A stretch of 64,000 nucleotides of DNA from Arthrobacter ruber (GTDB lineage: Bacteria > Actinomycetota > Actinomycetes > Actinomycetales > Micrococcaceae), in NCBI RefSeq assembly GCF_002954225.1, contig NZ_PPTH01000016.1, positions 377,114 to 441,113 on the forward strand. Reading direction: 5' to 3'. A program made the position numbers and the translations under genes. Below the pieces are notes generated by a model that worked only from the letters and a program-made list of their open reading frames with translations, searched no databases and had not been told where the DNA came from. Shown here piece after piece: positions 1 through 64,000 of the stretch; position 1 is the stretch's first letter; each line of letters starts with the position of its first letter.

Positions 1-122
1 CAGTAGGTGATCGACTCCCAGTTCCGCTCCCACTTCTTCCGCCATTCGATGCGCCGACCGCAGGAGCGACAGGTCTTCGGTTCCTGTGCCCCCGTCCCCG
101 CCGATGTCGGAGGCCGTCTCAC
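1..122 (-). CDS. DUF2256 family zinc-ribbon-like protein (3' end outside window)
   Basis: Read on the minus strand from a GTG at 122-120, the first 40 codons give a basic Gly/Pro-rich lead and then the pattern KTCRSCGRRIEWRKKW followed by ERNWESITY and the start of a Cys codon at the window edge. This spacing (CxxCGR, WRKKW, N-W, YC) is the signature of the short DUF2256 proteins, which carry two CxxC-like pairs and probably bind zinc. The start overlaps the stop of the DUF1206 gene as GTGA, so the two are translationally coupled. The gene's end lies beyond base 1. Function of the family is not known. Confidence 0.8.
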   Translation of the reverse strand, partial: MRRPPTSAGTGAQEPKTCRSCGRRIEWRKKWERNWESITY

Positions 123-961
123 ATGCGGCCGTACACTGCGCGGATGATGGCGAAGATCCCGTAGCAGACGAGCCCCAGCGCGATCAGCGTCAGCACGTAC
201 ACGCCCACCGGGTGGTACTGGAGCACCTTGAGGCTGCCGTCCAGTCCGGTGGACTCCTGCGGATCGCGGTGCAGTCCCGCGAGGACGAACAACCCGCCCA
301 CGAGCATCAGGGCCAGCCCCTTGGCCACGTGCCCGACGACGCCGAACACCTCGACCACGCGCCCGCGGGCGGTGTCCTCGAACCTCCGCAGCTCCGGTCG
401 AAACCCCCGGCGAATCCCCTTGACGACGAAATGCACGCCGATACCCGCAACGACTCCCGCCGTCACGAACACGAGGAGGACTCCGGGGGTGGTGTCGAGA
501 AGGGACCGCGTGAAGTCCACCGTCGATTCGGAGGAGTCGGGGCCGTCGCCGAGCGCGAACCGCGCGAACGTCGCCGCCATGGACCCGTAGATGAGGACCA
601 GCGCACCGGAGGAGATGTGCTTGCCGATACGCCGGCCGGTCGGCAGGTGCCGCGCACGGAGGGTCGCCTCGCTGAGCTGCCACAGGGCCAGGCCCGCGCA
701 GCCCACCGAGCAGATCCACATGATCGGTGTCCCGAGCGCTCCTTCCGCCACTTCCTCGAGCGCCCCGGTGGGCTCGGCCTCACCGTTGCCCCCGACGGCG
801 AGGCGCAGCGCGATCATGCCGATCAGGATGTGCACCACCGCGAGCGCAGCGAAACCGAAGCGCGCGGTGACATCGAGCGCGCGCGTGTCGGTCGCCTGTT
901 CGACGGCGTCGGCGGCCCGGCCGACCAGCCCCTGCTGGTCCGCGCTGCTGTCCGTGGTCAC
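119..961 (-). CDS. DUF1206 domain-containing integral membrane protein
   Basis: A 280-residue protein with about six hydrophobic segments arranged as three repeated two-helix units, the layout of DUF1206 proteins. The units are recognisable from the recurring patterns RFGFAALAVVHILIG, HISSGALVLIYGSMA and VEVFGVVGHVAKGLALMLVG. The N-terminal 35 residues are acidic and cytosolic. It begins with GTG at 961, preceded four bases upstream by a good ribosome site (GGGAGG). The role of DUF1206 proteins is unknown; they are common in Actinobacteria. It forms an operon with the overlapping DUF2256 gene. Confidence 0.9.
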   Translation of the reverse strand: MTTDSSADQQGLVGRAADAVEQATDTRALDVTARFGFAALAVVHILIGMIALRLAVGGNGEAEPTGALEEVAEGALGTPIMWICSVGCAGLALWQLSEATLRARHLPTGRRIGKHISSGALVLIYGSMAATFARFALGDGPDSSESTVDFTRSLLDTTPGVLLVFVTAGVVAGIGVHFVVKGIRRGFRPELRRFEDTARGRVVEVFGVVGHVAKGLALMLVGGLFVLAGLHRDPQESTGLDGSLKVLQYHPVGVYVLTLIALGLVCYGIFAIIRAVYGRM

Positions 962-1245
962 TCAACCTCCCGGCGTCGAGAAAGCCCCTCCTTCCGGACG
1001 GGGCTCCCTGGTTGTCCCTCAAGGATAGGAGCGCCGGGCATTCCCGACGCACGGCGCCCGGCGTCCTTGCCTTGCAGAACCGGTGCCATTCCGATGCGGA
1101 ATCGGCAGTCATAATCCTTGAGGCCGAGGGCGGGACACGGCACACTGGTCAAGCCAGTCCTACCCGGCACGTCAGCGCACACCAGGGTCTCATTTCTTCT
1201 CCAGGTCGGTTCGACAGCGCTGCCTCGACGACCAGGAGTTCATGC

Positions 1246-2805
1246 ATGATCCATGAAGATGCCGTGATCGAAGGCGGTTCCGTGCGCCTCGCGCAGGAAC
1301 GCGACCTCACCACCCTGCTGGAGGCGGTGGAGACCAGCCCCGATCTTCCCCGCGCAGTGATCGAGGCAGCCGAAATCCGCGCCGCCGCCGAGGCCCTCGG
1401 CCGACTCGACGTCGCGTTCTGGGCGGAGGTCACCGGGCTCGATGCGCTCGCCCGCACGGAAGGTGCGCCCGGAGCGAGGACGCGCGGACAGGAGATCCTC
1501 GAATGGGCGCGGAACCAGGGCGATGCCCGGCTGGCCAGCCGTTGCCACGCCCTGATCGCGATGATGGACCTGATCGCCGGCCACTCCGGCTCCGGAGCCG
1601 AGCAGGCGACCATCGCCGTCACGCTCCTGGACGGCACCGAACTGCCCGCCCTGCGGGCGCAGCTGCTGACGCGACAGGCCCTGGGGCTCCTGGGCGCAGG
1701 GCTGCTGCAGCACGGGTTCGACGTCTCCCGGCGGGCGCTCGCCATGGCGAGTCAGCTGGGCGACCACGACCTCGTGGCCCGGCTGGGTTCGAACGCCTTC
1801 CACGCAGCCCTCGACGAAGGGATGCCGGACGAGGCACGTTTCTGGATGCGACGGCTCAGGACCGTGATCGAGGCGTCGCCCGCACTCGAGTCGGAACTGA
1901 GCGATGTCCTCGCCCGCGACCACCTCGTGGCCCGGCGCCTGCAGGAGGCACTCGAGGTGCTGGACCGGTCCGCGAACGACGACGCATCGGCCCAGCCAGA
2001 GACGAGGGCGTACGAGATGCTGCTGCGGGCGCAGGCGCACCACGGGCTCGGCGACCTCGGCGCCGCTCGGACCGCGCTCGACAGGGCCGAGCACATCACC
2101 GCGCGGCATGCCCTGGAGGAGGTCGCATCGATGATCCTCGAGGAGCGCGCCGCCGTCGCCGCATCCGGCGCCGACTACCACCTGGCCTACGAACTCCACC
2201 GGCAGTTCCACCGGGCGGTCAGGGCGCGGTGGATCGAGGCGCGCCGGTCGCAGGTGGACCACCTCTTCGCCGAGCAGAACGTCACCGAGGCGCTCGAGAG
2301 GGCCGAGCAGGCGGAGGCCGCCGTCGCCGTCGATCCGCTGACGAAGGTACGCAACCGGCGCTGGGTGGAGGACTCCCTGCCCGACGTCGTGCACGCCTGG
2401 CAGGCCGGTGGCGAGTGGACCGCCTCCCTGGCCATCCTCGACCTGGACCACTTCAAGCAGATCAACGACCGCTTCGGGCACCCGGCGGGCGACGACGTCC
2501 TCGTGGCCGTAGCCTCCTGCCTCCAGGGATGCCGGGGAGTACGGTACGTGGCCCGCATCGGCGGCGAGGAGTTCCTGCTCGTCCTCCGACAGGACGCCGA
2601 CCAGGAGCAGGTGGCGGAGCATGTCCTGTCCGCCGTCCGCCGGCTCGAGTGGCCGCACATCCACGACGCCCTGCGGGTCACGGCGAGCATCGGATTCGCC
2701 GGGTGCGAGTCCGACACGACGTCGGCCGCCCTCCTTCGGGAAGCCGACCGGAACCTCTACCGGGCGAAGCGGGCAGGCCGGGACCGCGCGGCGGGCCCCT
2801 GGTAG
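1246..2805 (+). CDS. Diguanylate cyclase with N-terminal TPR-like region
   Basis: A predicted cytosolic enzyme of 519 residues making cyclic di-GMP from two GTP. The C-terminal ~170 residues form a GGDEF domain: DxDHFKQINDRFGHPAGDDVL is followed by the active-site loop GGEEF (about residues 439-443). The first ~300 residues are Ala/Leu-rich helical repeats resembling TPR units and probably sense a partner. The product-inhibition I-site (RxxD five residues before the loop) is replaced by RGVR, so feedback inhibition is probably lost. I chose ATG 1246 because AGGAG lies seven bases upstream; the frame is open further upstream but that part looks non-coding. Confidence 0.93.
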   Translation: MIHEDAVIEGGSVRLAQERDLTTLLEAVETSPDLPRAVIEAAEIRAAAEALGRLDVAFWAEVTGLDALARTEGAPGARTRGQEILEWARNQGDARLASRCHALIAMMDLIAGHSGSGAEQATIAVTLLDGTELPALRAQLLTRQALGLLGAGLLQHGFDVSRRALAMASQLGDHDLVARLGSNAFHAALDEGMPDEARFWMRRLRTVIEASPALESELSDVLARDHLVARRLQEALEVLDRSANDDASAQPETRAYEMLLRAQAHHGLGDLGAARTALDRAEHITARHALEEVASMILEERAAVAASGADYHLAYELHRQFHRAVRARWIEARRSQVDHLFAEQNVTEALERAEQAEAAVAVDPLTKVRNRRWVEDSLPDVVHAWQAGGEWTASLAILDLDHFKQINDRFGHPAGDDVLVAVASCLQGCRGVRYVARIGGEEFLLVLRQDADQEQVAEHVLSAVRRLEWPHIHDALRVTASIGFAGCESDTTSAALLREADRNLYRAKRAGRDRAAGPW

Positions 2806-2881
2806 CACCCGCTGCGCCGGGCCCGCCGCCGGACGCCGCTGCGCGGCCAGGACCGCAGTGCGAGGCCGGGCCGGCTGCCGC

Positions 2882-3646
2882 TCAGGTCCGGCGCAGCAGC
2901 CACTCGTCGAGCGCAGCCCGGACGAGTTCGGCTCCGTCCTGCCCGCCGTAGTTCGCCGCGAAGCGTGGATCGCCGACGTACATCTCCCCCAGTCCTCCGA
3001 TGTACTCGGCAGACAGGGACCCGTCGTCGTCGCGCGGCACACCGGGGACCCCGGAGAGCCATGCGACGTGGCGTGCTGCGAGCGCCTGCGCCTCCTCGCC
3101 CGTCGGGGCGATCCCCCTGGTCGCTGCGTCCGTCCACCCTGCGTTGAGCTCCGCCACCTCCCGCGTGAAGGCGTCCTTCTCGGCGTCGGTCTTGCCGCGC
3201 CACCAGGAGTCGCCCTCGGCATAGGCGTCCCGACCCCACCGCTCCTCGACCTCCTCCCGGTACTGCGTGTGGTCGAATCCGTTGAACATGTCTTCTGGCA
3301 TGGGTTCTTCTCCTCGTTCGAGGGCCTCCACCGTGGTGAGGACCGCCGTAATCTGCCGGCCGAGCCGTTCCTGCTCGCCGCGGAGGTACTGGAGGTGGAC
3401 ACGCAGGGTCGATGCGGGCGCGTCCGTCCGCCCGGCGTCGATGACCTCGCCGATGGCGGGCAGGGGCAGTCCCAGGGACCTCAGCAGCAGGATGCGCTGG
3501 AGCCGCACGAGTGCTTCGGCGTCGTAGTACCGGTACCCGTTGGCACCCACGCGCGACGGCGCGAGCAGTCCGACGTCGCCGTAATGGCGAAGCGTCCGGG
3601 TGGTGGTGCCGGCGAGGCGCGCGACCGTGCTGATCGGGTAGTCCAC
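2882..3646 (-). CDS. MerR family transcriptional regulator, TipAL-like
   Basis: A 254-residue regulator. Residues 1-70 form the MerR winged helix (STVARLAGTTTRTLRHYGDVGLL then GANGYRYYD), followed by a dimerisation coiled coil and a TipAS-type C-terminal domain of about 130 residues (HTQYREEVEERWG, then WRGKTDAEKDAF). In TipAL this domain binds thiopeptide antibiotics or other small hydrophobic drugs and the protein activates its own promoter. GTG 3646 was chosen because GGAGGAG sits six bases upstream. A promoter with the MerR hallmark 19-bp spacer lies just upstream, so autoregulation is likely. The ligand cannot be told from sequence. Confidence 0.92.
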   Translation of the reverse strand: MDYPISTVARLAGTTTRTLRHYGDVGLLAPSRVGANGYRYYDAEALVRLQRILLLRSLGLPLPAIGEVIDAGRTDAPASTLRVHLQYLRGEQERLGRQITAVLTTVEALERGEEPMPEDMFNGFDHTQYREEVEERWGRDAYAEGDSWWRGKTDAEKDAFTREVAELNAGWTDAATRGIAPTGEEAQALAARHVAWLSGVPGVPRDDDGSLSAEYIGGLGEMYVGDPRFAANYGGQDGAELVRAALDEWLLRRT

Positions 3647-3686
3647 CTTGTTCTCCTCCCCCCGGCGGTCTGCGCCGGGAGATCCC

Positions 3687-3717
3687 ACAGTAGGAGTTGA
3701 CGTCGCGTCAAGGTCAA
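3687..3717 (-). promoter_or_regulatory. MerR-type promoter with operator dyad in the spacer
   Basis: On the minus strand TTGACC (3717-3712) and TACTGT (3692-3687) are separated by exactly 19 bases, the over-long spacer typical of promoters that MerR proteins activate by DNA distortion. The spacer holds a perfect dyad, TTGACG and CGTCAA around three bases (3697-3711). It lies about 40 bp upstream of the MerR/TipAS start, so it is most simply an autoregulatory promoter. Confidence 0.75.
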
Positions 3718-3781
3718 CAGGCTCGATCAGGCCCGTCCGAGCGTCACCACGACCGGGCGTGGAGGAGTGCCGGATCCGTCG

Positions 3782-4054
3782 TCAGCTGTACCAGAACCAC
3801 TGCGGTGGACGCCAGGACGGCGGAACCACATGCGCGTTGAAGGTGCCGCATTCGGAGCACGTGTAGGTGGCGCTGGCCGGAAGGAGGTCCGTGGAGTGCT
3901 CGGCCTGGCGTGCAGGCACGAACTCCTCGAAGATCAGGTAGTCGTCGGTCTGGCAGGTGGGGCAGAAAGGGGCTTCGCCCTTCTCGCCGAGTGTGGAGGG
4001 GGACCCGCTGAGGCGCAGGCTATGCCCTTGATCAAATATTGTCATGGGATTCAC
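3782..4054 (-). CDS. Small zinc-ribbon protein, function unknown
   Basis: A 90-residue protein with two CxxC pairs, CPTC near residue 31 and CSEC near residue 66, separated by a segment rich in acidic and aromatic residues; this suggests a single zinc-ribbon fold. The start is GTG 4054 with AAGGA four to five bases upstream; an internal ATG nine bases later is possible but has a poor ribosome site. The C-terminus ends in a Trp/Tyr-rich tail. The 5' leader contains a perfect inverted repeat. I do not recognise a named family. The divergent neighbour is an excisionase-like protein. Confidence 0.7.
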   Translation of the reverse strand: MNPMTIFDQGHSLRLSGSPSTLGEKGEAPFCPTCQTDDYLIFEEFVPARQAEHSTDLLPASATYTCSECGTFNAHVVPPSWRPPQWFWYS

Positions 4055-4063
4055 CGTTTCCTT

Positions 4064-4087
4064 CTTGCAACCGACGCTGGTTGCAAG
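4064..4087. promoter_or_regulatory. Perfect inverted repeat in the leader of the zinc-ribbon gene
   Basis: Arms CTTGCAACC and GGTTGCAAG are exact complements separated by six bases. The repeat ends next to the ribosome site of the 4054 gene, and a -10-like TATAAA lies upstream on the minus strand (about 4100). It could be a protein operator just downstream of the transcription start or an RNA hairpin controlling translation. Confidence 0.6.
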
Positions 4088-4202
4088 TAGTGAGGGTATT
4101 TATACGCACACAGTAGACCCGCAGTACTCATAGCGGAAGGGCAGGGCCCGCGACTTCGCTCCGCCACCACTCGAGCGCTACTGCTGCTGGCACAATGACC
4201 CC

Positions 4203-4613
4203 ATGACCGCCAGGGCACCACGATCCGCAGCAGCACTCCCGCCCGAGCAGGCCGCACCCCTGCGACGTGCACTGACCGACAGCACCGATGTGACCGTCTT
4301 CGTGGACGGAACGGCCCACCGACTCCCCGACGAGGCGCAGGCCGCCGTGGTTGACCTCCTCGCCCGCCTGTCCGACGGTGACGCCGTCCAGGTCACCTCG
4401 GTGGCCGAACTGCTGACCACCTCGCAGGCGGCCGAACTCGCAGGCATCTCGCACAGCTACCTCCGCAAGCTCACGGACGCCGGCACCCTCCCGGTCGAGT
4501 ACCGCGGATCGCACCGGCGCCTCCGGCGGTCGGACGTCGAGGACTGGCTCCGCAGCCAACTGCACCGCGGGAGATCACCTGCCGACGCCGTCGCGGGTGA
4601 GACGGCGCCCTGA
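4203..4613 (+). CDS. Excisionase-family helix-turn-helix protein
   Basis: A 136-residue protein. The C-terminal half carries a MerR-like HTH of the excisionase type (LTTSQAAELAGISHSYLRKL, then GTLPVEYRGSHRRLRRSDVEDWL). The N-terminal 65 residues contain a small mixed region (VTVFVDGTAHRLPDEAQ). Proteins of this layout are often the antitoxin half of PIN-domain toxin-antitoxin pairs in Actinobacteria, but no toxin follows here: the next gene is convergent and is a PucR regulator. It may therefore be an orphan regulator. No good ribosome site is seen; CACAAT six bases before the ATG could be the -10 of a leaderless transcript. Confidence 0.75.
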   Translation: MTARAPRSAAALPPEQAAPLRRALTDSTDVTVFVDGTAHRLPDEAQAAVVDLLARLSDGDAVQVTSVAELLTTSQAAELAGISHSYLRKLTDAGTLPVEYRGSHRRLRRSDVEDWLRSQLHRGRSPADAVAGETAP

Positions 4614-4637
4614 CGGCGCTCCCGCCCCACGCTGCCC

Positions 4638-5864
4638 CTAGGAGAGACCGAACCGGGGACGGGACCTCCACCGGCGGGCCTTGAGGGCGAGATGCAGTTC
4701 CAGCCGCACCGTCCCGGCGAGGGGATCGACGCCGATGACCGAGCGGATCCGCGCCAGGCGGTTGTAGACGCTGCTGCGGTGCAGGTGGAGCTGGGCCGCG
4801 ACGTCCTGCACGGAGCCGTTCTTGTCGTACAGCAGCTCCAGGACCGGCAGCAGTTCCTCCACCCGGTCGGCCTCGCTCAGCTCGCCGAAACGGATGCTGC
4901 CGTGCGCGGGCGCCTGCCACCCGACGGTCCCGAGGAACTGGTACACGCCGATGTCAGCATAGGACGCCACGTCACCGAGGTGCGGGTCCACCGCTGCCGC
5001 CTGGACGGTATGTTGGGCATGTTCGAAGGCCTCGGCCAGGTCTCGGGGATCGGCCACGGGCTCGCTCAGCCCCAGGAGGATGCGGCCCGCTGGACGGCCC
5101 GCGCGCTTGGCGACCCCGGCCCGGTACCTGTCGAGGACCTGCTGCAGCGCGGTGGCGCCGACGCCGGCGGCACACAGGAGCACCGAGAACCCTGAGGCCC
5201 CGGCACTGAACAGCACGGGTGCGACGCCGACCGTCGCCTGGAGCGCGAGCGTGCGCTGGAGGAGTGCGGCCTCATGCGGGTCGTCGATGTCGGGGGGCGC
5301 CGCCGCCGCGAGCTCGTGCACCACCGCAAGACGCCACGGGCCGTTCCCGCCGAGCTCGTGCCACCCGCGCAGCTCCTCGCTCGCCGCTGCCACCCCGCGG
5401 CACGCGGCGAGGAAGGTGGCCTCCCTCCGGGTCCGGCGTTCCGAGGAGGCCGCGTCCGTCTCGAGGAGGAGCTCGGCGAGGCGATCGGTCAGCGGTCGGA
5501 CGACCGGCAGGGCGGCCAGGATGTCAGCTGCGGGATCCGCGCTCGACTGCTGCTGCACCCACAGATAGCCCACCCGGAACCCCCGCACGAGCAGGGGGAC
5601 GCAGACGCGGGCCAGCATCCCGAGGTCCTCGTTGGCGGGGACGGCGACGGCGCGGACCGCCTGCGCGATGCCGTGCCGGAGCTGCCACTCGTCGACGTCC
5701 GCCGGGACCTGCTTGCTCAGCAGGAAATTGACCCGGACGCGGTCCGCAGTGCTCTGGTGACTGCTGTACGCGAGGAGGACGCCGTCCGGGTCCTCGAGGG
5801 ACAGTCCGCGGCCCAGCTTCTGCGCGATCGACTCGACGACGTCATCGATGGCCTGGTTCTGCAC
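4638..5864 (-). CDS. PucR/CdaR family transcriptional regulator
   Basis: About 408 residues. The N-terminal part (LGRGLSLEDPDGVLLAYSS) resembles the sensory domain of PucR-type regulators. The C-terminal 60 residues are the PucR helix-turn-helix (SVQDVAAQLHLHRSSVYNRL). The frame is open for 20 more codons, but GTG 5864 fits best: TATCGT lies exactly six bases upstream, giving a leaderless start. It is transcribed divergently from ald, so control of alanine catabolism is likely. The better known actinobacterial regulator of ald, AldR, is of the Lrp family, so this is a different solution. Target and effector are inferred. Confidence 0.88.
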   Translation of the reverse strand: MQNQAIDDVVESIAQKLGRGLSLEDPDGVLLAYSSHQSTADRVRVNFLLSKQVPADVDEWQLRHGIAQAVRAVAVPANEDLGMLARVCVPLLVRGFRVGYLWVQQQSSADPAADILAALPVVRPLTDRLAELLLETDAASSERRTRREATFLAACRGVAAASEELRGWHELGGNGPWRLAVVHELAAAAPPDIDDPHEAALLQRTLALQATVGVAPVLFSAGASGFSVLLCAAGVGATALQQVLDRYRAGVAKRAGRPAGRILLGLSEPVADPRDLAEAFEHAQHTVQAAAVDPHLGDVASYADIGVYQFLGTVGWQAPAHGSIRFGELSEADRVEELLPVLELLYDKNGSVQDVAAQLHLHRSSVYNRLARIRSVIGVDPLAGTVRLELHLALKARRWRSRPRFGLS

Positions 5865-6130
5865 CCTTCCACGATAGGTGCGTAGACCGCTATGGGCGAC
5901 AATTGCCGCTGCGGAACTCGACATCTGTCGATGGCGGTGGAGGACGCGGCCTGCTAGTGCTCCACGTCACATCTCCTGTGGAGCGCGTGGTGGCGGGCTT
6001 CTGCAGCGCAGCGCAGGAGGCACGCCTGCTGCCGACATCGGCGCTCCGGCTGAGGGCCGGGCGTGCCGTGCCCGGACGCTCCTATTCTGGAGAGAACCCC
6101 CATCAGCCCGATCGCACCCTGGAGAACCCA

Positions 6131-7243
6131 ATGATCATCGGCGTCCCCAAAGAAGTGAAGAACAACGAGTTCCGCGTGGCCATCACCGCCTCCGGTGTGC
6201 ACGAGTTCCGCGCGCACGGCCACACCGTGCTCGTGGAGCGCGGCGCGGGCGTGGGCTCGAGCATCTCGGACGTCGAGTACGAGGCCGCGGGCGCCGAGCT
6301 CGTCGACGCCGCAGACGACGTGTGGGCGCGCGCCGACATGGTGCTGAAGGTCAAGGAACCCGTTGCCGCGGAGTACCACCGCTTCCGCAAGGGGCTCGTC
6401 CTCTTCACCTACCTCCACCTCGCTGCGGAACCCGAGCTGACCCGCGCACTCCTCGACGCCGGCGTCACCGCGATCGCGTACGAGACGGTTCAGGACGGGC
6501 GCGCCCTGCCCCTGCTCGCCCCCATGTCCGAGGTTGCCGGCCGCCTCTCCGTCCAGGTGGGCGCACAGGTCATGACCGCTCCCGCCGGAGGCCCCGGCCT
6601 GCTGCTCGGCGGTGTTGCCGGTGTCCGTCCCGCCAAGGTCGCCGTCCTCGGTGCGGGTGTCGCGGGCACCAACGCGACGGCCATGGCCGTCGGCACCGGC
6701 GCTGAGGTGACCATCCTCGACATCAACATCGCGCGCCTCCGCGAGATCGACGCCCTGTATGCGGGCCGCGTGAAGACCGTCGCGTCGAACTCCCTGGAGA
6801 TCGAGAAGTCCGTACTGGAGGCCGACCTGGTGATCGGGTCCGTCCTGATCCCGGGTGCACGCGCACCGAAGCTCGTGACCAACGCCCTCGTGGCCCGCAT
6901 GAAGCCCGGCAGCGTCCTCGTGGACATCGCCGTGGACCAGGGCGGGTGCTTCGAGGACTCCCGCGTCACCACCCACGAGGACCCCACCTTCACCGTCCAC
7001 GGATCGCTCTTCTACTGCGTGGGCAACATGCCCGGCGCGGTCCCCAACACCTCGACGTACGCCCTGACCAACGTGACGCTCCGCTACGCCGTCGCGCTGG
7101 CGGACAAGGGCGTCCGCGGCGCCTTCGAAGCGGACGCGGCGCTCGCGCGCGGACTGAACGTCGCAGCGGGCCAGGTGGCGCACCACTCGGTCTCGGAGGC
7201 GCACGGCCTCGACCTCGCGGAGGACTGGGCAGCGCTCGTCTAG
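6131..7243 (+). CDS. ald: Alanine dehydrogenase
   Basis: A 370-residue NAD-dependent enzyme that interconverts L-alanine and pyruvate plus ammonia. It begins with the family signature MIIGVPKEVKNNEFRVA, has the substrate-binding KVKEP and the catalytic-His segment FTYLHLAA, and a Rossmann motif VLGAGVAGTNA in the middle. Length is normal for the family. ATG 6131 has GGAG seven bases upstream. The divergent PucR gene probably regulates it. Its stop codon overlaps the stop of the convergent oxidoreductase gene: the palindrome CTAG supplies TAG on both strands. Confidence 0.97.
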   Translation: MIIGVPKEVKNNEFRVAITASGVHEFRAHGHTVLVERGAGVGSSISDVEYEAAGAELVDAADDVWARADMVLKVKEPVAAEYHRFRKGLVLFTYLHLAAEPELTRALLDAGVTAIAYETVQDGRALPLLAPMSEVAGRLSVQVGAQVMTAPAGGPGLLLGGVAGVRPAKVAVLGAGVAGTNATAMAVGTGAEVTILDINIARLREIDALYAGRVKTVASNSLEIEKSVLEADLVIGSVLIPGARAPKLVTNALVARMKPGSVLVDIAVDQGGCFEDSRVTTHEDPTFTVHGSLFYCVGNMPGAVPNTSTYALTNVTLRYAVALADKGVRGAFEADAALARGLNVAAGQVAHHSVSEAHGLDLAEDWAALV

Positions 7244-8298
7244 TCGGGCGGGTGTCCTGTCGCTCGCCGGACCGGGAAGGACGCGTGGACCTGCTCGATG
7301 ATGCGCACCACGGCGACGGCGTCCTCCGCCGCGACCGGTGGGGGCCCGATCCCCCGGATCGCCGCGACGACGCCGGCGTAGAAGGACGGATACGTGCCCG
7401 GACCGACCCTCACGGGCTCCGTGGTCCCGGCGCGGCCGAGCAGCCCGCGCTCGCCCTCCCCGCTCCCGACCTCATGCGCGGCGGCCGTATCCTCCGGGAG
7501 GACACCGGCCGCCAGCAGCTCCTCCTGCGGGTCCGTGCCGGTGATGGTGAGCCCGCCGATCGTTCCCGTGACGTGGAAGCGGGGACGGGCCAAAGGGACG
7601 AGCGTGCCCGCGCGGAGGTGACTCGTGACGCCGCCGTCGTGCTCGAGGACGAGGAACAGCGAGTCCTCCGCGGCGGCGTCGTCCCGGTCCAGCCGCAGCT
7701 CCGCGGCGACCGGCACGGCCGGCCCGGACAGGACGAGCGCCTGGTCGATCAGGTGGGAGCCGAGGTCGTAGAGGACACCTCCGCCGTCGTCCGTTCCGGC
7801 GTCACGCTTCCAGGGCTTGGTGATGGACGGCTTCCAGGACTCCATCGCGGACTCGACGATGCGCACCCTCCCGAGCGCACCCGAGACCACCAGTGCCTGC
7901 ACGGTCAGGAAGTCACCGTCCCAGCGCCGGTTGTGGAACGGGACGAGCAGCCGCCGCGCCGCCCGTGCAGCCTCGATCAGCCACTCTCCGTCCTCTGCGT
8001 GCACCACGAAGGGCTTCTCCACCACCACGTGCAGTCCCCTGCCGAGCGCGGCGGCGGCGAGGGCTGCATGGGTGGCCGGGGGCGTGGCGATCACGGCGAG
8101 CTCCGCGTCCGGCACCGCCTGCAGGGCCTCCTCCAGTGTCGCGACGACGACGGCGGACGGACAGTCGGAGCGCGCGGCCCTCTGGCGGTCCGGGCTGCGC
8201 ACGACGACGGCGGCGAGCTCGAGATCGGGATCGTGCGCGATGAGCGGGGCGTGGAAGACCCGGCCGGCATGGCCGAAACCGACCAGGACCGCCTTCAC
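7240..8298 (-). CDS. Gfo/Idh/MocA family oxidoreductase
   Basis: A 352-residue NAD(P)-dependent oxidoreductase. The N-terminus is a Rossmann fold (KAVLVGFGHAGRVFHAPL), followed by the family motif VVEKPF near residue 95 and a C-terminal dimerisation/substrate domain with GGGVLYDLGSHLIDQAL. Substrates of this family are usually sugars or inositols; this one cannot be assigned. The start is GTG 8298, overlapping the stop of the upstream TetR gene as GTGA, so translation is coupled and regulator and enzyme form an operon. Confidence 0.92.
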   Translation of the reverse strand: MKAVLVGFGHAGRVFHAPLIAHDPDLELAAVVVRSPDRQRAARSDCPSAVVVATLEEALQAVPDAELAVIATPPATHAALAAAALGRGLHVVVEKPFVVHAEDGEWLIEAARAARRLLVPFHNRRWDGDFLTVQALVVSGALGRVRIVESAMESWKPSITKPWKRDAGTDDGGGVLYDLGSHLIDQALVLSGPAVPVAAELRLDRDDAAAEDSLFLVLEHDGGVTSHLRAGTLVPLARPRFHVTGTIGGLTITGTDPQEELLAAGVLPEDTAAAHEVGSGEGERGLLGRAGTTEPVRVGPGTYPSFYAGVVAAIRGIGPPPVAAEDAVAVVRIIEQVHASFPVRRATGHPPD

Positions 8299-8996
8299 GT
8301 GCACTCCCTGCCCGCATCGGAGGGGCGATCCAGGGCGCTGTCCGAAGCGCGATCCAGGACATGGTCCAAGCTGCGATCCGAGGTGCGATCCGGGGCCGGG
8401 CCCTGCGCCGCGAGCGCTGCGACGAGGGTGCGCCAGGACTCGCAGAGGCGGGCGGTGGACATGCCCCGGTGCTCCTGCAGGTGCAGCAGGAGTCCGGCGT
8501 TCAGGAAGGCCGCCAGCTGGTAGGAGGCCAGTTCGGGGTCCTGGACGCCGAGCTGGCGCAGCAGCAGGGACAGGTGCAGCCGGATGAGCTGCTGCGTCGG
8601 GTGCTCGGGATCCGGTCCGCCCCGCTGCTCCGCCGCGCGCAGGATCTGTCCGTCGAAGTGCATCCTCGCGATGCTCGCCTCCCCGAAGGCGATGAGCCGG
8701 TCGAGGGGGGCTGCTCCCGGCCCGAGGGGAGGCGGCCCTGCCATGAACGCCTGCTGGAAGGAGCGCCCGGCCTCGTCGGCGAGGGCGTGGAGGAGGCCCG
8801 CCCGGCTGCCGAACCGGCGGAAGACGGTACCCTTGCCGACGCCCGCACGGCGTGCGACACCCTCCGTGGTGAGCTTGTCGGGTCCGTGGAGCGCCACGAT
8901 CTCGGCGGCGGCGTCCAGCAGCAGGCGCCGGTTGCGCGCCGCATCGGTACGCTCTCCGTCGTCGCCCGTGACCCGGAGCAATTCCTCGCCCTGCAT
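8295..8996 (-). CDS. TetR family transcriptional regulator
   Basis: A 233-residue regulator. The N-terminal HTH is clear (EGVARRAGVGKGTVFRRFGS). The ligand domain follows to about residue 200. The last ~30 residues are an unusual low-complexity tail in which a D-R-x-S-D/D-x-x-L-D unit repeats; the DNA beneath has repeated GCGATCC words. ATG 8996 has TATAGT exactly six bases upstream, so the mRNA is probably leaderless. A perfect 20-bp palindrome lies between this gene and the FMN reductase gene and should be its operator. It is coupled to the downstream Gfo/Idh gene. Confidence 0.92.
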   Translation of the reverse strand: MQGEELLRVTGDDGERTDAARNRRLLLDAAAEIVALHGPDKLTTEGVARRAGVGKGTVFRRFGSRAGLLHALADEAGRSFQQAFMAGPPPLGPGAAPLDRLIAFGEASIARMHFDGQILRAAEQRGGPDPEHPTQQLIRLHLSLLLRQLGVQDPELASYQLAAFLNAGLLLHLQEHRGMSTARLCESWRTLVAALAAQGPAPDRTSDRSLDHVLDRASDSALDRPSDAGRECT

Positions 8997-9002
8997 GCCG
9001 CA

Positions 9003-9044
9003 ACTATAGTCGGGGAATAAAGCGGACCGCGGTCCGCTTAGATA
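9003..9044. promoter_or_regulatory. Shared divergent promoter with perfect TetR-type operator
   Basis: The 20-bp palindrome at 9020-9039 (half-site AAGCGGACCG) is perfect. On the minus strand it covers the -35 region ahead of TATAGT (9008-9003) for the TetR gene. On the plus strand a -10-like TAGATA (9039-9044) starts at its edge, ahead of the FMN reductase gene. One operator could thus repress both directions. Confidence 0.75.
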
Positions 9045-9111
9045 CGGTGGGCGCAGCCGGTGCGCCTCCTGTCAGCCTCGACCGCACGGTCACACTACTT
9101 CGGGAGTACTC

Positions 9112-9672
9112 ATGTCCACCACGATCCTCACCCTCGTCGGCAGCCTGCGGGAGGGTTCCATCAACCGCCAGCTCGCCGAGGCCGCCGCGGAGCACGCCCC
9201 GGACGCCGTCGACGTCGTCACCTTCGACGCGCTGAGTGACATCCCCTTCTACAACGAGGACATCGACAACGACACCGACCGCCCGAAGGCCGCCGACGAC
9301 CTCCGGGCCGCTGCTGCCGACGCCGACGCCGTGCTGCTCGTCTCCCCCGAGTACAACGGGACGATGCCCGCCGTACTGAAGAACGCCATCGACTGGCTGT
9401 CCCGCCCGTACGGTGCCGGCGCCATCTCGAGCAAGCCCGCCGCCGTCATCGGCTCCGCCTTCGGCCAGTACGGCGGAGTGTGGGCGCACGACGAGGCCCG
9501 CCGCGCGCTCGGCGTCGCCGGCGCCTCCGTGGTCGACGACGCGAAGCTCTCCATCGGCGGCTCCATCACGCGCTTCGCCGAGCTGCACCCCAAGGACGAC
9601 GCCGAGGTGGCCGGCGCGGTCAACGACGTGCTCTCGGCCCTCGCAGGCGCGGTGGCACCGGTCGCCGCCTGA
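9112..9672 (+). CDS. NADPH-dependent FMN reductase family protein
   Basis: A 186-residue flavodoxin-like enzyme. It shows the FMN phosphate loop VGSLREGSINRQLA at the N-terminus, the central LLVSPEYNGTMPAVLKNAIDWLSR and the glycine-rich SAFGQYGG, all hallmarks of the FMN_red family that includes chromate and quinone reductases. GGGAG lies five bases before the ATG. The promoter region contains the palindrome shared with the divergent TetR gene, so expression is probably induced by that regulator's ligand, perhaps a quinone or other electrophile. A strong terminator follows. Confidence 0.94.
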   Translation: MSTTILTLVGSLREGSINRQLAEAAAEHAPDAVDVVTFDALSDIPFYNEDIDNDTDRPKAADDLRAAAADADAVLLVSPEYNGTMPAVLKNAIDWLSRPYGAGAISSKPAAVIGSAFGQYGGVWAHDEARRALGVAGASVVDDAKLSIGGSITRFAELHPKDDAEVAGAVNDVLSALAGAVAPVAA

Positions 9673-9740
9673 TACCCGCCCGGGTATCGCGGACGCCGTG
9701 AGCAACCACCTCGGGTGGGGGACCTGCAACGGCACCCTCT

Positions 9741-9785
9741 GAACAGCACGACGCCGGCGCATGCAGCGCCGGCGTCGTGCTGTTC
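9741..9785. terminator. Strong bidirectional hairpin terminator
   Basis: A perfect 20-bp stem (9741-9760 pairing with 9766-9785) closes on a 5-base loop. There is no U tract, as is common for actinobacterial terminators. It separates the FMN reductase gene from the convergent 63-aa gene and could stop transcripts from both sides. Confidence 0.85.
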
Positions 9786-9880
9786 GTGCCGAAGAACACC
9801 GGGAGGCGCCCGTTCGGGCCGGTGAGTACCTGGGGTGAACCCAATCCCTCCGAGGGGCGATCAGTGCGTCGGGGGAAGCA

Positions 9881-10072
9881 TCAGTGCCAGAGGTTGTCCG
9901 CCCAGGCGGCGTCGCGCAGATAGTCCTGCGCCGGCCCGATCTCCCAGAGCTGGCCCTGCGACTCGAGCACGCCGTCGTGCTGCATGGACTCCACGGTCTC
10001 CGACGAGCAGCCCAGGGCCTCGGAGAGATCGGCGTCGTCATGAGCGAGTACGAGGGTGTTCCTTGCGGTCAT
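9881..10072 (-). CDS. 63-aa protein coupled to the thiopeptide-type enzyme
   Basis: A 63-residue acidic protein of unknown function. The middle (DLSEALGCSSETVESMQHDG) resembles a small helix-turn-helix of the excisionase kind, and the C-terminus ends in an aromatic segment AAWADNLWH. The ATG overlaps the stop of the upstream enzyme gene as ATGA and AAGGA lies seven bases upstream, so it is made with that enzyme. It could be a binding partner or recognition protein for the enzyme, a small regulator, or less likely a second peptide substrate. I found no recognised family. Confidence 0.75.
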   Translation of the reverse strand: MTARNTLVLAHDDADLSEALGCSSETVESMQHDGVLESQGQLWEIGPAQDYLRDAAWADNLWH

Positions 10073-11043
10073 GATGCTGTCCTTCGCTCGACGGGTCCGG
10101 CGGACACGGGCTTCCATGTCCGTGCATACAGTCCCAGCGCCGCCTCTTCACGGGCCACGAAACCGAGGCGGTTGAGGGTCATGTGCGCCTGGTACACCGT
10201 GAGGTGCTGCGCGCTGCGGCTGACGCGCACCTTGTCCGCACGGTACAGGTAGGTGTCGAGCGCCCGGAACCACCGGCGTCGCCAGTTGTGCACCGCCGAC
10301 TCGGACGCGGTGGCGGCCATGAGGGCGTGGAAGCCCGTGGCCTTGGAGGCCACCTGGGCCGTCATGGCCTCGCGGACACCGGCGGCACGCGGGCCGACGT
10401 CGGCCGTGCAGGTGCGCAGGTGGCTGTCCCAGTAGAAATCCCAGGACAGGCGACGGCGGTCCGGCCAGCCGGCGGAGCGGGGACCGCGCATCATGCTCTG
10501 CGCCGCGTCGAAGAGCACCAGCGCTCCGAGCGCGGAACGGCTCTGCATGCGGGGGAACCGCTGATTGGCCCAGAGGGCGAATTCCGAACTGAGCTCGAAG
10601 ACCTCCTCCGCGAGGTGGAGCCCCTCCACGCCGCCGTACTTCACGAGGTTCGCCTCGAGTTGCGGGTCGGCCGGCTCCTGGCCCCCGGAGTAGTAGGTGT
10701 TGCTGGCGGGTGCCGTGAACTGCTGGCGCACCACCAGCAGGGGCAGCGCCGGGGCGCTGCGTAGCTGGAGTGCGCGCTGGAACGCCCGCAGGCGTTCGAG
10801 GACGCGCGGGTGGGCGTGGATGCTGAGCCGGACCTGGCTGACGACGCCCGTGGACGCGTCCTCGCTCCGGCTGAAGTACCAGCGCTTGGCGCCGAGTGCC
10901 TGAGCCTGCGCCACCAGCGGGGTGACCAGCTCTTCGATGATGCCGTCCGCTACATCGAAGCCACCCGTCGAGAGGGAGAGATGCCACCACTGAGTGCTGA
11001 CTGCCGTCCGTGAGGCGGTTCGAACGGCGGTCACCTGGCTCAT
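10069..11043 (-). CDS. Stand-alone LanB C-terminal / thiopeptide-type bacteriocin biosynthesis protein
   Basis: A 324-residue cytosolic protein that matches the C-terminal domain of lantibiotic dehydratases and thiopeptide cyclases (Lant_dehydr_C). Landmarks in order: QWWHLSLS near residue 20, the block PLVAQAQALGAKRWYFSR at about 42-59, VRLSIHAHPRVLERL at 71-85, the highly conserved KYGGVEGLHLAEEVF (135-149) and the helix LGALVLFDAAQ. In known systems this domain removes glutamate from glutamylated Ser/Thr or performs the [4+2] cycloaddition of thiopeptides; no glutamylation-domain LanB is nearby, so the reaction is open. AAGGAGAG precedes the ATG. It lies between the SWDWPK peptide gene and a coupled 63-aa gene, suggesting a small RiPP-like locus. 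Confidence 0.85.
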   Translation of the reverse strand: MSQVTAVRTASRTAVSTQWWHLSLSTGGFDVADGIIEELVTPLVAQAQALGAKRWYFSRSEDASTGVVSQVRLSIHAHPRVLERLRAFQRALQLRSAPALPLLVVRQQFTAPASNTYYSGGQEPADPQLEANLVKYGGVEGLHLAEEVFELSSEFALWANQRFPRMQSRSALGALVLFDAAQSMMRGPRSAGWPDRRRLSWDFYWDSHLRTCTADVGPRAAGVREAMTAQVASKATGFHALMAATASESAVHNWRRRWFRALDTYLYRADKVRVSRSAQHLTVYQAHMTLNRLGFVAREEAALGLYARTWKPVSAGPVERRTAS

Positions 11044-11094
11044 GGCTCTCTCCTTCAGGGTCTGTGGTCATCCCCGCTGGGGCGGGCTCTGGGG

Positions 11095-11116
11095 CCTCCG
11101 GGCTCTAGTCCGGAGG
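11095..11116 (-). terminator. Intercistronic hairpin after the peptide gene
   Basis: Arms CCTCCGG (11095-11101) and CCGGAGG (11110-11116) enclose an 8-base loop, nine bases downstream of the peptide stop and about 50 bases upstream of the enzyme start. A leaky hairpin here would give more peptide mRNA than enzyme mRNA, as is usual in RiPP operons. Its strength is inferred. Confidence 0.55.
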
Positions 11117-11125
11117 GCTCCTGCT

Positions 11126-11266
11126 CTACTTCGGCCAGTCCCAGCTTCCCGCCGTGGCCTGGCTCTTGGGCCAGTCCCAGCTCGCTGCGCTGATGGACTG
11201 GCTTGCCGGCAGAACAGCCCCCACCACGATCAACAGGCCCGCAGTTGCGCCGAGTACTTTCTTCAT
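11126..11266 (-). CDS. Putative secreted precursor peptide with two SWDWPK repeats
   Basis: A 46-residue peptide. Residues 1-27 form a classical Sec signal: MKK, a hydrophobic core LLIVVGAVL, then a small-residue cleavage region (ISA-A). The predicted mature peptide of 18-19 residues is S/A-rich with the hexapeptide SWDWPK at 29-34 and again at the very C-terminus, 41-46, spaced by SQATAG. The DNA of the two copies differs at one of 18 positions. AAGGAAGGA precedes ATG 11266 by about five bases; the longer upstream reading looks non-coding. It lies 82 bp upstream of the thiopeptide-type enzyme gene on the same strand, so it is a candidate substrate or a secreted signal. Confidence 0.72.
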   Translation of the reverse strand: MKKVLGATAGLLIVVGAVLPASQSISAASWDWPKSQATAGSWDWPK

Positions 11267-11641
11267 GGCGATCCTTCCTTGCCGGTCTCCCGGGTGGTCG
11301 AGCTGTGCCGCACTGCTGATCCGCAGTGGCCGGTCGCTCCGGAAGCCCCGTTCGGGCCGCCTGCAGACCGGCTCACTCAGAATGTCCGGCACGGGCCGAC
11401 GCTGTCCAGCGGTCCCGGTGGCCGTTTGTGGACATGCCGCGAACAGGACGCGGACCTCCGCCGCGCCCGGCTGTTACGCTGCTGAGCGGTGCGGAGAACC
11501 GCGGAATCACGGGGCTGGACGGCTCGCTTGCCCTCCCCGGATTGCCACTTCCCGCGATCTGTCATTAACTGGACATGTCATATTTTTCACCGCCTGATCG
11601 GCTGTTGCTGCGCCGGCGACCCGGGACAAGGACTGCTGCTC
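11267..11641. promoter_or_regulatory. 375-bp divergent control region of the peptide/regulator locus
   Basis: No gene is seen. For the peptide, TGGACA (11408-11403) and CATTCT (11384-11379) with an 18-bp spacer form a candidate minus-strand promoter, giving a ~105-nt leader that contains a CACTGC/GCAGTG hairpin. For the regulator, CTGTCA and TATTTT (11581-11586) are spaced 16 bp. Between them TGTCAT is repeated directly 16 bp apart (11560, 11576), overlapping the palindrome GACATGTC; GGACATG also occurs at 11430. These may be regulator sites. Confidence 0.45.
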
Positions 11642-12610
11642 ATGCTGGATGCGACATCGCTCGAGCTGTACCGCTACGCCGTCGGGCACCCCGGGTGGAC
11701 GCGCGCGGAGGCCTCGGAGGCCCTCGGCCTCACCCTGCGCCGGATCGAGACGGCCATCGGGGAGCTCGCCGAGCGCCGGCTGCTCAGTCCCGAGGCGGGC
11801 CGGCCGGACGGACTCGTCGCTGTCTCGCCGGACGTCGCGCTCGCGGACCTCGTGGACGCCGACGAGCGCGCCATGCAGGAACTCAAGTCGCGCATCAGCG
11901 GCCAGCGGCGTGAGCTCTCGAGTCTCCTCCCGACCTTCCTCGAGGCGCGCAAGAGCGTCCTGGCCAGCACATCCGTGGAGACGCTCGAGGACCCCCACCT
12001 GATCCACCGGGTGCTGATCGACTACGGACGCGACGTCACCGAGAAGGTGTACATCGCCCAGCCGGGCCAGGGCTCGACGGCGGACGTGCACGAGGAGAGC
12101 GTCCGGAAGGATCTCGAGCTGCTGGAGAACGGGGTCCGGCGCCGGACGCTCTACGACACGAGCACGCGCGACCACGTACCCACCCGCAAGGCCGTCGAGG
12201 CGATCGCCGCCGGCGGGGGCGAGTTCAACGTGCTGCCGTTCATCCCCCTGCGCATCCTCATCTTCGACGACAAGCTGGCGCTCGTCGGCCGCCAGCTCAC
12301 GCGCGACGACAAGGCGGCCCTCGTCATCAGGGACGCGAGCCTGATCCACATCTTCACGCACCTGTTCGACGTCGCCTGGGAGGTCAGCGAGTCCTTCCTC
12401 GCGCCCGGGCAGATCGCGTCGCCGCTGAGCAGCCTGCAGCGCTCCATCATCCAGGGCCTCGCCAACGGGCTGTCCGACGAGTCGATAGCGCGCCGCCTGG
12501 ACATCAACGTGAGGACCTGCCGCCGGCACATCGCGTGGATGCTGGACACCCTGCGGGCGGAGAGCCGCTTCCAGGCCGCACTGAAGGCGCGTGAGGCGGG
12601 CTGGGTCTAG
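11642..12610 (+). CDS. TrmB/LuxR-like transcriptional regulator beside the peptide locus
   Basis: A 322-residue regulator. The N-terminus is a winged-helix of the TrmB kind (YRYAVGHPGWTRAEASEALG...IGELAERRLLS). The middle ~170 residues resemble the phospholipase-D-like sensor part of such regulators (RTLYDTSTRDHVPTRKAVEAI). The C-terminal 60 residues are a LuxR-type HTH (LANGLSDESIARRLDINVRT). This two-HTH architecture is frequent next to peptide and RiPP genes in Actinobacteria. ATG 11642 has AAGGA about nine bases upstream; the frame is open further upstream but is not coding-like. Divergent position suggests it controls the peptide operon. Confidence 0.82.
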   Translation: MLDATSLELYRYAVGHPGWTRAEASEALGLTLRRIETAIGELAERRLLSPEAGRPDGLVAVSPDVALADLVDADERAMQELKSRISGQRRELSSLLPTFLEARKSVLASTSVETLEDPHLIHRVLIDYGRDVTEKVYIAQPGQGSTADVHEESVRKDLELLENGVRRRTLYDTSTRDHVPTRKAVEAIAAGGGEFNVLPFIPLRILIFDDKLALVGRQLTRDDKAALVIRDASLIHIFTHLFDVAWEVSESFLAPGQIASPLSSLQRSIIQGLANGLSDESIARRLDINVRTCRRHIAWMLDTLRAESRFQAALKAREAGWV

Positions 12611-12632
12611 CCCTCAGGCGGCGCACCGTGGT

Positions 12633-12671
12633 GCAACACCTGTTGCCTGATGGTGAACCCGCGCCTAGACT
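12633..12671 (+). promoter_or_regulatory. Leaderless promoter with palindrome over the -35
   Basis: TTGCCT (12643-12648) and TAGACT (12666-12671) have a 17-bp spacer, and TAGACT is exactly six bases from the GTG at 12678, so the transcript starts at the codon. GCAACA and TGTTGC around two bases (12633-12646) form a perfect dyad overlapping the -35, a likely repressor site. Confidence 0.75.
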
Positions 12672-12677
12672 CTGGGC

Positions 12678-13982
12678 GTGACATCCTCCAGCGAAGCTCC
12701 TGCCGACGTCCTGCCCGCCGAGACCGAGGCCGCCCTCGAGCGGGCGGTCGATTCCGCCAACCGCCACGATGCGCTGTTCTCGGTGCGGGCCGCGAACATC
12801 AAGCAGTCCGCGGTGCGCGACGTCTTCGACATCTCCATCCGCCCCGGGCTCGTGTCCCTGGCCGGCGGCAGCCCCTACCTCAAGTCCCTCCCGCTCGATG
12901 ACCTCGGGCGCACGGCGCAGAAGATCATCGCCGAGCACGGCCTCGAGGCGCTGCAGTACGGCGGCGGCCAGGGCATGGAGGAACTCCGGCGGCTCGTGTG
13001 CGACGTCATGGCGGCCGAGGGCATCGAGGGGGCCAGCCCCGACGACGTCGTCATCACCACCGGCTCGCAGTCGGCCCAGGACGTCGCGGCCAAGGTGTTC
13101 TGCAACCCGGGCGACGTGATCCTCTGCGAGGACCCCACCTACGTCGGCGCGCTCAACACGTTCGAGGCCTACGAGGTCGACGTCGTGACCGTCCCCATGG
13201 ACGACGCCGGGCTGGTCCCCGATGCCCTGGAACGCACCATCGCCGACCTCGAGGCGCAGGGCCGCGCCATCAAGCTCCTGTACACGATCCCGAGCTTCAA
13301 CAACCCGAGCGGCATCACGATGGCGGCCGACCGCCGCCAGCGCGTCGTCGACATCTGCCGGGCCCACAATATCCTCGTCCTCGAGGACAACCCCTACGGG
13401 ATGCTGCGCTTCGACGGCGAACCGCTGAAGCCCATGCGCGCGGACAACCCCGACGACGTCATCTACCTCGGCTCCTTCTCGAAGATCTTCGCGCCCGGCG
13501 TGAGGCTCGGCTGGGCGCTGGTGCCCCGGCACCTCTACCGGCGGTTCTACCTCGCCTGCGAGGCGGTGGTGCTGTGCCCGTCGCCGCTCACCCAGATGCT
13601 GGTGACCGCGTACCTCACGGAGTACGACTGGCGCGGCCACCTGCGCTCGATGCGCGCGCTGTACCGGGAGCGGTGCGAGGCGATGCTCGGTGCCCTCGCC
13701 GAGGAACTGCCCGACGGCGTGCACTGGACCACCCCCGACGGCGGATTCTTCGTCTGGGTCACCCTTCCCGAGGGCATCGACACCTATCCCCTGCTGTACA
13801 CGGCGATCGACGCCGGCGTCGTCTTCATCCCCGGCGCCGCGTTCTCGCCGTCGGACGAGCCGTCCAACAAGCTCCGGCTGGCCTTCAGTGCCGTCTCCCC
13901 CGAGGACATCGTCGAGGGCGTGCGGCGGCTGGCTCCGATCCTGCGGACGGCCATCGAGGAGAACAGCACCCCGTCCGTCTGA
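12678..13982 (+). CDS. PLP-dependent aminotransferase, class I/II
   Basis: A 434-residue fold-type I aminotransferase of the 2-aminoadipate (LysN-like) group. After a 45-residue lead come SIRPGLVSLAGGSP, ALQYGGGQGMEELR, VVITTGSQSAQDVAAK, the PLP-contact YTIPSFNNPSG, LEDNPYGMLRF and the Schiff-base lysine in LGSFSKIFAPGVRLGW. Such enzymes are typically multi-substrate transaminases for branched, aromatic or aminoadipate substrates; specificity cannot be fixed here. It lacks the GntR HTH of MocR regulators. Start GTG 12678 is leaderless. It is transcribed alone, away from the regulator gene upstream. Confidence 0.93.
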   Translation: MTSSSEAPADVLPAETEAALERAVDSANRHDALFSVRAANIKQSAVRDVFDISIRPGLVSLAGGSPYLKSLPLDDLGRTAQKIIAEHGLEALQYGGGQGMEELRRLVCDVMAAEGIEGASPDDVVITTGSQSAQDVAAKVFCNPGDVILCEDPTYVGALNTFEAYEVDVVTVPMDDAGLVPDALERTIADLEAQGRAIKLLYTIPSFNNPSGITMAADRRQRVVDICRAHNILVLEDNPYGMLRFDGEPLKPMRADNPDDVIYLGSFSKIFAPGVRLGWALVPRHLYRRFYLACEAVVLCPSPLTQMLVTAYLTEYDWRGHLRSMRALYRERCEAMLGALAEELPDGVHWTTPDGGFFVWVTLPEGIDTYPLLYTAIDAGVVFIPGAAFSPSDEPSNKLRLAFSAVSPEDIVEGVRRLAPILRTAIEENSTPSV

Positions 13983-13985
13983 TCG

Positions 13986-14207
13986 CTACCGGGGTGGCCG
14001 CTTCTGCTGGCGCAGCGTCACCGCGATGGAGATGAGCGCTGCGACAATCACGAGGATCGACAGCCTCGCCACCGTGTTCAGCCCCGGGAACGCCATCTGC
14101 AGGGCGATCGAGGCGATGAAACCGATGGCCACCACGAGCAGGAGCCTGCTCAGCGGGTAGCGCGGACGCGACCTCCGGGGCCGGTCGCCGGGAAGGGGCT
14201 GGTTCAT
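13986..14207 (-). CDS. Small two-helix membrane protein
   Basis: A 73-residue protein with a basic, Pro/Arg-rich N-terminal 20 residues, two predicted transmembrane helices (LSRLLLVVAIGFIASIALQM and ARLSILVIVAALISIAVTL) and a basic tail. No family recognised. It follows the E2 gene by nine bases on the same strand and is probably the last gene of the 2-oxoacid dehydrogenase operon, though a link to that complex is only positional. The ribosome site is weak (GGGTGGGG). Confidence 0.7.
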   Translation of the reverse strand: MNQPLPGDRPRRSRPRYPLSRLLLVVAIGFIASIALQMAFPGLNTVARLSILVIVAALISIAVTLRQQKRPPR

Positions 14208-14216
14208 GACCCCACC

Positions 14217-15878
14217 CTAGTCGAGCAGCAGCGCGGGCTCCTCGAGGATCGAGGCGACGTCGGCCATGAAGCGCGCACTGAGGTCGCCGTCCACCACACG
14301 GTGGTCGAACGAGCCGCCCAGCGTGGTGATCCAGCGCGGGATGACCTCGCCGTCGAGCACCCACGGTTTCTGCTTGATGGTGCCGAACGCCACGATTGCC
14401 ACCTCACCCGGATTGATGATCGGCGTTCCCGTGTCGATGCCGAGCGCCCCGATGTTGGTGATCGTCAGGGTGCCTCCCTGCATCTGCGCCGGCTGGGTCT
14501 TGCCGGCCCGCGCCGTCGTCGCCAGGTCGTTCAGCGCGAGCGCCAGCTCCTTGAGCGAGAGGTTCTGGGCGTCCTTGATGTTGGGCACCATGAGTCCCCT
14601 CGGGGTCGCGGCGGCGATGCCGAGGTTCATGAAGTGCTTGACGAGGATCTCGTCGTCTGACCAGGTGGCATTGACCGACGGGTTGCGTGCGGCGGCCCAG
14701 ATGACGGCCTTGGCGAGGATCAGCAGGGGTGAGACCTTGATGCCCTCGAAGTCGCGGGACGCCTTCAGGCGCTTGACGAACTCCATGGTCCGGGAGGCGT
14801 CGACATCCACGAAGATGCTGACGTGCGGCGCCGTGAAGGCGCTCTGCACCATCGCCCGGGCCGTCGCCTTGCGGACGCCCTTGACCGGGATGCGCTCGAT
14901 CCGGCCGCCGCCGAGCACCTTCCGGTCCGCCCAGAAGGAGTCGGCGCCGTCCTGTTCGGCGTCGCGCTGGGACTGGTAGCTCATGAGGTCCTGCTTGGTG
15001 ACCTCCCCCGCGGACCCGGTGGCGGGGACGTCCGCCAGGTTGATGCCGAGGTCGCGGGCAGCCTTGCGGACCGGGGGCTTCGCGAGCACGCGGTTGATGA
15101 GCTGGTTGAGCGGGTTCACCCGGGCGGGCGGCTCCGCGGCCGGCTGCGGTGCACTCCGTCCGGCGGACTCCCGGGTGGCCGGCGCGGCCGGGTCGGGAGC
15201 AGTCGAGCCGGCAGGGGCCGGTGCCTGCGCGGCGGGTGCCGGGGACGCCGGGCCGGACGCGGGCCTGCCTGCACCGGACGACGGCGCCACGTGTCCCGCA
15301 CCGGGGGCCCCCTGCTGCTTGCGGGGGCGACGCTTCACGGCATCGGCCTTCGGTCCCGTGCCGACGAGCGGCCCGGGTGTGACCTCCGGGGCGGCAGTGC
15401 CGGGCGCGGCCTGCACGCCGGCTGCACCGGACTCCGCCCCGGAGAATTCGCCCGGCATCCGGGGCACGGGAACGGGCGCATCGTCGGCTGTGCCGATGGC
15501 GTCCTGCGGGGAGGCGGCGGCCTCGGCATCGGCCTCGATCACCCGGTCGACGTCTCCGTCGGGCCCGCCGTCATGCACTGGTGCGTCCGACGCGGCCCCA
15601 CCCTGACCGCCGTCGTGCGCCGCCTCCGGAGCGGACTCTGCGTCCTCGACGGAGATGATGGGCGTGCCCACCTCGATGGTCTCGCCCTCGGCGACGAGCA
15701 GTTCGGAGACGGTGCCGGCGTACGGGGAGGAGAGCTCGACGAGGGACTTCGCGGTCTCGATCTCGCAGATGATGTCGTTGACCGACACCGTGGCCCCGGG
15801 CGCCACCTTCCACTGCACGATCTCCGCCTCGGTGAGGCCCTCACCGACGTCGGGCAGGTTGAACGTATTGAGCGTCAT
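14217..15878 (-). CDS. Dihydrolipoamide acyltransferase (E2) of a 2-oxoacid dehydrogenase
   Basis: A 553-residue E2 core protein. Residues 1-78 form one lipoyl domain with the lipoylated lysine K44 in EIETAKS. A very long Ala/Pro/Gly-rich linker (about 80-250) follows, then the peripheral-subunit-binding domain (about 266-301, [19 protein letters not shown]) and the acyltransferase domain with the catalytic DHRVVDGD (H526, D530) near the C-terminus. It receives the acyl group from E1 and passes it to CoA. The ETAKS and E1 features fit the branched-chain (Bkd) type, but pyruvate or acetoin complexes are possible. No E3 gene is adjacent. Confidence 0.95.
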
Positions 15879-15887
15879 GGGGGTCCT

Positions 15888-16862
15888 TCAGTATGCGAAG
15901 GCACGGTCGAGTGCCTCGAGGATGCGGTCGATGTCCGGCAGGTACTGCTCCTCCACACGGGCCACCGGGTAGGGCATGTGGAAGCCGCCCACGCGGATGA
16001 CGGGCGCCTCGAGCGACAGGAATGCGCGCTCGGAGATCCGCGCGGCGATCTCCCCGCCGATACCGCCGAAGGTCGGGGCCTCGTGGGCCACGATCAGCCG
16101 GCCGGTCCGGGTCACCGACTCCGTGACGGTGTCGAAGTCGATCGGTGAGATGGACCGCAGGTCGATCACCTCCACCTGGCGCCCGTCGTCCTCGGCTGCG
16201 GCGGCCGCGGCCAGCGCCACGGGCACCAGCGGTCCGTAGGCCACGATGGTCGCATCGCTCCCCTGCCGCAGGACCTGCGCGGAGAAGGGGTCCGCCGCAG
16301 GGGCGGAGGTGTCCACCTCCCCCTTGAGCCAGTAGCGCCGCTTCGGCTCGAACACGATCACGGGGTCCTCGCACGTGACGGCCTGCTGGATCATCCAATA
16401 GGCATCCTGCGCGTTGGAGGGCGTGATGATCCGCAGCCCGGCGGTGTGGGCGAAGAGGGCCTCGGGCGATTCCGAGTGGTGCTCCACGCTGCCGATCCCA
16501 CCGCCGTACGGGATCCGGATGACCACGGGCGCGCTCAGCATGCCGTCGCTGCGGGTCCGGAGCTTCGCGAGCTGCGTGGTGATCTGGTTGAAGCCCGGGA
16601 ACACGAAGCCGTCGAACTGGATCTCGCAGACGGGACGGTAGCCGCGCAGGGCGAGACCGATCGCGGTGCCGATGATGCCGGACTCGGCGAGCGGAGAGTC
16701 GACGACGCGCAGGGCCCCGAAGTCCTTCTTCAGGCCGTCGGTGACGCGGTAGACGCCGCCGAGCTCCCCGATGTCCTCGCCCATCAGCAGGGTCTTCGGG
16801 TCGTTGGCGAGCGACGCCCGCAGCCCTTCGTTGATCGCCTTGGCGATGGTCATGGTCACCAT
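15888..16862 (-). CDS. 2-oxoacid dehydrogenase E1 beta subunit
   Basis: A 324-residue transketolase-like subunit. Characteristic segments are MGEDIGELGGVYRVTDGL, the FGALRVVDSPLAESGIIGTAIG block, IQFDGFVFPGFNQI and the C-terminal VIRVGGFHMPYPVARVE. With the alpha subunit it forms the thiamine diphosphate enzyme that decarboxylates the 2-oxoacid and reductively acylates the E2 lipoyl group. The ATG overlaps the last base of the E1 alpha stop (TGATG), so the two subunits are translationally coupled in equal amounts. Substrate probably branched-chain 2-oxoacids. Confidence 0.95.
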   Translation of the reverse strand: MVTMTIAKAINEGLRASLANDPKTLLMGEDIGELGGVYRVTDGLKKDFGALRVVDSPLAESGIIGTAIGLALRGYRPVCEIQFDGFVFPGFNQITTQLAKLRTRSDGMLSAPVVIRIPYGGGIGSVEHHSESPEALFAHTAGLRIITPSNAQDAYWMIQQAVTCEDPVIVFEPKRRYWLKGEVDTSAPAADPFSAQVLRQGSDATIVAYGPLVPVALAAAAAAEDDGRQVEVIDLRSISPIDFDTVTESVTRTGRLIVAHEAPTFGGIGGEIAARISERAFLSLEAPVIRVGGFHMPYPVARVEEQYLPDIDRILEALDRAFAY

Positions 16863-18076
16863 CAGGCGTGCTTCCCTTCATCGGCGAATCCGGCCTCGTA
16901 CTGCTCGAAGAACCGCAGCTCCTCCTGGATGAGGGGGTGCGGTTCCGCGTAGACGGCGGCGAACCGGTCGGCGAGGTCCGGCGCCGTCATGGCCAGCACG
17001 GCCCGCCGCAGCTCGGTGGCCATGGTGCGGGCCTCGGCGTCGAGATCTCCGAAGAACGTGTCGTCGGCCAGACCGGCCGAGCGGAGGTGGGACTCGAGGC
17101 GGACGAGCGGGTCGCGGGACTGCCACTCCTGCTCGTCGCGGGACAGCCGGTACTTGGTGGGGTCGTCCGCGGTGGTGTGGGCGCTCATCCGGTAGGTGTA
17201 GGCCTCGATGAGCACCGGACCCCTGCCGGACCGCGCGTGCTCGAGCGCCCAGCGTGTGACCGCCTCGACGGCGACGACGTCGTTGCCGTCCACGCGGATG
17301 CCCGGGAAGCCGTAGCCCGCCGCGCGCTGCGCGAGGGGAACCTTCGCCTGCACGCTCGACGGGACGGAGATGGCCCACTGGTTGTTCTGGCAGAAGAACA
17401 CGACGGGGGCGTCGAAGGACGCGGCGAAGACCATCGATTCGTGGACGTCGCCCTCCGAGCTCGCGCCGTCGCCGAAGTACGCGATGGAGGCTGCGGGAGG
17501 CAGGGACGGATCGGCGAGCTGGTCGCGCTGCATGCCCATCGCGTAGCCGACGGCGTGCAGGGCCTGGGCAGCCAGCACCAGCGTGTAGAGGTGGAAGTTC
17601 CGCTCCCGGGGATCCCAGCCACCGTTGGTCACACCCCGGAACAGGCGGAGGATCTCGGCGAACTCGACGCCGCGGGTCAGGGCGACGCCATGCTCCCTGT
17701 AGGTGGGGAAGGCGTAGTCCTGGGGGGCGAGGGCCCTGCCGGAGCCGATCTGCGCGGCCTCCTGACCCGTGAGCGGCACCCAGAGCGCAAGCTGGCCCTG
17801 GCGCTGGAGGGCCGTCGACTCCTGGTCGAAGCGGCGGATGAGGAACATGTCGCGGTACAGCGAGCGGAGGTGCTCGGCGTCAGCCGCAAGGTAGGGGGTG
17901 AAGTCGACGGTCTCGCCGGCGATCCGCGCGGTCAGGCCGCTCGCCATCGTGCCGTCGGGCGAGAGGACGCGCAGCATCTCCGTGCCGGGCTCCAGGTCGG
18001 CGGTGTCCGCGGGATGAGCCGCACGCACCACTTCCTCGACGTCGAATTCGGCGGCCGGCAATCGGCTGCTGTTCAT
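16862..18076 (-). CDS. 2-oxoacid dehydrogenase E1 alpha subunit
   Basis: A 404-residue thiamine-diphosphate enzyme subunit. It contains FLIRRFDQESTALQRQGQL, the active-site region PTYREHGVALTRGV, the TPP-binding motif GDGASSEGDVHESMVFA...CQNNQWAIS and YRMSAHTTADDPTKYR. These match the BkdA/AcoA/PdhA alpha subunits; the ~70-residue N-terminal extension is typical of actinobacterial branched-chain or pyruvate enzymes. GAGGAG lies six bases before ATG 18076. It is the first gene of the operon E1 alpha, E1 beta, E2, small membrane protein. A perfect inverted repeat lies 25 bp upstream of the start. Confidence 0.95.
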   Translation of the reverse strand: MNSSRLPAAEFDVEEVVRAAHPADTADLEPGTEMLRVLSPDGTMASGLTARIAGETVDFTPYLAADAEHLRSLYRDMFLIRRFDQESTALQRQGQLALWVPLTGQEAAQIGSGRALAPQDYAFPTYREHGVALTRGVEFAEILRLFRGVTNGGWDPRERNFHLYTLVLAAQALHAVGYAMGMQRDQLADPSLPPAASIAYFGDGASSEGDVHESMVFAASFDAPVVFFCQNNQWAISVPSSVQAKVPLAQRAAGYGFPGIRVDGNDVVAVEAVTRWALEHARSGRGPVLIEAYTYRMSAHTTADDPTKYRLSRDEQEWQSRDPLVRLESHLRSAGLADDTFFGDLDAEARTMATELRRAVLAMTAPDLADRFAAVYAEPHPLIQEELRFFEQYEAGFADEGKHA

Positions 18077-18100
18077 CCTTGGCTCCTCACCCGACCCATT

Positions 18101-18120
18101 ACATTCCTTTAGTGGAATGT
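18101..18120. promoter_or_regulatory. Inverted repeat upstream of the 2-oxoacid dehydrogenase operon
   Basis: ACATTCC and GGAATGT are exact complements around TTTAGT, 25 bp upstream of the E1 alpha ATG. A second symmetric element, AACATATGTT, lies at 18144-18153. Both are AT-rich islands in GC-rich DNA and are good operator candidates for the operon; the regulator is unknown. Confidence 0.6.
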
Positions 18121-18210
18121 GTGCCGTAAGTCATACACCGGGAAACATATGTTCCCGCGGCATCCCCCAAGACTAGCCAGCGCGCGCCCTCGGGCCTATT
18201 TAAGACGACC

Positions 18211-19386
18211 TCAGCCGGCGACCGGGCGGTGGCTGTACCCTCGGCACAGTTCCAGGAACCGGCTGTTCGCCGTCGGCTCGCCGATCGTCACGCGCACACC
18301 CTCTGCACCGAAGGCCCGCACCGACAGGGCCTGCTCCGCGGCCTTCGCGGCGAAGTCCTGCGTGTGGTCCCCCAGCGCCAGCCAGACGAAGTTCCCCTCC
18401 GCCGCCGGGACGGTCCAGCCGAGGTCCCGCAGCCCGTCCACCACACGCGTGCGCTCGTCGACGATCGACTGCACCCGGGCGTCGACGTCGTCGATGTGCC
18501 GGAGGGACGCGACGGCGGCGTGTTCGGCCACCTGGGACACCGCGAACGGGACAGCGCTGACGCGCAGGTGCTCGGTGAGTTCCTGGCGGGCCACGGAGTA
18601 GCCCACCCGCAGGCCGGCGAGCCCATGGGCCTTCGAGAACGTGCGGAGGACGATGACGTTCGGGTGATCCCGGTAGAGGGCGATCCCGTCGACCGCCTCC
18701 GGGTGCCGGACGAACTCCTGGTACGCCTCGTCGATCACGACCACGACCTGCCGGGGCACCCGCTCCAGGAAGTCGACGACCTCGGTCCGCGTGAGGACGG
18801 GCCCGGTGGGGTTGTTGGGCGTGCAGAGCAGGATGACGCGCGTGCGGTCCGTGATCGCGGCCGCCATGGCATCGAGGTCGTGCCTCCCGTCCGGGAGGAC
18901 GGGGACCTGCACACCGGCTGCGCCGGCGAGCCCGACGCTGATCGGATAGGCCTCGAAGGAGCGCCATGCGTAGACCACCTCGTCGGGAGCGTCGAAGTCG
19001 TTCTGCCCCGCGAAGGTGGCGAGGATCTGGTTCAGCGCACCGAGGCTGCCCGCACCGGTGACGATGTCGAGGGGCGGAACGCCGAGGTATCCGGCCAGTT
19101 CGGTCCGCAGCGCCGTCGTCATGGGGTCCGGGTACCGGTTGACCGAGGTCTCGGCCGCGATCGCCTCGAGGACCGCAGGAAGGGGCGGCAGCGGATTCTC
19201 GTTCGAGGACAGCTTGAAACTCTCCAGTCCCTCCACCACCACCGGAGGCTTGCCGGCGGCGTAGCGCGGCAGCTTCCCGAGGACGCGGCGGGGCCGGACG
19301 CCGGCGGGACGGCCGGCTTCGCCGGGTTCCTGGTCGGGGGGCGTCTGGTCCGAGGGCACGGCAGGAAGATCATCGATCGACGTCAT
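18211..19386 (-). CDS. hisC: Histidinol-phosphate / aromatic aminotransferase
   Basis: A 391-residue fold-type I aminotransferase of the HisC family. It has KLSSNENPLPPLP near residue 58, NRYPDPMTTALR, GAGSLGALNQILATF, LCTPNNPTGPVLT, IDEAYQEFVR and the PLP lysine in RTFSKAHGLAGLRVGY. It transfers the amino group from glutamate to imidazole-acetol phosphate in histidine synthesis; close actinobacterial relatives act as phenylalanine aminotransferase (Pat), and the two cannot be separated by eye. The first ~35 residues are a Pro-rich lead. TAGGCT exactly six bases before ATG 19386 indicates a leaderless transcript. No other his genes are near. Confidence 0.9.
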   Translation of the reverse strand: MTSIDDLPAVPSDQTPPDQEPGEAGRPAGVRPRRVLGKLPRYAAGKPPVVVEGLESFKLSSNENPLPPLPAVLEAIAAETSVNRYPDPMTTALRTELAGYLGVPPLDIVTGAGSLGALNQILATFAGQNDFDAPDEVVYAWRSFEAYPISVGLAGAAGVQVPVLPDGRHDLDAMAAAITDRTRVILLCTPNNPTGPVLTRTEVVDFLERVPRQVVVVIDEAYQEFVRHPEAVDGIALYRDHPNVIVLRTFSKAHGLAGLRVGYSVARQELTEHLRVSAVPFAVSQVAEHAAVASLRHIDDVDARVQSIVDERTRVVDGLRDLGWTVPAAEGNFVWLALGDHTQDFAAKAAEQALSVRAFGAEGVRVTIGEPTANSRFLELCRGYSHRPVAG

Positions 19387-19390
19387 GGGC

Positions 19391-20668
19391 TTAGCCTAGA
19401 CCCGACCTCCCGGGCGCGCGCTGCGCCGGGAGCTCGGTGGCCCGGGCCTGACCGGGACGCCGGGTGGCCGCGAACGAGTAACGGCGGACCGTCCCGGCTG
19501 CGGCCGCCGTCGCGAGCAGGGCCGCTGCCGGCGCGAGGGAGGGGGCGTCGCTGGCATCCACCAGCCTCGCCCCGGCCGCATAGTTCTGCAGCGCGTGCGC
19601 CTGCCCGAGACCGGCAGGCTCCTCGGAGCCGTCCTCCCGCCGGGCCGGCGCGGGTACCGGATTGCCGAGCACCACGGTAGTCCGGTGGCGGTCGTCGGCG
19701 TTGTGCATCGCATCGAACCGCGGCACCGTGTCGTCGCGATGCTCGAGATGGAGGTACTCGCCGGGCCCGGTGGGCTCCGTCCCGGTGGGAGTGCCGACCG
19801 TCACGACCAGCTGCACCTCGTAGCGGCTTCCCACCGCCTCGGATCCGGCCACGTTCATGGCGTGGAGGCCTCCCTGGCTGTAGCCCGCGACGATCAGCCC
19901 GTCCCCCTCCTGTGCCCCCGCCCGTTGGAGGGACTCCAGGACTGCTGCCTCGATGAAGCGGCTGTCCTCCCCGAACGCCTCGACGATCCCCCCGGCATCG
20001 AAGGGATTGCTCCCGGCCGTACCGTCGAGCGGCCCGGACTGCGTACCGGGGAGGACGACGACGTAGACCGGGTCCTCGGCCGTTCCGGCTCGCAGCACCT
20101 CGAAGGTCCCTGGGTCCTCGTTCTCCACCGCGGCCAGGCGATCGACGACACCCGCGACGGTGCCGTCGAGGACCGCCGGACCCTCGTCCCCGGTGTGCAG
20201 TTCGATAGGACCGATACCGGCCGCACCCCGGCCGGAGGCCTCGTGGGCGATGAAACGCGCCGCCGCCTCACTGCGGGAGCGCACCGCCTCCATCGCGGCG
20301 CGGGCCAGGTCATCGGCGAGATGGTAGGCCCGCAGGCTCCCGCCCAACCGCTCACTGGTGGAGTACAGCGCCCTGGAGTTGTCCGAGGCCGAGGCCCGTG
20401 CCGCCCCCAGATGCGCGGCGGCCGCCTGGTAGGAGGTTCCTGCTATCCCGTCGGCCGGCCGGAGGTGGGAGTACCGCCAGGGCAGCTCCTGGAAGTCGCG
20501 GTCGAGGTGCGCGATGGCGAAGGCGACGTCCACGGTGTCCGCCGCGAGCCGGTCGAGCAGCCGGGCGGCGTCCTCCAGCTCCTCCCACTGGAACCGTGTG
20601 CCTCCCACTCCCCCGCCGATGCTCAGCAAGCCGTCGTCGCCCTGCAGCGGGAGGAGCCCGTCCGTCAC
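19391..20668 (-). CDS. Alpha/beta hydrolase with helical N-terminal domain
   Basis: A 425-residue protein. The first ~190 residues are Ala-rich helices, and the rest is an alpha/beta hydrolase with the nucleophile elbow VAGYSQGG (GxSxG) in LIVAGYSQGGLHAMN. Acidic and His candidates follow (HRDDTVPRFD, LGQAHALQNY). No signal peptide is seen. The GTG at 20668 overlaps the stop of the upstream small helical protein (TTGTGA), so they are made together. The pairing of a ~100-aa helical protein with a helical-N-terminal lipase recalls type VII secretion substrate pairs, but there is no ESX locus nearby and this is inference. Confidence 0.8.
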   Translation of the reverse strand: MTDGLLPLQGDDGLLSIGGGVGGTRFQWEELEDAARLLDRLAADTVDVAFAIAHLDRDFQELPWRYSHLRPADGIAGTSYQAAAAHLGAARASASDNSRALYSTSERLGGSLRAYHLADDLARAAMEAVRSRSEAAARFIAHEASGRGAAGIGPIELHTGDEGPAVLDGTVAGVVDRLAAVENEDPGTFEVLRAGTAEDPVYVVVLPGTQSGPLDGTAGSNPFDAGGIVEAFGEDSRFIEAAVLESLQRAGAQEGDGLIVAGYSQGGLHAMNVAGSEAVGSRYEVQLVVTVGTPTGTEPTGPGEYLHLEHRDDTVPRFDAMHNADDRHRTTVVLGNPVPAPARREDGSEEPAGLGQAHALQNYAAGARLVDASDAPSLAPAAALLATAAAAGTVRRYSFAATRRPGQARATELPAQRAPGRSGLG

Positions 20669-20970
20669 AACCCGGCCTGCTGCTGCAGTTCCGCCTCGCG
20701 CAGCAGGTGCTCGTAGAGGCCGAGGTCCCCCATGGTGGTTTCCAGCAGGTCGATGGTCCGGGTCAGCTCGGTGCACCGCTCGGCCAGATAGGCCCGGAAG
20801 GCGCCACCGGCGGGTGACTCCCAGGAGAGAACGGCCACCGACAGCGCACGGCGACGGATCTCGCCGAGCTGTTCTGCATGCCACCGCAGGGCTTCCCCGG
20901 TGGCGGCGACGGCCTGGCTGGCGGCCGCTCCGGGTTCGCACCGGCCTGCCGCATCCATCCGGCTGTCCAT
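20665..20970 (-). CDS. Small helical WXG100-like protein
   Basis: A 101-residue, almost wholly helical protein with no Cys-rich or membrane region. The central turn SWESPAGGAFRAYLAERC separates two amphipathic helices, reminiscent of WXG100/ESX proteins in which a W-x-G turn joins two helices, although here the motif is W-E-S rather than W-x-G. ATG 20970 was chosen because AGAGG lies six bases upstream; a GTG two codons earlier is possible. It overlaps the start of the hydrolase gene. Function is not established. Confidence 0.65.
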   Translation of the reverse strand: MDSRMDAAGRCEPGAAASQAVAATGEALRWHAEQLGEIRRRALSVAVLSWESPAGGAFRAYLAERCTELTRTIDLLETTMGDLGLYEHLLREAELQQQAGL

Positions 20971-21092
20971 GCCCACCCTCTTCCCTGGCGTCCGTCCATG
21001 CTAGGAGGCTGCCGGACACGCCCAGGCGGCCCAGGCTGCTATGTGGACAGCGGCGTGGCGGGCGCCCAGCCGTGCCGTGGAATGATGGAGCC

Positions 21093-22523
21093 ATGGCTGA
21101 CTCCGCATCCTCCCGGGTTGAATTCGCTGCACTGTCCCGAGGGGAGGGGACGTCGCTCACCCTCGGTCCGCTCGACGGCCGGTACCGCGAGGCGGTCGCC
21201 CCACTCATCGATTTCCTCTCCGAGGCGGCACTCAACCGCGACCGCGTCCACGTGGAGGTCGAATGGCTGATCCACCTCACGCGCCATGCCGTGCTGCCCG
21301 GGACGGAGCCGCTCAGCGCGGAGCAGGAAGCCGGCCTCCGGGCCATCGTCACCGCCTTCGACGCCGACGCGGTAACGGAACTCGGTGAGATCGAAGCGGT
21401 CACCGTCCACGACGTGAAGGCCGTGGAGTACTACATCGGGCGGCGCCTGGAGGGTCTCGGTATCGGCCGGCTGAAGCCCCTCGTCCATTTCGGCTGCACG
21501 TCGGAGGACATCAACAACCTCTCCTACGCCCTCGGGATCAGGGGGGCGATCGTCGAGACGTGGCTCCCGGCCGCACGCAGCCTCGTGGCGGCGATCGCCG
21601 ACCTCGCGCGGACCGCGAGAGAGACCCCCATGCTCTCCCGCACCCACGGCCAGCCGGCCACGCCCACCACACTGGGCAAGGAGATGGCCGTCGTCGCGCA
21701 CCGCCTGACCCGGCAGCTCGAGCGCATCGCGGCGACCGAGTTCCTCGGCAAGATCAACGGGGCCACCGGGACCTACGCCGCCCACTACGCCTCCGTTCCG
21801 CAGGTCGACTGGCAGGATGTCTCCCGCACCTTCGTGGAGGGCCTCGGGCTGACCTGGAACCCCCTGACCACGCAGATCGAGTCGCATGACTGGCAGGCGG
21901 AGCTGTACGCGGACGTGGCCCGCTTCAACCGGATCCTCCACAACTTCTGCACCGACGTGTGGAGCTACATCTCCATCGGGTACTTCGCCCAGATCCCGGT
22001 GGCGGGAGCCACCGGGTCCTCCACCATGCCCCACAAGGTGAACCCGATCCGCTTCGAGAACGCGGAGGCGAACCTGGAGATCTCCTCGGCGCTGCTCGAT
22101 GTCCTGGCGTCGACCCTCGTCACCTCGCGCTGGCAGCGCGACCTGACGGACTCGTCGAGCCAGCGCAACATCGGTGTGGCCCTCGGCCACTCGCTGCTCG
22201 CCGTCTCCAACGTCGCGAAGGGCCTGGCCCGGCTCGACGTCGCCGAGGATGTCCTCGCGGCGGACCTCGACGGGAACTGGGAGGTGTTGGGCGAGGCGGT
22301 GCAGATGGTGATGCGCGCCGAGGCGATCGCGGGCGTGCCCGGCCTCGACGACCCGTACGAGCGGCTCAAGGACCTCACCCGTGGCCGCCGCGTGGACGCG
22401 GACCGCATGCGGGAGTTCGTCGGCAGCCTCGGACTCAGCGACGAGGCCGAACAGCGTCTGCTCGCGCTGACCCCGGCGCGCTACACCGGCATCGCTTCGC
22501 GCCTCGTGGACCACCTCGGCTGA
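21093..22523 (+). CDS. purB: Adenylosuccinate lyase
   Basis: A 476-residue fumarase/aspartase superfamily enzyme that cleaves fumarate from SAICAR and adenylosuccinate in purine synthesis. Signatures are LTLGPLDGRYREAVAPLIDF near the N-terminus, HFGCTSEDINNLSYAL, SRTHGQPATPTTLGKE and the superfamily motif GSSTMPHKVNPIRFENAEAN. Sequence and length fit the E. coli-type PurB. ATG 21093 is preceded by GGAG at a tight distance. The upstream neighbours are divergent, so it has its own promoter; it is monocistronic here. Confidence 0.97.
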   Translation: MADSASSRVEFAALSRGEGTSLTLGPLDGRYREAVAPLIDFLSEAALNRDRVHVEVEWLIHLTRHAVLPGTEPLSAEQEAGLRAIVTAFDADAVTELGEIEAVTVHDVKAVEYYIGRRLEGLGIGRLKPLVHFGCTSEDINNLSYALGIRGAIVETWLPAARSLVAAIADLARTARETPMLSRTHGQPATPTTLGKEMAVVAHRLTRQLERIAATEFLGKINGATGTYAAHYASVPQVDWQDVSRTFVEGLGLTWNPLTTQIESHDWQAELYADVARFNRILHNFCTDVWSYISIGYFAQIPVAGATGSSTMPHKVNPIRFENAEANLEISSALLDVLASTLVTSRWQRDLTDSSSQRNIGVALGHSLLAVSNVAKGLARLDVAEDVLAADLDGNWEVLGEAVQMVMRAEAIAGVPGLDDPYERLKDLTRGRRVDADRMREFVGSLGLSDEAEQRLLALTPARYTGIASRLVDHLG

Positions 22524-22665
22524 CCGGCCGCGCCGACGGCGGCACGCCGCGGCACGGCGGAACATCCCGGGCTGAGCCACCGGGCGACCGTTAGCAGGAC
22601 GTGCCCGCCCGCGGCGCATGCATGCCTCCTTGACGCCATCCCGAGAGGAACACGACGCTGGAGGA

Positions 22666-24108
22666 ATGGAGTGGTTGACCGCTGTCCTGACGGCTGAGGA
22701 CTACGAGGTGGGCCGCCAGATCGTGCAGCGCGGAGTCGCTGCCGTGTACCTCGTGGCCTTCCTGTCGGCGGTGGCCCAGTTCCCCGCCCTCCTCGGCGAG
22801 AAGGGCCTGCTGCCCGTCCCGGTGTTCCTCACGCGGGTCGGGGACCGGGCCGGACCCTCGCTGTTCCGCCGGGGCTACTCCGACCGCCTGCTGCGCGTCG
22901 TCGCATGGTCGGGGGCGGTGATCTCCGCCCTGCTGGTCCTCGGGGTCCCGCAGGCCGGGCCGCCGTGGGTGCCGCTCGTGGCGTTCCTCGTCATCTGGTG
23001 GCTGTACACCTCGATCGTGAACGTGGGCCAGACGTTCTACGGGTTCGGGTGGGAGAGCCTCCTCCTCGAGGCCGGGTTCATCGTCGCGTTCCTCGGGTCG
23101 AACGAGGTGGCGCCACCCTTCCTGGTCCTGCTGATCATCCGCTGGCTCGTCTTCCGCCTCGAGTTCGGCGCGGGCATGATCAAGATGCGCGGTGACAGCT
23201 CGTGGCGCGATCTCACCGCCCTGTACTACCACCACGAGACCCAGCCGATGCCGAACCCAGCCAGCCGTTTCTTCCACCTGCTGCCCAAGCCCCTGCACCG
23301 CCTCGAGGTGGCGGGCAACCACGTCACCCAGCTCGTGGTGCCGTTCCTCCTCTTCGCCCCGCAGCCCGTCGCGGGGTTCGCGGCGCTCGTGATGATCGTG
23401 ACGCAGGGCTGGCTGGTGCTGTCCGGCAACTTCGCGTGGCTCAACACGCTGACGATCATCCTGGCCTTCGGCGCGGTGCCCGATTCCTTCTACGAGGCGG
23501 TGTTCCCGGCGCTCGTGGTGTCCGGCACCTACGCGCCGACGCCGCTCTGGTTCACCGTCGTCGTCACCCTCGCGATGCTGCTCCTCGCCTACTTGAGCTG
23601 GCCGTCGCTGCTGAACCTGTTCGCCCGCCGGCAGCTGATGAACGCGAGCTTCAACCGCTGGCACCTCGGCAATGCGTACGGTGCGTTCGGCAGTGTCACG
23701 CAGGTCCGCTACGAGGTCATCGTGGAGGGGACGCTCGACGACGTCGGCTCCGGCGCGCAGTGGCGCGAGTACGAGTTCAAGGGCAAGCCCGGGGACCCGT
23801 CCCGGACGCCGCGCCAGTTCGCGCCCTATCACCTGCGGCTCGACTGGATGATGTGGTTCCTCGCCCTCGGGTCCGAGGGCGGCTGGTTCACACCGTTCCT
23901 GGTCAAGCTCCTGCAGGCGGACCCGCTGATCTTGAAGCTGCTGCGGAAGGACCCGTTCGACGGCGCCCGGCCCCGCTACGTCCGAGCGCGGATCTTCCTC
24001 TACCGCTTCACGACGCGGGAGGAGAAGCGGCGGACGGGCCTGGTATGGATCCGCGAGCCGCAGGGCGTGCTGGTCAACCCGGCATCACTGCGGGACGACG
24101 CCCCCTGA
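22666..24108 (+). CDS. Lipase maturation factor family membrane protein
   Basis: A 480-residue membrane protein with about eight transmembrane helices in its first 320 residues and a globular C-terminal part. Family landmarks are QFPALLGEKGLLPVP, YGFGWESLLLEAGF, RWLVFRLEFGAGMIKMRG, WRDLTALYYHHETQPMPNP and, in the C-terminal part, LRLDWMMWFLALG. These are shared with eukaryotic LMF1/LMF2, where the protein helps lipases fold in the ER; the bacterial role is unknown. ATG 22666 is taken because GGAGGA adjoins it and bacterial homologues begin MEWL; ATG 22618 is an alternative. Confidence 0.92.
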   Translation: MEWLTAVLTAEDYEVGRQIVQRGVAAVYLVAFLSAVAQFPALLGEKGLLPVPVFLTRVGDRAGPSLFRRGYSDRLLRVVAWSGAVISALLVLGVPQAGPPWVPLVAFLVIWWLYTSIVNVGQTFYGFGWESLLLEAGFIVAFLGSNEVAPPFLVLLIIRWLVFRLEFGAGMIKMRGDSSWRDLTALYYHHETQPMPNPASRFFHLLPKPLHRLEVAGNHVTQLVVPFLLFAPQPVAGFAALVMIVTQGWLVLSGNFAWLNTLTIILAFGAVPDSFYEAVFPALVVSGTYAPTPLWFTVVVTLAMLLLAYLSWPSLLNLFARRQLMNASFNRWHLGNAYGAFGSVTQVRYEVIVEGTLDDVGSGAQWREYEFKGKPGDPSRTPRQFAPYHLRLDWMMWFLALGSEGGWFTPFLVKLLQADPLILKLLRKDPFDGARPRYVRARIFLYRFTTREEKRRTGLVWIREPQGVLVNPASLRDDAP

Positions 24109-24117
24109 GTCCGGGAG

Positions 24118-24639
24118 CTAGCCGCCGAGCAGGATCAGGCGCTTCTCCCTGGCGTCCCACCGCCGCACCACGCCCGCGACCAGCCGCTCGGGAGGGCGGT
24201 TCCGCAGGAGGTCCAGCGCCGAGGCCAATTGCTCGGCCGTGAGGCCGTGGCCCAGGGTGATGTGCGGTGTCCACGCCCCGCGGACCGTGGTGGGCACCGC
24301 ATCCGGGACGCCGTCGAGGGCCTGCCAGATGCGGCGGTGCAGGTCCGTCAGGGCGTCGTCGGCCACGACCTGCCGGGCGAGCACGAACTTCCGTCGTGTG
24401 GGGAAGACGAGGAATCCCGCCGTTGCGAGGTCCAGCGCGTCCCCCTCGGTGGCGGCCGTCAGGTCGACGTCGTAGCGGTCGTCGATCCGCGCGGCAGCGG
24501 CGAGGGTGATGTGCGGGGCGTTGCTGAACGACTGGTGCTGCGACTGGTTGGGCAGGCCCGCGGCGTCCAGCACGGCCCAGTCCTCGAGCAGCAACGCCTC
24601 CGACGCCGGGGCCAGCAGGAGTTCGACGTCATCGGCCAT
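24118..24639 (-). CDS. 2'-5' RNA ligase-like 2H phosphoesterase
   Basis: A 173-residue protein with two HxT motifs about 90 residues apart, APHITLA (near residue 42) and TPHITLGH (near residue 127), which define the 2H phosphoesterase superfamily. Members act on cyclic nucleotide phosphates or 2'-5' linkages in RNA. The rest has the alternating strand-helix pattern of that bilobed fold. The ribosome site (AAGGAGG) lies rather far, about 12 bases from the ATG. It is convergent with the lipase maturation factor gene. Confidence 0.85.
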   Translation of the reverse strand: MADDVELLLAPASEALLLEDWAVLDAAGLPNQSQHQSFSNAPHITLAAAARIDDRYDVDLTAATEGDALDLATAGFLVFPTRRKFVLARQVVADDALTDLHRRIWQALDGVPDAVPTTVRGAWTPHITLGHGLTAEQLASALDLLRNRPPERLVAGVVRRWDAREKRLILLGG

Positions 24640-24729
24640 GCCTGACGCGCCCTCCTTCCGGTCCCGACGACAGATCCGACGAGGGATCCGACGACGGGTC
24701 CTGCGGCCGCTCTCCCGCCTGCACCCGGA

Positions 24730-25647
24730 TCAGCGTGGCTGCCGCCGGAAGTCCCCGACGCCCTCCGAGCCGTCCACCTCGGTGACACCGGTCCGGGGGT
24801 TGCGCTGCGGACGCTGATAGGACAGCTCGCCCCCGTTGCGACCACCGAACGGCCGACCGTGGTCCGCGTACTCCTCGCGGAAGAAGGCCAGTGCCCACCC
24901 GCCGAGCTGCACGCGGGCACCGGTGCGGAGGACGGCCGGTTCCCTGCCGCTGACGCTGCCCGTGATCGGGCCATGGGGGACGATCACGTACTCGTCGTCC
25001 TCGGTGTGGAGGACCTCCGCGTGGAGATCCTCCAGACCGGGAAGGGCGAGCATCGCGTCCTCGGCGCTGCCGATCGTGGTGCGGTCCGCCACGAGTTCGA
25101 ACTCCCGCGGCACCTGACCGTTCCAGACCTGCGAGTTCTGCACGAAGATCAGCCGCGGACGGCCCCCTCCGCGCACGTAGTGCGTCGTCGTGATGGTCCG
25201 CTTGATCCGACGGTTGACCGTCGGCACCAGGGGAAACGGCGTGGACGGCGGGACGAGCGACGGCGAATCGCCCTTCTCGAGCGCTCGCCGACCGATGCCG
25301 AGCAGCGGCGCGAGCGTCCCCGGGGCACCGAGCCGGATGTGCGGGGAGCGGGTGATCAGCCGCTGCGCCATGGAGGGCTCCACCGCGCCGAGACCGACGA
25401 GCAGCCCCCGCGGGCCGGAGACCGACACGGCGAGTCCGCGCTGCGCGAGCGCCTTGGCGAAGCTACGCACCTGCCCGATGCTGGGCAGGTTGTTGCCGCG
25501 GAAGGCTGCTGGGTCATCGATGAAGATCTCGACCGCCGTACCGGCCGCCTTCACGGTGCCGGAGAGCCGTGCCTCCGGTGTGCCGTCGGTAGCCGGTTCC
25601 CTGAGTGAGAAGTCGATGTCGATGTCGAACCTGAGTGACGAGGCCAT
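24730..25647 (-). CDS. FHA domain-containing protein
   Basis: A 305-residue soluble protein. The C-terminal part, about residues 175-265, is a forkhead-associated domain (FELVADRTTIGSAEDAMLAL, DLHAEVLHTEDDEYVIVP, GARVQLGGWALAFFREEYAD); the usual GRSxxxD/SRxHA phosphothreonine contacts are modified to TIGSAEDA and LHAEVLH. The N-terminal ~130 residues contain a conserved unknown region with strands (SGTVKAAGTAVEIFIDDP). The 81-aa gene ends 15 bp upstream, forming an operon. Partner proteins are not apparent; no Ser/Thr kinase is in the window. Confidence 0.85.
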   Translation of the reverse strand: MASSLRFDIDIDFSLREPATDGTPEARLSGTVKAAGTAVEIFIDDPAAFRGNNLPSIGQVRSFAKALAQRGLAVSVSGPRGLLVGLGAVEPSMAQRLITRSPHIRLGAPGTLAPLLGIGRRALEKGDSPSLVPPSTPFPLVPTVNRRIKRTITTTHYVRGGGRPRLIFVQNSQVWNGQVPREFELVADRTTIGSAEDAMLALPGLEDLHAEVLHTEDDEYVIVPHGPITGSVSGREPAVLRTGARVQLGGWALAFFREEYADHGRPFGGRNGGELSYQRPQRNPRTGVTEVDGSEGVGDFRRQPR

Positions 25648-25662
25648 GTCGGTCGGGGCGGT

Positions 25663-25908
25663 TCAGCCCTGGGGTGTTCCGGCGGCGTTGTCGCTCGTGG
25701 TGATGCGGAGCGTCCCGTCGAACTTCCAGACGGCACGCGGGGCATCCGGGCCGATGTCCCGAGGGACCTCGATCGTCATGTCCTGGAGCGTGTAGTTGAT
25801 GGCGGCGCCCCGGCCGGTGAGGTAGGACCACATCTCCTCGGCGAGGTCGGTCCAGTCGCGGATGGTGTGGGTCTCGCCCACGGCAGCGCCTGAGGTGTTC
25901 TCAGTCAT
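25663..25908 (-). CDS. 81-aa conserved protein preceding the FHA gene
   Basis: An 81-residue acidic protein, probably one compact alpha/beta fold (DWTDLAEEMWSYLTGRG, then INYTLQDMTIEVPR and WKFDGTLRITT). The ATG at 25908 has GGAACC/GAAGG-like sequence upstream. It is cotranscribed with the FHA-domain gene (15-bp gap), whose own N-terminal part also describes a beta-rich domain, so the two may act together. No known family. Confidence 0.75.
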   Translation of the reverse strand: MTENTSGAAVGETHTIRDWTDLAEEMWSYLTGRGAAINYTLQDMTIEVPRDIGPDAPRAVWKFDGTLRITTSDNAAGTPQG

Positions 25909-26049
25909 GTCGGTTCCTTCGCTGGTGATTCAACGATGGCAGACGTCCTCTGACTTCCGTCTGACTTGGGTACAGCACACCCTAGCCGAGGCCCGGGGTT
26001 GCCGGAACCCGCCCGGGAAGGGCGGATTCCGGCAGGCTCCGCGGTCAGG

Positions 26050-27033
26050 TCACCACTGCGGGTGGACCGTTGCCCTGAAGTGACGGTCGTAGATCCCGGC
26101 GACGGCGGCGCTGATCCCGGCGCCGAGGCCCGTGTGCTCCGCGGCGGCGGCATTGGCACGCGCCTGCTCCGGGTTGCGTGCTCCCGGGATGACGGTGCTG
26201 ACGCCGTCCTGCGCGATGATCCAGGCGAGGGCGGCCTGCGCCGTGGTGACGCCTTCCGGCACCAGGTCGGCGAACTGGCGGGCCGCTTCCAGCCCGGTCT
26301 CGTAGTCGACGCCGGAGAAGGTCTCCCCGACGTCGAACGCGGCGCCGTTGCGGTTGTAGTTGCGGTGATCGTTCTCCGCGAAGGCGGTGTCCTTCGTGTA
26401 CTTGCCGGAGAGCAGCCCGGAGGCGAGGGGGACGCGCGCGATGATGCCGACGCCGGCGTCCTTCGCCGCGGGCAGCACCTCGTCGAGCGGCTTGAGGCGG
26501 AAGGCGTTCAGGATGATCTGCACGCTGGCGGTGTTGCCCCGGGCGATGGCGGCGAGGGCCTCGTCGGTGCGCTCCACGCTGACGCCGTAGTTGCGGATGA
26601 CGCCGTCGCCGACGAGCGTGTCGAGGGCGTCGTAGACCTCGTCGGAGCTGTACACGGCGGTCGGCGGGCAGTGCAGCTGCACGAGGTCGAGGGAGTCCAC
26701 CCCGAGGTTGGTCCGCGACCGGTCGATCCACTGGCGGAAGTTCGCGAGCGTGTAGTTCTCGGGGGTCTGGTCCACGCGGCGGCCCATCTTGGTGCCCACG
26801 AGGATGTCGAGACCCGGGTTGTCCGCGAGGAACCGGCCGATCGTCGTCTCGCTCCGCCCGTCACCGTAGACGTCCGCCGTGTCGAAGAAGGTCACGCCCG
26901 CTTCGACGGCGGCGTCGAGGACGGCGACGGCGTCCTTGTCCTCCACCTCGCCCCAGTCCGCGCCGAGCTGCCAGGTGCCGAGGCCGACGACGGAGACGGG
27001 ACGGCCGGTTCTTCCGAGAATTCGTTGTTCCAT
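26050..27033 (-). CDS. Aldo/keto reductase
   Basis: A 327-residue NADPH-dependent TIM-barrel oxidoreductase. Family features are RILGRTGRPVSVVGLGTWQLG at the N-terminus, the catalytic Asp/Tyr region TFFDTADVYGDGRSE, the lysine in LVGTKMGRR, LDLVQLHCPP and the cofactor-binding IPGARNPEQARANAAA. Substrate is unknown. TATAGT lies seven bases before the ATG, so the mRNA is probably leaderless. It lies eight bases downstream of the photolyase-like gene on the same strand and may also receive transcription from it. Confidence 0.94.
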   Translation of the reverse strand: MEQRILGRTGRPVSVVGLGTWQLGADWGEVEDKDAVAVLDAAVEAGVTFFDTADVYGDGRSETTIGRFLADNPGLDILVGTKMGRRVDQTPENYTLANFRQWIDRSRTNLGVDSLDLVQLHCPPTAVYSSDEVYDALDTLVGDGVIRNYGVSVERTDEALAAIARGNTASVQIILNAFRLKPLDEVLPAAKDAGVGIIARVPLASGLLSGKYTKDTAFAENDHRNYNRNGAAFDVGETFSGVDYETGLEAARQFADLVPEGVTTAQAALAWIIAQDGVSTVIPGARNPEQARANAAAAEHTGLGAGISAAVAGIYDRHFRATVHPQW

Positions 27034-27041
27034 GGTTCCGA

Positions 27042-28637
27042 CTATAGGCCGGGGAGCGTGGCCTGGGTCACCGGCGCCTCCGGCGTCGGACGCTCCTCCA
27101 GCGGCGCCCGCGCCTCCAGGGGTGTGCGCTCCTCCGAGTGGGCCGGGCGGTACCCGTCCACCGACGTCGACCCCTTGCCGGGGATCCACCGGGCCGCCTC
27201 GTGCTGCAGGTCCCTCCGCCGCTCGGCGTCCATGCGGTCGAGGAGCACCACGACCATGTTCGACCGCGGGTTGCGGGCGAACAGATCCCGGTGGTCCCGG
27301 ACGAATTCCCAGTACAGCGCGTCCCAGCTGAACCGCCAGGGGCCGTCCCTGAAGTCGCTCATCTTCTTGATGTAGTTGCTGCCGCTGACATAGGGCTTGG
27401 TGGTGATCATGGTGCCGGCCGCGTACTGGCTCATGGCGTAGACGTTGGGCACCATCACCCAGTCGTAGGCGTCGATGAACATCTCCATGAACCACTCGTA
27501 GACGGCATCCGGCTTGGCCCGCATCAGCAGGGCCGCGTTCCCGAGGATCATGAGGCGCTCGATGTGGTGGGCGTACGCGGTGTCGAGGACGCGCGTGATC
27601 ACGGAGTCCACCGGTTCCAGCCCGGTGTCGCCGGTCCACCACCGCTCGTCGAGGTCCGCGGTGAGGTTCAGTGTGTTGCCGATGCGCATCTCCCGCCCGC
27701 GGAGCACGTAGGACGCGCGGATGTACTCGCGCCAGCCGATGACCTGGCGGATGAAGCCCTCCACGCTGGCGATCGCCGTCCCGTGGCGTTCGGCGAAGTC
27801 GAGCGCGAGGTCCACCACCTCGGCGGGGCTGAGCAGGCCGGTGTTCATGCTGGAACTCAGGGCAGAGTGGAACAGGTACGTCTGGCCGACGGCGATAGCG
27901 TCCTCGTAGGGGCCGAAGAGCTCGAAGCGCTCCGTGAGGAACGCCTCCAGGGCGTCGGATGCCTGGCGGTGGGTGACGGGCCAGTTGAAGGATTCGGCGT
28001 TGCCCGGGTTGTCCGGGAAGGCGGACCGGACCCAGACGATGGCATCCTCGACCTCGGCGGGCCGGTCGAACTCGGGCAGGTCCGGCAGGTCCAGCTTCTT
28101 CGGCAGCTTCTTGCGGTTCTCGGCGTCGAAACTCCACTTCCCGCCCGTCGGGGAGCCGTCCGGTTCAACCAGGATCCCGAGCCGCTTGCGCTGCCACTCG
28201 TAGAAGGTCTGCATGCGCCAATTGTGGGAAGCGAAGTAGGTGCCGATCAGCTCCCGCGACGTGAGGAACTGCGGCGTCTCCAGGACGCGGGCCTCGACCC
28301 CCGCATCGGCCAGCGTCCTGGTGAGCCGCCGCTCGAGCCAGTCGTCGACGACGTCGTAGTAGGTGACGAGGGTCGCCTCGCGGTCGGCGAGCACGGCGGC
28401 CAGGCGCTCCTGGCTCGTGTGTTCGGCGGAGGTCTCCACGTAGTCGAGGCTGTAGCCCGCCTCCTCGACCCTGCGCGTGAAGAGGGTCATGCCGGCGCGG
28501 TGCAGCACGAGCTTCTGCTGGTGGAACCGCAGGCTGCGGAAGAGGAGGTCGTCCTCGAGGAACACGAAGTGCGTGTCGCGGGAGGCCTCGAGGTGCTCCT
28601 CGAACAGTTGGTGCGGCAGGACGAGTCGAATGTGCAC
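27042..28637 (-). CDS. Cryptochrome/photolyase-related protein lacking Fe-S cysteines
   Basis: A 531-residue flavoprotein of the photolyase-related group that includes the bacterial (6-4) photolyase PhrB. The start IRLVLPHQLFEEHL, DYVETSAEHTSQERL, HNWRMQTFYEWQRKRLGIL, RQVIGWREYIRASY, HHIERLMILGNAALL and MFIDAYDWVMVPNVY are diagnostic. PhrB-type proteins hold a 4Fe-4S cluster with four cysteines around the last two segments; here the whole protein has no cysteine, and the loop that carries three of them is shortened. The C-terminal ~40 residues are a Pro/Glu/Arg tail with a repeated PLEAR/PLEER unit. GTG 28637 has AGGAAGG seven bases upstream. Confidence 0.9.
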   Translation of the reverse strand: MHIRLVLPHQLFEEHLEASRDTHFVFLEDDLLFRSLRFHQQKLVLHRAGMTLFTRRVEEAGYSLDYVETSAEHTSQERLAAVLADREATLVTYYDVVDDWLERRLTRTLADAGVEARVLETPQFLTSRELIGTYFASHNWRMQTFYEWQRKRLGILVEPDGSPTGGKWSFDAENRKKLPKKLDLPDLPEFDRPAEVEDAIVWVRSAFPDNPGNAESFNWPVTHRQASDALEAFLTERFELFGPYEDAIAVGQTYLFHSALSSSMNTGLLSPAEVVDLALDFAERHGTAIASVEGFIRQVIGWREYIRASYVLRGREMRIGNTLNLTADLDERWWTGDTGLEPVDSVITRVLDTAYAHHIERLMILGNAALLMRAKPDAVYEWFMEMFIDAYDWVMVPNVYAMSQYAAGTMITTKPYVSGSNYIKKMSDFRDGPWRFSWDALYWEFVRDHRDLFARNPRSNMVVVLLDRMDAERRRDLQHEAARWIPGKGSTSVDGYRPAHSEERTPLEARAPLEERPTPEAPVTQATLPGL

Positions 28638-28709
28638 CGGGGCGCCTTCCTGAAGGAGACAGTCGTCGCTGGCCACCCTAGTGCCCGCCTCGGACACGGC
28701 GGCGGGCGC

Positions 28710-28728
28710 TTGACTGTAAGCAGGCTTA
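28710..28728. promoter_or_regulatory. Candidate operator between photolyase and Rieske-FAD genes
   Basis: TTGACT at 28710-28715 is followed by the inverted repeat TAAGC-AG-GCTTA (28717-28728). This AT-richer stretch lies between the divergent photolyase-related and Rieske-FAD oxidoreductase genes, so a shared regulator is possible. A matching -10 is not clear. Confidence 0.4.
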
Positions 28729-28770
28729 GTGGTTGCGTGGGAGCACCGTTCGGCTCCTGAGAGGACCACC

Positions 28771-30264
28771 GTGAGATCGCTCTGGCTCGACACCGCCCCG
28801 CCCATCCCGTCCGACGCCCTGCAGGACGGTGCAACGTACGACTCCGTGGTGGTGGGAGCCGGGCTCACGGGCCTGACGACGGCGCTGCTCCTGGCGAGGG
28901 CGGGCCACCGCGTGGCGGTCCTCGAGGCCCGGACCGCCGGAGCGGTGACCACGGGCAACACCACGGCCAAGCTCTCCCTGCTGCAGGGCACGAGCATCTC
29001 CACCATCCTCAAGCACCACGACGCCGAACTGGCCCGGGCCTACGTGACCGGCAACCGGGAGGGTCAGAGCTGGCTCCTGCGCTTCTGCGACGAGCACGGC
29101 ATCGGTTACGAGAAGCGGGACGCCGTCGACTATGCGACCACCGACACCGGTGCGCGGAAGCTCGTCTCCGAGCACGATGCCTGCACGGAGGCGGGCCTCG
29201 CGACCGAGCTCGGCAACGCGGCGGCGCTCCCCTTCCCGGTACGGAAGACCCTGCGGCTGAAGGACCAGGCGCAGTTCCACCCGCTCGAGGTCCTGGCAGG
29301 GCTCGCGTCCGAGTTCCGCCGGCACGGCGGCGCACTGATCGAGGGCGTGCGGGTCGAGGGCGTCGCGAAGGCTCGCGTGGGGGCCGACGGCGTCGAACTG
29401 AGGACCAGCGCGGGCGCGGTGACGGCGTCGAACGTGGTGCTCGCCACGGGCATCCCGATCCTCGACCGCGGCGGCTACTTCGCCGTGCTGCAGCCCATGC
29501 GCTCCTACTGCGTGGCGCTCACGGTGGACGATGACATCCCGGAGGACATGTACCTCAGCGCCGACTCCCCCACCCGGTCCCTGCGCACCGCGACCGTGGA
29601 CGGCACGAAGTACCTGATCGTCGGCGGCAACGGCCACAAGGTCGGCCACAGCTCCAACACGCAGGCCCGGGTGGACGACCTCACACGCTGGGCGCAGGAG
29701 TACTTCCCGACGGCGCGACCCGCGTACGCGTGGTCCGCCCAGGACTACACCCCTGCCGCGGCCGTCCCCTACGTGGGCAAGGTCCCGGCCGGCGGCGGGC
29801 ACATCTACGCCGCGACCGGCTACAACAAGTGGGGCATGACCAACGCCGTCGCCGCATCCCTGGCCCTGGCAGCGGAGATCCTGGGCGGCAACATGCCATG
29901 GGCCGAGACGCTCTACCGCACGAAGGTCAGTCCGGCCGACGCCCTCCAGACGGCGCAGGCGAACGCCGTGGTGGGCATGGAGATGGTCACCGGCTGGCTC
30001 TCGGGGCTTGCGAAGACGGCGTCGTCGGCGCCCGGCGAGGGCGAGGGTCGCGTGATCCGCGAGGGGGCACGGCCCATCGGCGTGTGCACCGTCGACGGCG
30101 TGCAGCACCGCGTCTCGGCCGTCTGCCCGCATCTGAAGGGGATCCTCAACTGGAACGACGCCGAGCGGTCGTGGGACTGCCCGCTGCACGGTTCACGGTT
30201 CACCGCGGATGGGAAGCTGCTGGAGGGGCCGTCGACGTCGGACCTGGCGGACACCCGGCGGTAG
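28771..30264 (+). CDS. FAD-dependent oxidoreductase with C-terminal Rieske domain
   Basis: A 497-residue protein. The N-terminus is a DAO/GlcD-like FAD Rossmann fold (SVVVGAGLTGLTTALLLARAGHRVAVLEA), with the substrate cap in the middle and the second FAD contact YAATGYNKWGMTNA. The C-terminal ~90 residues are a Rieske 2Fe-2S domain with CPH (C452, H454) and CPLHG (C470, H473). Proteins of this fusion type are soluble and of unknown substrate. GTG 28771 has GAGAGGA five bases upstream. The divergent photolyase-related gene shares its promoter region, hinting at light or oxidative regulation. A terminator follows. Confidence 0.93.
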   Translation: MRSLWLDTAPPIPSDALQDGATYDSVVVGAGLTGLTTALLLARAGHRVAVLEARTAGAVTTGNTTAKLSLLQGTSISTILKHHDAELARAYVTGNREGQSWLLRFCDEHGIGYEKRDAVDYATTDTGARKLVSEHDACTEAGLATELGNAAALPFPVRKTLRLKDQAQFHPLEVLAGLASEFRRHGGALIEGVRVEGVAKARVGADGVELRTSAGAVTASNVVLATGIPILDRGGYFAVLQPMRSYCVALTVDDDIPEDMYLSADSPTRSLRTATVDGTKYLIVGGNGHKVGHSSNTQARVDDLTRWAQEYFPTARPAYAWSAQDYTPAAAVPYVGKVPAGGGHIYAATGYNKWGMTNAVAASLALAAEILGGNMPWAETLYRTKVSPADALQTAQANAVVGMEMVTGWLSGLAKTASSAPGEGEGRVIREGARPIGVCTVDGVQHRVSAVCPHLKGILNWNDAERSWDCPLHGSRFTADGKLLEGPSTSDLADTRR

Positions 30265-30274
30265 GCCGACGCGT

Positions 30275-30300
30275 CCCGGCCCGATCGATGGCGGGCCGGG
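30275..30300. terminator. Hairpin terminator after the Rieske-FAD gene
   Basis: CCCGGCCCG (30275-30283) pairs with CGGGCCGGG (30292-30300) around an 8-base loop, ten bases after the TAG stop. No U tract follows. Confidence 0.7.
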
Positions 30301-30784
30301 AGTGACGCACCCACCGTGCCGGTCCGGATACCCGGGATCGGCACGCAGGCTGCCACTGCAGCGCGCAGGGATCAGCGTCATCCAGACTCGTCCAAACTGA
30401 TGCGCCCGCGGTCGCGATGTTGCAGACGGTCACGGTGAGGCCGCCGGCCCGTCCGAGCCCTGTCGGCTCGGTCCGGGCGTCCTGAGGTCCCGGGCGGATC
30501 CGGAGCCGGCGGGGCAGGCATCAGCAGTTCGACGAGCCCCGGAAGGGGACACTGCGGAGCAGGCCCGGGGCGGCCGGATCCCTGTCTGCGGGAACTTCCT
30601 GCCTCGGCGGGGGAGTTAAACCATCGGCTGCCTCATCCCGACTGTTGGTGCAGCGGTTCACCGGCCCGGGAGGGGTGCAGCATCAGCAGGAACGTGATCA
30701 TCGGGGCCGGAGTCCCGAAGCCGCCGGCACTCAGCCGTGCCGGGGCGGGCGCCCTCGGATCACCCGCTCACATCAGCCTGCCTC
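30301..30784. other. Non-coding gap, no gene recognised
   Basis: About 480 bases without a convincing reading frame. GTTAAACC at about 30615 and several short GC hairpins are present. I looked for a tRNA, cobalamin or cyclic-di-AMP riboswitch because a cell-wall peptidase gene follows, and found no match. A leader RNA for that gene remains possible. Confidence 0.4.
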
Positions 30785-31555
30785 GTGACAGCTGACCAGG
30801 CACGGCAGAGCCGGCGACATCGTCCGCTCCGGCTCCTCCTGGGTGTCCTGCTGCTCGGAGTACTCGCAGCGGTGGTGGTCCTCCTCGGGCCAGGCGTGCT
30901 CGGCACCCTGCGCACCGAGGGCGGCTTCCTGCCGGGCGGCCCGGAGTGCACGGTCGCGACGACCGACGCAGTGGTGGGCCTCGATCGCTCCGAGGCGAAG
31001 CTGGCCACCACGGCCGTGGCGCTTGCGGCCCGCGGCGTGGAAGCCCCCGACACCTCCGGCATCGACGACGCGGTGTTGCGACAACTGGCCGACGGACCGG
31101 CCGACGACGCAGGTCCCACTCTGAGCTGCCGGGGATCAGCGGCCACGGACCTGCCGGTGGAACAGCTCACCGCCACGGGCCTGACACCGCGTGCCGAGCA
31201 GGTGCGCTCGGAGTTGACCGAGGTGTTCGGCGACCAGAGCCTGGGCGGGTTCGCGCCCGGAGGTGTCGGCCAGGGGCACGGAGGAGACTCGACGCACTAC
31301 GACGGCCGCGCCATCGACGTCTTCTTCCGCCCCGTGACCGAGGAGAACCGTCGCGAGGGGTGGATGCTCGCCCACTGGCTGGTCGCCCACGCCGAGGACC
31401 TCGACATCCAGTACGTGATCTTCGACGACCGGTTCTGGAGCGCGCACCTCCCGCGTGGGCAATGGCACCGCTACGACGCCCCTGCCCCGGCCAACGAGAT
31501 CCTGCGGCACCTCGACCACGTCCACGTGGACGTCCTGGGTGGAGACGCCGACTGA
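30785..31555 (+). CDS. Membrane-anchored M15-type (D-Ala-D-Ala carboxypeptidase-like) protein
   Basis: About 256 residues. A short basic cytosolic N-terminus is followed by one transmembrane helix (LLLGVLLLGVLAAVVVLLG), so the rest is extracellular. Two Cys residues (in PECTVAT and LSCRG) may form a disulfide. The C-terminal ~130 residues resemble metallopeptidase M15/VanY folds: HYDGRAIDVFFRP supplies the His/Asp zinc ligands and HLDHVHVDV the second His. It probably trims peptidoglycan stem peptides. GTG 30785 gives a sensible N-terminus; an earlier GTG at 30737 is possible. No ribosome site is clear. Confidence 0.8.
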   Translation: MTADQARQSRRHRPLRLLLGVLLLGVLAAVVVLLGPGVLGTLRTEGGFLPGGPECTVATTDAVVGLDRSEAKLATTAVALAARGVEAPDTSGIDDAVLRQLADGPADDAGPTLSCRGSAATDLPVEQLTATGLTPRAEQVRSELTEVFGDQSLGGFAPGGVGQGHGGDSTHYDGRAIDVFFRPVTEENRREGWMLAHWLVAHAEDLDIQYVIFDDRFWSAHLPRGQWHRYDAPAPANEILRHLDHVHVDVLGGDAD

Positions 31556-31574
31556 CGCAGGGTCGCCGGCCGGG

Positions 31575-32240
31575 TCAGGCCCGGCTGCGCCGGACTCCTG
31601 CCACGAGCCCTCCCACGGCCGTGGAGCGGCTGATGAGGATGACCAGGGCGCCGAAACCGGCGATCGCCACCGCGATGCCGACGACGTACAGCAGCACCGA
31701 GGCATAACCGGACGCGGGATCGAGGAACGGGTACGGGACCCAGCCATCGGTGGCACCCCGCAGGAGCACCACCAGGATCCAGACCACCGGATAGGCGACG
31801 ATCAGCCGGATGACGCGATAGGACAGTCGGCGGCGGTCACTCGTGACCACCCAGTCCACGACGGCGTAGATCGGGAACGCCACGTGCAGCACCCAGTTGG
31901 CCCAGGGCAGCTCGACTCCCCCGGCAAGCCCGGCGAGCAGCAGGTTGTAGACCACGCCCACGACCAGCATGTACGTCGTCACGACGGCCCTGAGCGGCGT
32001 GAGCCACTCCGGCCCGGCGCTCCCCCGCAGTTGCAGGGCAGCCGTGAGGAGCAGCACCAGGGCCGCGGCGATATTGCTCTGCATCGTGAAGAAACCGAAG
32101 AAGTTGAACGGGTTCACCGGTCCGCGCGAGGCCGTGTCGAAGAAGGTGGCGGCGACGGCTACGAGCACGACGACGGCCACCGCGCCGCGCACGGCAGGGC
32201 GCAGCGGGACGCGCTGCACACCCGGCACCGGTCCGGTCAT
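31575..32240 (-). CDS. Pr6Pr family membrane protein
   Basis: A 221-residue integral membrane protein with about six helices. Family markers are FNFFGFFTMQSNIAAALVLL, VLHVAFPIYAVVDWVV, YPVVWILVVLLRG and WVPYPFLDP, typical of the bacterial Pr6Pr (FAR-17a/AIG1-like) family. Function is unknown in bacteria. The ATG overlaps the mscL stop as ATGA, so the two are coupled. Convergent with the peptidase gene. Confidence 0.88.
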   Translation of the reverse strand: MTGPVPGVQRVPLRPAVRGAVAVVVLVAVAATFFDTASRGPVNPFNFFGFFTMQSNIAAALVLLLTAALQLRGSAGPEWLTPLRAVVTTYMLVVGVVYNLLLAGLAGGVELPWANWVLHVAFPIYAVVDWVVTSDRRRLSYRVIRLIVAYPVVWILVVLLRGATDGWVPYPFLDPASGYASVLLYVVGIAVAIAGFGALVILISRSTAVGGLVAGVRRSRA

Positions 32241-32656
32241 CGCCGGGCTTCCCGCGCCGCCATCTCCTTCAGCAGGTCCCGCATCTCGGTGAGGAGCGCC
32301 GTGTCGACGGGCATGGGTTCCTCGGTGACACCCTGTGCGGCGGCGTGGGCGCGCAGGCGTGCACTGGCGCGGTTCATGGGCACCACGAAGAGGAAGTAGA
32401 CCACGGCCGCGGTGATGAGGAACGTGACCAGGGCGGTGATGACCGCGCCCACGTCCACGAACGTGGCGTCGTTGCCCGGCCGGACCGGGAACCCGTAGCC
32501 GGTGGCATCGACACCGCCCGCCGAGGCGATGATCGGGTTGATGATGTTCGCGGTGAACGCACCGACGAGCGCCGTGAAGGCGCTGCCGATGACGACGGCG
32601 ATCGACAGTTCGATGACGTTGCCGCGCAGGATGAAGTCACGGAAGCCTTTGATCAT
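32237..32656 (-). CDS. mscL: Large-conductance mechanosensitive channel
   Basis: A 139-residue channel subunit that opens under high membrane tension to protect from osmotic downshift. The first helix MIKGFRDFILRGNVIELSIA and VVIGSAFTALVGAFTANIINPII are strongly conserved MscL sequence; the second transmembrane helix (ALVTFLITAAVVYFLFVVPMN) and a C-terminal amphipathic bundle (LLTEMRDLLKEMA) follow. Length is normal. Translationally coupled to the downstream Pr6Pr gene. Confidence 0.96.
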   Translation of the reverse strand: MIKGFRDFILRGNVIELSIAVVIGSAFTALVGAFTANIINPIIASAGGVDATGYGFPVRPGNDATFVDVGAVITALVTFLITAAVVYFLFVVPMNRASARLRAHAAAQGVTEEPMPVDTALLTEMRDLLKEMAAREARR

Positions 32657-32717
32657 GAGGTCCTCTCGGGGTCGGGTGGCGGTCGGCGCGGGCCGAAGGG
32701 GGCAGGGTCGCGTGCGG

Positions 32718-33275
32718 TCAGGAGGTCGCCGGCGCTTTCCCCTGACGGGAGACGATCAGGTCGACGACGTCGAGCAGTTCGTCGATCTCACCGCGGCTGG
32801 TGCGGCCGGCACCGTCCGTGGCGAAGAAGGCGGCGTCGTAGTACAGGCCGTCGCCGAGCAGCTTGACGGCGCGTGCGGCGGTGCGGTCGCCGAGCTGCGC
32901 CTGGAGCGTGTCGAGCCAACCCTCCTGGATTTCGGCGAGCGAGGACTTCGCCGTCGGGTGGCCCTGCTGGGCGAGCCGCGCCATGGAGACGAGCGCGCGG
33001 TCGAGGGCGCTGTCCTCGAAGACCGAGGTGCGCACGTAGTAGCGCGCGGCGCCGTCCTCCGCTGAGGCCATCGCCTCGCGGTCCCGGTCGGCGAGTCCGC
33101 GGAGGCGGTCTGCGAGGCCGTCCACGAGGGCCTCCTTCGAGGGGAAGTGGTAGAGCAGTCCGCCCTTGGAGACATCGGCTGCGGCGGCGACGGCCTCCAT
33201 GGTGGCCGCCCGCTCGCCGTCTCGGATCAACGCGTTTTCGAAGCTGTCGAGGATGCGCTCGCGGGAACTGGACAC
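32718..33275 (-). CDS. TetR family regulator of the divergent MFS pump
   Basis: A 185-residue regulator. The HTH is MEAVAAAADVSKGGLLYHFPSKEALV near residues 25-50, and the C-terminal ligand domain contains DGLYYDAAFFA. GTG 33275 is exactly six bases after TATCAT, so the transcript should be leaderless; the open frame further upstream overlaps the operator and is not coding. Divergent from an MFS drug transporter across a 22-bp near-palindrome, it is very probably its repressor. Confidence 0.92.
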   Translation of the reverse strand: MSSSRERILDSFENALIRDGERAATMEAVAAAADVSKGGLLYHFPSKEALVDGLADRLRGLADRDREAMASAEDGAARYYVRTSVFEDSALDRALVSMARLAQQGHPTAKSSLAEIQEGWLDTLQAQLGDRTAARAVKLLGDGLYYDAAFFATDGAGRTSRGEIDELLDVVDLIVSRQGKAPATS

Positions 33276-33300
33276 CCGCTCATGATACCGGTCACGTTTC

Positions 33301-33328
33301 TTGTACTGTACCGGCTGGACGGTATAGC
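33301..33328 (+). promoter_or_regulatory. MFS promoter with embedded TetR-type operator
   Basis: TTGTAC (33301-33306) and TATAGC (33323-33328) are 16 bp apart. The interval holds CTGTACCG and CGGTATAG around six bases (33306-33327), inverted with one mismatch. A repressor bound here would block the promoter of the MFS gene and lie upstream of the TetR -10 at 33287-33282. Confidence 0.7.
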
Positions 33329-33336
33329 CTCGATGC

Positions 33337-34914
33337 ATGACCACTACACCCTCCACTTCCGCACGTGTGTCCGAGGTGAACCCGCGTGCCGTTCAGCCCT
33401 CCTCCCCCTCCCTTGCCGGTCACCGCGAGTGGTTCGCCCTCGCCGTGCTGATGCTGCCGGTGTTGCTGGTCTCGGTGGACAACACCGTACTGAGCTTCGC
33501 CCTGCCGGAGATCTCCCGCCACTTCGCCACGAGCGGCACCATGCTGCTCTGGATCGTGGACAGCTACCCCCTGGTCCTCGCGGGACTCCTCGTCGCGATG
33601 GGTAGCTTCGGTGACCGCTTCGGCCGTCGCCGCCTGCTCATCATCGGCGCGGCAGGATTCGCCCTGTTCTCCGTCGCCGCCGCCTTCGCCCCGACCGCCG
33701 GCTTCCTCCTCGCCTCCCGTGTGGGGCTCGGCGTCTTCGGCGCCATGCTCATGCCCTCCACGCTCTCGCTCATCCGCAACATCTTCATCGACCGCAACCA
33801 GCGCCGGATCGCCATCGCCGTCTGGGCCGCGGGCTTCTCGGCCGGTGCGGCGCTCGGGCCCCTGCTCGGCGGTCTGCTGCTCGAGCACTTCTGGTGGGGC
33901 TCCGTCTTCCTGCTCGCGGTCCCCGTGCTCGTGCTCATGCTCGTGCTGACCCCCGTCGTCGTCCCCGAGTCGAAGGACGGCAACCCGGGACGCGTGGACT
34001 ACGTGAGCATCATCCTGTCCATCGGGACCATGCTGCCGGTGGTCTACGCCATCAAGAACCTCGCCAAGGGCGGGCCGCTGCTGGTCTCCGTGACCGCCGC
34101 ATTCATCGGTGTCGCCGCCGGCACGGTGTTCGTGATGCGCCAGCTGCAGCGGCGCGACCCCATGCTCGACGTGCGCCTGTTCACGGTGCGCGCCTTCAGC
34201 GGCGCCGTCCTGGTGAACCTGCTCGCGATCTTCTCGCTCGTGGGGTTCCTGTTCTTCGTGTCCCAGCACCTGCAGCTCGTCCTCGGTCACACACCGCTCG
34301 ACGCCGGACTCGTGCTGCTGCCGGGCCTCCTGATGACGATCATCGCGGGCCTCGCCGTCGTGCCGCTCGCCCGACGCCTGCCGCCGCACGTCGTCGTGTC
34401 GGTCTCGCTGCTCTTCTCCGCAGTCGCCTACTCGATGATCGCCCTGCTCGGGGAGGGCGGGTCCGCAGGATTCCTCATGATCGCCTTCGTCATCCTCGGC
34501 GTCGGCGTCGGGGCGTCGGAGACGGTGTCCAACGACCTCATCCTGTCCACCGTTCCCGCAGCGAAGGCCGGAGCCGCGTCCGCGGTCTCCGAGACCGCCT
34601 ACGAGGTGGGGTCCGTACTGGGCACCGCCGTGCTGGGGAGCATCCTCCTGGCGTCGTACCAGCGGAACCTGGTGCTCCCCGCCGGACTGAGCGGTACGCA
34701 GGCGGACTCCTCCACCGAGACCCTCGGCGGTGCGGTGGAAGTGGCCACGCAGCTCGGCCCCACCAGCGCGTCCCTCCTCCGTGACTCCGCGTTCCACGCG
34801 TTCGACAGCGGCGTGACGGTCACGGCCGGCATCGCGGCCCTGCTCATGGTCGGCGCCTCGGCCCTCGCCGCGTGGAGCCTGCGGAGCACGACGGCGGCGC
34901 CGATCGACCACTAG
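33337..34914 (+). CDS. MFS transporter, DHA2 (14-helix) drug efflux family
   Basis: A 525-residue membrane protein with about 14 transmembrane helices. Motif A-like GSFGDRFGRRRLLIIGAAGF follows helix 2, with VSVDNTVLSFALPEI in helix 1 and SRVGLGVFGAMLMPSTLSLIR in helix 4, the pattern of the QacA/SmvA proton-drug antiporters. They export cationic antiseptics and dyes; the substrate here is not known. Divergent TetR gene and operator indicate substrate-induced expression. The gene ends at a strong terminator. Confidence 0.93.
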   Translation: MTTTPSTSARVSEVNPRAVQPSSPSLAGHREWFALAVLMLPVLLVSVDNTVLSFALPEISRHFATSGTMLLWIVDSYPLVLAGLLVAMGSFGDRFGRRRLLIIGAAGFALFSVAAAFAPTAGFLLASRVGLGVFGAMLMPSTLSLIRNIFIDRNQRRIAIAVWAAGFSAGAALGPLLGGLLLEHFWWGSVFLLAVPVLVLMLVLTPVVVPESKDGNPGRVDYVSIILSIGTMLPVVYAIKNLAKGGPLLVSVTAAFIGVAAGTVFVMRQLQRRDPMLDVRLFTVRAFSGAVLVNLLAIFSLVGFLFFVSQHLQLVLGHTPLDAGLVLLPGLLMTIIAGLAVVPLARRLPPHVVVSVSLLFSAVAYSMIALLGEGGSAGFLMIAFVILGVGVGASETVSNDLILSTVPAAKAGAASAVSETAYEVGSVLGTAVLGSILLASYQRNLVLPAGLSGTQADSSTETLGGAVEVATQLGPTSASLLRDSAFHAFDSGVTVTAGIAALLMVGASALAAWSLRSTTAAPIDH

Positions 34915-34929
34915 GCCGCACCAGCACCA

Positions 34930-34964
34930 CAAAGGGTCCGCTCCTTCGAGGAACGGACCCTTTG
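34930..34964. terminator. Hairpin terminator between convergent genes
   Basis: CAAAGGGTCCG (34930-34940) pairs with CGGACCCTTTG (34954-34964); the loop can pair further. It ends the MFS gene and also serves the convergent 87-aa gene. Confidence 0.85.
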
Positions 34965-35010
34965 CCTGTTCTGACGGGCACGGCCCGCGGGCCGTGCCCG
35001 GAAGCAGGGC

Positions 35011-35274
35011 CTAGTGGCCGGGGCGGTTCGGATCGTTCACGCTCGAGGAGCCGTTGACCCGGTGGTCCACGTGCTCCTTCTTGTTCTTCTTGAGGAGGCC
35101 CGCCAGACCCAGGAGCCCGAGGAGGCCCCACAGGCCCGCATCGCCGTTGCCCTCTTCGCTCTGCTGGGTCTGCTCCGTGGCGGGAGCCGTCTCTTCAGCG
35201 GCGGTGGACGGGGCTGCCACGCCCATCAGTACGGCGAGGGACAGGGCTGCGGTGGCTGCGCTCTTGCGAATCAT
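35011..35274 (-). CDS. Small secreted WGxxGxxG family protein
   Basis: An 87-residue protein. Residues 1-30 form a signal peptide (MIRKSAATAALSLAVLMGV then APSTAAEE with an AxA site). An acidic/Gln-rich linker leads to DAGLWGLLGLLGLAGLLKKNK, a hydrophobic WGxxGxxG segment with a basic stop, the layout of WGxxGxxG-type surface proteins. A polar tail of 20 residues follows. ATG 35274 has AAGGA five bases upstream. Such segments suggest membrane anchoring or sorting after export; function is unknown. Confidence 0.8.
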   Translation of the reverse strand: MIRKSAATAALSLAVLMGVAAPSTAAEETAPATEQTQQSEEGNGDAGLWGLLGLLGLAGLLKKNKKEHVDHRVNGSSSVNDPNRPGH

Positions 35275-35474
35275 GACGTTCCTTAGGTAGGGGAAGGCTC
35301 CTGGTGGAAGCCAGACCATCAGCCTACTTACTATTCGGCGGTCCATCTGCCCGGATGGGTGGTCGCCACATGCTTGCCGGGACCGAGCAGCACGGGGTAC
35401 GCGCGCAGGCGCAGTCGCCCGACCCGGGCCGGCGGGGCGTTGTCCACGGGGCAGGAGGATGGAACAGTAGGGCC

Positions 35475-36047
35475 ATGGTGATCGAGGTGCGTCCGGCCAC
35501 GGTGTTCGCCGATGTCGCGGCCGTCGTGGGCCCGAAGCGAGCCGACGCGAACGTCTGCTGGTGCCTCAGCTACCGCATCCCGGCGAAGGAGAACGCGGCC
35601 CTTGCCGGTTCGGACCGTGGCGACCTCGTGCGACGCCTGTGCCGCCAGGATCCGCCGCCCGGCGTCCTCGCATACGACGGTGACGACGTGGTGGGGTGGG
35701 CCGCGGTCCATCCCCGTGCCGATACGAGCTTCGCCCGCAACCGCAGGATCCCGCATGTCGACGACGCCGCCGTATGGTCGGTGTGGTGCATCCGCGTACG
35801 GCCCGGGCATCGCGGGAAGGGCATCTCGCACCATCTGCTCGCGGGCGCCGTGGACTTCGCGCGCTCCTACGACGCACCGGCGATCGAGGGGTACCCTGTG
35901 GACAACGGGAACCGGAAGGTCGACCTGACCATGGCCTACGTGGGCACGCGGAAGCTCTTCGACCGGGCCGGCTTCGCGAAAGCGGCCGACACCACCTCGG
36001 TGGTCAACGGGTTCCCCCGCATCCTCATGCGGCTCGAGCTGGCCTGA
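35475..36047 (+). CDS. GNAT family N-acetyltransferase
   Basis: A 190-residue acetyltransferase. The acetyl-CoA binding motif A is seen as WSVWCIRVRPGHRGKGISHHLLAGAVDFAR around residues 100-130, with FDRAGF near the C-terminus. An N-terminal Cys-containing loop (VCWCLSYRIP) and PVDNGNRK are typical of a sub-family annotated only as GNAT. Substrate unknown. The ATG follows a weak ribosome site. Confidence 0.88.
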   Translation: MVIEVRPATVFADVAAVVGPKRADANVCWCLSYRIPAKENAALAGSDRGDLVRRLCRQDPPPGVLAYDGDDVVGWAAVHPRADTSFARNRRIPHVDDAAVWSVWCIRVRPGHRGKGISHHLLAGAVDFARSYDAPAIEGYPVDNGNRKVDLTMAYVGTRKLFDRAGFAKAADTTSVVNGFPRILMRLELA

Positions 36048-36108
36048 TCCGGTGCGCGCAGGGTGCGGCCGTCGGGCTACTGCCCGCCGGACCGACGGCG
36101 AGCCGCCG

Positions 36109-36678
36109 TCAGGGCCGCGACCACGAGGACAGCGCCGTGGCGACGCTCTCGACGAGCCGGGAGAAGCTGCGCTCCTGACTGACCGGCAGCGCGAAGGCCC
36201 CGCCCGTCTCGAGCGCCACGAATCCGTGCAGGGCGGACCTGAGGAAGCGCGTCGCATCGACGGCGTCGCTTCCGCCCAGGTCGTAGCCGGCGAGCACGCT
36301 GAAGATGATCTCGACGAGGGCCCCGGACGCCTCCTCGTCCGCGGCGTCGCCCGGCACGGGGGCGCGGATGCTCAGCGGGTACTGGCCCGGATGCCCGAGC
36401 GCCCAGGTGCGGTAGGCGACGGCGACGGCCGCGATGGCATCGTCCCGGGAGCGTCCGACGGCGGCCTGGCCGAGGGCCCGCGCAAGGTCCTCCTTCGCGC
36501 GGACGACGAGGGCGCGCTCGAGCCCGGGCATGCCCTCGATGTGCTTGTACAGGGACGGTGCGCGGACGCCCAGGCTCTCGGCGAGCGCCGCCAGGCTCAA
36601 CGCGCCGGCTCCGGGATCGTCGATCAGGTGCGCGGCCCGCTCGACGACGGCGGCGGTATTCAGACCGGCCCTAGGCAT
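36109..36678 (-). CDS. TetR/AcrR family regulator
   Basis: A 189-residue regulator with HTH at residues 28-48 (LSLAALAESLGVRAPSLYKHI) and a C-terminal domain of the WHG/TetR_C_33 type (RTWALGHPGQYPLSIRAP, RFLRSALHGFVALE). It overlaps the end of the upstream hydrolase gene by eight bases, so it is the second gene of that operon and translationally coupled. It probably represses the operon from the AGCTA-type repeats upstream of the hydrolase. Confidence 0.9.
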   Translation of the reverse strand: MPRAGLNTAAVVERAAHLIDDPGAGALSLAALAESLGVRAPSLYKHIEGMPGLERALVVRAKEDLARALGQAAVGRSRDDAIAAVAVAYRTWALGHPGQYPLSIRAPVPGDAADEEASGALVEIIFSVLAGYDLGGSDAVDATRFLRSALHGFVALETGGAFALPVSQERSFSRLVESVATALSSWSRP

Positions 36679-37507
36679 GGCGTCCGAGCGTACGGAGGAA
36701 CCCGACGATCGCAGTGGAGGTCTGCTCGGGCTGTTGCGATTGCGGGTAGTGGCCGGCGTCCCCGATCATGACCGACGACCCGCCCAGGGCGTCACCGATC
36801 CAGGTGGCCTCCGCCTGCGGATCCGGGAAATCGGGATCCTTGTCCCCCATGACCACGAGCGTGGGCGCCTGGACCGCCGCCAGGCTCTCGCCGGCGCGGA
36901 CGTGGTCGGTACGGGTGGTCAGGCTGAACGCCTGGGCATAGCCCGGCCGTCGAAGCGCGGCCACCACCGCCCTCCGGTACTCGGGGAAGTCCATCGGCTT
37001 CCGGCCGGCATGGAGCTTCGGCAGGTAGGCGTTCCACACGGACGCGGCCCAGGGGCGGGCCATCATCACCCGGAAGAGCAGGCGCTGGAGGGCTCCGACC
37101 GAGGAGGGGTCCCGCACGAAGGGGCCGATGAGCACGAGACCCTCCACGAGGGCGGGATGCTCGGCCGCGACGATCACGGCCGCTCCGGCGGCCATGGAAT
37201 TGCCCACGACGACGGCGGGCACCGCGAGCTCGCGGAGCAGCATCGTGATGTCGGAGGCCGTCTCGACGTCTCCGTAGGACCCGAACGAGGCGCTGCTGTC
37301 GCCGTGGCCGCGGAGGTCGACCGTCGCCACCCGGTAGCCGGCATCGACGAGGGCGGGAGCGAGGAAGCGGTACGAGGAGCGCAGCTCCCCCATGCCGGGG
37401 ACCAGCAGGACGAGCGGACCCGCGCCCTGGAGGTCGTAGGCGACAGTGCCACCGGGGACGGTCAGCTGCAGGGTGCCGGGCTGGGAGAGGAATCGCTGGT
37501 GCGTCAT
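36671..37507 (-). CDS. Alpha/beta hydrolase
   Basis: A 278-residue serine hydrolase. The oxyanion strand is VLLVPGMGELRSSY, the nucleophile lies in VVVGNSMAAGAA (S-M-A variant of GxSxG), the acid in VVMGDKDPDF and the His in IGDAGHYPQ. VDLRGHGDS is a further family mark. Substrate unknown. TACAGT exactly six bases before ATG 37507, with TTGGCA 17 bp further up, makes a leaderless promoter overlapped by inverted repeats. It is followed by, and overlaps, the TetR gene that likely controls it. Confidence 0.92.
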   Translation of the reverse strand: MTHQRFLSQPGTLQLTVPGGTVAYDLQGAGPLVLLVPGMGELRSSYRFLAPALVDAGYRVATVDLRGHGDSSASFGSYGDVETASDITMLLRELAVPAVVVGNSMAAGAAVIVAAEHPALVEGLVLIGPFVRDPSSVGALQRLLFRVMMARPWAASVWNAYLPKLHAGRKPMDFPEYRRAVVAALRRPGYAQAFSLTTRTDHVRAGESLAAVQAPTLVVMGDKDPDFPDPQAEATWIGDALGGSSVMIGDAGHYPQSQQPEQTSTAIVGFLRTLGRHA

Positions 37508-37513
37508 AAAGAT

Positions 37514-37547
37514 ACTGTAGTTAGCTTTTGAGCTATTGCCAATAGCT
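37514..37547 (-). promoter_or_regulatory. Leaderless promoter overlapped by triple AGCTA repeats
   Basis: On the minus strand TTGGCA (37542-37537), 17 bp, TACAGT (37519-37514), six bases, ATG. The plus strand shows TAGCT at 37522, AGCTATT at 37531 and AATAGCT at 37541: AGCTATT/AATAGCT is a perfect dyad with a 3-base centre, and TAGCT/AGCTA a second with a 4-base centre. Likely operator of the TetR gene at 36109-36678. Confidence 0.75.
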
Positions 37548-37616
37548 TCTCGATGCGTTGAGCGAACAGGTACGGCCCTGGCAGGGCATCTCCCGAGCAC
37601 GGGAGACAATGGAGGA

Positions 37617-39230
37617 GTGGCCCTGCTAACCGAATCCCCCGCCCTCGACGCCGACGCCGTCCGCCGCGAGGCCGGACGCCGTCGCACCTTCGCCGTCATC
37701 TCCCACCCCGACGCCGGGAAGTCGACCCTCACCGAAGCCCTCGCGCTCCTCGCCCGTGCCATCCAGGACGCCGGCGTTACCCACGGCAAGTCGAGCCGCC
37801 ACGCCACCGTCTCCGACTGGATGGGGATCGAGCAGGAGCGTGGTATCTCGATCAGCTCGGCCGCCCTGCAGCTGACCTACCGCGACACCATCCTCAACGT
37901 CGTCGACACCCCCGGCCACGCCGACTTCTCCGAGGACACCTACCGCGTCCTCGCGGCCGTGGACTCCGCCGTCATGCTGATCGATGCGGCCAAGGGCTTC
38001 GAACCGCAGACCGTGAAGCTGCTCGCCGTGTGCAAGGCCCGCAACATCCCCATCATCACGGTCATCAACAAGTGGGACCGCCCGGGCCTGGACGCGCTCG
38101 GCCTGATCGACGACGTCGGCGAGCGCACCGGCATGACTCCGGTGCCGCTGACCTGGCCGGCAGGGATCGCCGGGGACTTCCAGGGCCTGATCGACCTGCG
38201 CGCGGAGCGGGCCATCGCTCTCGAGGCCGTCGAGGCCGGAGCGCAGGCCGCCGCGGAGACCGAGGTGGACATCGACGCCCTCGACCCGCGCGACGCCGGC
38301 GCCTGGCTCGACGCCCGCGAGGAGTCCGGACTCGTCGAGTCCTCCAACGGGTCCTTCGACCGCGAGGAGTTCGAGGCGGCCCGCCAGACCCCCGTCCTGT
38401 TCGCTGCGGCCGCCAAGAACTTCGGCGTCTCGCAGCTCCTCGACATCCTCGTGGACGTGGCACCCTCCCCCACCCCGCGCCCGTCCAAGGAGGACGAGCC
38501 CCGGCCCATCGACGCGCCCATGTCCGGCTTCGTCTTCAAGGTGCAGGCCGGCCAGGACAGCGCCCACCGCGACCACATCGCCTACCTCCGCATCTGCTCG
38601 GGCACGTTCGAGCGCGGCATGATCATCACCAACCAGCGCACGGGCAAGCCCTTCGCCACCAAGTACGCGCACCGCGTCCTCGGCCGCAGCCGCGAGGTCG
38701 TGGACACCGCGTGGCCGGGCGACGTCGTCGGCCTCGTGAACGCGACGAGCCTGCGCGTGGGTGACAGCCTCTTCGCCGAGCAGCCCGTGCAGTTCCCCGA
38801 CATCCCGCGCTTCTCCCCCGAGCTCTTCGCGGTCGCGCGCGCGAAGGATCCGGGCCGCTACAAGCAGTTCCGCCGCGGGATCGAGCAGCTGGAGCACGAG
38901 GGCGTGGTGCAGGTGCTGCGCTCGGACCTCCGCGGCGACCAGGCACCCGTGCTCGCCGCCGTAGGAGCCCTGCAGTTCGAGGTCGCGGCCGAGCGGCTCG
39001 GCACCGAGTTCAACGCACCGACGTCGCTCGACAACCTCTCCTACACACTCGCCATGCGCGTGGCTCCCGAGAGCCAGGGCGTCCCGGAGACCTTCCGCGG
39101 CGGCGAGATCCTGTTCCGGTCCGACGGCGAGATCGTCGCCGTGTTCGGTGACAAGTGGAAGGTGGGGCACTTTAGGAAGGACTACCCCGACGTCGTGCTC
39201 GAGCCGATCGGTGCCGCCGTCGATCAGTAG
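37617..39230 (+). CDS. prfC: Peptide chain release factor 3
   Basis: A 537-residue translational GTPase that recycles RF1/RF2 from the ribosome. G-domain motifs are SHPDAGKST (P-loop, residues 29-37), the RF3-type ISISSAALQ switch region, VVDTPGHADFSEDTYR and ITVINKWDRP; the C-terminal RF3 domain contains RAKDPGRYKQFRRGIEQLEHEG, AAVGALQFEVAAERL and FGDKWKVGHF. GTG 37617 is chosen: GGAGGA abuts it and GACAAT lies six bases upstream, compatible with a leaderless message. Its end overlaps the convergent TPM gene by seven bases. Confidence 0.96.
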   Translation: MALLTESPALDADAVRREAGRRRTFAVISHPDAGKSTLTEALALLARAIQDAGVTHGKSSRHATVSDWMGIEQERGISISSAALQLTYRDTILNVVDTPGHADFSEDTYRVLAAVDSAVMLIDAAKGFEPQTVKLLAVCKARNIPIITVINKWDRPGLDALGLIDDVGERTGMTPVPLTWPAGIAGDFQGLIDLRAERAIALEAVEAGAQAAAETEVDIDALDPRDAGAWLDAREESGLVESSNGSFDREEFEAARQTPVLFAAAAKNFGVSQLLDILVDVAPSPTPRPSKEDEPRPIDAPMSGFVFKVQAGQDSAHRDHIAYLRICSGTFERGMIITNQRTGKPFATKYAHRVLGRSREVVDTAWPGDVVGLVNATSLRVGDSLFAEQPVQFPDIPRFSPELFAVARAKDPGRYKQFRRGIEQLEHEGVVQVLRSDLRGDQAPVLAAVGALQFEVAAERLGTEFNAPTSLDNLSYTLAMRVAPESQGVPETFRGGEILFRSDGEIVAVFGDKWKVGHFRKDYPDVVLEPIGAAVDQ

Positions 39231-40102
39231 CTGCCCGACGCCCCTCCGCCGCTGAAGCCTCCGCCCCCGTTGAAGGAGGACCCCGAGGCGTTGCCCCCGG
39301 TGCCGCCGGAGTAGAGCCCGGGATTGGCGGCGTAGAGGGGCAGCCATACGGCCGGGTTGGACACGGCGTCGTCACCCCGCTTGCTGTACCGGTATTTGCG
39401 GTACGCGTCGCGCTGCTCGTCGGTGAGGCGCAGGTCCGGGTCGGCCTGCTCGGCGGCCCTCAGCTCCTCATCCGCGATGATACGACGACGGCGGGAATCC
39501 GCGGCGAGCAGCCAGACGATCCCGCCCAGCAGCACGGCGATGCCGCCCGCCACCCAGCCGAAGAGCACCCAGTCGAAGGGCTCCTCCACCGGATCCTGGC
39601 CCTGCGCGTAGCCATAGATCTGGCCGACCGCCTCCGTGAGCCCCCGGGCGTACTCCTCGTCGGCGAACGCCGGCTCGAGGACGTCCTCGATGACCTCCTC
39701 GGCGTCGTCGTCGGAGAACGTCTCGCGCACGCCGTCGGCGGCCTCGATGCGCAGTTCGCGCTCCGCGGTGTCCGCGACCACGAGCACGCCGTTCTCGGCC
39801 CCGTCGTCCCCGACGCCCCAGTCGGTCGCGACCGAGCGGGCGAAGTCCTCGATGGATCCCCTCGCGTCCTCGACGGTCAGGACGGCCACGCGCGCGGCGT
39901 CCGTACGAGCATTCTGCTGGTCGAGGAGGACGTTCAGTTCCTGCTCCTGCGCGGCGGTCAGGACGTCGGCGGCATCGAGCACGTTGCCCTGCGCCGGCGG
40001 TTCCGGCACCGGGGCCGTCCCGCCGCCACCGCACCCCGTAATGACCAGCAGGAGCAGGGCGGTGGCCCCCGCGGTCCGCCCTGCGCTTCGAACGAGCTTC
40101 AT
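39224..40102 (-). CDS. TPM-domain lipoprotein
   Basis: A 292-residue membrane-anchored protein. The N-terminus is a lipoprotein signal (ATALLLLVITGC) with the lipidated Cys at about residue 24. Residues ~38-170 form the TPM (TLP18.3/Psb32) domain: NVLDAADVLTAAQEQELNVL, RVAVLTVEDARGS, NGVLVVADTAERELRIE. One transmembrane helix (VLFGWVAGGIAVLLGGIVWLL) follows and the protein ends in a Gly/Ser-rich FNGGGGFSGGGASGSY tail typical of YgcG-like proteins. GGGGAG precedes ATG 40102. Role probably envelope-related; unknown. Confidence 0.88.
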   Translation of the reverse strand: MKLVRSAGRTAGATALLLLVITGCGGGGTAPVPEPPAQGNVLDAADVLTAAQEQELNVLLDQQNARTDAARVAVLTVEDARGSIEDFARSVATDWGVGDDGAENGVLVVADTAERELRIEAADGVRETFSDDDAEEVIEDVLEPAFADEEYARGLTEAVGQIYGYAQGQDPVEEPFDWVLFGWVAGGIAVLLGGIVWLLAADSRRRRIIADEELRAAEQADPDLRLTDEQRDAYRKYRYSKRGDDAVSNPAVWLPLYAANPGLYSGGTGGNASGSSFNGGGGFSGGGASGSY

Positions 40103-40224
40103 GGTGCTCCCCTCGACCATGCGGAACCCGGGAGGCGTTCCGCTCACCGACAGTCTAGGCAGCGCTACGGGTCGGTGGCCTGCGGATCTTCCGTGCCGTG
40201 GGCCAGGAACCGTTCCGGGGTCGC

Positions 40225-41325
40225 CTAGTTGTTCCTGCCGCGCGCAGCGACCCTCCAGCGGTCCTCGATGACGCCGTCGCGCACCACCTGCACCTCGTCC
40301 ACGAGATTGACCGTGGGGCACACGTGGTTGGGAACGACGCGCAGCCGCGTCCCCAACGGAGGCATTCGCGCGGCGGCCCATTCGACCGTCGCGTGGTGTT
40401 CCGACAGGGCGATGATGCGGGCGTCGGGATGGTCGACCAGGCGGCCGTGACCTGTGGCCCAGGCCGCCCTGTCGCTGCCGAGCACCTTGCTGCCGGCATC
40501 GAGGACCAGGCGGTCCGCCCGTCCGTCGGTTCCCGACGAGCGGCTGACCACGGTGCTCTCGACGGTGAGCGCGATGTTCTCCGGAGCGCAGTGGCCGAGT
40601 TCCCATTGCTGGGCGTCACCGAAGACGTAGACGCCGGGACGCAGCTCCGTCAGGGTGCTCCCCGATGCAAGGGACGCCGACGGAGTCGACCCGCCGCTGA
40701 GCTCGAGGTCCGCGAAGCCCCCCTTCCGCAGGGCGGCCGCTGCCGCGCAGAGGGTCTGCTGCTCGTCCGCGGCCGCCGAGGACGCGGCTCCCGGCTGGTA
40801 GCTGTGACCCGGGAAGGTGAAGAGCCCCGTGACCGCGAGCCCTACCTCCGAGGCTGCGAGGGCAACCCCGAGGGCGCGGTCGGAAGGCACGCCGCTGCGA
40901 TGATGGCCGCTGTCCAGCTCCACGCGCACCGCCACCCGGGAGGCGGAACCGCCCAGGACGCGCGCCAGTTGCAGTGCACCCTCCGCGGAATCCACGCCGA
41001 GGGTCACCTGGGTGCGCTCCGTCAGGGCGAGCAATCGCGCAGCGGCCCGCTGGTCCACCCACAGCGGGTAGGCGATGAAGATGTCGGGGACACCACTGGC
41101 CGCGAAGACCTCGGCCTCCCCGAGCGTCGCCACCGTCAGCCCTACAGCTCCTGCAGCAAGCTGGCGCCGGGCTATCTGCGGGATCTTGTGGGTCTTGGCA
41201 TGCGGCCGCAGGGCCAGTCCCCGCTCCGCGGCGGACCGTGCCATGTCGGTGATGTTGCGCTCGAGGACATCGAGGTCGACGACGACGGCAGGTGTCGCCA
41301 CATCCCTCACATCGGAAGCCACCAT
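40225..41325 (-). CDS. DSD1-type PLP enzyme (D-threonine aldolase / D-serine dehydratase-like)
   Basis: A 366-residue fold-type III PLP enzyme. The Schiff-base lysine is in LALRPHAKTHKIP near residue 44; VTVATLGEAEVFAASGV, VRVELDSGHHRSGV and FPGHSYQ follow, and the metal-binding His/Cys lie in VVPNHVCPTVNLVDEV at the C-terminus. This pattern fits D-threonine aldolase and DSD1-type D-serine dehydratase, which cleave or deaminate D-amino acids. Which reaction occurs is not decided by the sequence. The 71-aa gene ends four bases upstream. Confidence 0.9.
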   Translation of the reverse strand: MVASDVRDVATPAVVVDLDVLERNITDMARSAAERGLALRPHAKTHKIPQIARRQLAAGAVGLTVATLGEAEVFAASGVPDIFIAYPLWVDQRAAARLLALTERTQVTLGVDSAEGALQLARVLGGSASRVAVRVELDSGHHRSGVPSDRALGVALAASEVGLAVTGLFTFPGHSYQPGAASSAAADEQQTLCAAAAALRKGGFADLELSGGSTPSASLASGSTLTELRPGVYVFGDAQQWELGHCAPENIALTVESTVVSRSSGTDGRADRLVLDAGSKVLGSDRAAWATGHGRLVDHPDARIIALSEHHATVEWAAARMPPLGTRLRVVPNHVCPTVNLVDEVQVVRDGVIEDRWRVAARGRNN

Positions 41326-41329
41326 CGGA

Positions 41330-41545
41330 TCAGGAGTCGACGTGCATCTCGGGGAGCTGCCTGGTCGACGTGACGACCGCAGCCGCTGCGCGGGCCGAAC
41401 GGAGGCAGGGGCCGTCGGAGGACAGGACGTCGGCGGCGAGCTTCGCCGGCCCGTCGGGGAAGTCGTGGATGTCGGAGCTCCGCAGCACCCTGTCCTGGAG
41501 CTGGCCCGGCAGGGAGATCTCCCCGGATGCCCGATCGTGGGTCAT
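41330..41545 (-). CDS. 71-aa hypothetical protein upstream of the DSD1 gene
   Basis: A 71-residue protein with no recognised motif. It starts at ATG 41545 with GGGAGG six bases upstream, a much better site than the longer in-frame reading above it. It contains one Cys and ends in PEMHVDS; IHDFPDGPAKLAADVL is the most ordered part. It ends four bases before the PLP enzyme gene and must be in the same operon. Function unknown. Confidence 0.6.
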   Translation of the reverse strand: MTHDRASGEISLPGQLQDRVLRSSDIHDFPDGPAKLAADVLSSDGPCLRSARAAAAVVTSTRQLPEMHVDS

Positions 41546-41731
41546 GGTCGACCTCCCGCTCGCCTCGCGTCCGGGAGCGAACCTCCCGGCGCTGCAACGA
41601 TACCGGGGGCGGAGGACCGAAGGGCCGGCGGGTTCGTGCCGGCCCGCGCTGGACGGAGCGCGTCCAGGACGGTACGACGACGGCACGGCACGCCGTCACC
41701 GGCACCGCGCCGTCGTACCCGGGGACGGGAG

Positions 41732-42385
41732 CTAGGAGGCGCGTCCCGCCGGAGTCGTCCCACCGGAGCAGGCTGCACCCGGTTCGCGGGTCTGCTCGCC
41801 CTGGATGTACTTGTCCAGGAAGGTGCCGAGCCGCGCGTCGTCCGCGGAATCGACTTTCAGCTGCAGGCCCCAGGCGCTGGCGGCGATCGGCGTGTCGAGA
41901 TCGGGGTACGGGCTGAGCAGCACGTAGGAGCGCGTGCCCACCAGCTCGGTCAGCTTGTCGATCTCCTCCTGCCCGATGTCCGGGTTGTACGTGATCCAGA
42001 CGGCCCCGTGCTCCATGGAGTGCACCGAGTTCTCGTTGGGCACGGCTTCCGTGTAGACGCCGCAGTTGGTCCAGATCGGGTTGTGGTTCCCGCCCACAGG
42101 GGGCGACTGCTCGTACTCGACCGGCCCGTCGACGTGCTCGAACGCCACATCGGGGTACTCCTGGACGCCTTCGATCTCCTGCGAGGCCGCTGCGTCACGA
42201 CGCTGGTTGTCCTGGATCTGGTTCACGATCACCAGGGTCACCGCGATGATGATGGCCAGGATCACGGCGCCGATGCCGCCGAAGATCAGGGCGTTGCGCT
42301 TGCGTTCACCGGCCCGCTGCTCGGCCTGGATGGCGGCGAGGCGCGCCTGACGGTCCTGGTTCTCCTGGGATCGCTTCTTGTTCAA
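41732..42385 (-). CDS. DUF3105 membrane protein
   Basis: A 217-residue protein: a charged coiled N-terminus (SQENQDRQARLAAIQAEQRAG), one transmembrane helix (ALIFGGIGAVILAIIIAVTL) and an extracellular DUF3105 domain with YEQSPPVGGNHNPIW, NCGVYTEAVPNENSVHSMEHG and ITYNPD. The His/Met/Cys residues in GGNH and HSMEHG could bind copper. It follows the DUF305 gene on the same strand, and this pair stands back to back with csoR-copZ-copA, suggesting a role in periplasmic copper handling (inference). Confidence 0.9.
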   Translation of the reverse strand: MNKKRSQENQDRQARLAAIQAEQRAGERKRNALIFGGIGAVILAIIIAVTLVIVNQIQDNQRRDAAASQEIEGVQEYPDVAFEHVDGPVEYEQSPPVGGNHNPIWTNCGVYTEAVPNENSVHSMEHGAVWITYNPDIGQEEIDKLTELVGTRSYVLLSPYPDLDTPIAASAWGLQLKVDSADDARLGTFLDKYIQGEQTREPGAACSGGTTPAGRAS

Positions 42386-42511
42386 CGGGTTTCCTTCGGT
42401 GCTGGGATGGCTGCGGCGTTCACCGCGAATCGGTTAGCGCCGGAAACCAATCTACCGGCGGGGCCCTGCAGTGCCTCGGACCGACCCTGCCGGGCGGTTC
42501 GCGGATCCGGA

Positions 42512-43174
42512 CTACAGGGCGTCGAGCATGGTCTGCATGAGCGTGATCTCGGCCTGCTGGCCCGACTGGATCTTCGTGGCCAGGGAGCGGACCTGCTCCG
42601 TCCGTGCGAGCTCAGCGCCGGCCGCGGCCATGTCCACGCCCGCTTCGTGGTGATCGATCATCAGGTTCAGGTACAGCCGCTCGGCGTCCTCACCGCGCGC
42701 GTCGCGCAGCTCGTCGAGCTGGGCCTCGGTCGCCATGCCGGGCATCAGGCCGTCCGGGGTGAGCATGGACGCGCCGTCCGTCCCCGCACCCATGGCCATG
42801 CCGCCGTGATCGCCGGCGCCGGCGGCCATCCACTCCATGCGCGTCTGGGAACTGCTCTGGTCCAACCCCCACTCCTCGAGCCACGCGTACATCTGCCCTG
42901 CCTGCTGCTGCTGGGTGAGCGCGATGTCGTAGGCGATCGAGCGGAGCGTCTCATCGGTGGCGTTGTCGCGCACGATCATCGACATCTCGACCGCCTGGTT
43001 GTGGTGCACCTGCATGTCGCGGGCGAACCCGGCATCCGCACTCGTGGTGCCCGGGTAGGAGGGGCCCGAGGAGACGCGTCCGGCAGTGAATGCCAGCGCG
43101 AAGAGCGCGAGGACTGCGATCCCGGCGAGAGCCAGGAGCACGCGCTTCTGCCAGCCGGACAGCGAGATGGTCAT
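42512..43174 (-). CDS. DUF305 membrane-anchored protein
   Basis: A 220-residue protein with one N-terminal transmembrane helix and an extracellular ferritin-like DUF305 domain. Both HH motifs of the family are present: FARDMQVHHNQAVEMS (near residue 55) and NLMIDHHEAGVDMAAAG (near 170). The middle contains a Met/His-rich segment (HGGMAMGAG). DUF305 proteins often accompany copper-resistance genes. It is divergent from csoR, with the CsoR-like palindrome between them, and is followed by DUF3105. Confidence 0.92.
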   Translation of the reverse strand: MTISLSGWQKRVLLALAGIAVLALFALAFTAGRVSSGPSYPGTTSADAGFARDMQVHHNQAVEMSMIVRDNATDETLRSIAYDIALTQQQQAGQMYAWLEEWGLDQSSSQTRMEWMAAGAGDHGGMAMGAGTDGASMLTPDGLMPGMATEAQLDELRDARGEDAERLYLNLMIDHHEAGVDMAAAGAELARTEQVRSLATKIQSGQQAEITLMQTMLDAL

Positions 43175-43281
43175 GGGCGTCCTTGGGTCGGGGGGTCGGC
43201 AATCAGTAACCGTACGGCACCGTGCTGGATGTTTCCTCGACGTGGAGATCCTGCGGGAATGGCGCCGAACACTGGTGCGTT

Positions 43282-43298
43282 ATACCCCCCAAGGGTAT
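43282..43298. promoter_or_regulatory. CsoR-like operator
   Basis: ATACCC (43282-43287) and GGGTAT (43293-43298) are perfect inverted arms around CCCAA, the C-tract/G-tract form of CsoR and RcnR operators. A -10-like TATTGT (43296-43301) overlaps the right arm on the plus strand, so bound repressor would block csoR-copZ-copA. The divergent DUF305 gene starts about 110 bp away. Confidence 0.8.
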
Positions 43299-43325
43299 TG
43301 TTGACCGGAGGAAAGGGGCCACTTC

Positions 43326-43655
43326 ATGATCACTGCCGGACCAGGCACCGAGAACGCCGCGCCGCACGGCTACACCGCGGACAAGGACGCCTACCTCAAG
43401 CGCCTCCGGCGCATCGAGGGCCAGGTGCGCGGGATCGCCCGCATGGTCGAGGAGGACAAGTACTGCATCGACGTCCTCACGCAGGTCGCGGCCGTCAACA
43501 AGGCCCTCCACGCCGTCTCCATGGGGCTGCTCGAGGAGCACATCTCGCACTGCGTCGTCGGAGCGGCACAGGAGTCCCAGGCATCGGGCAGCGACGATGC
43601 CGTCCAGGAGAAGGTCCAGGAGGCGACGGCGGCGATCGGCCGGCTCCTGCGCTAG
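43326..43655 (+). CDS. csoR: Copper-sensing metal-binding repressor CsoR
   Basis: A 109-residue four-helix repressor. [31 protein letters not shown] is the family core, and the Cu(I) ligands are in place: C47, H72 and C76 (EEHISHC). Copper binding releases it from the operator just upstream. It begins at ATG 43326, ahead of copZ and copA in one transcript, so it autoregulates. GAGG precedes the start at a loose distance. Confidence 0.95.
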
Positions 43656-43687
43656 ACCACCACGACAACCACCTAGGGAGAACAACC

Positions 43688-43912
43688 ATGACCACCACCA
43701 CCGTCAGCATCACCGGTATGACCTGCGGTCACTGCGTCAGCGCCGTGAAGAGCGAACTCTCCGGGCTGCCCGGCGTCGAGACCGTCGACGTGGACCTCGT
43801 CACCGGCGGCGCGTCCACCGCCACCATCTCGTCCTCGGCACCGCTGGACGCCGCCTCGATCGACGAAGCCGTCGCCGAGGCCGGCTACACCGTGGTGCCC
43901 GCCGGCTCCTGA
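43688..43912 (+). CDS. copZ: Copper chaperone CopZ
   Basis: A 74-residue heavy-metal-associated domain protein. The Cu(I)-binding loop is GMTCGHCVSAV with C13 and C16. It delivers copper to the CopA ATPase, whose gene begins one base after its stop. GGGAG lies seven bases before the ATG. Only 32 bp separate it from csoR, so the three genes form an operon. Confidence 0.95.
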   Translation: MTTTTVSITGMTCGHCVSAVKSELSGLPGVETVDVDLVTGGASTATISSSAPLDAASIDEAVAEAGYTVVPAGS

Positions 43913-43913
43913 C

Positions 43914-46205
43914 ATGACCACCCAGCAGATCCCGGGCGCCGGGCAGGAGCAGCGCGTCGTCGAACTCGCCATCCAGGGCATGACGTGCGCCTCGTGCGTG
44001 GGCCGCGTCGAGCGGAAGCTCGGCAAGCTCGACGGCGTCGAGGCGAGTGTCAACCTGCCGCTGGAGAGCGCCGTCGTCCGGGTCCCTGGGACCGTCAGCG
44101 ACCAGGACCTGATCGACACCGTCGTGGCCACGGGGTACGGCGCACACGTGGTGCACCCCGATCGGCCCGGGCACGACCATGACCACGACGTCGCGCCGTC
44201 GCTCCTCGCAGCCCGACTGGTCCTCGCCGCCGTCCTGTCCGTCCCGGTGCTGCTGATCTCCATGGTGCCCGCCCTGCAGTTCGCGAACTGGGGCTGGGTG
44301 GTGTTCGCCCTTGCCCTGCCCGTGGTGACCTGGTCCGCCTGGCCGTTCCACCGCGCGGCGGCCGTCAATGCGCGCCACCTGTCCTCCACGATGGACACGC
44401 TCGTCTCGATCGGCGTCACCGCGGCGTTCCTGTTCTCGGCCTGGCAGTTGGTGGGCGATCCCACACTGACCGAGCACGGCGGCGGAGAGGGCATGGCGAT
44501 GGATGCCCCCTCGCTCTATTTCGAGGTGGCTGCCGTCGTCGTGACGTTCCTGCTGCTCGGACGCTTCCTCGAGGCCTCCGCCAAGCAGCGGGCCGGGAAT
44601 GCGCTGAAGTCGCTCCTGAGCCTCGGCGCCAAGGAGGCCCACGTGCTGCGCGACGTCGACGGCGAGCGCACGGAGGTCACCCTGCCCGTGGACGTGATGA
44701 TCCCCGGCGACGAGTTCGTGGTGCGGCCCGGCGAGAAGATCGCGACCGACGGCGTCGTCCTGGACGGCCACAGCGCCGTCGACGCCGCCCTCCTCACCGG
44801 CGAGAGCATCCCCGTGGAGGTGGGCCCGGGCGACGCCGTCACGGGCGCGACCATCAACGCCTCCGGCCGGCTCGTGGTGCGGGCGACGCGCGTCGGCGCC
44901 GACACCGTGCTCTCCTCTATGGGCCGCCTGGTCAGCCAGGCGCAGAGCGGCAAGGCGCGCATCGCCCGGCTCGCCGACCGCATCAGTGCCGTCTTCGTCC
45001 CCGTGGTCCTCGCCCTGGCGGTCCTCACGTTCGTCCTGTGGCTCGTCCTCACCGGCGACCTCGACGCCGCGTTCACCGCGTCCGTGACCGTGCTGGTCAT
45101 CGCCTGCCCCTGCGCCCTGGGTCTTGCGACGCCGACGGCACTGCTGACCGGCACCGGGCGCGGCGCCCAGCTGGGCATCCTCATCCGCGGACCCCAGGTC
45201 CTCGAGGACACCCGGACGGTGGACACCATCGTGCTGGACAAGACGGGCACGGTCACCACCGGCACCATGGCCGTCGACGACGTCGTCGTCCTGCCGGGCA
45301 CTCCCGACGCATCCGGTGCCCCTGCGCCGTCCGGCTCCGGTGCCGTCTCCACGGCCCAGGTACTGCGCCTCGCGGGCGCCGTCGAAGCGGCGAGCGAGCA
45401 CCCGATCGCGCAGGCCATCGCACGGCACGCCGCCGGACACGGCCGGCTGCCGGAAGCGGGCAACTTCTCGAGCGCCCCGGGAGGCGGCGTGCGCGGGGAG
45501 GTCGACGGCGTCACCGTCACCGCCGGACGGGCCGCCTGGCTCGCCCGGAACGGCATCCACCCGACCGACGCCGAAACGGCGGCGTTCGGTGCGGCCGAGG
45601 CCACGGGGAGAACCGCCGTGTGGGTGGCGGTGGGGGACGCCGTCGCCGGTTTCATCACCCTGTCCGACACCGTCAAGGACGGTTCGGCGGACGCCATCGA
45701 CCGCCTGCGCCGCCTCGGCCTGCGCCCCGTGCTGCTCACGGGCGACAACCGTGCCGTCGCCCTGCAGGTGGCCGCCGCCGTCGGGATCGACCCCGCGGAC
45801 GTGCGCGCAGGAGTCACGCCCGAGGGCAAGGTGGACGCCGTCCGCGAACTCCAGGCCGCGGGAGCCACCGTGGCCATGGCAGGCGATGGCGTCAACGACG
45901 CAGCGGCCCTGGCCCAGGCGGACCTGGGCATCGCGATGGGCTCCGGCACGGATGTCGCCATCGAGGCGGCGGATCTCACGGTGATGGGCAACAGCCTGGC
46001 GCAGGTGGCCCAGGCGATCGAACTCTCGCGCCGCACGCTCAGCACCATCAAGGGCAACCTCTTCTGGGCGTTCTTCTACAACGCCGTGGGCATCCCCGTC
46101 GCGGCCCTCGGGCTGCTCAACCCGATGCTGGCCGGGGCGGCGATGGCGGCGAGCTCGGTGCTCGTCGTCGCCAACTCACTGAGGCTGCGCAGCTTCGGCC
46201 GGTAG
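43914..46205 (+). CDS. copA: Copper-exporting P-type ATPase
   Basis: A 763-residue P1B-type ATPase. One N-terminal metal-binding domain (GMTCASC, C25 and C28) is followed by a His/Asp stretch (about 86-92), the actuator motif LTGES (about 294-298), the channel motif CPC (398-400), the phosphorylated Asp in DKTGT (442) and GDGVND near residue 660. This set defines Cu(I) exporters. It is co-transcribed with csoR and copZ. The 3' end overlaps that of the convergent RibD-like gene by 30 bp. Confidence 0.97.
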   Translation: MTTQQIPGAGQEQRVVELAIQGMTCASCVGRVERKLGKLDGVEASVNLPLESAVVRVPGTVSDQDLIDTVVATGYGAHVVHPDRPGHDHDHDVAPSLLAARLVLAAVLSVPVLLISMVPALQFANWGWVVFALALPVVTWSAWPFHRAAAVNARHLSSTMDTLVSIGVTAAFLFSAWQLVGDPTLTEHGGGEGMAMDAPSLYFEVAAVVVTFLLLGRFLEASAKQRAGNALKSLLSLGAKEAHVLRDVDGERTEVTLPVDVMIPGDEFVVRPGEKIATDGVVLDGHSAVDAALLTGESIPVEVGPGDAVTGATINASGRLVVRATRVGADTVLSSMGRLVSQAQSGKARIARLADRISAVFVPVVLALAVLTFVLWLVLTGDLDAAFTASVTVLVIACPCALGLATPTALLTGTGRGAQLGILIRGPQVLEDTRTVDTIVLDKTGTVTTGTMAVDDVVVLPGTPDASGAPAPSGSGAVSTAQVLRLAGAVEAASEHPIAQAIARHAAGHGRLPEAGNFSSAPGGGVRGEVDGVTVTAGRAAWLARNGIHPTDAETAAFGAAEATGRTAVWVAVGDAVAGFITLSDTVKDGSADAIDRLRRLGLRPVLLTGDNRAVALQVAAAVGIDPADVRAGVTPEGKVDAVRELQAAGATVAMAGDGVNDAAALAQADLGIAMGSGTDVAIEAADLTVMGNSLAQVAQAIELSRRTLSTIKGNLFWAFFYNAVGIPVAALGLLNPMLAGAAMAASSVLVVANSLRLRSFGR

Positions 46206-46835
46206 ACGGTCGCCCGTCGGACGCCCCGCATCCTCCTCCGGGTCCGGGTGGCGCGGAGCCACGGCGTAGTGCGCGATGATCACCCCGGTGGTCGTGGTGA
46301 CGGACCGCTCGAGCATCAGGTCCGAGCGGTCCGAACGCCCGAACAGCTGGGCCCCGGATCCGAGCACGATGGGGTGGACCTGGAGGATGTATTCGTCCAC
46401 GAGGCCGGCCGCATGCAGGGCGCGGACGAGCTCCCCGCTCCCCAGGACGGTGATGTCGCCGTCTGCGTCCTCCTTCAGCCGGCGGACCGTCCGGGGCGCG
46501 TCGCCACTGAGCAGGACCGAGTTCGGATACCCGAGATCCGTGGAGGACGAGCGGGACACCACGTACTTCTGCACGTGCGTGAGGTGGTCGGTGAACGGGT
46601 TCGGTTCGGTGGTGGCCGTCCAGTAGGCGAGCAGGTCCTCGTAGGTCCGCCGGCCGAACAGCATCACTCCCCCTCCGGCCATCCCCTCGCCCATGAACTC
46701 CATGGACACGTGGTCCTGGTATCCGACCCCCCACCCGCCGTGCGTGAAAGCGCCGCGCGTGTCCTCGTCCGGCCGGCCGGGGCCCTGCATGACACCGTCC
46801 AGGGTGATGCTCTCCAGAACGCTGATCCGTCCCAT
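46176..46835 (-). CDS. Dihydrofolate reductase family protein (RibD C-terminal domain)
   Basis: A 219-residue reductase of the RibD_C/YjbI-like group. It begins GRISVLESITLDGVMQ, has VMLFGRRTYEDLLAYW, KYVVSRSS and ITVLGSGELVRALHAAGLVDEYILQVHPIVLGSG, all typical. Such proteins bind NADPH, but the substrate is mostly unknown. The frame stays open upstream into a truncated VOC remnant; ATG 46835 is taken as the start because the family begins here. Ends overlap the copA 3' end. Confidence 0.9.
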   Translation of the reverse strand: MGRISVLESITLDGVMQGPGRPDEDTRGAFTHGGWGVGYQDHVSMEFMGEGMAGGGVMLFGRRTYEDLLAYWTATTEPNPFTDHLTHVQKYVVSRSSSTDLGYPNSVLLSGDAPRTVRRLKEDADGDITVLGSGELVRALHAAGLVDEYILQVHPIVLGSGAQLFGRSDRSDLMLERSVTTTTGVIIAHYAVAPRHPDPEEDAGRPTGDRLPAEAAQPQ

Positions 46836-46997
46836 GTGCTGCTTCCCTTCTCCACGTGGATTGGTGGTGCACCTCTTCAGACGGATGGACAGGCGCAGAA
46901 TCATCGACCGTGTCGACACGACTCCCGCGTCGTCGCCGGCTCGGGTGGGAGCCACGGATGCCACCGTCAGGCCCGCCACCACGGGCCGGACGTCACC

Positions 46998-47246
46998 CGA
47001 TCCGCTCGGCCAGGACACGATGATGCTCTCAGGGCCCCGCACGTACGCCATCCGCCAGATCCCCTCGTACTGGCCGATGCCGCCGACCAGCCCGTACCCC
47101 TCCCCGGTCAGCCGGTCGACCTCCCCCTGGAGGTCGTCCACCTCGAAGGCCACGTTGCGCAGGCCCAGCTCGTTGGCCATCGCCGCGGGCGACCCGGGCC
47201 TGTGGTCGGGCCTCGCGAAACTCGAGAGCTCCACCGTGGTGCCGCC
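46998..47246 (-). pseudogene. 5'-truncated VOC (glyoxalase-like) pseudogene
   Basis: In the frame leading into the RibD-like gene, the translation GGTTVELSSFARPD, GLRNVAFEVDDLQGEVDRL and YVRGPESIIV is the second half of a VOC-superfamily protein. The first ~60 residues, including the usual first beta-alpha-beta unit, are missing: upstream is the end of the EamA gene. The normal stop after the last strand is also lost and the frame runs on into unrelated sequence. A short active peptide from an internal ATG cannot be excluded. Confidence 0.65.
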
Positions 47247-47351
47247 AGGTGGTCCCGGAGGTGGTCCCCGGAAGGCGTGAAGCAATAACAGGGGACGCCG
47301 GGCAGCAGGTCAAGATGCTGCGTGCCGGAGTCCGCTACGCGGCCCGGCTGC

Positions 47352-48326
47352 TCACGGTCGCGGCAGCGGCTCCACCGGATTGGGCAGGTCGAGCGCGGCC
47401 GGCTCGCCGCCGTCGGGCGCGGAGCGGAGCTCGTCGAGCCGCACGCACACCACACCGACGACGATCAGGAGGCCGCCGAGCAACTGCACCGCACCGGGCA
47501 GCTCGCCGAGGATCAGCCAGGCGGCGAGTACCGCGAACATGACCTCGGTCAGCGCGACGAAGCTCGCCACCTTGGAGCCCAGGCGCTGCGCCGCGACGAT
47601 GCCCGTCACATAGGCGGCCACCGTCGCCACGAGGACGAGGACGGCCACGGGGACGAGCCAGCTGAACGTGCGCCCCGCCAGCTGCACGTCCGAGAACACG
47701 AAGCGGAACGGCATGATGTTCGTGACACCGAGCAGCAGGATGGTGACCGCTCCGACCACCGTCCCGCCACCAGCCATGACCAGTGGCGGCAGGGACTCGT
47801 CCACCTTCGCGGACATGAGGAAGAAGACCACGAGGCAGACGGCCGCGCCGAGGCCGAAGAGCACGCCGACCGGGTCCAGCCGGGCGTCGCCCGTGAGGTC
47901 GAGGACGAGCAGGAGCCCGAGGATCGCGGTGACCGACCCGATCATGGTCAGCAGGTGCGGCGCCTTCCGGGAGCGCAGCCAGAGCAATCCGACGATCAGC
48001 ACGGGCGCCAGGTACTCGAGGAGCAGAGAGACGCCGACGGACATGCGCTGGACGGCGTTGAAGTAGAACAGCTGGCACAGGGCGATCGCCGTGGTGCCGT
48101 AGATGATGATGGTCAGCGCGTTGCCCCGCATCGTGGACCAGCGGCCGCGCAGGGCGATCAGGACCGGGACGAGGAGCACGACCGCGGCGCCTCCGATACG
48201 GAGACCGACGGCGGCGCCGGGGCTCCAGCCGATCTCGAGGAGCGACTTCGCGAAGGGGCCGGAGACGCCGAACGCCGCAGCGGAGATGAGGGCTATCCAG
48301 AGGCCGGCGGCGGGGCGCAGGGTCAC
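47352..48326 (-). CDS. EamA family (DMT) transporter
   Basis: A 324-residue membrane protein with ten transmembrane helices in two EamA halves (AAAFGVSGPFAKSLLEIGWSP; ALTEVMFAVLAAWLILGELP). Members export amino acids, threonine/homoserine or other metabolites, and the substrate is unknown. The start is GTG 48326 with GGGAG five bases upstream. Divergent from a CGNR zinc-finger protein, with palindromes in the 86-bp gap, suggesting that protein as its regulator. Confidence 0.93.
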   Translation of the reverse strand: MTLRPAAGLWIALISAAAFGVSGPFAKSLLEIGWSPGAAVGLRIGGAAVVLLVPVLIALRGRWSTMRGNALTIIIYGTTAIALCQLFYFNAVQRMSVGVSLLLEYLAPVLIVGLLWLRSRKAPHLLTMIGSVTAILGLLLVLDLTGDARLDPVGVLFGLGAAVCLVVFFLMSAKVDESLPPLVMAGGGTVVGAVTILLLGVTNIMPFRFVFSDVQLAGRTFSWLVPVAVLVLVATVAAYVTGIVAAQRLGSKVASFVALTEVMFAVLAAWLILGELPGAVQLLGGLLIVVGVVCVRLDELRSAPDGGEPAALDLPNPVEPLPRP

Positions 48327-48412
48327 GTCCGCTCCCTTCGGGTCGAGTTGATGTCACGGGCTAAAGGTGACTATGGTCATGACACTAGGCGTCGGCGTTG
48401 TCAGGAGTCAAC

Positions 48413-48958
48413 ATGTCTTTCACTTATGACACGGAGGTGGCGCTCGCCTCTGCGGCCGCGCTCATCAACACCGGCAGGGAGGACACCGATCCGCTGGACA
48501 CCCTCGACGGACTGGACCGTTTCCTCGAGGAGCAGCGCTTCTCCGGGTCCCGGACGCACACCGAGGCGGAACTGCGATCGGTGCGCGCCCTGCGGACCGA
48601 GCTGGAGGTGATCTGGTTCGCGGAGGAGGACGACGCCGTCGCCCTCGTCAACGCGATCCTGCGCCGCGCCAACGCCCTCCCCCAACTGGTCCGCCACGAC
48701 GAGTGGGACTGGCACCTCCACGCCACGGCTCCCGAGGCGCCGCTCGAGGAACGCATGGCCACGGAGGCCGCGATGGCCCTCGCCGACGTCATCCGCGGGC
48801 ACGAGCTCGACCGCCTGCGGTCCTGCGCCGCCGAGGACTGCGACGGCGTGGTGCTCGACCTCAGCCGCAATCGCTCCAAGCGGTTCTGCGACACCGGGAA
48901 CTGCGGGAACCGCACCCATGTGAAGGCCTATCGGGCACGGAAGGCGCAGACCGCCTGA
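48413..48958 (+). CDS. ABATE/CGNR zinc-finger family protein
   Basis: A 181-residue protein. The N-terminal ~120 residues resemble the ABATE domain (SFTYDTEVALASAAALINT), and the C-terminus is a CGNR zinc finger: LRSCAAEDCDGVVLDLSRNRSKRFCDTGNCGNRTHVKAYRARK with four Cys ligands. These proteins are thought to be stress-related transcription regulators. AGGAG lies five bases before ATG 48413. It is divergent from the EamA exporter and probably controls it. Confidence 0.92.
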   Translation: MSFTYDTEVALASAAALINTGREDTDPLDTLDGLDRFLEEQRFSGSRTHTEAELRSVRALRTELEVIWFAEEDDAVALVNAILRRANALPQLVRHDEWDWHLHATAPEAPLEERMATEAAMALADVIRGHELDRLRSCAAEDCDGVVLDLSRNRSKRFCDTGNCGNRTHVKAYRARKAQTA

Positions 48959-49018
48959 GTCGTGCTCCGCCCGTCGCCGAAGCCCACCCGGGTCGTGCGG
49001 CTCCTCCCCCGGCGGGCA

Positions 49019-50647
49019 CTAGTGCCCGCTGTCGTCCCCGGGACCCGGGAAGCCGTGCCTGTCCGGCCCGGCGCCCTCGACGCCGATGCTCTCCACGCCG
49101 TCCTCCGGGAAGCCGTCCTCCGAGTAGCCGCCGTCGGCGAACCCTGGCTGCCCCGGGCCGTCGAAGGAGCTGGAGAGCGAGGACCCGTAGGCCGGCGAAT
49201 AGCTCCGGGAGTACGTCGTCGCCCCGGGCGCCCATCCCCCGCCGCCCGGCACGGCGGACATACCGTCGTCCTGTCCCTGACGGTTGCTGCCGAGCAGGCT
49301 CCTCGTCAGCGACGCGCTGTCCGCCATCAGCTCGTCCACCGCGCTGAGCAGGTGCCCATCCGCGACCGGCACGCCCTGCAGCGCCGCCGCGAGGACGGCA
49401 CGGCGCACGAGCTCGCGCGTGAAGGACGCCGTCGTGCCCTCGGTCCGACCCGCCGCCGCACCGATCGTCCCCGCACTGAACGGCAGGTCGCCGGCGTACA
49501 GCCGCAGCAGGGCGGCGCGTTCGTGCTCGGCGGGCAACGGCACCTCCACCGCGAGGTCCACACGTCCGGGCCGCTGGGCGAGCGCCCGTTCGAGCATGTC
49601 GACGCGATTGGTGGTCAGCACGAAGGTGACGTCGGCGTCGGCGTCCAGGCCGTCCATGGCGTCCAGCACCTCGAACAGCAGGGGCTGGGGGCCGTGCCCG
49701 AAGCTGCGGTCCTCCGCGATCAGGTCGCAGTCCTCGAGCACCACGATGGACGGCTGCAGGGCGCGCGCAGTACGGGCCGCCTCCGCGACGTGCGCGAGGG
49801 TCCCACCGGCCAGCAGGATCGCCGTCGTGCCCTCGCTCTGGCTCAGCAGGTACCGGACCGTGTGGGTCTTGCCCGTGCCCGGCGGGCCGTACAGCAGGAT
49901 GCCCCGCTTGAGGTGCTGGCCGGCCGCCACGAGCGCATCCCGGTGGGCGGCGATGCCGAGGGCGTGCTCCCTGACGCGGTTCAGGAGCCCCTCGGGGAGG
50001 ACGACGTCGTCCGCGGTGATGAACGGCCGGTGGTGGAAGGTGACGCCGGCACTGCTCGGGCCGAAGTCCTCCATGCTGAAGGACAGGATCTGGCCCTTCA
50101 GGACGCTCTCGCTCTGCAGGCGCTGACGGAACTCGGCGAGCAGGCCCGCCGTGACCGCCGTGTCCGTGCAGAGAACCTCGAGCAGGGCGGTCTGGCGACC
50201 GAACCGGGGTTCGGCCTTGCGCTGCAGGACGGCGAGGGGCACGCCGTCGCGCTGGAAGAGCCGCAGCCCGAGGGCCACGGCCTGGCGCTGCCGGTCGGGT
50301 CCGACGGGCAGGTTCACGAAGTCCGGCTGCGCGAGCGGGTAGTTCCCGTACACCTCGGACTGCTGGAGCATGTCGCTGAGCGACGAGTGGTGGCGCTGGT
50401 CCCCTCCACCGACCCCGACGAGCCGCGCATCCTGTCCCGCGAGGTCGGTGAGGACGATGTCGGCGTCGACAAAGCGGTGGGCGGCCACCTCCTCGACGAC
50501 CACCGCGACACCGCCCGCATCGGCACCCAGGTGCGCACTGAGCGTGTCGAGGAGCTCCCTACCTCGGGCCGAGCGCGGCTGCGCCTCCTGCACGAGACGC
50601 ACCATGGCGCCGAAGTCCCTCATGAATCCTGCTATGTCTTCCCCCAT
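49019..50647 (-). CDS. AAA+ ATPase
   Basis: A 542-residue soluble ATPase. Residues ~1-210 are a regulatory domain without a clear family. The AAA module follows: Walker A GPPGTGKT (254-261), Walker B VVLEDCDLI (302-310), sensor VLTTNRVD and arginine finger AQRPGRVDLAVEVPLP. A disordered Gly/Ser/Pro tail of about 80 residues ends the protein. The single module resembles proteasome-like or spastin-type unfoldases rather than dynein-like ones. No ClpP or proteasome gene is adjacent. The start ATG 50647 follows a weak site. Confidence 0.9.
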   Translation of the reverse strand: MGEDIAGFMRDFGAMVRLVQEAQPRSARGRELLDTLSAHLGADAGGVAVVVEEVAAHRFVDADIVLTDLAGQDARLVGVGGGDQRHHSSLSDMLQQSEVYGNYPLAQPDFVNLPVGPDRQRQAVALGLRLFQRDGVPLAVLQRKAEPRFGRQTALLEVLCTDTAVTAGLLAEFRQRLQSESVLKGQILSFSMEDFGPSSAGVTFHHRPFITADDVVLPEGLLNRVREHALGIAAHRDALVAAGQHLKRGILLYGPPGTGKTHTVRYLLSQSEGTTAILLAGGTLAHVAEAARTARALQPSIVVLEDCDLIAEDRSFGHGPQPLLFEVLDAMDGLDADADVTFVLTTNRVDMLERALAQRPGRVDLAVEVPLPAEHERAALLRLYAGDLPFSAGTIGAAAGRTEGTTASFTRELVRRAVLAAALQGVPVADGHLLSAVDELMADSASLTRSLLGSNRQGQDDGMSAVPGGGGWAPGATTYSRSYSPAYGSSLSSSFDGPGQPGFADGGYSEDGFPEDGVESIGVEGAGPDRHGFPGPGDDSGH

Positions 50648-50679
50648 GGAGGGAGGCTAACAGGACCACCCGGCCGGTG

Positions 50680-51063
50680 CTAGGTGTCCTGCTTCGGCAG
50701 GCGCTCGCCGAAGCGCGGCTCATCGTCGCGCTCATCGTCGCGCTCGGGGGCCGGCTGCGTGGTGCCGGTGCGCCGGTCGGGCTTCGCCGACGAGCGGTGT
50801 ACGCCGGAACCCTCGCTGAGGTGCTCGGGGTTCGGGGTCTCGGCCATCATGAGCATCGCGCAGATCACGAGGGAGGCGATGAAGGCGATCCCGGCCGCCG
50901 TGAGGCCCAGGTCGACGCGCAACTCCTGGGCGCCGCCCCCTGTGGCGAAGATCGAGGTAGCAACCCCGGCCACCACGGCCAGGACGGCCGAGAAGACGAG
51001 GGGCGCCTTGATGCCATGACGGAATCGTCCCTGCGTGGGTTTCCCCGGCTGGCGCCTGGCCAT
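50680..51063 (-). CDS. Small two-helix membrane protein
   Basis: A 127-residue protein: basic N-terminus, two transmembrane helices (APLVFSAVLAVVAGVATSIF and LGLTAAGIAFIASLVICAML) and a charged, Asp/Arg-rich cytosolic tail of ~50 residues. No family recognised. ATG 51063 is supported by AAGGAG five bases upstream; a GTG two codons earlier is possible. It lies 32 bp upstream of the AAA+ ATPase gene on the same strand and may be its membrane partner (positional inference). Confidence 0.75.
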   Translation of the reverse strand: MARRQPGKPTQGRFRHGIKAPLVFSAVLAVVAGVATSIFATGGGAQELRVDLGLTAAGIAFIASLVICAMLMMAETPNPEHLSEGSGVHRSSAKPDRRTGTTQPAPERDDERDDEPRFGERLPKQDT

Positions 51064-51107
51064 GGGCACTCCTTCCGTACTGCGGTATTTCTACGAGGCG
51101 TAGAGGT

Positions 51108-51719
51108 TTAGTTTACGGGGTCCGGTTCGGCGGCGGCGCCGGATCCCGGCAATGCGCCGAGCGCTGAATCGTGCCGGTAACTCAGCCCGGCGATGCCGAG
51201 CACGACGGCGGTGAGCAGCGCCCCGCCACCTGTCACGCCGAGCAGGGCGTGCGCACCGAGCTGCTCGACGAACGGGAGGATCCCGCCCGTCACCATGCCC
51301 ACCACCCCGACGACGACGAGGTCCCGCGCCGCGGCATGAGTGCGGACCGCGAGCCCGCGGACCAGTTCGGCGGCGCCGGCCACCACCAGCGCCACAGCGC
51401 CCGCGAAGGCGAAGCTGCGATCGTCGACGAACACGAAACTCGCGATACCCGCTCCGAGGAGCAGACCGCCGCCGATGTCGGTGAGCAGCCTCCCCTGGGA
51501 ACCCCAGTGGGTCATGCGGTGCGCCCAGAGGTAGGCGGCGCCAACCAGCAGGAGGTAGAGACCGCCCGCGACGGACATCACGAGGGTGGAGGGCTCTCGC
51601 CAGAAGATCGTCACCAGCCCGAACACGGCGCTCACCGCGGCACGGACCAGGAAAGGTCTCCACACCAGGAGGTCGGCAGTACCGCGGCCGGCGGCCGGGG
51701 CGGGCGATGCAGCAGCCAT
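51108..51719 (-). CDS. HdeD-like (DUF308) membrane protein
   Basis: A 203-residue membrane protein with six transmembrane helices in three pairs, e.g. AAVSAVFGLVTIFWREPST, RLLTDIGGGLLLGAGIASFV and LVVVGVVGMVTGGILPFVEQL. This matches the DUF308/HdeD-like family, linked to acid resistance in E. coli, but the function in Actinobacteria is unknown. It lies 44 bp upstream of the 127-aa membrane protein on the same strand. Confidence 0.8.
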   Translation of the reverse strand: MAAASPAPAAGRGTADLLVWRPFLVRAAVSAVFGLVTIFWREPSTLVMSVAGGLYLLLVGAAYLWAHRMTHWGSQGRLLTDIGGGLLLGAGIASFVFVDDRSFAFAGAVALVVAGAAELVRGLAVRTHAAARDLVVVGVVGMVTGGILPFVEQLGAHALLGVTGGGALLTAVVLGIAGLSYRHDSALGALPGSGAAAEPDPVN

Positions 51720-51960
51720 GGAGGGCCTTCCTGGGGTGCGGGCCGGGCGGACTCCGGCGTGTCCAGTTTAGTCCCCGCCCCCCGATCCTGATCGCCGGCG
51801 GGCAGGACCGGACGCGGCCGGTCATCCCGTGCAGGACGATGTCGGCCCATGTGCCACTCGCCTCCGGGCGAAGGGAGATGTCCGAAGGACCGGGAAGTGC
51901 GACGACGACCCAAGCACGGAACTCTGCGAGGTCTTGGTCCCATCGCTGACCCGGGGCTTC

Positions 51961-52338
51961 CTACGGGATGACGCGGGCGCGCTCTTCGAACCAGGGGGAC
52001 TCGTGAGGGACGACGCAGAAAAGCAGCCCGGCGGGATCCTTCAATACCACCCACGCTCGCCCCTCACCGACAATTGCCGCACCCAGCGTGACCAGGCGTT
52101 GCACCTCGGCATCCACATCGTCGGTTTCGATATCGAGGTGCAACCGGGCTGCTGCGCCACCCACATTCTGAAGCCCGACCCAGGACATCGCAGCGGGGCC
52201 AACGAGCCCGGTGAATTCCGGATGCTCCGCGACCTGCCTCGGCTCCGCGAGCAGCGCCGCACCCCAGAAGTCCCGAGTCCTGGCGAACACCTCGTCCGGA
52301 GCGTCGATGACTACTTCGCGGAGCAGGATCCGATGCAT
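51961..52338 (-). CDS. VOC family protein
   Basis: A 125-residue glyoxalase/bleomycin-resistance fold protein. It shows two beta-alpha-beta-beta-beta units: ILLREVVIDAPDEVFARTRDFWGA, then RLHLDIETDDVDAEVQRLVTLGA and WVVLKDPAGLLFCVVP. The complete gene contrasts with the truncated VOC remnant at 47 kb, but the two belong to different subfamilies. Substrate unknown. The ribosome site is weak. Confidence 0.9.
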   Translation of the reverse strand: MHRILLREVVIDAPDEVFARTRDFWGAALLAEPRQVAEHPEFTGLVGPAAMSWVGLQNVGGAAARLHLDIETDDVDAEVQRLVTLGAAIVGEGRAWVVLKDPAGLLFCVVPHESPWFEERARVIP

Positions 52339-52633
52339 CGCTTCACTGCATCATCTACACACGATCGATGACAAGGCTCTGGTAGAGAACCCACCGTCGA
52401 TCACAGATCGGGCAAGGCCGCTAGTCTGACTGTTCGCGAGCCGGTCCCCCACCAGGACAGTCACCACGGAACCTGAGTCGATCACCTCCTTGATACCTCG
52501 GACGCCTCCGGATACACCCGAATGTCCGTCTCGTATCCTCCGCAACCGGGTACTGCACCCTTGTGGTGTTGGTCCAGGCGGTGAAGGGTGAAGGTAAGGC
52601 GGCTTTCCTTGCCCGCCCCTACCAGGAGGTCCC

Positions 52634-53590
52634 ATGTTCTTCCACGTCCAGCAGCTCATCAACGAAATCATCCCCGACGAGCCCGATCCCGCCGCAGCCA
52701 ACGCCCTGCAGGAGGGCCTCGGCGGGCAGTTCGGCGAGATGCGCACCATGATGCAGTACCTGTTCCAGAGCATGAACTTCCGTGGAGCGGCAGCCAAGCC
52801 CTACCGTGACCTCATCCAGGGGATCGGCACCGAGGAGATCAGCCATGTCGAGCTGATCGGCACCACGATCTCCCGACTCCTCGACGGTTCGCCCCGCTAC
52901 CAGGGAAAACTCGACGATCCGCTGGACACCCCCGGCGCCGGTGGCGCAATCCCCCTGAACCTAGCCCTGTCGCAAAGCAACATCCACCACTACCTCGTCG
53001 GCGCACAGGGTGCCCTGCCCGTGGACTCGGCGGGTAACCCATGGAGCGGCAGTTACGTCTACAACTCGGGCAACCTCCCGCTGGATCTCCTCTACAACCT
53101 CATGCTCGAAGCGACCGGACGGCTGCAGAAGTGCCGCATGTACGAGATGACGGACAACAAGACCGCTCGCTCCACCATCTCCTACCTCATCGTCCGCGAC
53201 CAGGCGCACGAGAACGGCTACGCAAAGGCCCTCGAGACCCTCGGCGTGAACTGGAAATCACTGCTACCGATCCCGAAGACCAACGCCGAGCAATTCCCCG
53301 AGGTGAAGAAGCTCCTCGACCTCGGGCTGCAGAGCAAGCAGTACACCTTCGACCTCAAGGGACAGTCGGAGGCCGGCAAGATCTACCAGGGATTGTCACC
53401 CTCGAACGATGGGACGACGCTCGACGCCACCGAGCAGGCCCCTGTGGGCGTGCCCTCAGAGATCGCGCCCGAACGCCTGGAGGAATTCGCCCCCGGACTG
53501 GACCCGGAACTGCTTCAGCTGATTCAGGCCACGGCCGACATGGAGATGGCGGACATTGACGCCACCTTTGGCCCTATGACCACCAAGTAG
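52634..53590 (+). CDS. Manganese-containing (non-heme) catalase
   Basis: A 318-residue dimanganese catalase that splits hydrogen peroxide. The ferritin-like bundle carries the ligands: GGQFGEMRTMMQYLFQSMNF (first Glu), GTEEISHVELI (ExxH), LMLEATGRLQKCRMYEM and RDQAHENGYAKALE (His/Glu). It starts MFFHVQQLINEIIPDEPDP, which is canonical. CAGGAGG precedes ATG 52634. It is monocistronic, ending at a strong terminator, and begins a stretch of stress-related genes. Confidence 0.96.
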   Translation: MFFHVQQLINEIIPDEPDPAAANALQEGLGGQFGEMRTMMQYLFQSMNFRGAAAKPYRDLIQGIGTEEISHVELIGTTISRLLDGSPRYQGKLDDPLDTPGAGGAIPLNLALSQSNIHHYLVGAQGALPVDSAGNPWSGSYVYNSGNLPLDLLYNLMLEATGRLQKCRMYEMTDNKTARSTISYLIVRDQAHENGYAKALETLGVNWKSLLPIPKTNAEQFPEVKKLLDLGLQSKQYTFDLKGQSEAGKIYQGLSPSNDGTTLDATEQAPVGVPSEIAPERLEEFAPGLDPELLQLIQATADMEMADIDATFGPMTTK

Positions 53591-53603
53591 CTATTCAGCT
53601 ATC

Positions 53604-53645
53604 CACCAGGGGGGTTGTCAGCAACAGCTGACAACCCCCCTGGTG
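53604..53645. terminator. Strong hairpin terminator after Mn-catalase
   Basis: A perfect 18-bp stem (53604-53621 with 53628-53645) closes on a six-base loop CAACAG, 13 bases after the stop codon. Confidence 0.9.
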
Positions 53646-53851
53646 TGCATCGTGATGCGAGGTCGTCCCGACGCCCGATGAGCGTCCTGGAGTCAGTGAC
53701 AGAGGGTGCAGTGGCACGGGAAGCTGCGGGGGCCTGCATCCGCCCACCGCCGTCACCGACACAGGAACGGTCACCTCGGGTGAGTAGGAGGCGCGCCATC
53801 GGCGCCCCGGCGACAGCTGCTCGAAACCACCGAAGGTAGGTAGTTCGTGCC

Positions 53852-54145
53852 CTAGCTCACGTCCTGCACGATGGACGGCAGCGTCATCGGTGCTGGTTCC
53901 TGGGCCTCTGCCGAGTCCAGTTCGCCCAGGCTCAGGAGAGCTGGTTCCTCGACACCGTGGACGAGGCCGATGACTTCCTCGGGTTCGAGGTCCGCGACTT
54001 CAGCGATCACCTCGGGGGGTGTGCCGTTCTCCAGGGCGACGACCACCGCTTCCTTCAGGGTCAGGTCCGCGTGATCGAGTTCGAACGCGGCTGCTTCCTT
54101 ATCCGCCGCGGCGACGGCAATCCTATGAAGATCCTCTTCGGACAT
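53852..54145 (-). CDS. 97-aa acidic hypothetical protein
   Basis: A 97-residue very acidic protein. The centre (LTLKEAVVVALENGTPPEVIAEVADLEPEEVIGLV) looks like a small helix-turn-helix with alternating helices, possibly DNA-binding or protein-binding. No cysteine or membrane segment. GAGG lies about 12 bases before the ATG, a weak signal. No known family. Both neighbours are on the other strand. Confidence 0.65.
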   Translation of the reverse strand: MSEEDLHRIAVAAADKEAAAFELDHADLTLKEAVVVALENGTPPEVIAEVADLEPEEVIGLVHGVEEPALLSLGELDSAEAQEPAPMTLPSIVQDVS

Positions 54146-54401
54146 GGCGCTCGCACCCTCTTCTGTTAGTGACCCGGTATCCGCAGACCGCTCCCGTGAA
54201 GCCGCATCCGCGGGTTCCGGTGTCGCTGACTACTCCCACATGTCTACCGCAACCACCAGAACTCGCAACAACTCCGGCCGGCGGTGTCTGAGCCTGCGGT
54301 GCCCCTCGCCGATCACTTGACGAGGGATCTGTACGCTGAGCGGTCCCTGACTGGTTCGGCATCGGTGATCGCTCGCTCGAGCGGGATGCTACTTTCGAGC
54401 G

Positions 54402-54755
54402 ATGGAACCGGACTGGATCGAACACCGACGGGCGGAGGACGGGGAGCGGGTCGGCTGGATCAAGCCCGTCAATGAGGGATTTGTCGCTATCGACTTGCTG
54501 GGACGCGGCAGGACCGGCGTCGTGGACTGGTTGAGCGCGGAAGAGACTCTCGATGAGCTCGGGCTCACCTACCTCACCCACCGGTACGAGGTGCGGTTGG
54601 ATACCGGTGACTGGTTGCGCGTTCGCATTGCCGAAGTCTCACCCGCTGAAATCCGGGTCAAGAAAGATGACTGGGGCGATATGACGGCACCGCAGCTCTA
54701 CTACACGGTTCCTTTCCCCGTGAACGAGGAGCGCCTCCGCCCGCTGTCCGCCTGA
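54402..54755 (+). CDS. 117-aa conserved hypothetical protein
   Basis: A 117-residue soluble protein, mainly beta (WIKPVNEGFVAIDLLGRG, YEVRLDTGDWLRVRIAEVS, IRVKKDDWGD, YYTVPFP). No family recognised. TACTTT exactly six bases before the ATG marks a leaderless start, and a palindrome CGCTCGAGCG lies just upstream. A rho-independent terminator follows the gene. Monocistronic. Confidence 0.75.
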   Translation: MEPDWIEHRRAEDGERVGWIKPVNEGFVAIDLLGRGRTGVVDWLSAEETLDELGLTYLTHRYEVRLDTGDWLRVRIAEVSPAEIRVKKDDWGDMTAPQLYYTVPFPVNEERLRPLSA

Positions 54756-54789
54756 GGATTCGCCTGAGAACAATGGACCCGTGACATGG

Positions 54790-54832
54790 AAGAAGTGGCA
54801 GGCACCCCCGTTCAGGGTGCCTGCCACTTCTT
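54790..54832 (+). terminator. Rho-independent terminator
   Basis: An 18-bp perfect stem (54790-54807 with 54815-54832) with a 7-base loop ends in CTTCTTTTC, one of the few U-tract terminators in this window. It follows the 117-aa gene. Confidence 0.9.
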
Positions 54833-54920
54833 TTCACACTGATTCAGCAGTGGGGCGCTTACATGTGCGGCGCGCTACCTGCAGGTCACGTAGCTGCCCG
54901 ACCTGCCGCGGTCGTTCTGC

Positions 54921-55772
54921 CTAACGGCGGCGGCCCGTGGTGTCGGTGCCGTCGGTGGTGGTGTCGTCGAGGAGTTCGATCTTTTCCTTGCGCACGTCGC
55001 TGGTGACGGTTTCCTGCTCGGTGATGGTTTCCTTGTCGAGACGGACACGCTCGACGGCGACAGCTTCCTTCTCCACGACGGGGCGTTCGGCGTGCAGGAT
55101 CACTTCGTGTTCCTCTTCGCTGATCGCCGGACCGTCGAGGGCGTCACCGCGGTTGGCGTTGGTGATGGGCTCACGCTCGATACGGACCTCTTCGTGCATC
55201 ACGGGGACGGTCTTGGTGACGTTCTCCGTGACGACGTACTTCCGCAGACGGGCCTTGCCGACCTCGCGGCGTTCGGTGCCGACGTGGAGCTGTTCCTCGG
55301 AGCGGGTCATCGCGTCATCAGTGGTGGGACCGGAGGTGTCGTGGCCGACCGTGTCCTTACGATCGATACGCTCGTCGCCGGCCTGGAAGCCCGACTCGTA
55401 CCCGCTCGTTCCCGCGTTGGTCGTGGTACCGGTGTTACCGGTCGTCCCGGTATGTCCTGAGAGCCCGTAGTGGCGGTAGAGCCGGTCCTCCTCTTCGGGG
55501 CTGAGGTCACCGTCGGATTCGATGCGGGGCGCGTCCTTGACCTGGTCCTTGGTGTAGCCGATGGTCACGTCGTTGCCGTTCACATTCGCTCCCTGCAGGG
55601 GTGCGAAGGACTCCGAGGTGCCGAACAGGCCGGTCTTGACGGTGACCCAGCTCGGATCCTGGGTCTGGTCATCCAGATACACCTGGCCGACCGAGCCGAT
55701 TTTGGAGCCGTGGGAATCCAGGACATGGCCGCGGCCCGAGAGGATGGTGTCGATGTCGTTCTGCGTGATCAT
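54921..55772 (-). CDS. PRC-barrel and DUF2382 domain protein
   Basis: A 283-residue protein. Residues 1-75 are a PRC-barrel (ILSGRGHVLDSHGSKIGSVGQVYLDDQTQDPSWVTV). A Gly/Thr-rich linker (TGTTGNTGTTTNAG) follows, then DUF2382 (about 150-265) with its repeated ERREVGKARLRKYVVTE, VMHEEVRIEREPI and VVEKEAVAVERVRL. Such proteins are widespread stress-associated factors in soil Actinobacteria; function unknown. AAGGAG six bases before ATG 55772. It is followed on the same strand by nothing within 1 kb. Confidence 0.93.
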   Translation of the reverse strand: MITQNDIDTILSGRGHVLDSHGSKIGSVGQVYLDDQTQDPSWVTVKTGLFGTSESFAPLQGANVNGNDVTIGYTKDQVKDAPRIESDGDLSPEEEDRLYRHYGLSGHTGTTGNTGTTTNAGTSGYESGFQAGDERIDRKDTVGHDTSGPTTDDAMTRSEEQLHVGTERREVGKARLRKYVVTENVTKTVPVMHEEVRIEREPITNANRGDALDGPAISEEEHEVILHAERPVVEKEAVAVERVRLDKETITEQETVTSDVRKEKIELLDDTTTDGTDTTGRRR

Positions 55773-55869
55773 ATGAAGCTCCTTCTAGTTGAACCGGGGT
55801 GTTCCACCCGGCCATTCGTAAAGATATGGGATGTGCCGTTGTCTCGGCGGTCGGCCTTGTCCGTGACGG

Positions 55870-56487
55870 TCAGATGCCGGCCTGGTGGTTGATGCCGACC
55901 TGGTCGACCTTGCGGTGGAAGCTCATGCCGGCCTTGCCGCCGAGGATCGCGCCGATCAGGGGGACGAGGACGGCGATCGCCAGGGCGATCAGGCCGCTGG
56001 CGGTCAGCAGGCTGCCGTCGACGGGGATGCTCGGGGCGCCGCCGATGCTGGACAGGACGTTGAACCGGTCACCGGCGAGAGCGGCGAGGATCGCGACGAC
56101 GATCGCGATGATGATGCCCCACAGCCACACGGCCACGCCCTGCTTCACACCGTCGAAGCGGGCCATGCGGCCGGCGACGTAGCCGCCGCAGTAGTAGGCC
56201 ACGAAGAGGATGATCGCCAGGACGATCCCGCTGACGATACCGATGGTCTGTGCGTTCTCCTGCGCCTGGTTCGCGGCGTCGGAGGCGCCGCTGGTGTTCG
56301 CAGCTCCCACGCCGGCACCGATCGCCGTCGCGAGGGCGCTGAGGATCACGGTCAGGCCGATGGCCGTGAGCCAGCCGAAGAACGCGGACCCGAACTTGAT
56401 GCCGCCGAAGCGTTCCTTCTGCGCAGCGACGACGTCATTGCGTCTGCTCCTCGGGGTGCTCGCTCCCGCTGTGTTGTGCTCTGCCAT
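55870..56487 (-). CDS. Conserved multi-helix membrane protein
   Basis: A 205-residue membrane protein with about five transmembrane helices, similar in layout to the TIGR04086/YrzE-type proteins (FGSAFFGWLTAIGLTVILSA, GIVLAIILFVAYYCGGYVAG RMARFDGVKQGVAV). The YCGGYVAGRMARFDGVKQG segment is well conserved in stress-island proteins. ATG 56487 has AAAGGA upstream. It lies upstream of the PRC/DUF2382 gene (98-bp gap) and may share its transcript. Confidence 0.82.
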   Translation of the reverse strand: MAEHNTAGASTPRSRRNDVVAAQKERFGGIKFGSAFFGWLTAIGLTVILSALATAIGAGVGAANTSGASDAANQAQENAQTIGIVSGIVLAIILFVAYYCGGYVAGRMARFDGVKQGVAVWLWGIIIAIVVAILAALAGDRFNVLSSIGGAPSIPVDGSLLTASGLIALAIAVLVPLIGAILGGKAGMSFHRKVDQVGINHQAGI

Positions 56488-56916
56488 ATCAAATCCTTTG
56501 CATTTCAGTCATGCAGGTGATGCTTCGTTTCAATCGTTCGCAGTGCCCCTTCGCCGAAGCGTCGGCAGATCCGCCCTTGAAGGCTGGGAGGCCGGGGGCG
56601 CAAGGATGATCGTTCGCCAGCATCGAGGCGCTGAAGGAGCATTTTCATAACCCCTTCGCAGAGGCACAGCCTCTACGATCGTGCTCCTAAGCATACTGAT
56701 AATAAGTCTGCTTGCCTTCTTGGTTTCACCGCCCCTAGTGTGGGGTTGACATTCGTCGGTGGCGCCGGGCGCCCGGGAACCCGGCCTCGACTCGTATCGA
56801 GAAGACGGACGGGACCACCGGGGTAGTTCTCCTTGCGCACCCGCGATGGCACTCGATGCCACCCGACGCCGTGGGGAGTTCGCCACAGGAGACCGAAGAC
56901 TGGAAGGGAGGACGAG
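56488..56916. promoter_or_regulatory. Divergent gap with 25-bp near-palindrome
   Basis: 429 bases without a gene. The key element is at 56689-56713: AAGCATACT and AGTCTGCTT (one mismatch) around GATAATA, in AT-rich sequence. It could be the operator of the MarR protein encoded at 57231-57644. TTGACA at 56748 is a possible -35 for the DUF3040-MarR operon. Confidence 0.5.
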
Positions 56917-57234
56917 GTGCCTCTATCAGCGGAGGAACGCCGTCAATGGCGTGAGCTCGAGCGGCAGCTGACACCCGACGTTCCCACAGTCGCACAGCCG
57001 ACCAGGGATCGCGGGATCAGGCACCGCACGATGGGTTTGGCCTGTTCGATCCTTGCCCTGGGTTTTGTGCTGGTCGCATTCTCTGTCGTGATCCTCGCGG
57101 TCCTCGTGAAGGTCCTGCTCCTCGGTGTTCTGGGATTCGTTCTGATGATCGTCGGCGGAACACGACTTCAACACCCCCGGCGCAAGGGTCAGCTGACCAA
57201 GGCCGCAGCCCCGATGTCCACGGACGTCGCGTGA
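56917..57234 (+). CDS. DUF3040 domain membrane protein
   Basis: A 105-residue protein. It begins PLSAEERRQWRELERQL, the signature of DUF3040, and has two transmembrane helices (LACSILALGFVLVAFSVVIL and LLLGVLGFVLMIVGG). GTG 56917 was chosen because GGGAGG lies five bases upstream. Its TGA overlaps the next gene's start (GTGATGA), so a MarR regulator is translationally coupled to it. Function unknown. Confidence 0.88.
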   Translation: MPLSAEERRQWRELERQLTPDVPTVAQPTRDRGIRHRTMGLACSILALGFVLVAFSVVILAVLVKVLLLGVLGFVLMIVGGTRLQHPRRKGQLTKAAAPMSTDVA

Positions 57235-57644
57235 TGAACCCTGACTCCCTGTCCTCCCTGCAGCTCCTATCGGTAGCGGCCAGGGCCGTCCGACGGGAAT
57301 CAGCGGCCTACCTCAAGACGCTGGGGCTACCCCAGCTCGGCTTCTACATCCTCGAGTACCTCAACGAGCGAAGCCCTATGATGCAGTCCGAACTGGCCCG
57401 CCTGGTTCTTGTCCGTTCTCAAACCCTCGGCACCGTCCTGACCACACTCGAGGCCAGGCGGTGGATCACCCGGCAACGCGGCTTCATTCACAATCAGGTA
57501 TCCGTGAGCATCACCGAGCAAGGCCGTACCCTCCTCACCGCAGCGCAGAAACGCCTGCGAACGCTTCAACTACCGACGGACATCGAAGCCCTGCGCCCTT
57601 CCCTGACCGCGATCATCAACCGTGCCGCACAGCAACCGGGGTGA
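57231..57644 (+). CDS. MarR family transcriptional regulator
   Basis: A 137-residue winged-helix regulator. The recognition helix and wing are SELARLVLVRSQTLGTVLTTLEARRWITRQRG, with the helical dimerisation ends on either side. It starts at GTG 57231 or ATG 57234 inside the stop of the DUF3040 gene. Probably represses its own operon via the near-palindrome at 56689-56713. Ligand unknown. Confidence 0.88.
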   Translation: MMNPDSLSSLQLLSVAARAVRRESAAYLKTLGLPQLGFYILEYLNERSPMMQSELARLVLVRSQTLGTVLTTLEARRWITRQRGFIHNQVSVSITEQGRTLLTAAQKRLRTLQLPTDIEALRPSLTAIINRAAQQPG

Positions 57645-57937
57645 TGCCCGCATCGCTTGTTCGCGACGCCACCACGGGCGAGGCCCTCTCACCCCGTCCG
57701 CAGCAGTGGTTATAGCAGCAAGCAGGACCAGGGATTCACCCACCACCGGTTGATACCTCAGGGTGGGCGGCATTCGCTAACCTCTGGTCAGCGCATTGTC
57801 GATGCGTAATCCGCTTCTCACGCGGGAGGGTCGAGTGACGTGCCTGGCGCGTAGGCTCACAGCCTGATGGTTTCCGACAGCATGACCGCAATGAACAGCA
57901 GTCACCCAGCACGCACCATGTCAGCCAGGGAGAAGCG

Positions 57938-58615
57938 ATGAAGCCCCACAACCACACCCTCACTCACGTCGGACTGATCACCTCCGCTCTTCTGCTCCTG
58001 ACGGGATGTTCCACAGGCTCCGGCCCCGACGCTGCGACCACCGCGTCGAGCGACGAGACGTCGACCTCGACTCCGATGACCAGCGATTCCAGCTCGGCCT
58101 CCCCATCGGCGACGTCGCGAGCAACTTCCTCAGCCACGCCTACTGCTACTTCGTCGGCTACCGCTTCTGGATCGGCGACAGCCACAGCATCGGCTACAGG
58201 CTCGGCACCCGGTGCCGCTGGTGGCGCGGCCACGATCTCACTCGTGGCAGGTGCTGAGCATAAGATCACCAGCTCCACAGACCCGGTCACGGTGGAATGC
58301 ACAGGCGGAGGAGACATCGATATCGAGACCGACAACGTCGACCTGACGATCACCGGCGACTGCGAGGACATCGAGATCGACGGGGACGACAACACGATTA
58401 CCGGCGGCAACGCCGACACGCTCGATATCGAAGGCGACGGCAACACTGCCACAACAGGGTCAGTCCCTGAGGTGAGCGTCGATGGAGACACCAACACCAT
58501 CGAGGTCGAGGAGACCAGCGACATCAACGTCGAAGGGGACGAGAACACCGTGACCTACCAATCAGGCGACCCGGTCATCGAGACCGAAGGCAACAACTCC
58601 GTCGCCGCAGCCTGA
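57938..58615 (+). CDS. DUF3060 lipoprotein with Ser/Thr-rich linker
   Basis: A 225-residue surface lipoprotein: signal with lipobox LLTGC (Cys ~ residue 24), then about 60 residues of Ser/Ala/Thr-rich linker (ATSSATPTATSSATASGSAT), then a DUF3060 domain of short repeated strands with the consensus (I/V)xGDxNT(I/V): ITGDCEDIEIDGDDNTI, LDIEGDGNTA, VSVDGDTNTIEV, INVEGDENTV. This is a small beta-helix-like, acidic, possibly Ca-binding fold. GGGAG lies five bases before ATG 57938. Function unknown; the linker is probably a cell-wall spacer. Confidence 0.9.
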   Translation: MKPHNHTLTHVGLITSALLLLTGCSTGSGPDAATTASSDETSTSTPMTSDSSSASPSATSRATSSATPTATSSATASGSATATASATGSAPGAAGGAATISLVAGAEHKITSSTDPVTVECTGGGDIDIETDNVDLTITGDCEDIEIDGDDNTITGGNADTLDIEGDGNTATTGSVPEVSVDGDTNTIEVEETSDINVEGDENTVTYQSGDPVIETEGNNSVAAA

Positions 58616-58849
58616 CCCTGGTCACAATCCCTCAGAACTGCCTCGCTGTCCTGTGCCGGCTCGATCCGGGTCACACCGACGAGGTCCGCACGGACAGTTC
58701 CTGAGCTGCTGCTCATTCCCTGTCGTGTTCCTGCCCGGTGTGCCGGCGCGGAAGATACGAGTGCCCCCGACATCCAGACCTGCGCGGAGAGCTTGCAGGC
58801 AAGGCGGCGCATCGACCTGAGCGAGCCGGAACGCCGGTGTGACGACGGG

Positions 58850-59515
58850 TCAGAGACCCCGGAAGAGGTCCCGTAGGGCCGTGTCGCTGCCATGATGCTG
58901 GTCCCGGTAGGTGAGCTTCATAGCCCGGTCGATGATTTCCTGGGAGATGACGACGACTTTGCGATTGGTGTGCTGGCTGTAGGAGCTGATGCGTTCGAAC
59001 GCTTCGGCGGCGTTGAGACCGGCGCGTCCCATGAGGATGCCCTTGGCCTGCTCGATCACGGCCCGGCTCACCGCAGATGCGGCGACCGCTTCGTTGACGA
59101 TCCGGTGCGTGTCGGCGTGGATCGACCGCGTGAGGTCCACGACCAGGCCCCACACCCCGACCGGTTGCTCGTCGTCACCGAGAATCAGGTCCGCGGAGAT
59201 GAGGAGCTTGCGGGTGCGCCCATGGAGGTCGCGCAGGGATGCATAGATCGAGGACGGTCCGCCCACTGTGGTGACCTTGTTCCAGAACGCCCGGACGGCC
59301 TCCCGGTCCGCGGGGTCGACATGGGACATGCCGAGCTCCAGGGTCGGGACGACGTCGCCGCGTTCGTAGCCGTGGATCCGATACAGCTCATCGGACCAGT
59401 TGTACGTGTTGTCGGCGAAGTAGTGCTCCACGGTGCCGGTCGGGCAGTCGATGAAGTACTCGACACTGGACACAGCCTTGGACAGGGGAACAGAAGGCTC
59501 AACGGTGGAGGACAT
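58850..59515 (-). CDS. PAS and ANTAR domain protein
   Basis: A 221-residue RNA-binding signalling protein. Residues 30-130 form a PAS_3-type sensor (YNWSDELYRIHGYERGDVVPTLEL, WGLVVDLTRSI). The C-terminal ~60 residues are an ANTAR domain (SRAVIEQAKGILMGRAGLNAAEAFERI) which binds paired hexaloop hairpins to prevent transcription termination. One of at least four ANTAR genes within 5 kb. The ligand is not predictable. Confidence 0.93.
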   Translation of the reverse strand: MSSTVEPSVPLSKAVSSVEYFIDCPTGTVEHYFADNTYNWSDELYRIHGYERGDVVPTLELGMSHVDPADREAVRAFWNKVTTVGGPSSIYASLRDLHGRTRKLLISADLILGDDEQPVGVWGLVVDLTRSIHADTHRIVNEAVAASAVSRAVIEQAKGILMGRAGLNAAEAFERISSYSQHTNRKVVVISQEIIDRAMKLTYRDQHHGSDTALRDLFRGL

Positions 59516-60126
59516 GACAATACCGTTCGACGAACTCCGATCCGGGCTAGCTTCTTAACCCGGACCTCAAAACAGCACAGTAACAGTGCACACCAAGCCT
59601 TCGGACCGCCAGCCCGTGAGGTGCCAGAAGGTGGCCGACCCGCGCCTCGCACGGGCAGCTGTTATGTCGACCTACTCCTGACCGGCCGGTCGACGACGGA
59701 GGGTGATGGGTGCACCGGGGGCTCACTTGTCGGTCTTGTTCCGTTGCGTGAGGCGGAGATTGAGTTTGGATTGCAGCTCGGAGCGTCGCTGTGTCAGCCT
59801 CCGGAGAGTGCCGTTCGATTCCGGTCCGCCGGAGCTTTTCGACCGTCGTCCAGGTCGAGGTGGGACATCAGGGTCTGCTGGTCGGTCGCCAGTGCCGGTG
59901 TGGGCATCGTTGCCATCAGCGTTCGGGTGAGCAGTCATGGCTCAGTATGCGCCTGGTGTTTCCGGTCGAACGGTTCACGTATGGTTGCGATCTCGTACCG
60001 TTCAGTAATGCTGTGCCTGCCGCGCCACCAGCCGGGGCATCTCCGTCGAGTGTCTTGGGCTGCTGGGTTTGGAATCGGTCGTGAGCGTGTTCCGGCGCGA
60101 TTCGCCCGGACGGCCGGGAATGGGAA
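59516..60126. other. Low-coding gap with one weak ORF
   Basis: About 610 bases between the PAS-ANTAR and GAF-remnant genes. Only a 71-codon minus-strand frame (59723-59938) is plausible. Coding bias is otherwise absent. Confidence 0.4.
59723..59938 (-). CDS. 71-aa basic hypothetical protein (weak)
   Basis: A 71-residue, hydrophilic, disorder-prone protein (Pro/Arg/Ser rich; GTLRRLTQRRSELQSKLNLRLTQR at the end). CATACT five bases before the ATG could be a leaderless -10, but there is no ribosome site and no recognised family. The C-terminal basic helix may bind nucleic acid. This may be a spurious frame. Confidence 0.3.
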   Translation of the reverse strand: MTAHPNADGNDAHTGTGDRPADPDVPPRPGRRSKSSGGPESNGTLRRLTQRRSELQSKLNLRLTQRNKTDK

Positions 60127-60505
60127 GTGCAGCACGTCCTGCCCGTCCTCGACCGGGACCTGATCACACACGCCATCAACGAACTGATCACCGCCCGTGA
60201 TCTGCCCATCGACGGCGCCCACTACAGCACCGTTCGCTTCGCAGGAGCGTCTGGACACCGGCGCCCCCCGCGTGCGTTTCTACGCCGGTCACCCGATCTG
60301 CAGCAGCGACGGGTGGCGCATCGGCACGCTGTGCCTGATCGATGACCACCCACGAACCTTCACCGCGACCGACGAACGGGACCTCAGACTCCGTGCCGCC
60401 CGAGAGCGTCATGCACTCGGAAGAGAGCTACCGGACGAGAAGCCAGGGATGCTCAGGGCGTGCGGTGTGTTGCTGGCGCACGCTCTGAGACTTACAGTGC
60501 GCTGA
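60127..60505 (+). pseudogene. Frameshifted GAF-domain remnant
   Basis: Two overlapping frames show gene-like codon use: the first (60127 to about 60240) encodes LITHAINELITARDLPI, and from about 60230 the other frame encodes the end of a GAF domain, RLDTGAPRVRFYAGHPICSSDGWRIGTLCLIDDHPR. The GAF part lacks its first half. The switch of frame near 60235 indicates a decayed gene rather than an intact protein. Confidence 0.55.
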
Positions 60506-60608
60506 CTGGTGTCGATTTGAGCGCACGGCTGAGCGGCTACTGTTGATGGGCGAAGGCAACTGCCCGTTCAGGCGCAGAACGAGGAATTTCCCTGAGAGGA
60601 CATTGCAG

Positions 60609-61349
60609 ATGACGTTAGGGAGTGTTGACCACGGCACGAGTGAGCCGGCACAGCTTCAGGATCTCGTCCTGGACAGCGCGGACCTCGAACAATTCTTGAA
60701 CAGGCTCGCCGTGTTCGCGGCAGGTTCGTTTTCTTCCACTATCCGCGATGTGTTCTGCAGCGTGACGTTGCTGCGGCCCAAGAGCAGAAGTGTCATCGCC
60801 AGCAGCAGTGAGGAAGCGAAGAAGCTCGATGAGGTGCAGCTCGCATTCGATGATGGTCCTTGCCTGCGTGCTGCTCGTGAAGGACAGATCTACGTGGTCC
60901 GGGACTTCACGGCTGAGGATCGCTTTGGTGAGTACGCGGCGGCTATTTCCAGTCACGGAATCCGGTCGGCCTTGGGCGTGCCGATCGCCCTGGAAGGCTA
61001 TGCCGCTGCAGGCCTGAACCTGTACGCGACGGCCCCGGATGTGTTTGATCCGGACATCATCGGCGTGGCTCAGAGCCTCGGGAAGGAAGCGTCGAAGCTG
61101 CTGCGTGTAGCCGTCCACATCGCGCACCTGACCGCCACGAACTATCACCTGACGGAGGCCCTGGACTCCCGGACCACGATCGATGTTGCCGCGGGCATCA
61201 TCATGGCCCAGAATCGGTGTAGCCACGACGACGCGATGACGGTCCTGAAAGCGGCATCCAATGGGCGCAACATGAAACTGCGTGAGGTCGCGGCCACGGT
61301 CGTCGAGTCCATCGGGCAGCAGATCCCGGAAACACACTTTCAACCCTGA
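60609..61349 (+). CDS. GAF and ANTAR domain protein
   Basis: A 246-residue cytosolic signalling protein. The GAF sensor (about 20-165) has the family's typical LAFDDGPCLRAAREGQIYVVRD and HGIRSALGVPIAL; the ANTAR domain (about 180-240) contains DVAAGIIMAQNRCSHDDAMTVLKAAS. It binds an RNA hairpin pair to prevent termination when its GAF ligand or redox state allows. ATG 60609 has GAGAGGA eight bases upstream. It resembles the gene starting at 63831. Confidence 0.93.
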   Translation: MTLGSVDHGTSEPAQLQDLVLDSADLEQFLNRLAVFAAGSFSSTIRDVFCSVTLLRPKSRSVIASSSEEAKKLDEVQLAFDDGPCLRAAREGQIYVVRDFTAEDRFGEYAAAISSHGIRSALGVPIALEGYAAAGLNLYATAPDVFDPDIIGVAQSLGKEASKLLRVAVHIAHLTATNYHLTEALDSRTTIDVAAGIIMAQNRCSHDDAMTVLKAASNGRNMKLREVAATVVESIGQQIPETHFQP

Positions 61350-61550
61350 TCCGGCCACCAGGATGAGTGCCCCTTCGTGCGCCGGCGTCTCGAGGCCCGG
61401 AGGGACTCCCCACGTCGCTCCGATGGTTTTGCCCCGGACGCGCATCGGGAGAGCGTGCACCGACCGATAACCCTGGGCTGCGGCCGCGTCCTCGACCTCC
61501 GGCCACCGATTTCCGGTTCCTGCGATGTCGTGGATGGTGACCGGAACACT
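61350..61550 (-). pseudogene. Antisense GAF-ANTAR remnant
   Basis: On the minus strand, abutting the end of the 60609 gene, the frame reads VPVTIHDIAGTGNRWPEVE, then AAAAQGYRSVHALPMRVRGKTIG: the second half of an actinobacterial GAF domain of a GAF-ANTAR protein. Both ends are lost, with no start codon and no ANTAR after it. It is transcribed opposite to the intact gene, so it is a relict of an independent copy. Confidence 0.6.
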
Positions 61551-61831
61551 CCATGATGCCCCAGCCCCGACTCTTCACTTCCAGAAGTGTCGGCTCCAGT
61601 CCTGTCGGGCCTGCTTGACTCCGGCTCGTTGAACCCGGATGGTTGGGGATGCTGCCCCAGACCCTGGCACCGAGCCGTTACCGCCGTGCCTACCAGGGGC
61701 CCTCATGTCATACGCATCCAATCACTCCACCGCTTGTCCGCCGCGCCGCGCCGCTGGTGACTTGTCGGAGTTGTCCCGCCCCGCATCAGTCGAACACCTC
61801 AGTGACCGTCAGGCGGTGATCGCCGTGATGG

Positions 61832-62323
61832 TTGCCAGCAGCAGCGCACTCGAGTACCCATCCAGCACCCGTTCAGCGTCGCAGTAGAGCGGTGGTAGTG
61901 GGCGGGCATCACGTACCTGAGCCGGGTGCAGCTGAAGATACCCTCGGATCACCCGAACCTGCAACAGGGCTGCCGCTCACCTCACACCCCGGTCCCGAAC
62001 GAAGTCGGCTAGCAACCCTTCACACCAGCAAAGCCGCAGACGCGATTGGGCAGGAACCGGACGAGAATGCCGACTTGCGGCGGAAGCTGGACGCCACGCA
62101 GGCCCTCCTGCAACGACAGATCGACAAGACGCAGCAGCTCCATCAAGCCGTCAACAGTCGGGACATGATCGGGCAGGCCAAGGGCATCCTGATGGAGCGG
62201 CACAAGATCAGTGCCGAGCGCGCCTTCGCGATCCTGCAGGACGAGAGTTCCCGCACCAACCGCAAACTGGCGCAGGTCGCCGAACAGTTCATCTACTCGG
62301 GAGCGGAGGCAGACCGGACCTGA
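61832..62323 (+). CDS. ANTAR domain protein with coiled-coil lead
   Basis: A protein of up to 163 residues; the start is uncertain (TTG 61832 or a GTG further on), since the first ~75 residues are low complexity and may be non-coding. A coiled coil (DENADLRRKLDATQALLQRQ) leads into an ANTAR domain (NSRDMIGQAKGILMERHKISAERAFAIL). No sensory domain is present, so it may be constitutive or need a partner. It is either a small ANTAR protein or a 5'-damaged one. Confidence 0.75.
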   Translation: MPAAAHSSTHPAPVQRRSRAVVVGGHHVPEPGAAEDTLGSPEPATGLPLTSHPGPERSRLATLHTSKAADAIGQEPDENADLRRKLDATQALLQRQIDKTQQLHQAVNSRDMIGQAKGILMERHKISAERAFAILQDESSRTNRKLAQVAEQFIYSGAEADRT

Positions 62324-62480
62324 CCCCACCTTCAGCCCAGCATCACGGGTGAGACCACGGTCAGCATCACGGTGCCTGTTCCCGGAGTGCAGCCGCAGCC
62401 AATGATGCTCTGCTGACGGACGCCAGGAAGTCCCTGCCTGCGCGCCGACCACCGGTTGATAACGGCCGGGAGGGGCCGGT

Positions 62481-62801
62481 CTATGGGCCAGTTTCCGTGC
62501 CGTCAGCGGTCGTCCCGCCGGCCTCCTGCAACCCATCCGATGGAACCAGGTCGGTGCTGAAGGGGGCACGGGGCAAAGGGGGTATCTCGTCGATGAGTTC
62601 GTTGACGGCCTGCGAGAGGATGTCGGCCTCTTCATCGGAGAGGATGAACGCACCATAGAGATGAGCTTCGATCTCGGTGACGTCAGCATTGCCCGTGATC
62701 CCGAAGTACCGCTCCCATACACTCTGCAGGGAAAGCCTGGCAGTGCGGATGGCGTGTGCGGTGAGGCGGCGTTGTGTGTCTGCTGGAATGTCCCTGGTCA
62801 T
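62481..62801 (-). CDS. 106-aa hypothetical protein
   Basis: A 106-residue acidic helical protein (LTAHAIRTARLSLQSVWERYFGI, then ILSDEEADILSQAVNELIDEI). No family recognised. The ATG at 62801 has a weak upstream site. Codon use is coding-like over its length. It is convergent with the ANTAR gene. Confidence 0.65.
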   Translation of the reverse strand: MTRDIPADTQRRLTAHAIRTARLSLQSVWERYFGITGNADVTEIEAHLYGAFILSDEEADILSQAVNELIDEIPPLPRAPFSTDLVPSDGLQEAGGTTADGTETGP

Positions 62802-63502
62802 CGTTTGCTCGGACCATCAGCCCGGTCGTCAACCGACTGCTGAGTAGATGAGTTCCCGGAGGGACGCTCGATTCCGGTGAGGGATGGGGTGCGCACGTGG
62901 CGGCCTTAGTCATCCCATAGGAATCACTTCCATTGAAGTCACGATCAGTGGTCGACCGCGGTAGGCACCGAGGGAGGTAGTGGCGCCTACCCTCACGGTA
63001 CGCCACCCATGCTGTCAACGGGGGCTGGAGTTGGTACGGATAGTCGGCGACCCTTGCCACATAGATCGATGATCAGCGCTACCCAAAGCCGACAGCGCGA
63101 CGATTGCGCAGTCTTAAGCGCAGAGGAAGCAAGTACATGGGCGTCATCACCAGGTCCCTGCACATGCCCGGCCCGCTGCCAGCCCTGTAAGGCGTACGTT
63201 CCAGGAGGACAGAGACCATCGGGAGAAGTGAAGCTGTGGACCTTCAGATTTCGGGATAGTCGACCTTGGCATGGTCGCTGGTGACTGTCGGCCAGCCGGC
63301 CGGCACGCTTCTACCCATCGCCCGCCGCGGCCCTGCTGGTGCCCTGCCCATCTCCCTTCCGCTATGTCTCAGCGCCGGTGGTCGGGCGACGCGATCAATC
63401 ACCGGGCCTCGTGCTGGGTAGGATGAATTGTCCAGCATTGCGAGCGCCGGCCGTTGATCTGCGGGACGGCCTTCCTCCTTCGGCATCTGAATCGAGCATC
63501 TG
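62802..63502. other. 700-bp gap, no gene recognised
   Basis: No reading frame has convincing codon bias or a known motif. The stretch is somewhat less GC-rich than the first 50 kb. It may hold the promoter and 5' region of the downstream genes or further decayed sequence. Confidence 0.4.
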
Positions 63503-63841
63503 ATGATCAGCAGAATCACCCTGTCAGAGCTCTTTCATGAAGACCTGGGCGTGTTCGCAGATTCGGGGGTCGAGGGGCTCAACAGTAAGCTCCACCGGGA
63601 ACGTGACTACGAGTACGTGCACGGCGACGGGCCTTCCCCGGGAACCGACAGCCGAGTCGGCGAGGTCACCGAGAAGCGTTATTTCCGTGACCTCGTTTCC
63701 GAGGGCACAAAGAATCCGGTGGCAGACCGGGCGTGGGCTGACCTGAGGGACGCGGAAGCCTCCACTTGTGGAATGCGAACGACAACCAGTATGCGAGGAC
63801 CGGATTTCAGCGAACCCGGGAAGGAGCATCATGCCCGATGA
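63503..63841 (+). CDS. 112-aa hypothetical protein (weak)
   Basis: A 112-codon frame with moderately coding-like codon use in its first 90 codons (LSELFHEDLGVFADSGVEGL). No ribosome site precedes the ATG, no family is recognised, and its end overlaps the start of the next gene by 11 bases. It may be a small regulator upstream of the GAF-ANTAR gene or a chance frame. Confidence 0.35.
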   Translation: MISRITLSELFHEDLGVFADSGVEGLNSKLHRERDYEYVHGDGPSPGTDSRVGEVTEKRYFRDLVSEGTKNPVADRAWADLRDAEASTCGMRTTTSMRGPDFSEPGKEHHAR

Positions 63842-64000
63842 GCAGGAGCTGAGCCGCGAGGTCGAGCAGGACGCCGTGACGGCATTGCTGCAGGACATGG
63901 TGCTGGAAAGTGCGGACGTTCAGGAGTTCCTTGACGGGCTCGTGAAAGTAGCGTCGCAGGCCTTCACTGGAGCCTACGGCGAGGTGTTCTGCGGCGTGAC
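63831..64000 (+). CDS. GAF-ANTAR protein, N-terminal part (continues beyond window)
   Basis: The first 56 codons of a gene running off the end. It reads MPDEQELSREVEQDAV, then LLQDMVLESADVQEFLDGLV and YGEVFCGV, which aligns with the N-terminus of the GAF-ANTAR protein at 60609 (LQDLVLDSADLEQFLNRL and RDVFCSVT). AAGGAG lies just before ATG 63831. It is thus a paralogue, and its ANTAR domain is expected beyond the window. Confidence 0.8.
   Translation, partial: MPDEQELSREVEQDAVTALLQDMVLESADVQEFLDGLVKVASQAFTGAYGEVFCGV

Follow-up and report, generated by a model that had tools for sequence, protein, structure and literature searches.

The locus raises the question whether a very short peptide gene, a stand-alone LanB C-terminal protein, a 63-aa ORF (p63) and a divergent regulator form a functional unit and, if so, of which kind. 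It was analysed within a 64,000-nucleotide stretch of Arthrobacter ruber DNA (the window), for which the initial annotation had claimed a small peptide system built on the stand-alone LanB C-terminal domain. The features of the locus (window coordinates, strand, description) are the following:

9742-9784, no strand: perfect 18-bp stem with a 7-nt loop and without T-run, between convergent genes (sequence)
9881-10072, minus: 63-aa acidic partner p63, C-terminal LRDAAWADxLW (tblastn, alignment of 18)
10069-11043, minus: stand-alone LanB C-terminal (elimination/pyridine-synthase-fold) protein, 324 aa (Pfam PF14028 E=3.8e-15; AF2 pLDDT 86.8; Foldseek)
11065-11086, minus: conserved untranslated block in the spacer between peptide and enzyme genes (similar block in 48/52 spacers)
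11126-11266, minus: 46-aa peptide precursor gene, with signal-like N-terminus and two SWDWPK (ORF and SD-like site; counterpart at 52/52 non-paralogue named loci)
11129-11146, minus: SWDWPK copy 2, at the exact C-terminus (sequence)
11165-11182, minus: SWDWPK copy 1 (sequence)
11186-11266, minus: putative Sec-like signal segment, residues 1-27 (KK start, 12-residue hydropathy of 2.55; predicted boundary and function)
11431-11438, no strand: operator-like box 2, GACATGCC, 141 bp from box 1 (sequence; similar boxes in relatives; binding predicted)
11572-11579, no strand: operator-like box 1, GACATGTC, a palindrome (sequence; similar boxes in relatives; binding predicted)
11642-12610, plus: TrmB-like and LuxR/GerE regulator, 322 aa (Pfam, AF2, Foldseek)

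Gene structure of the locus

The gene structure initially described was largely recovered. The 46-aa gene with a ribosome site and a duplicated C-terminal hexapeptide was confirmed as an ORF (MKKVLGATAGLLIVVGAVLPASQSISAASWDWPKSQATAGSWDWPK) holding two SWDWPK copies, the ATG of which is directly preceded by the SD-like GGAAGGATCGCC. The enzyme, located 82 nt downstream of the precursor gene, was found as announced to match the LanB C-terminal domain, both by Pfam (Lant_dehydr_C, 57.2 bits for a cut-off of 24.4) and by Foldseek; the third gene, said to be coupled to it by ATGA, is a 63-aa ORF whose start overlaps the enzyme stop; and the reading of the divergent gene as a two-HTH TrmB/LuxR regulator is supported by its fold. 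The terminator said to close the operon stands in part: a perfect stem-loop is present at this place and is probably, judging from its sequence, the shared terminator of two convergent genes, but it was not called by the terminator scan and has no T-run.

Conservation and genomic distribution

Among the 61 named loci, 9 were lone copies of the enzyme, at which peptide, p63 and adjacent regulator were each missing (0/9). At each of the 52 other (non-paralogue) loci, the enzyme gene is closely preceded by a peptide ORF with a W-[DE]-W motif; 51 have a p63 match (tblastn, E<=0.1; partial in all seven members of the crystallopoietes group) and 49 an adjacent regulator, the exceptions being L104, L107 and L119. 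In an automatic test using dinucleotide shuffles, an in-frame W.W ORF with its stop 70-130 nt before the enzyme was found at 51 of the 61 named loci, for 0.3 expected. The orphan enzyme was present in all 35 same-genus genomes searched (the peptide reading in these genomes leaves out G008); named loci and G-genome loci overlap (L088 = L180 and L118 = L179, on the same contigs) and their counts were kept separate. This comparison strongly supports the claim of a small peptide system, since the enzyme homologues at the 52 loci do lie near such peptides and the ORF is conserved, contrary to the possibility, raised at the outset, that neither would be the case. At the sequence level, the four parts (peptide, stand-alone LanB C-terminal protein, p63 and regulator) were confirmed to constitute a conserved module of Arthrobacter-type Micrococcaceae.

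Deviating arrangements were found in G332, where the regulator lies 9-10 kb away from the other parts, at L076, where p63 and the second core are both missing, and at L128 and L108, where the enzyme is split in two pieces; the module locus of the laboratory strain A. agilis UMCV2 is L069. Searches of plasmids gave no match at E 1e-5. Of the neighbours tested, only two recur, the aminotransferase at most loci and the FMN reductase at some; a resistance gene, transporter or oxidoreductase belonging to the module was not encountered. The neighbours inspected also included no dedicated exporter, protease or importer, which counts against a signalling role. Among the papers listed by searches of an open-access library (judged mostly from abstract starts), none dealt with the W-x-W module, and the core words SWDWPK, WDWPK, NWEWPK and KSWEWF yielded no paper there. 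The module looks like an undescribed, chromosomal signalling or modified-peptide system of Arthrobacter-type soil bacteria.

Peptide precursors

In the examples read, precursors range from 7 to 93 residues and carry one to six short W-x-W cores, the shortest being encoded by seven codons (e.g. MKSWDWF). Their core is aromatic-x-Trp, with the first Trp replaced by Tyr in L145 (IYDWP) and Gly or Ala occurring as x; no Cys occurs in the printed cores, and Ser in some only. Copies inside one gene share the same core variant (SWDWPK, NWEWPK two to three times, VWDWPQ four and six times). The DNA word encoding WDWPK has two occurrences in the 3.66-Mb genome, both inside the precursor gene. A comparison of 11 two-copy precursors of equal length (the window copy and those of 10 out of 15 two-copy SWDWPK loci) showed amino acid variation in none of the 12 core columns versus 18 of the 34 other columns, and synonymous variation in 3 of these 12 core columns. 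In the count of 54 core copies, Trp codons were part of the search pattern, so that Trp invariance there proves nothing.

The proposal that the peptide leaves the cell by Sec was only partly upheld. A hydrophobic segment precedes the core in 35 of the 52 precursors, as expected under this proposal, but is missing from 17, among them MKSWDWF and the precursor of L077 with its three SWDWPK copies. Sec export is not universal, because some precursors are seven codons long and these 17 have no hydrophobic signal; the 7- to 17-aa forms carry no signal, so that any action of theirs outside the cell would be hypothetical.

The orphan enzyme and its relatives

Besides PF14028, the enzyme gave 32.8 bits with TIGR03891 (cut-off 48.45), and its model matched MibB, TsrL, the aza-cyclase, MadB, TbtD and NisB in Foldseek, the PDB sequence search with enzyme profile A1 (10 rows) yielding a single match (E 0.87) that was taken as chance. 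A PEARL-type LanB-like tRNA-dependent N-terminal domain is absent, Pfam and fold giving the C-terminal domain alone. The catalytic residues of NisB are R786, R826 and H961 according to PMC4979651, and R784A is described as retaining most of the activity and H961A as losing it in PMC4341554. The corresponding columns were examined in alignment A4 (31 rows, four of them lone paralogues; L075, L111, L115, L127 and many close relatives lie outside it), R786 and R826 being placed via a NisB alignment with a deduced chain offset and H961 via the HM..NR motif alone. At the R786 position, Ser is found in the window enzyme and Arg in 15 of 31 rows, the 16 non-Arg rows including all 11 SWDWPK rows; at R826, Lys is found in the window enzyme and Arg in 11/31, Lys occurring also in C-domains beside a dehydratase; the H961-like His is kept in 29/31. 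The enzyme appears, from its model and this alignment, to retain the LanB-elimination fold without one catalytic Arg.

No match to the LanB dehydratase (PF04738) was obtained in the window's genome, nor in any of 14 controls, so that this result does not demonstrate absence; LanC (PF05147) had no match in the window's genome and one in 1/14 controls. Distant relatives of the enzyme sit in split-LanB clusters, some with PqqD/M50 genes, and 5 of 8 related C-domain clusters encode a peptide that begins with a hydrophobic stretch and finishes in D-x-W-[IG] (none such at L031, L140 and L182). In G793, a split LanB has a relative of the module regulator (36%) beside it, and PF04738 gives a match of E=1.2e-4, below cut-off.

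The window copy of p63 belongs to no Pfam family and no convincing family was found among its members, matches of E 0.019 to 0.25 (single members) and E 0.055 (two members) being taken as chance. Its C-terminal WADxLW resembles the WAEAMW of an L182 peptide.

Regulator and operator-like boxes

In the regulator, Pfam detected GerE (E=7.5e-8) and Regulator_TrmB (16.9 bits, under the cut-off of 22.2), and the AF2 model (pLDDT 80.2, pTM 0.46) shows a winged HTH, a long helix, a PLD-like domain and a LuxR HTH; its top Foldseek matches are TrmBL2 (E=1.2e-13) and TrmB, and PLD-fold matches were also obtained. This layout is not that of an RRNPP TPR receptor with N-terminal HTH, and TrmB-type domains are known sugar sensors; both points count against a signalling role. 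LuxR-related genes of Arthrobacter sp. UMCV2 are the subject of PMC9659744.

A pair of boxes 115-155 bp apart was found in 35 of 49 divergent regions (0.05 expected), and an exact GNCATGNC pair in 45 of 49, with gaps of 109, 118-119, 129-131, 140-143 and 151-152; the pattern was picked after inspection of the same regions and kinship of the loci inflates these counts. From these gaps, the box spacing between regulator and peptide seems to vary by helical turns. The genome has 25 matches to TGGACATGKC, some within genes and some between them, as against 13 to its reversed form; box 2 of the window is not among the matches.

Proposed function and alternative explanations

We give a probability of roughly one half to the locus being a self-contained peptide-communication module, in which the orphan enzyme would bind a pheromone-like peptide or bring it to maturity, with the regulator as its sensor. 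The short ORF would be translated into a pro-peptide whose active part would be the W-[DE]-W core (SWDWPK in two copies in the window). Export by Sec followed by trimming would apply to the precursors of the A. agilis and crystallopoietes groups; in the citreus group, where the ORF is barely longer than the core, a general exporter or action within the cell may be involved. The orphan LanB C-terminal protein and p63 would bind the aromatic core, which the enzyme might mature, through some reaction that is not Ser/Thr dehydration, or simply hold. The TrmB/LuxR protein would be the sensor, with a phospholipase-D-like middle domain taking the peptide or its product and HTH domains binding the two helically phased GNCATGNC boxes, resulting in joint switching of the peptide operon and of the regulator itself (autoregulation). 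More tentatively, and at rather less than even odds, the loci may represent a novel actinobacterial type of peptide signalling, based on a W-x-W pheromone family ranging from seven codons to six-core polyproteins, with a LanB elimination domain freed from dehydration and performing other chemistry on an aromatic-acidic core, and TrmB/LuxR receptors on helically phased operators, which would have originated by reduction of a PqqD/M50-type split-LanB peptide cluster.

PQQ and mycofactocin are models of cofactors made from a peptide core, and the W-[DE]-W core could likewise give a RiPP with a non-signal product (small antimicrobial, metallophore or redox cofactor), the regulator being a pathway switch. 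The modifying-enzyme fold, the kinship to split-LanB C-domains, the aromatic-x-Trp core and tiny precursors such as MKSWDWF would fit this explanation, but it appears fairly unlikely given that only the aminotransferase and FMN reductase recur among the neighbours tested, with no resistance gene, transporter or oxidoreductase, and that presence in every genome searched with a slowly changing core would be unlike most antimicrobials. The peptide might also generally stay in the cell and bind there the regulator or the orphan LanB domain, the latter being a pseudoenzyme that titrates it, as the precursors without hydrophobic segment (L077 included) and the non-Arg R786 position would suggest; the clear signal-like segments of the majority and the hydrophobic-start peptides of five related split-LanB clusters make this unlikely as a general rule.

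Paired Trp codons, the conserved sequence between ORF and enzyme and the very short citreus-group ORFs recall trp attenuation, in which the ORF would be a leader governing the enzyme gene by ribosome stalling at Trp codons. This is highly improbable: all six core residues are fixed in the 11 precursors, Trp and non-Trp alike, the first Trp can be Tyr and x Gly or Ala, tandem cores and signal segments are useless for attenuation, and RNAalifold on 34 spacers gave 2 pairs with zero compensatory changes, a TTTT run being present in 3/52 spacers. Least credible of all is a functionless, decayed remnant of a split-LanB cluster: the kinship to split-LanB C-domains, the lack of a dehydratase match in the window's genome and the broken copies (L076, L128, L108) agree with decay, but retention in 35/35 genomes, the invariance of the cores and the joint survival of the four parts oppose it.

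Comparison with known systems and significance

Signalling by peptides that act on cytoplasmic receptors is well documented for Bacillota, whereas little is described for Actinomycetota. In the Bacillota pheromone systems PlcR-PapR, Rap-Phr, Rgg-SHP and ComRS, a short precursor, in some cases with a Sec signal, carries a C-terminal active peptide and is encoded beside a regulator; XIP has a WW motif. The module shares with them the short precursor, the C-terminal core and the adjoining regulator, but its regulator is of TrmB/PLD/LuxR rather than RRNPP TPR type, it includes a LanB-type protein and p63, it has up to six cores and it is actinobacterial. Like the seven-codon MccA gene of microcin C7, its shortest peptide gene lies beside an enzyme gene, whereas its enzyme belongs to the LanB C-terminal family and not to the adenylating MccB type, and the peptide sequences are unrelated. 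The fold is shared with the thiopeptide [4+2] enzymes TsrL, aza-cyclase and TbtD (Foldseek E 4.5e-7 to 1.0e-5), but no dehydroalanine-making dehydratase was found here and the core contains no more than a single Ser. Archaeal TrmB/TrmBL2 have the same winged HTH and PLD-like domain; the module regulator, in contrast, has an additional C-terminal LuxR/GerE HTH, is bacterial and is paired with a peptide gene. Class I lanthipeptide clusters with split LanB or stand-alone elimination domains likewise have the domain as a separate polypeptide; those clusters contain LanB and LanC according to PMC7268733, whereas no dehydratase or LanC match was obtained in the window's genome, Cys is missing from the printed cores and the R786 position is Ser. 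Stand-alone elimination-domain proteins may, according to the same source, catalyse something other than elimination.

The module would exemplify an elimination domain outliving its own dehydratase, and would add a peptide substrate that is among the shortest known to be encoded by a gene. Being core to a common soil genus, it lends itself to testing, with A. agilis UMCV2 as laboratory strain, SWDWPK as predicted ligand, and a predicted receptor and predicted operators.

Distribution and conservation of the module

The module comprises a gene for a peptide with a short W-x-W core, a stand-alone LanB C-terminal enzyme, a 63-aa partner protein (p63) and a divergent TrmB/LuxR regulator, and has the following features in the window:

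9881-10072, minus strand: 63-aa protein (p63)
10069-11043, minus strand: stand-alone Lant_dehydr_C protein, 324 aa
11126-11266, minus strand: peptide gene, 46 aa
11431-11438 and 11572-11579: candidate boxes, 141 bp apart
11642-12610, plus strand: divergent two-HTH regulator, 322 aa

A perfect 18-bp stem-loop without a T-run, located between two convergent genes (9742-9784), is probably a terminator common to both.

Scanning a genome collection (84,980 species) yielded 61 named loci, whose titles were all Micrococcaceae bar one contig titled Vibrio cholerae; as the scan patterns were biased to near relatives, absence of the module elsewhere is unproven. Nine named loci (L109-L112, L115-L117, L125 and L127) are second enzyme copies, with about 45-55% identity to the window's enzyme, and no peptide, p63 or regulator match was found near them. 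The initial annotation had proposed a Sec-exported, perhaps undescribed, modified-peptide or peptide-signalling system. The locus is real and conserved, with a W-x-W peptide in all 52 named loci left after these copies were set aside and the enzyme in 35/35 same-genus genomes (own genome counted), and the module was not found described in the literature that could be searched.

Elsewhere in the order the enzyme was present in 1 of 22 genomes; at E 1e-6, genomes with a match numbered 9/396 for the order and 9/394 for the class (own genome counted). An ORF with SWDWPK stops shortly 5' of the enzyme in all 30 loci fetched by the same-genus enzyme search, the hexapeptide being the exact ORF end in 29 (the exception is locus L014). 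Among the five remaining same-genus genomes, cores were found in the four examined (all but G008), two having NWEWPK. The 19 longer same-genus loci (L032-L050) all contain the regulator and an adjoining aminotransferase, and 18 contain p63. In an alignment of 18 p63 rows, most end in LRDAAWADxLW.

L076, which shares its species locus with L014 and L035, has lost the second hexapeptide, no p63 was found in it, and it is apparently a decaying copy. On the contig titled Vibrio cholerae strain 35D (L079, WNZI01000025.1) there is a locus of the A. agilis type, comprising the peptide, p63 and regulator genes and part of the aminotransferase gene; this assembly is probably mislabelled or contaminated.

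Precursor peptides

An automatic test for an in-frame W.W ORF stopping 70-130 nt before the enzyme was positive in 51 of the 61 named loci, against 0.3 expected from dinucleotide shuffles; it missed L076, where the core is farther from the stop, and the nine paralogues. SWDWPK occurs in 25 of the 52 loci (one copy in 9, two in 15, three in 1), with NWEWPK in 3 and four copies of VWDWPQ in 1. The other cores are SWEWF (8 loci), SWDWF (5, where MKSWDWF is the entire ORF), VWDWI (3, for example MKMASKVWDWI) and AWDW or IWDW at the extreme ORF end (7). Additional genomes provided a 93-aa precursor with six VWDWPQ copies and the variants PAIWDWKN, PAIWGWPQKT, RIWAWPESW and GIYDWP.

In 11 two-copy precursors of equal length, aligned by position alone, amino acid-variable columns numbered 0/12 in the core (3 being synonymously variable) versus 18/34 elsewhere. 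Within any one gene the copies agree at the variable positions (S, N or V ahead of W, and K or Q as the last residue), a pattern suggesting that the hexapeptide is the functional unit. A conserved untranslated block like CGCCCCAGCGGnGGTAACCA lies 5' of the enzyme in 48 of 52 peptide-enzyme spacers (11065-11086 in the window); RNAalifold on 34 spacers gave two pairs with zero compensatory changes, and no covarying structure.

Enzyme and related split-LanB clusters

The AlphaFold2 model of the enzyme (pLDDT 86.8) had MibB, TsrL, a [4+2] aza-cyclase, MadB and TbtD as top Foldseek matches, with NisB at E 1.2e-3. NisB residues R775, R784, R786 and R826 were mapped through the NisB alignment with a deduced chain offset of 3. 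The R786 column holds Ser in the window's enzyme and Arg in 15/31 rows, including 0/11 SWDWPK rows; Arg is retained in other clades. The R826 column holds Lys in the window's enzyme and Arg in 11/31 rows, but this Lys is no sign of loss since it also occurs in C-domains adjoining a dehydratase. The HM histidine, taken as the H961 counterpart, is retained in 29/31 rows. The NisB variants R786A, R826A and H961A are reported to transfer glutamate and not to eliminate it (PMC4979651); given this behaviour and the missing R786-column Arg, classic glutamate elimination appears unlikely in the SWDWPK clade.

A profile search found one PF14028 (Lant_dehydr_C) match in the window's genome (18 contigs, 3.66 Mb), the module enzyme, and none for LanC (PF05147). 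The dehydratase search (PF04738) found none either, a result that does not establish absence since 0/14 controls matched too; the same search detected G793, a genome of the same family. There, a C-domain (34% identity) lies 3' of an 827-aa Lant_dehydr_N protein and an M50 peptidase, with a TrmB/LuxR regulator (36% identity) downstream. In five genomes of another family (L135-L139; 8.3-9.3 Mb), a C-domain of 34-35% identity precedes a short peptide whose start is hydrophobic (by eye) and whose end is DMWG (two), DKWI (two) or DEWI; L135, the one examined in detail, has a PqqD-M50 protein and a Lant_dehydr_N protein ahead of the C-domain. The D-x-W-[IG] pattern, picked after four of the five examples were seen, was not found in three other C-domain clusters (L031, L140, L182), and the L135-L139 peptides possibly form a wider, separate family. 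Between a membrane-like ORF and a TrmB/LuxR regulator, L182 encodes an acidic 47-aa peptide (4761-4904) whose WAEAMW resembles the p63 ending WADxLW.

The enzyme tree was rooted at its midpoint, and the program flagged several branches as long; in it, module enzymes form one group (100/99) with the lone paralogues nested within, separate from four split-LanB-type C-domains. Kinship with the enzymes of named loci (identity up to 93%) would place the window in the A. agilis group. We infer that the Arthrobacter module is a stripped-down split-LanB-type cluster that kept the C-domain and peptide.

Regulator and divergent region

From its N-terminus, the regulator model (pLDDT 80.2) runs through a winged HTH, a long helix and a PLD/TrmB-like domain to a LuxR HTH, with domain placement unsure given a pTM of 0.46; the best fold matches were TrmBL2 and TrmB. 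A close regulator was found in 13 of 20 regions; the enzyme accompanies it in 11 of these, and in 10 there is a WxW peptide (two by eye); neither was found in the 7 regions with distant regulators.

The divergent region contains two GNCATGNC boxes, which are candidate operators. Using the pattern G[ACT]CATG[TAG]C, at least one box was found in 49/49 divergent regions (5.3 expected from shuffles), at least two in 38 (0.3 expected) and a pair spaced 115-155 bp in 35 (0.05 expected); patterns were picked after inspection of the same regions, and counts are inflated because the loci are related and most share the ~141 bp spacing. Exact GNCATGNC pairs (gaps of 105-165 allowed) occur in 45/49 regions, with spacings clustering at 109, 118-119, 129-131, 140-143 and 151-152 bp, that is about 10.6 bp apart (resultant length 0.93 at period 10.75-11, no null distribution). 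These steps across groups suggest that the two candidate sites lie on one helix face.

Nature of the product

The main rivals to a peptide pheromone are a RiPP whose product is not a signal and an intracellular peptide. A signal-like segment ahead of the core, called by a crude hydropathy measure over the open frame before it, is present in 35 of 52 precursors, which speaks against an intracellular peptide, and absent in 17, which speaks for one. On the strength of how the genes are arranged, the repetition of the cores and the phasing of the boxes, a peptide pheromone is the best-supported reading of this conserved module, with a probability of about one half.
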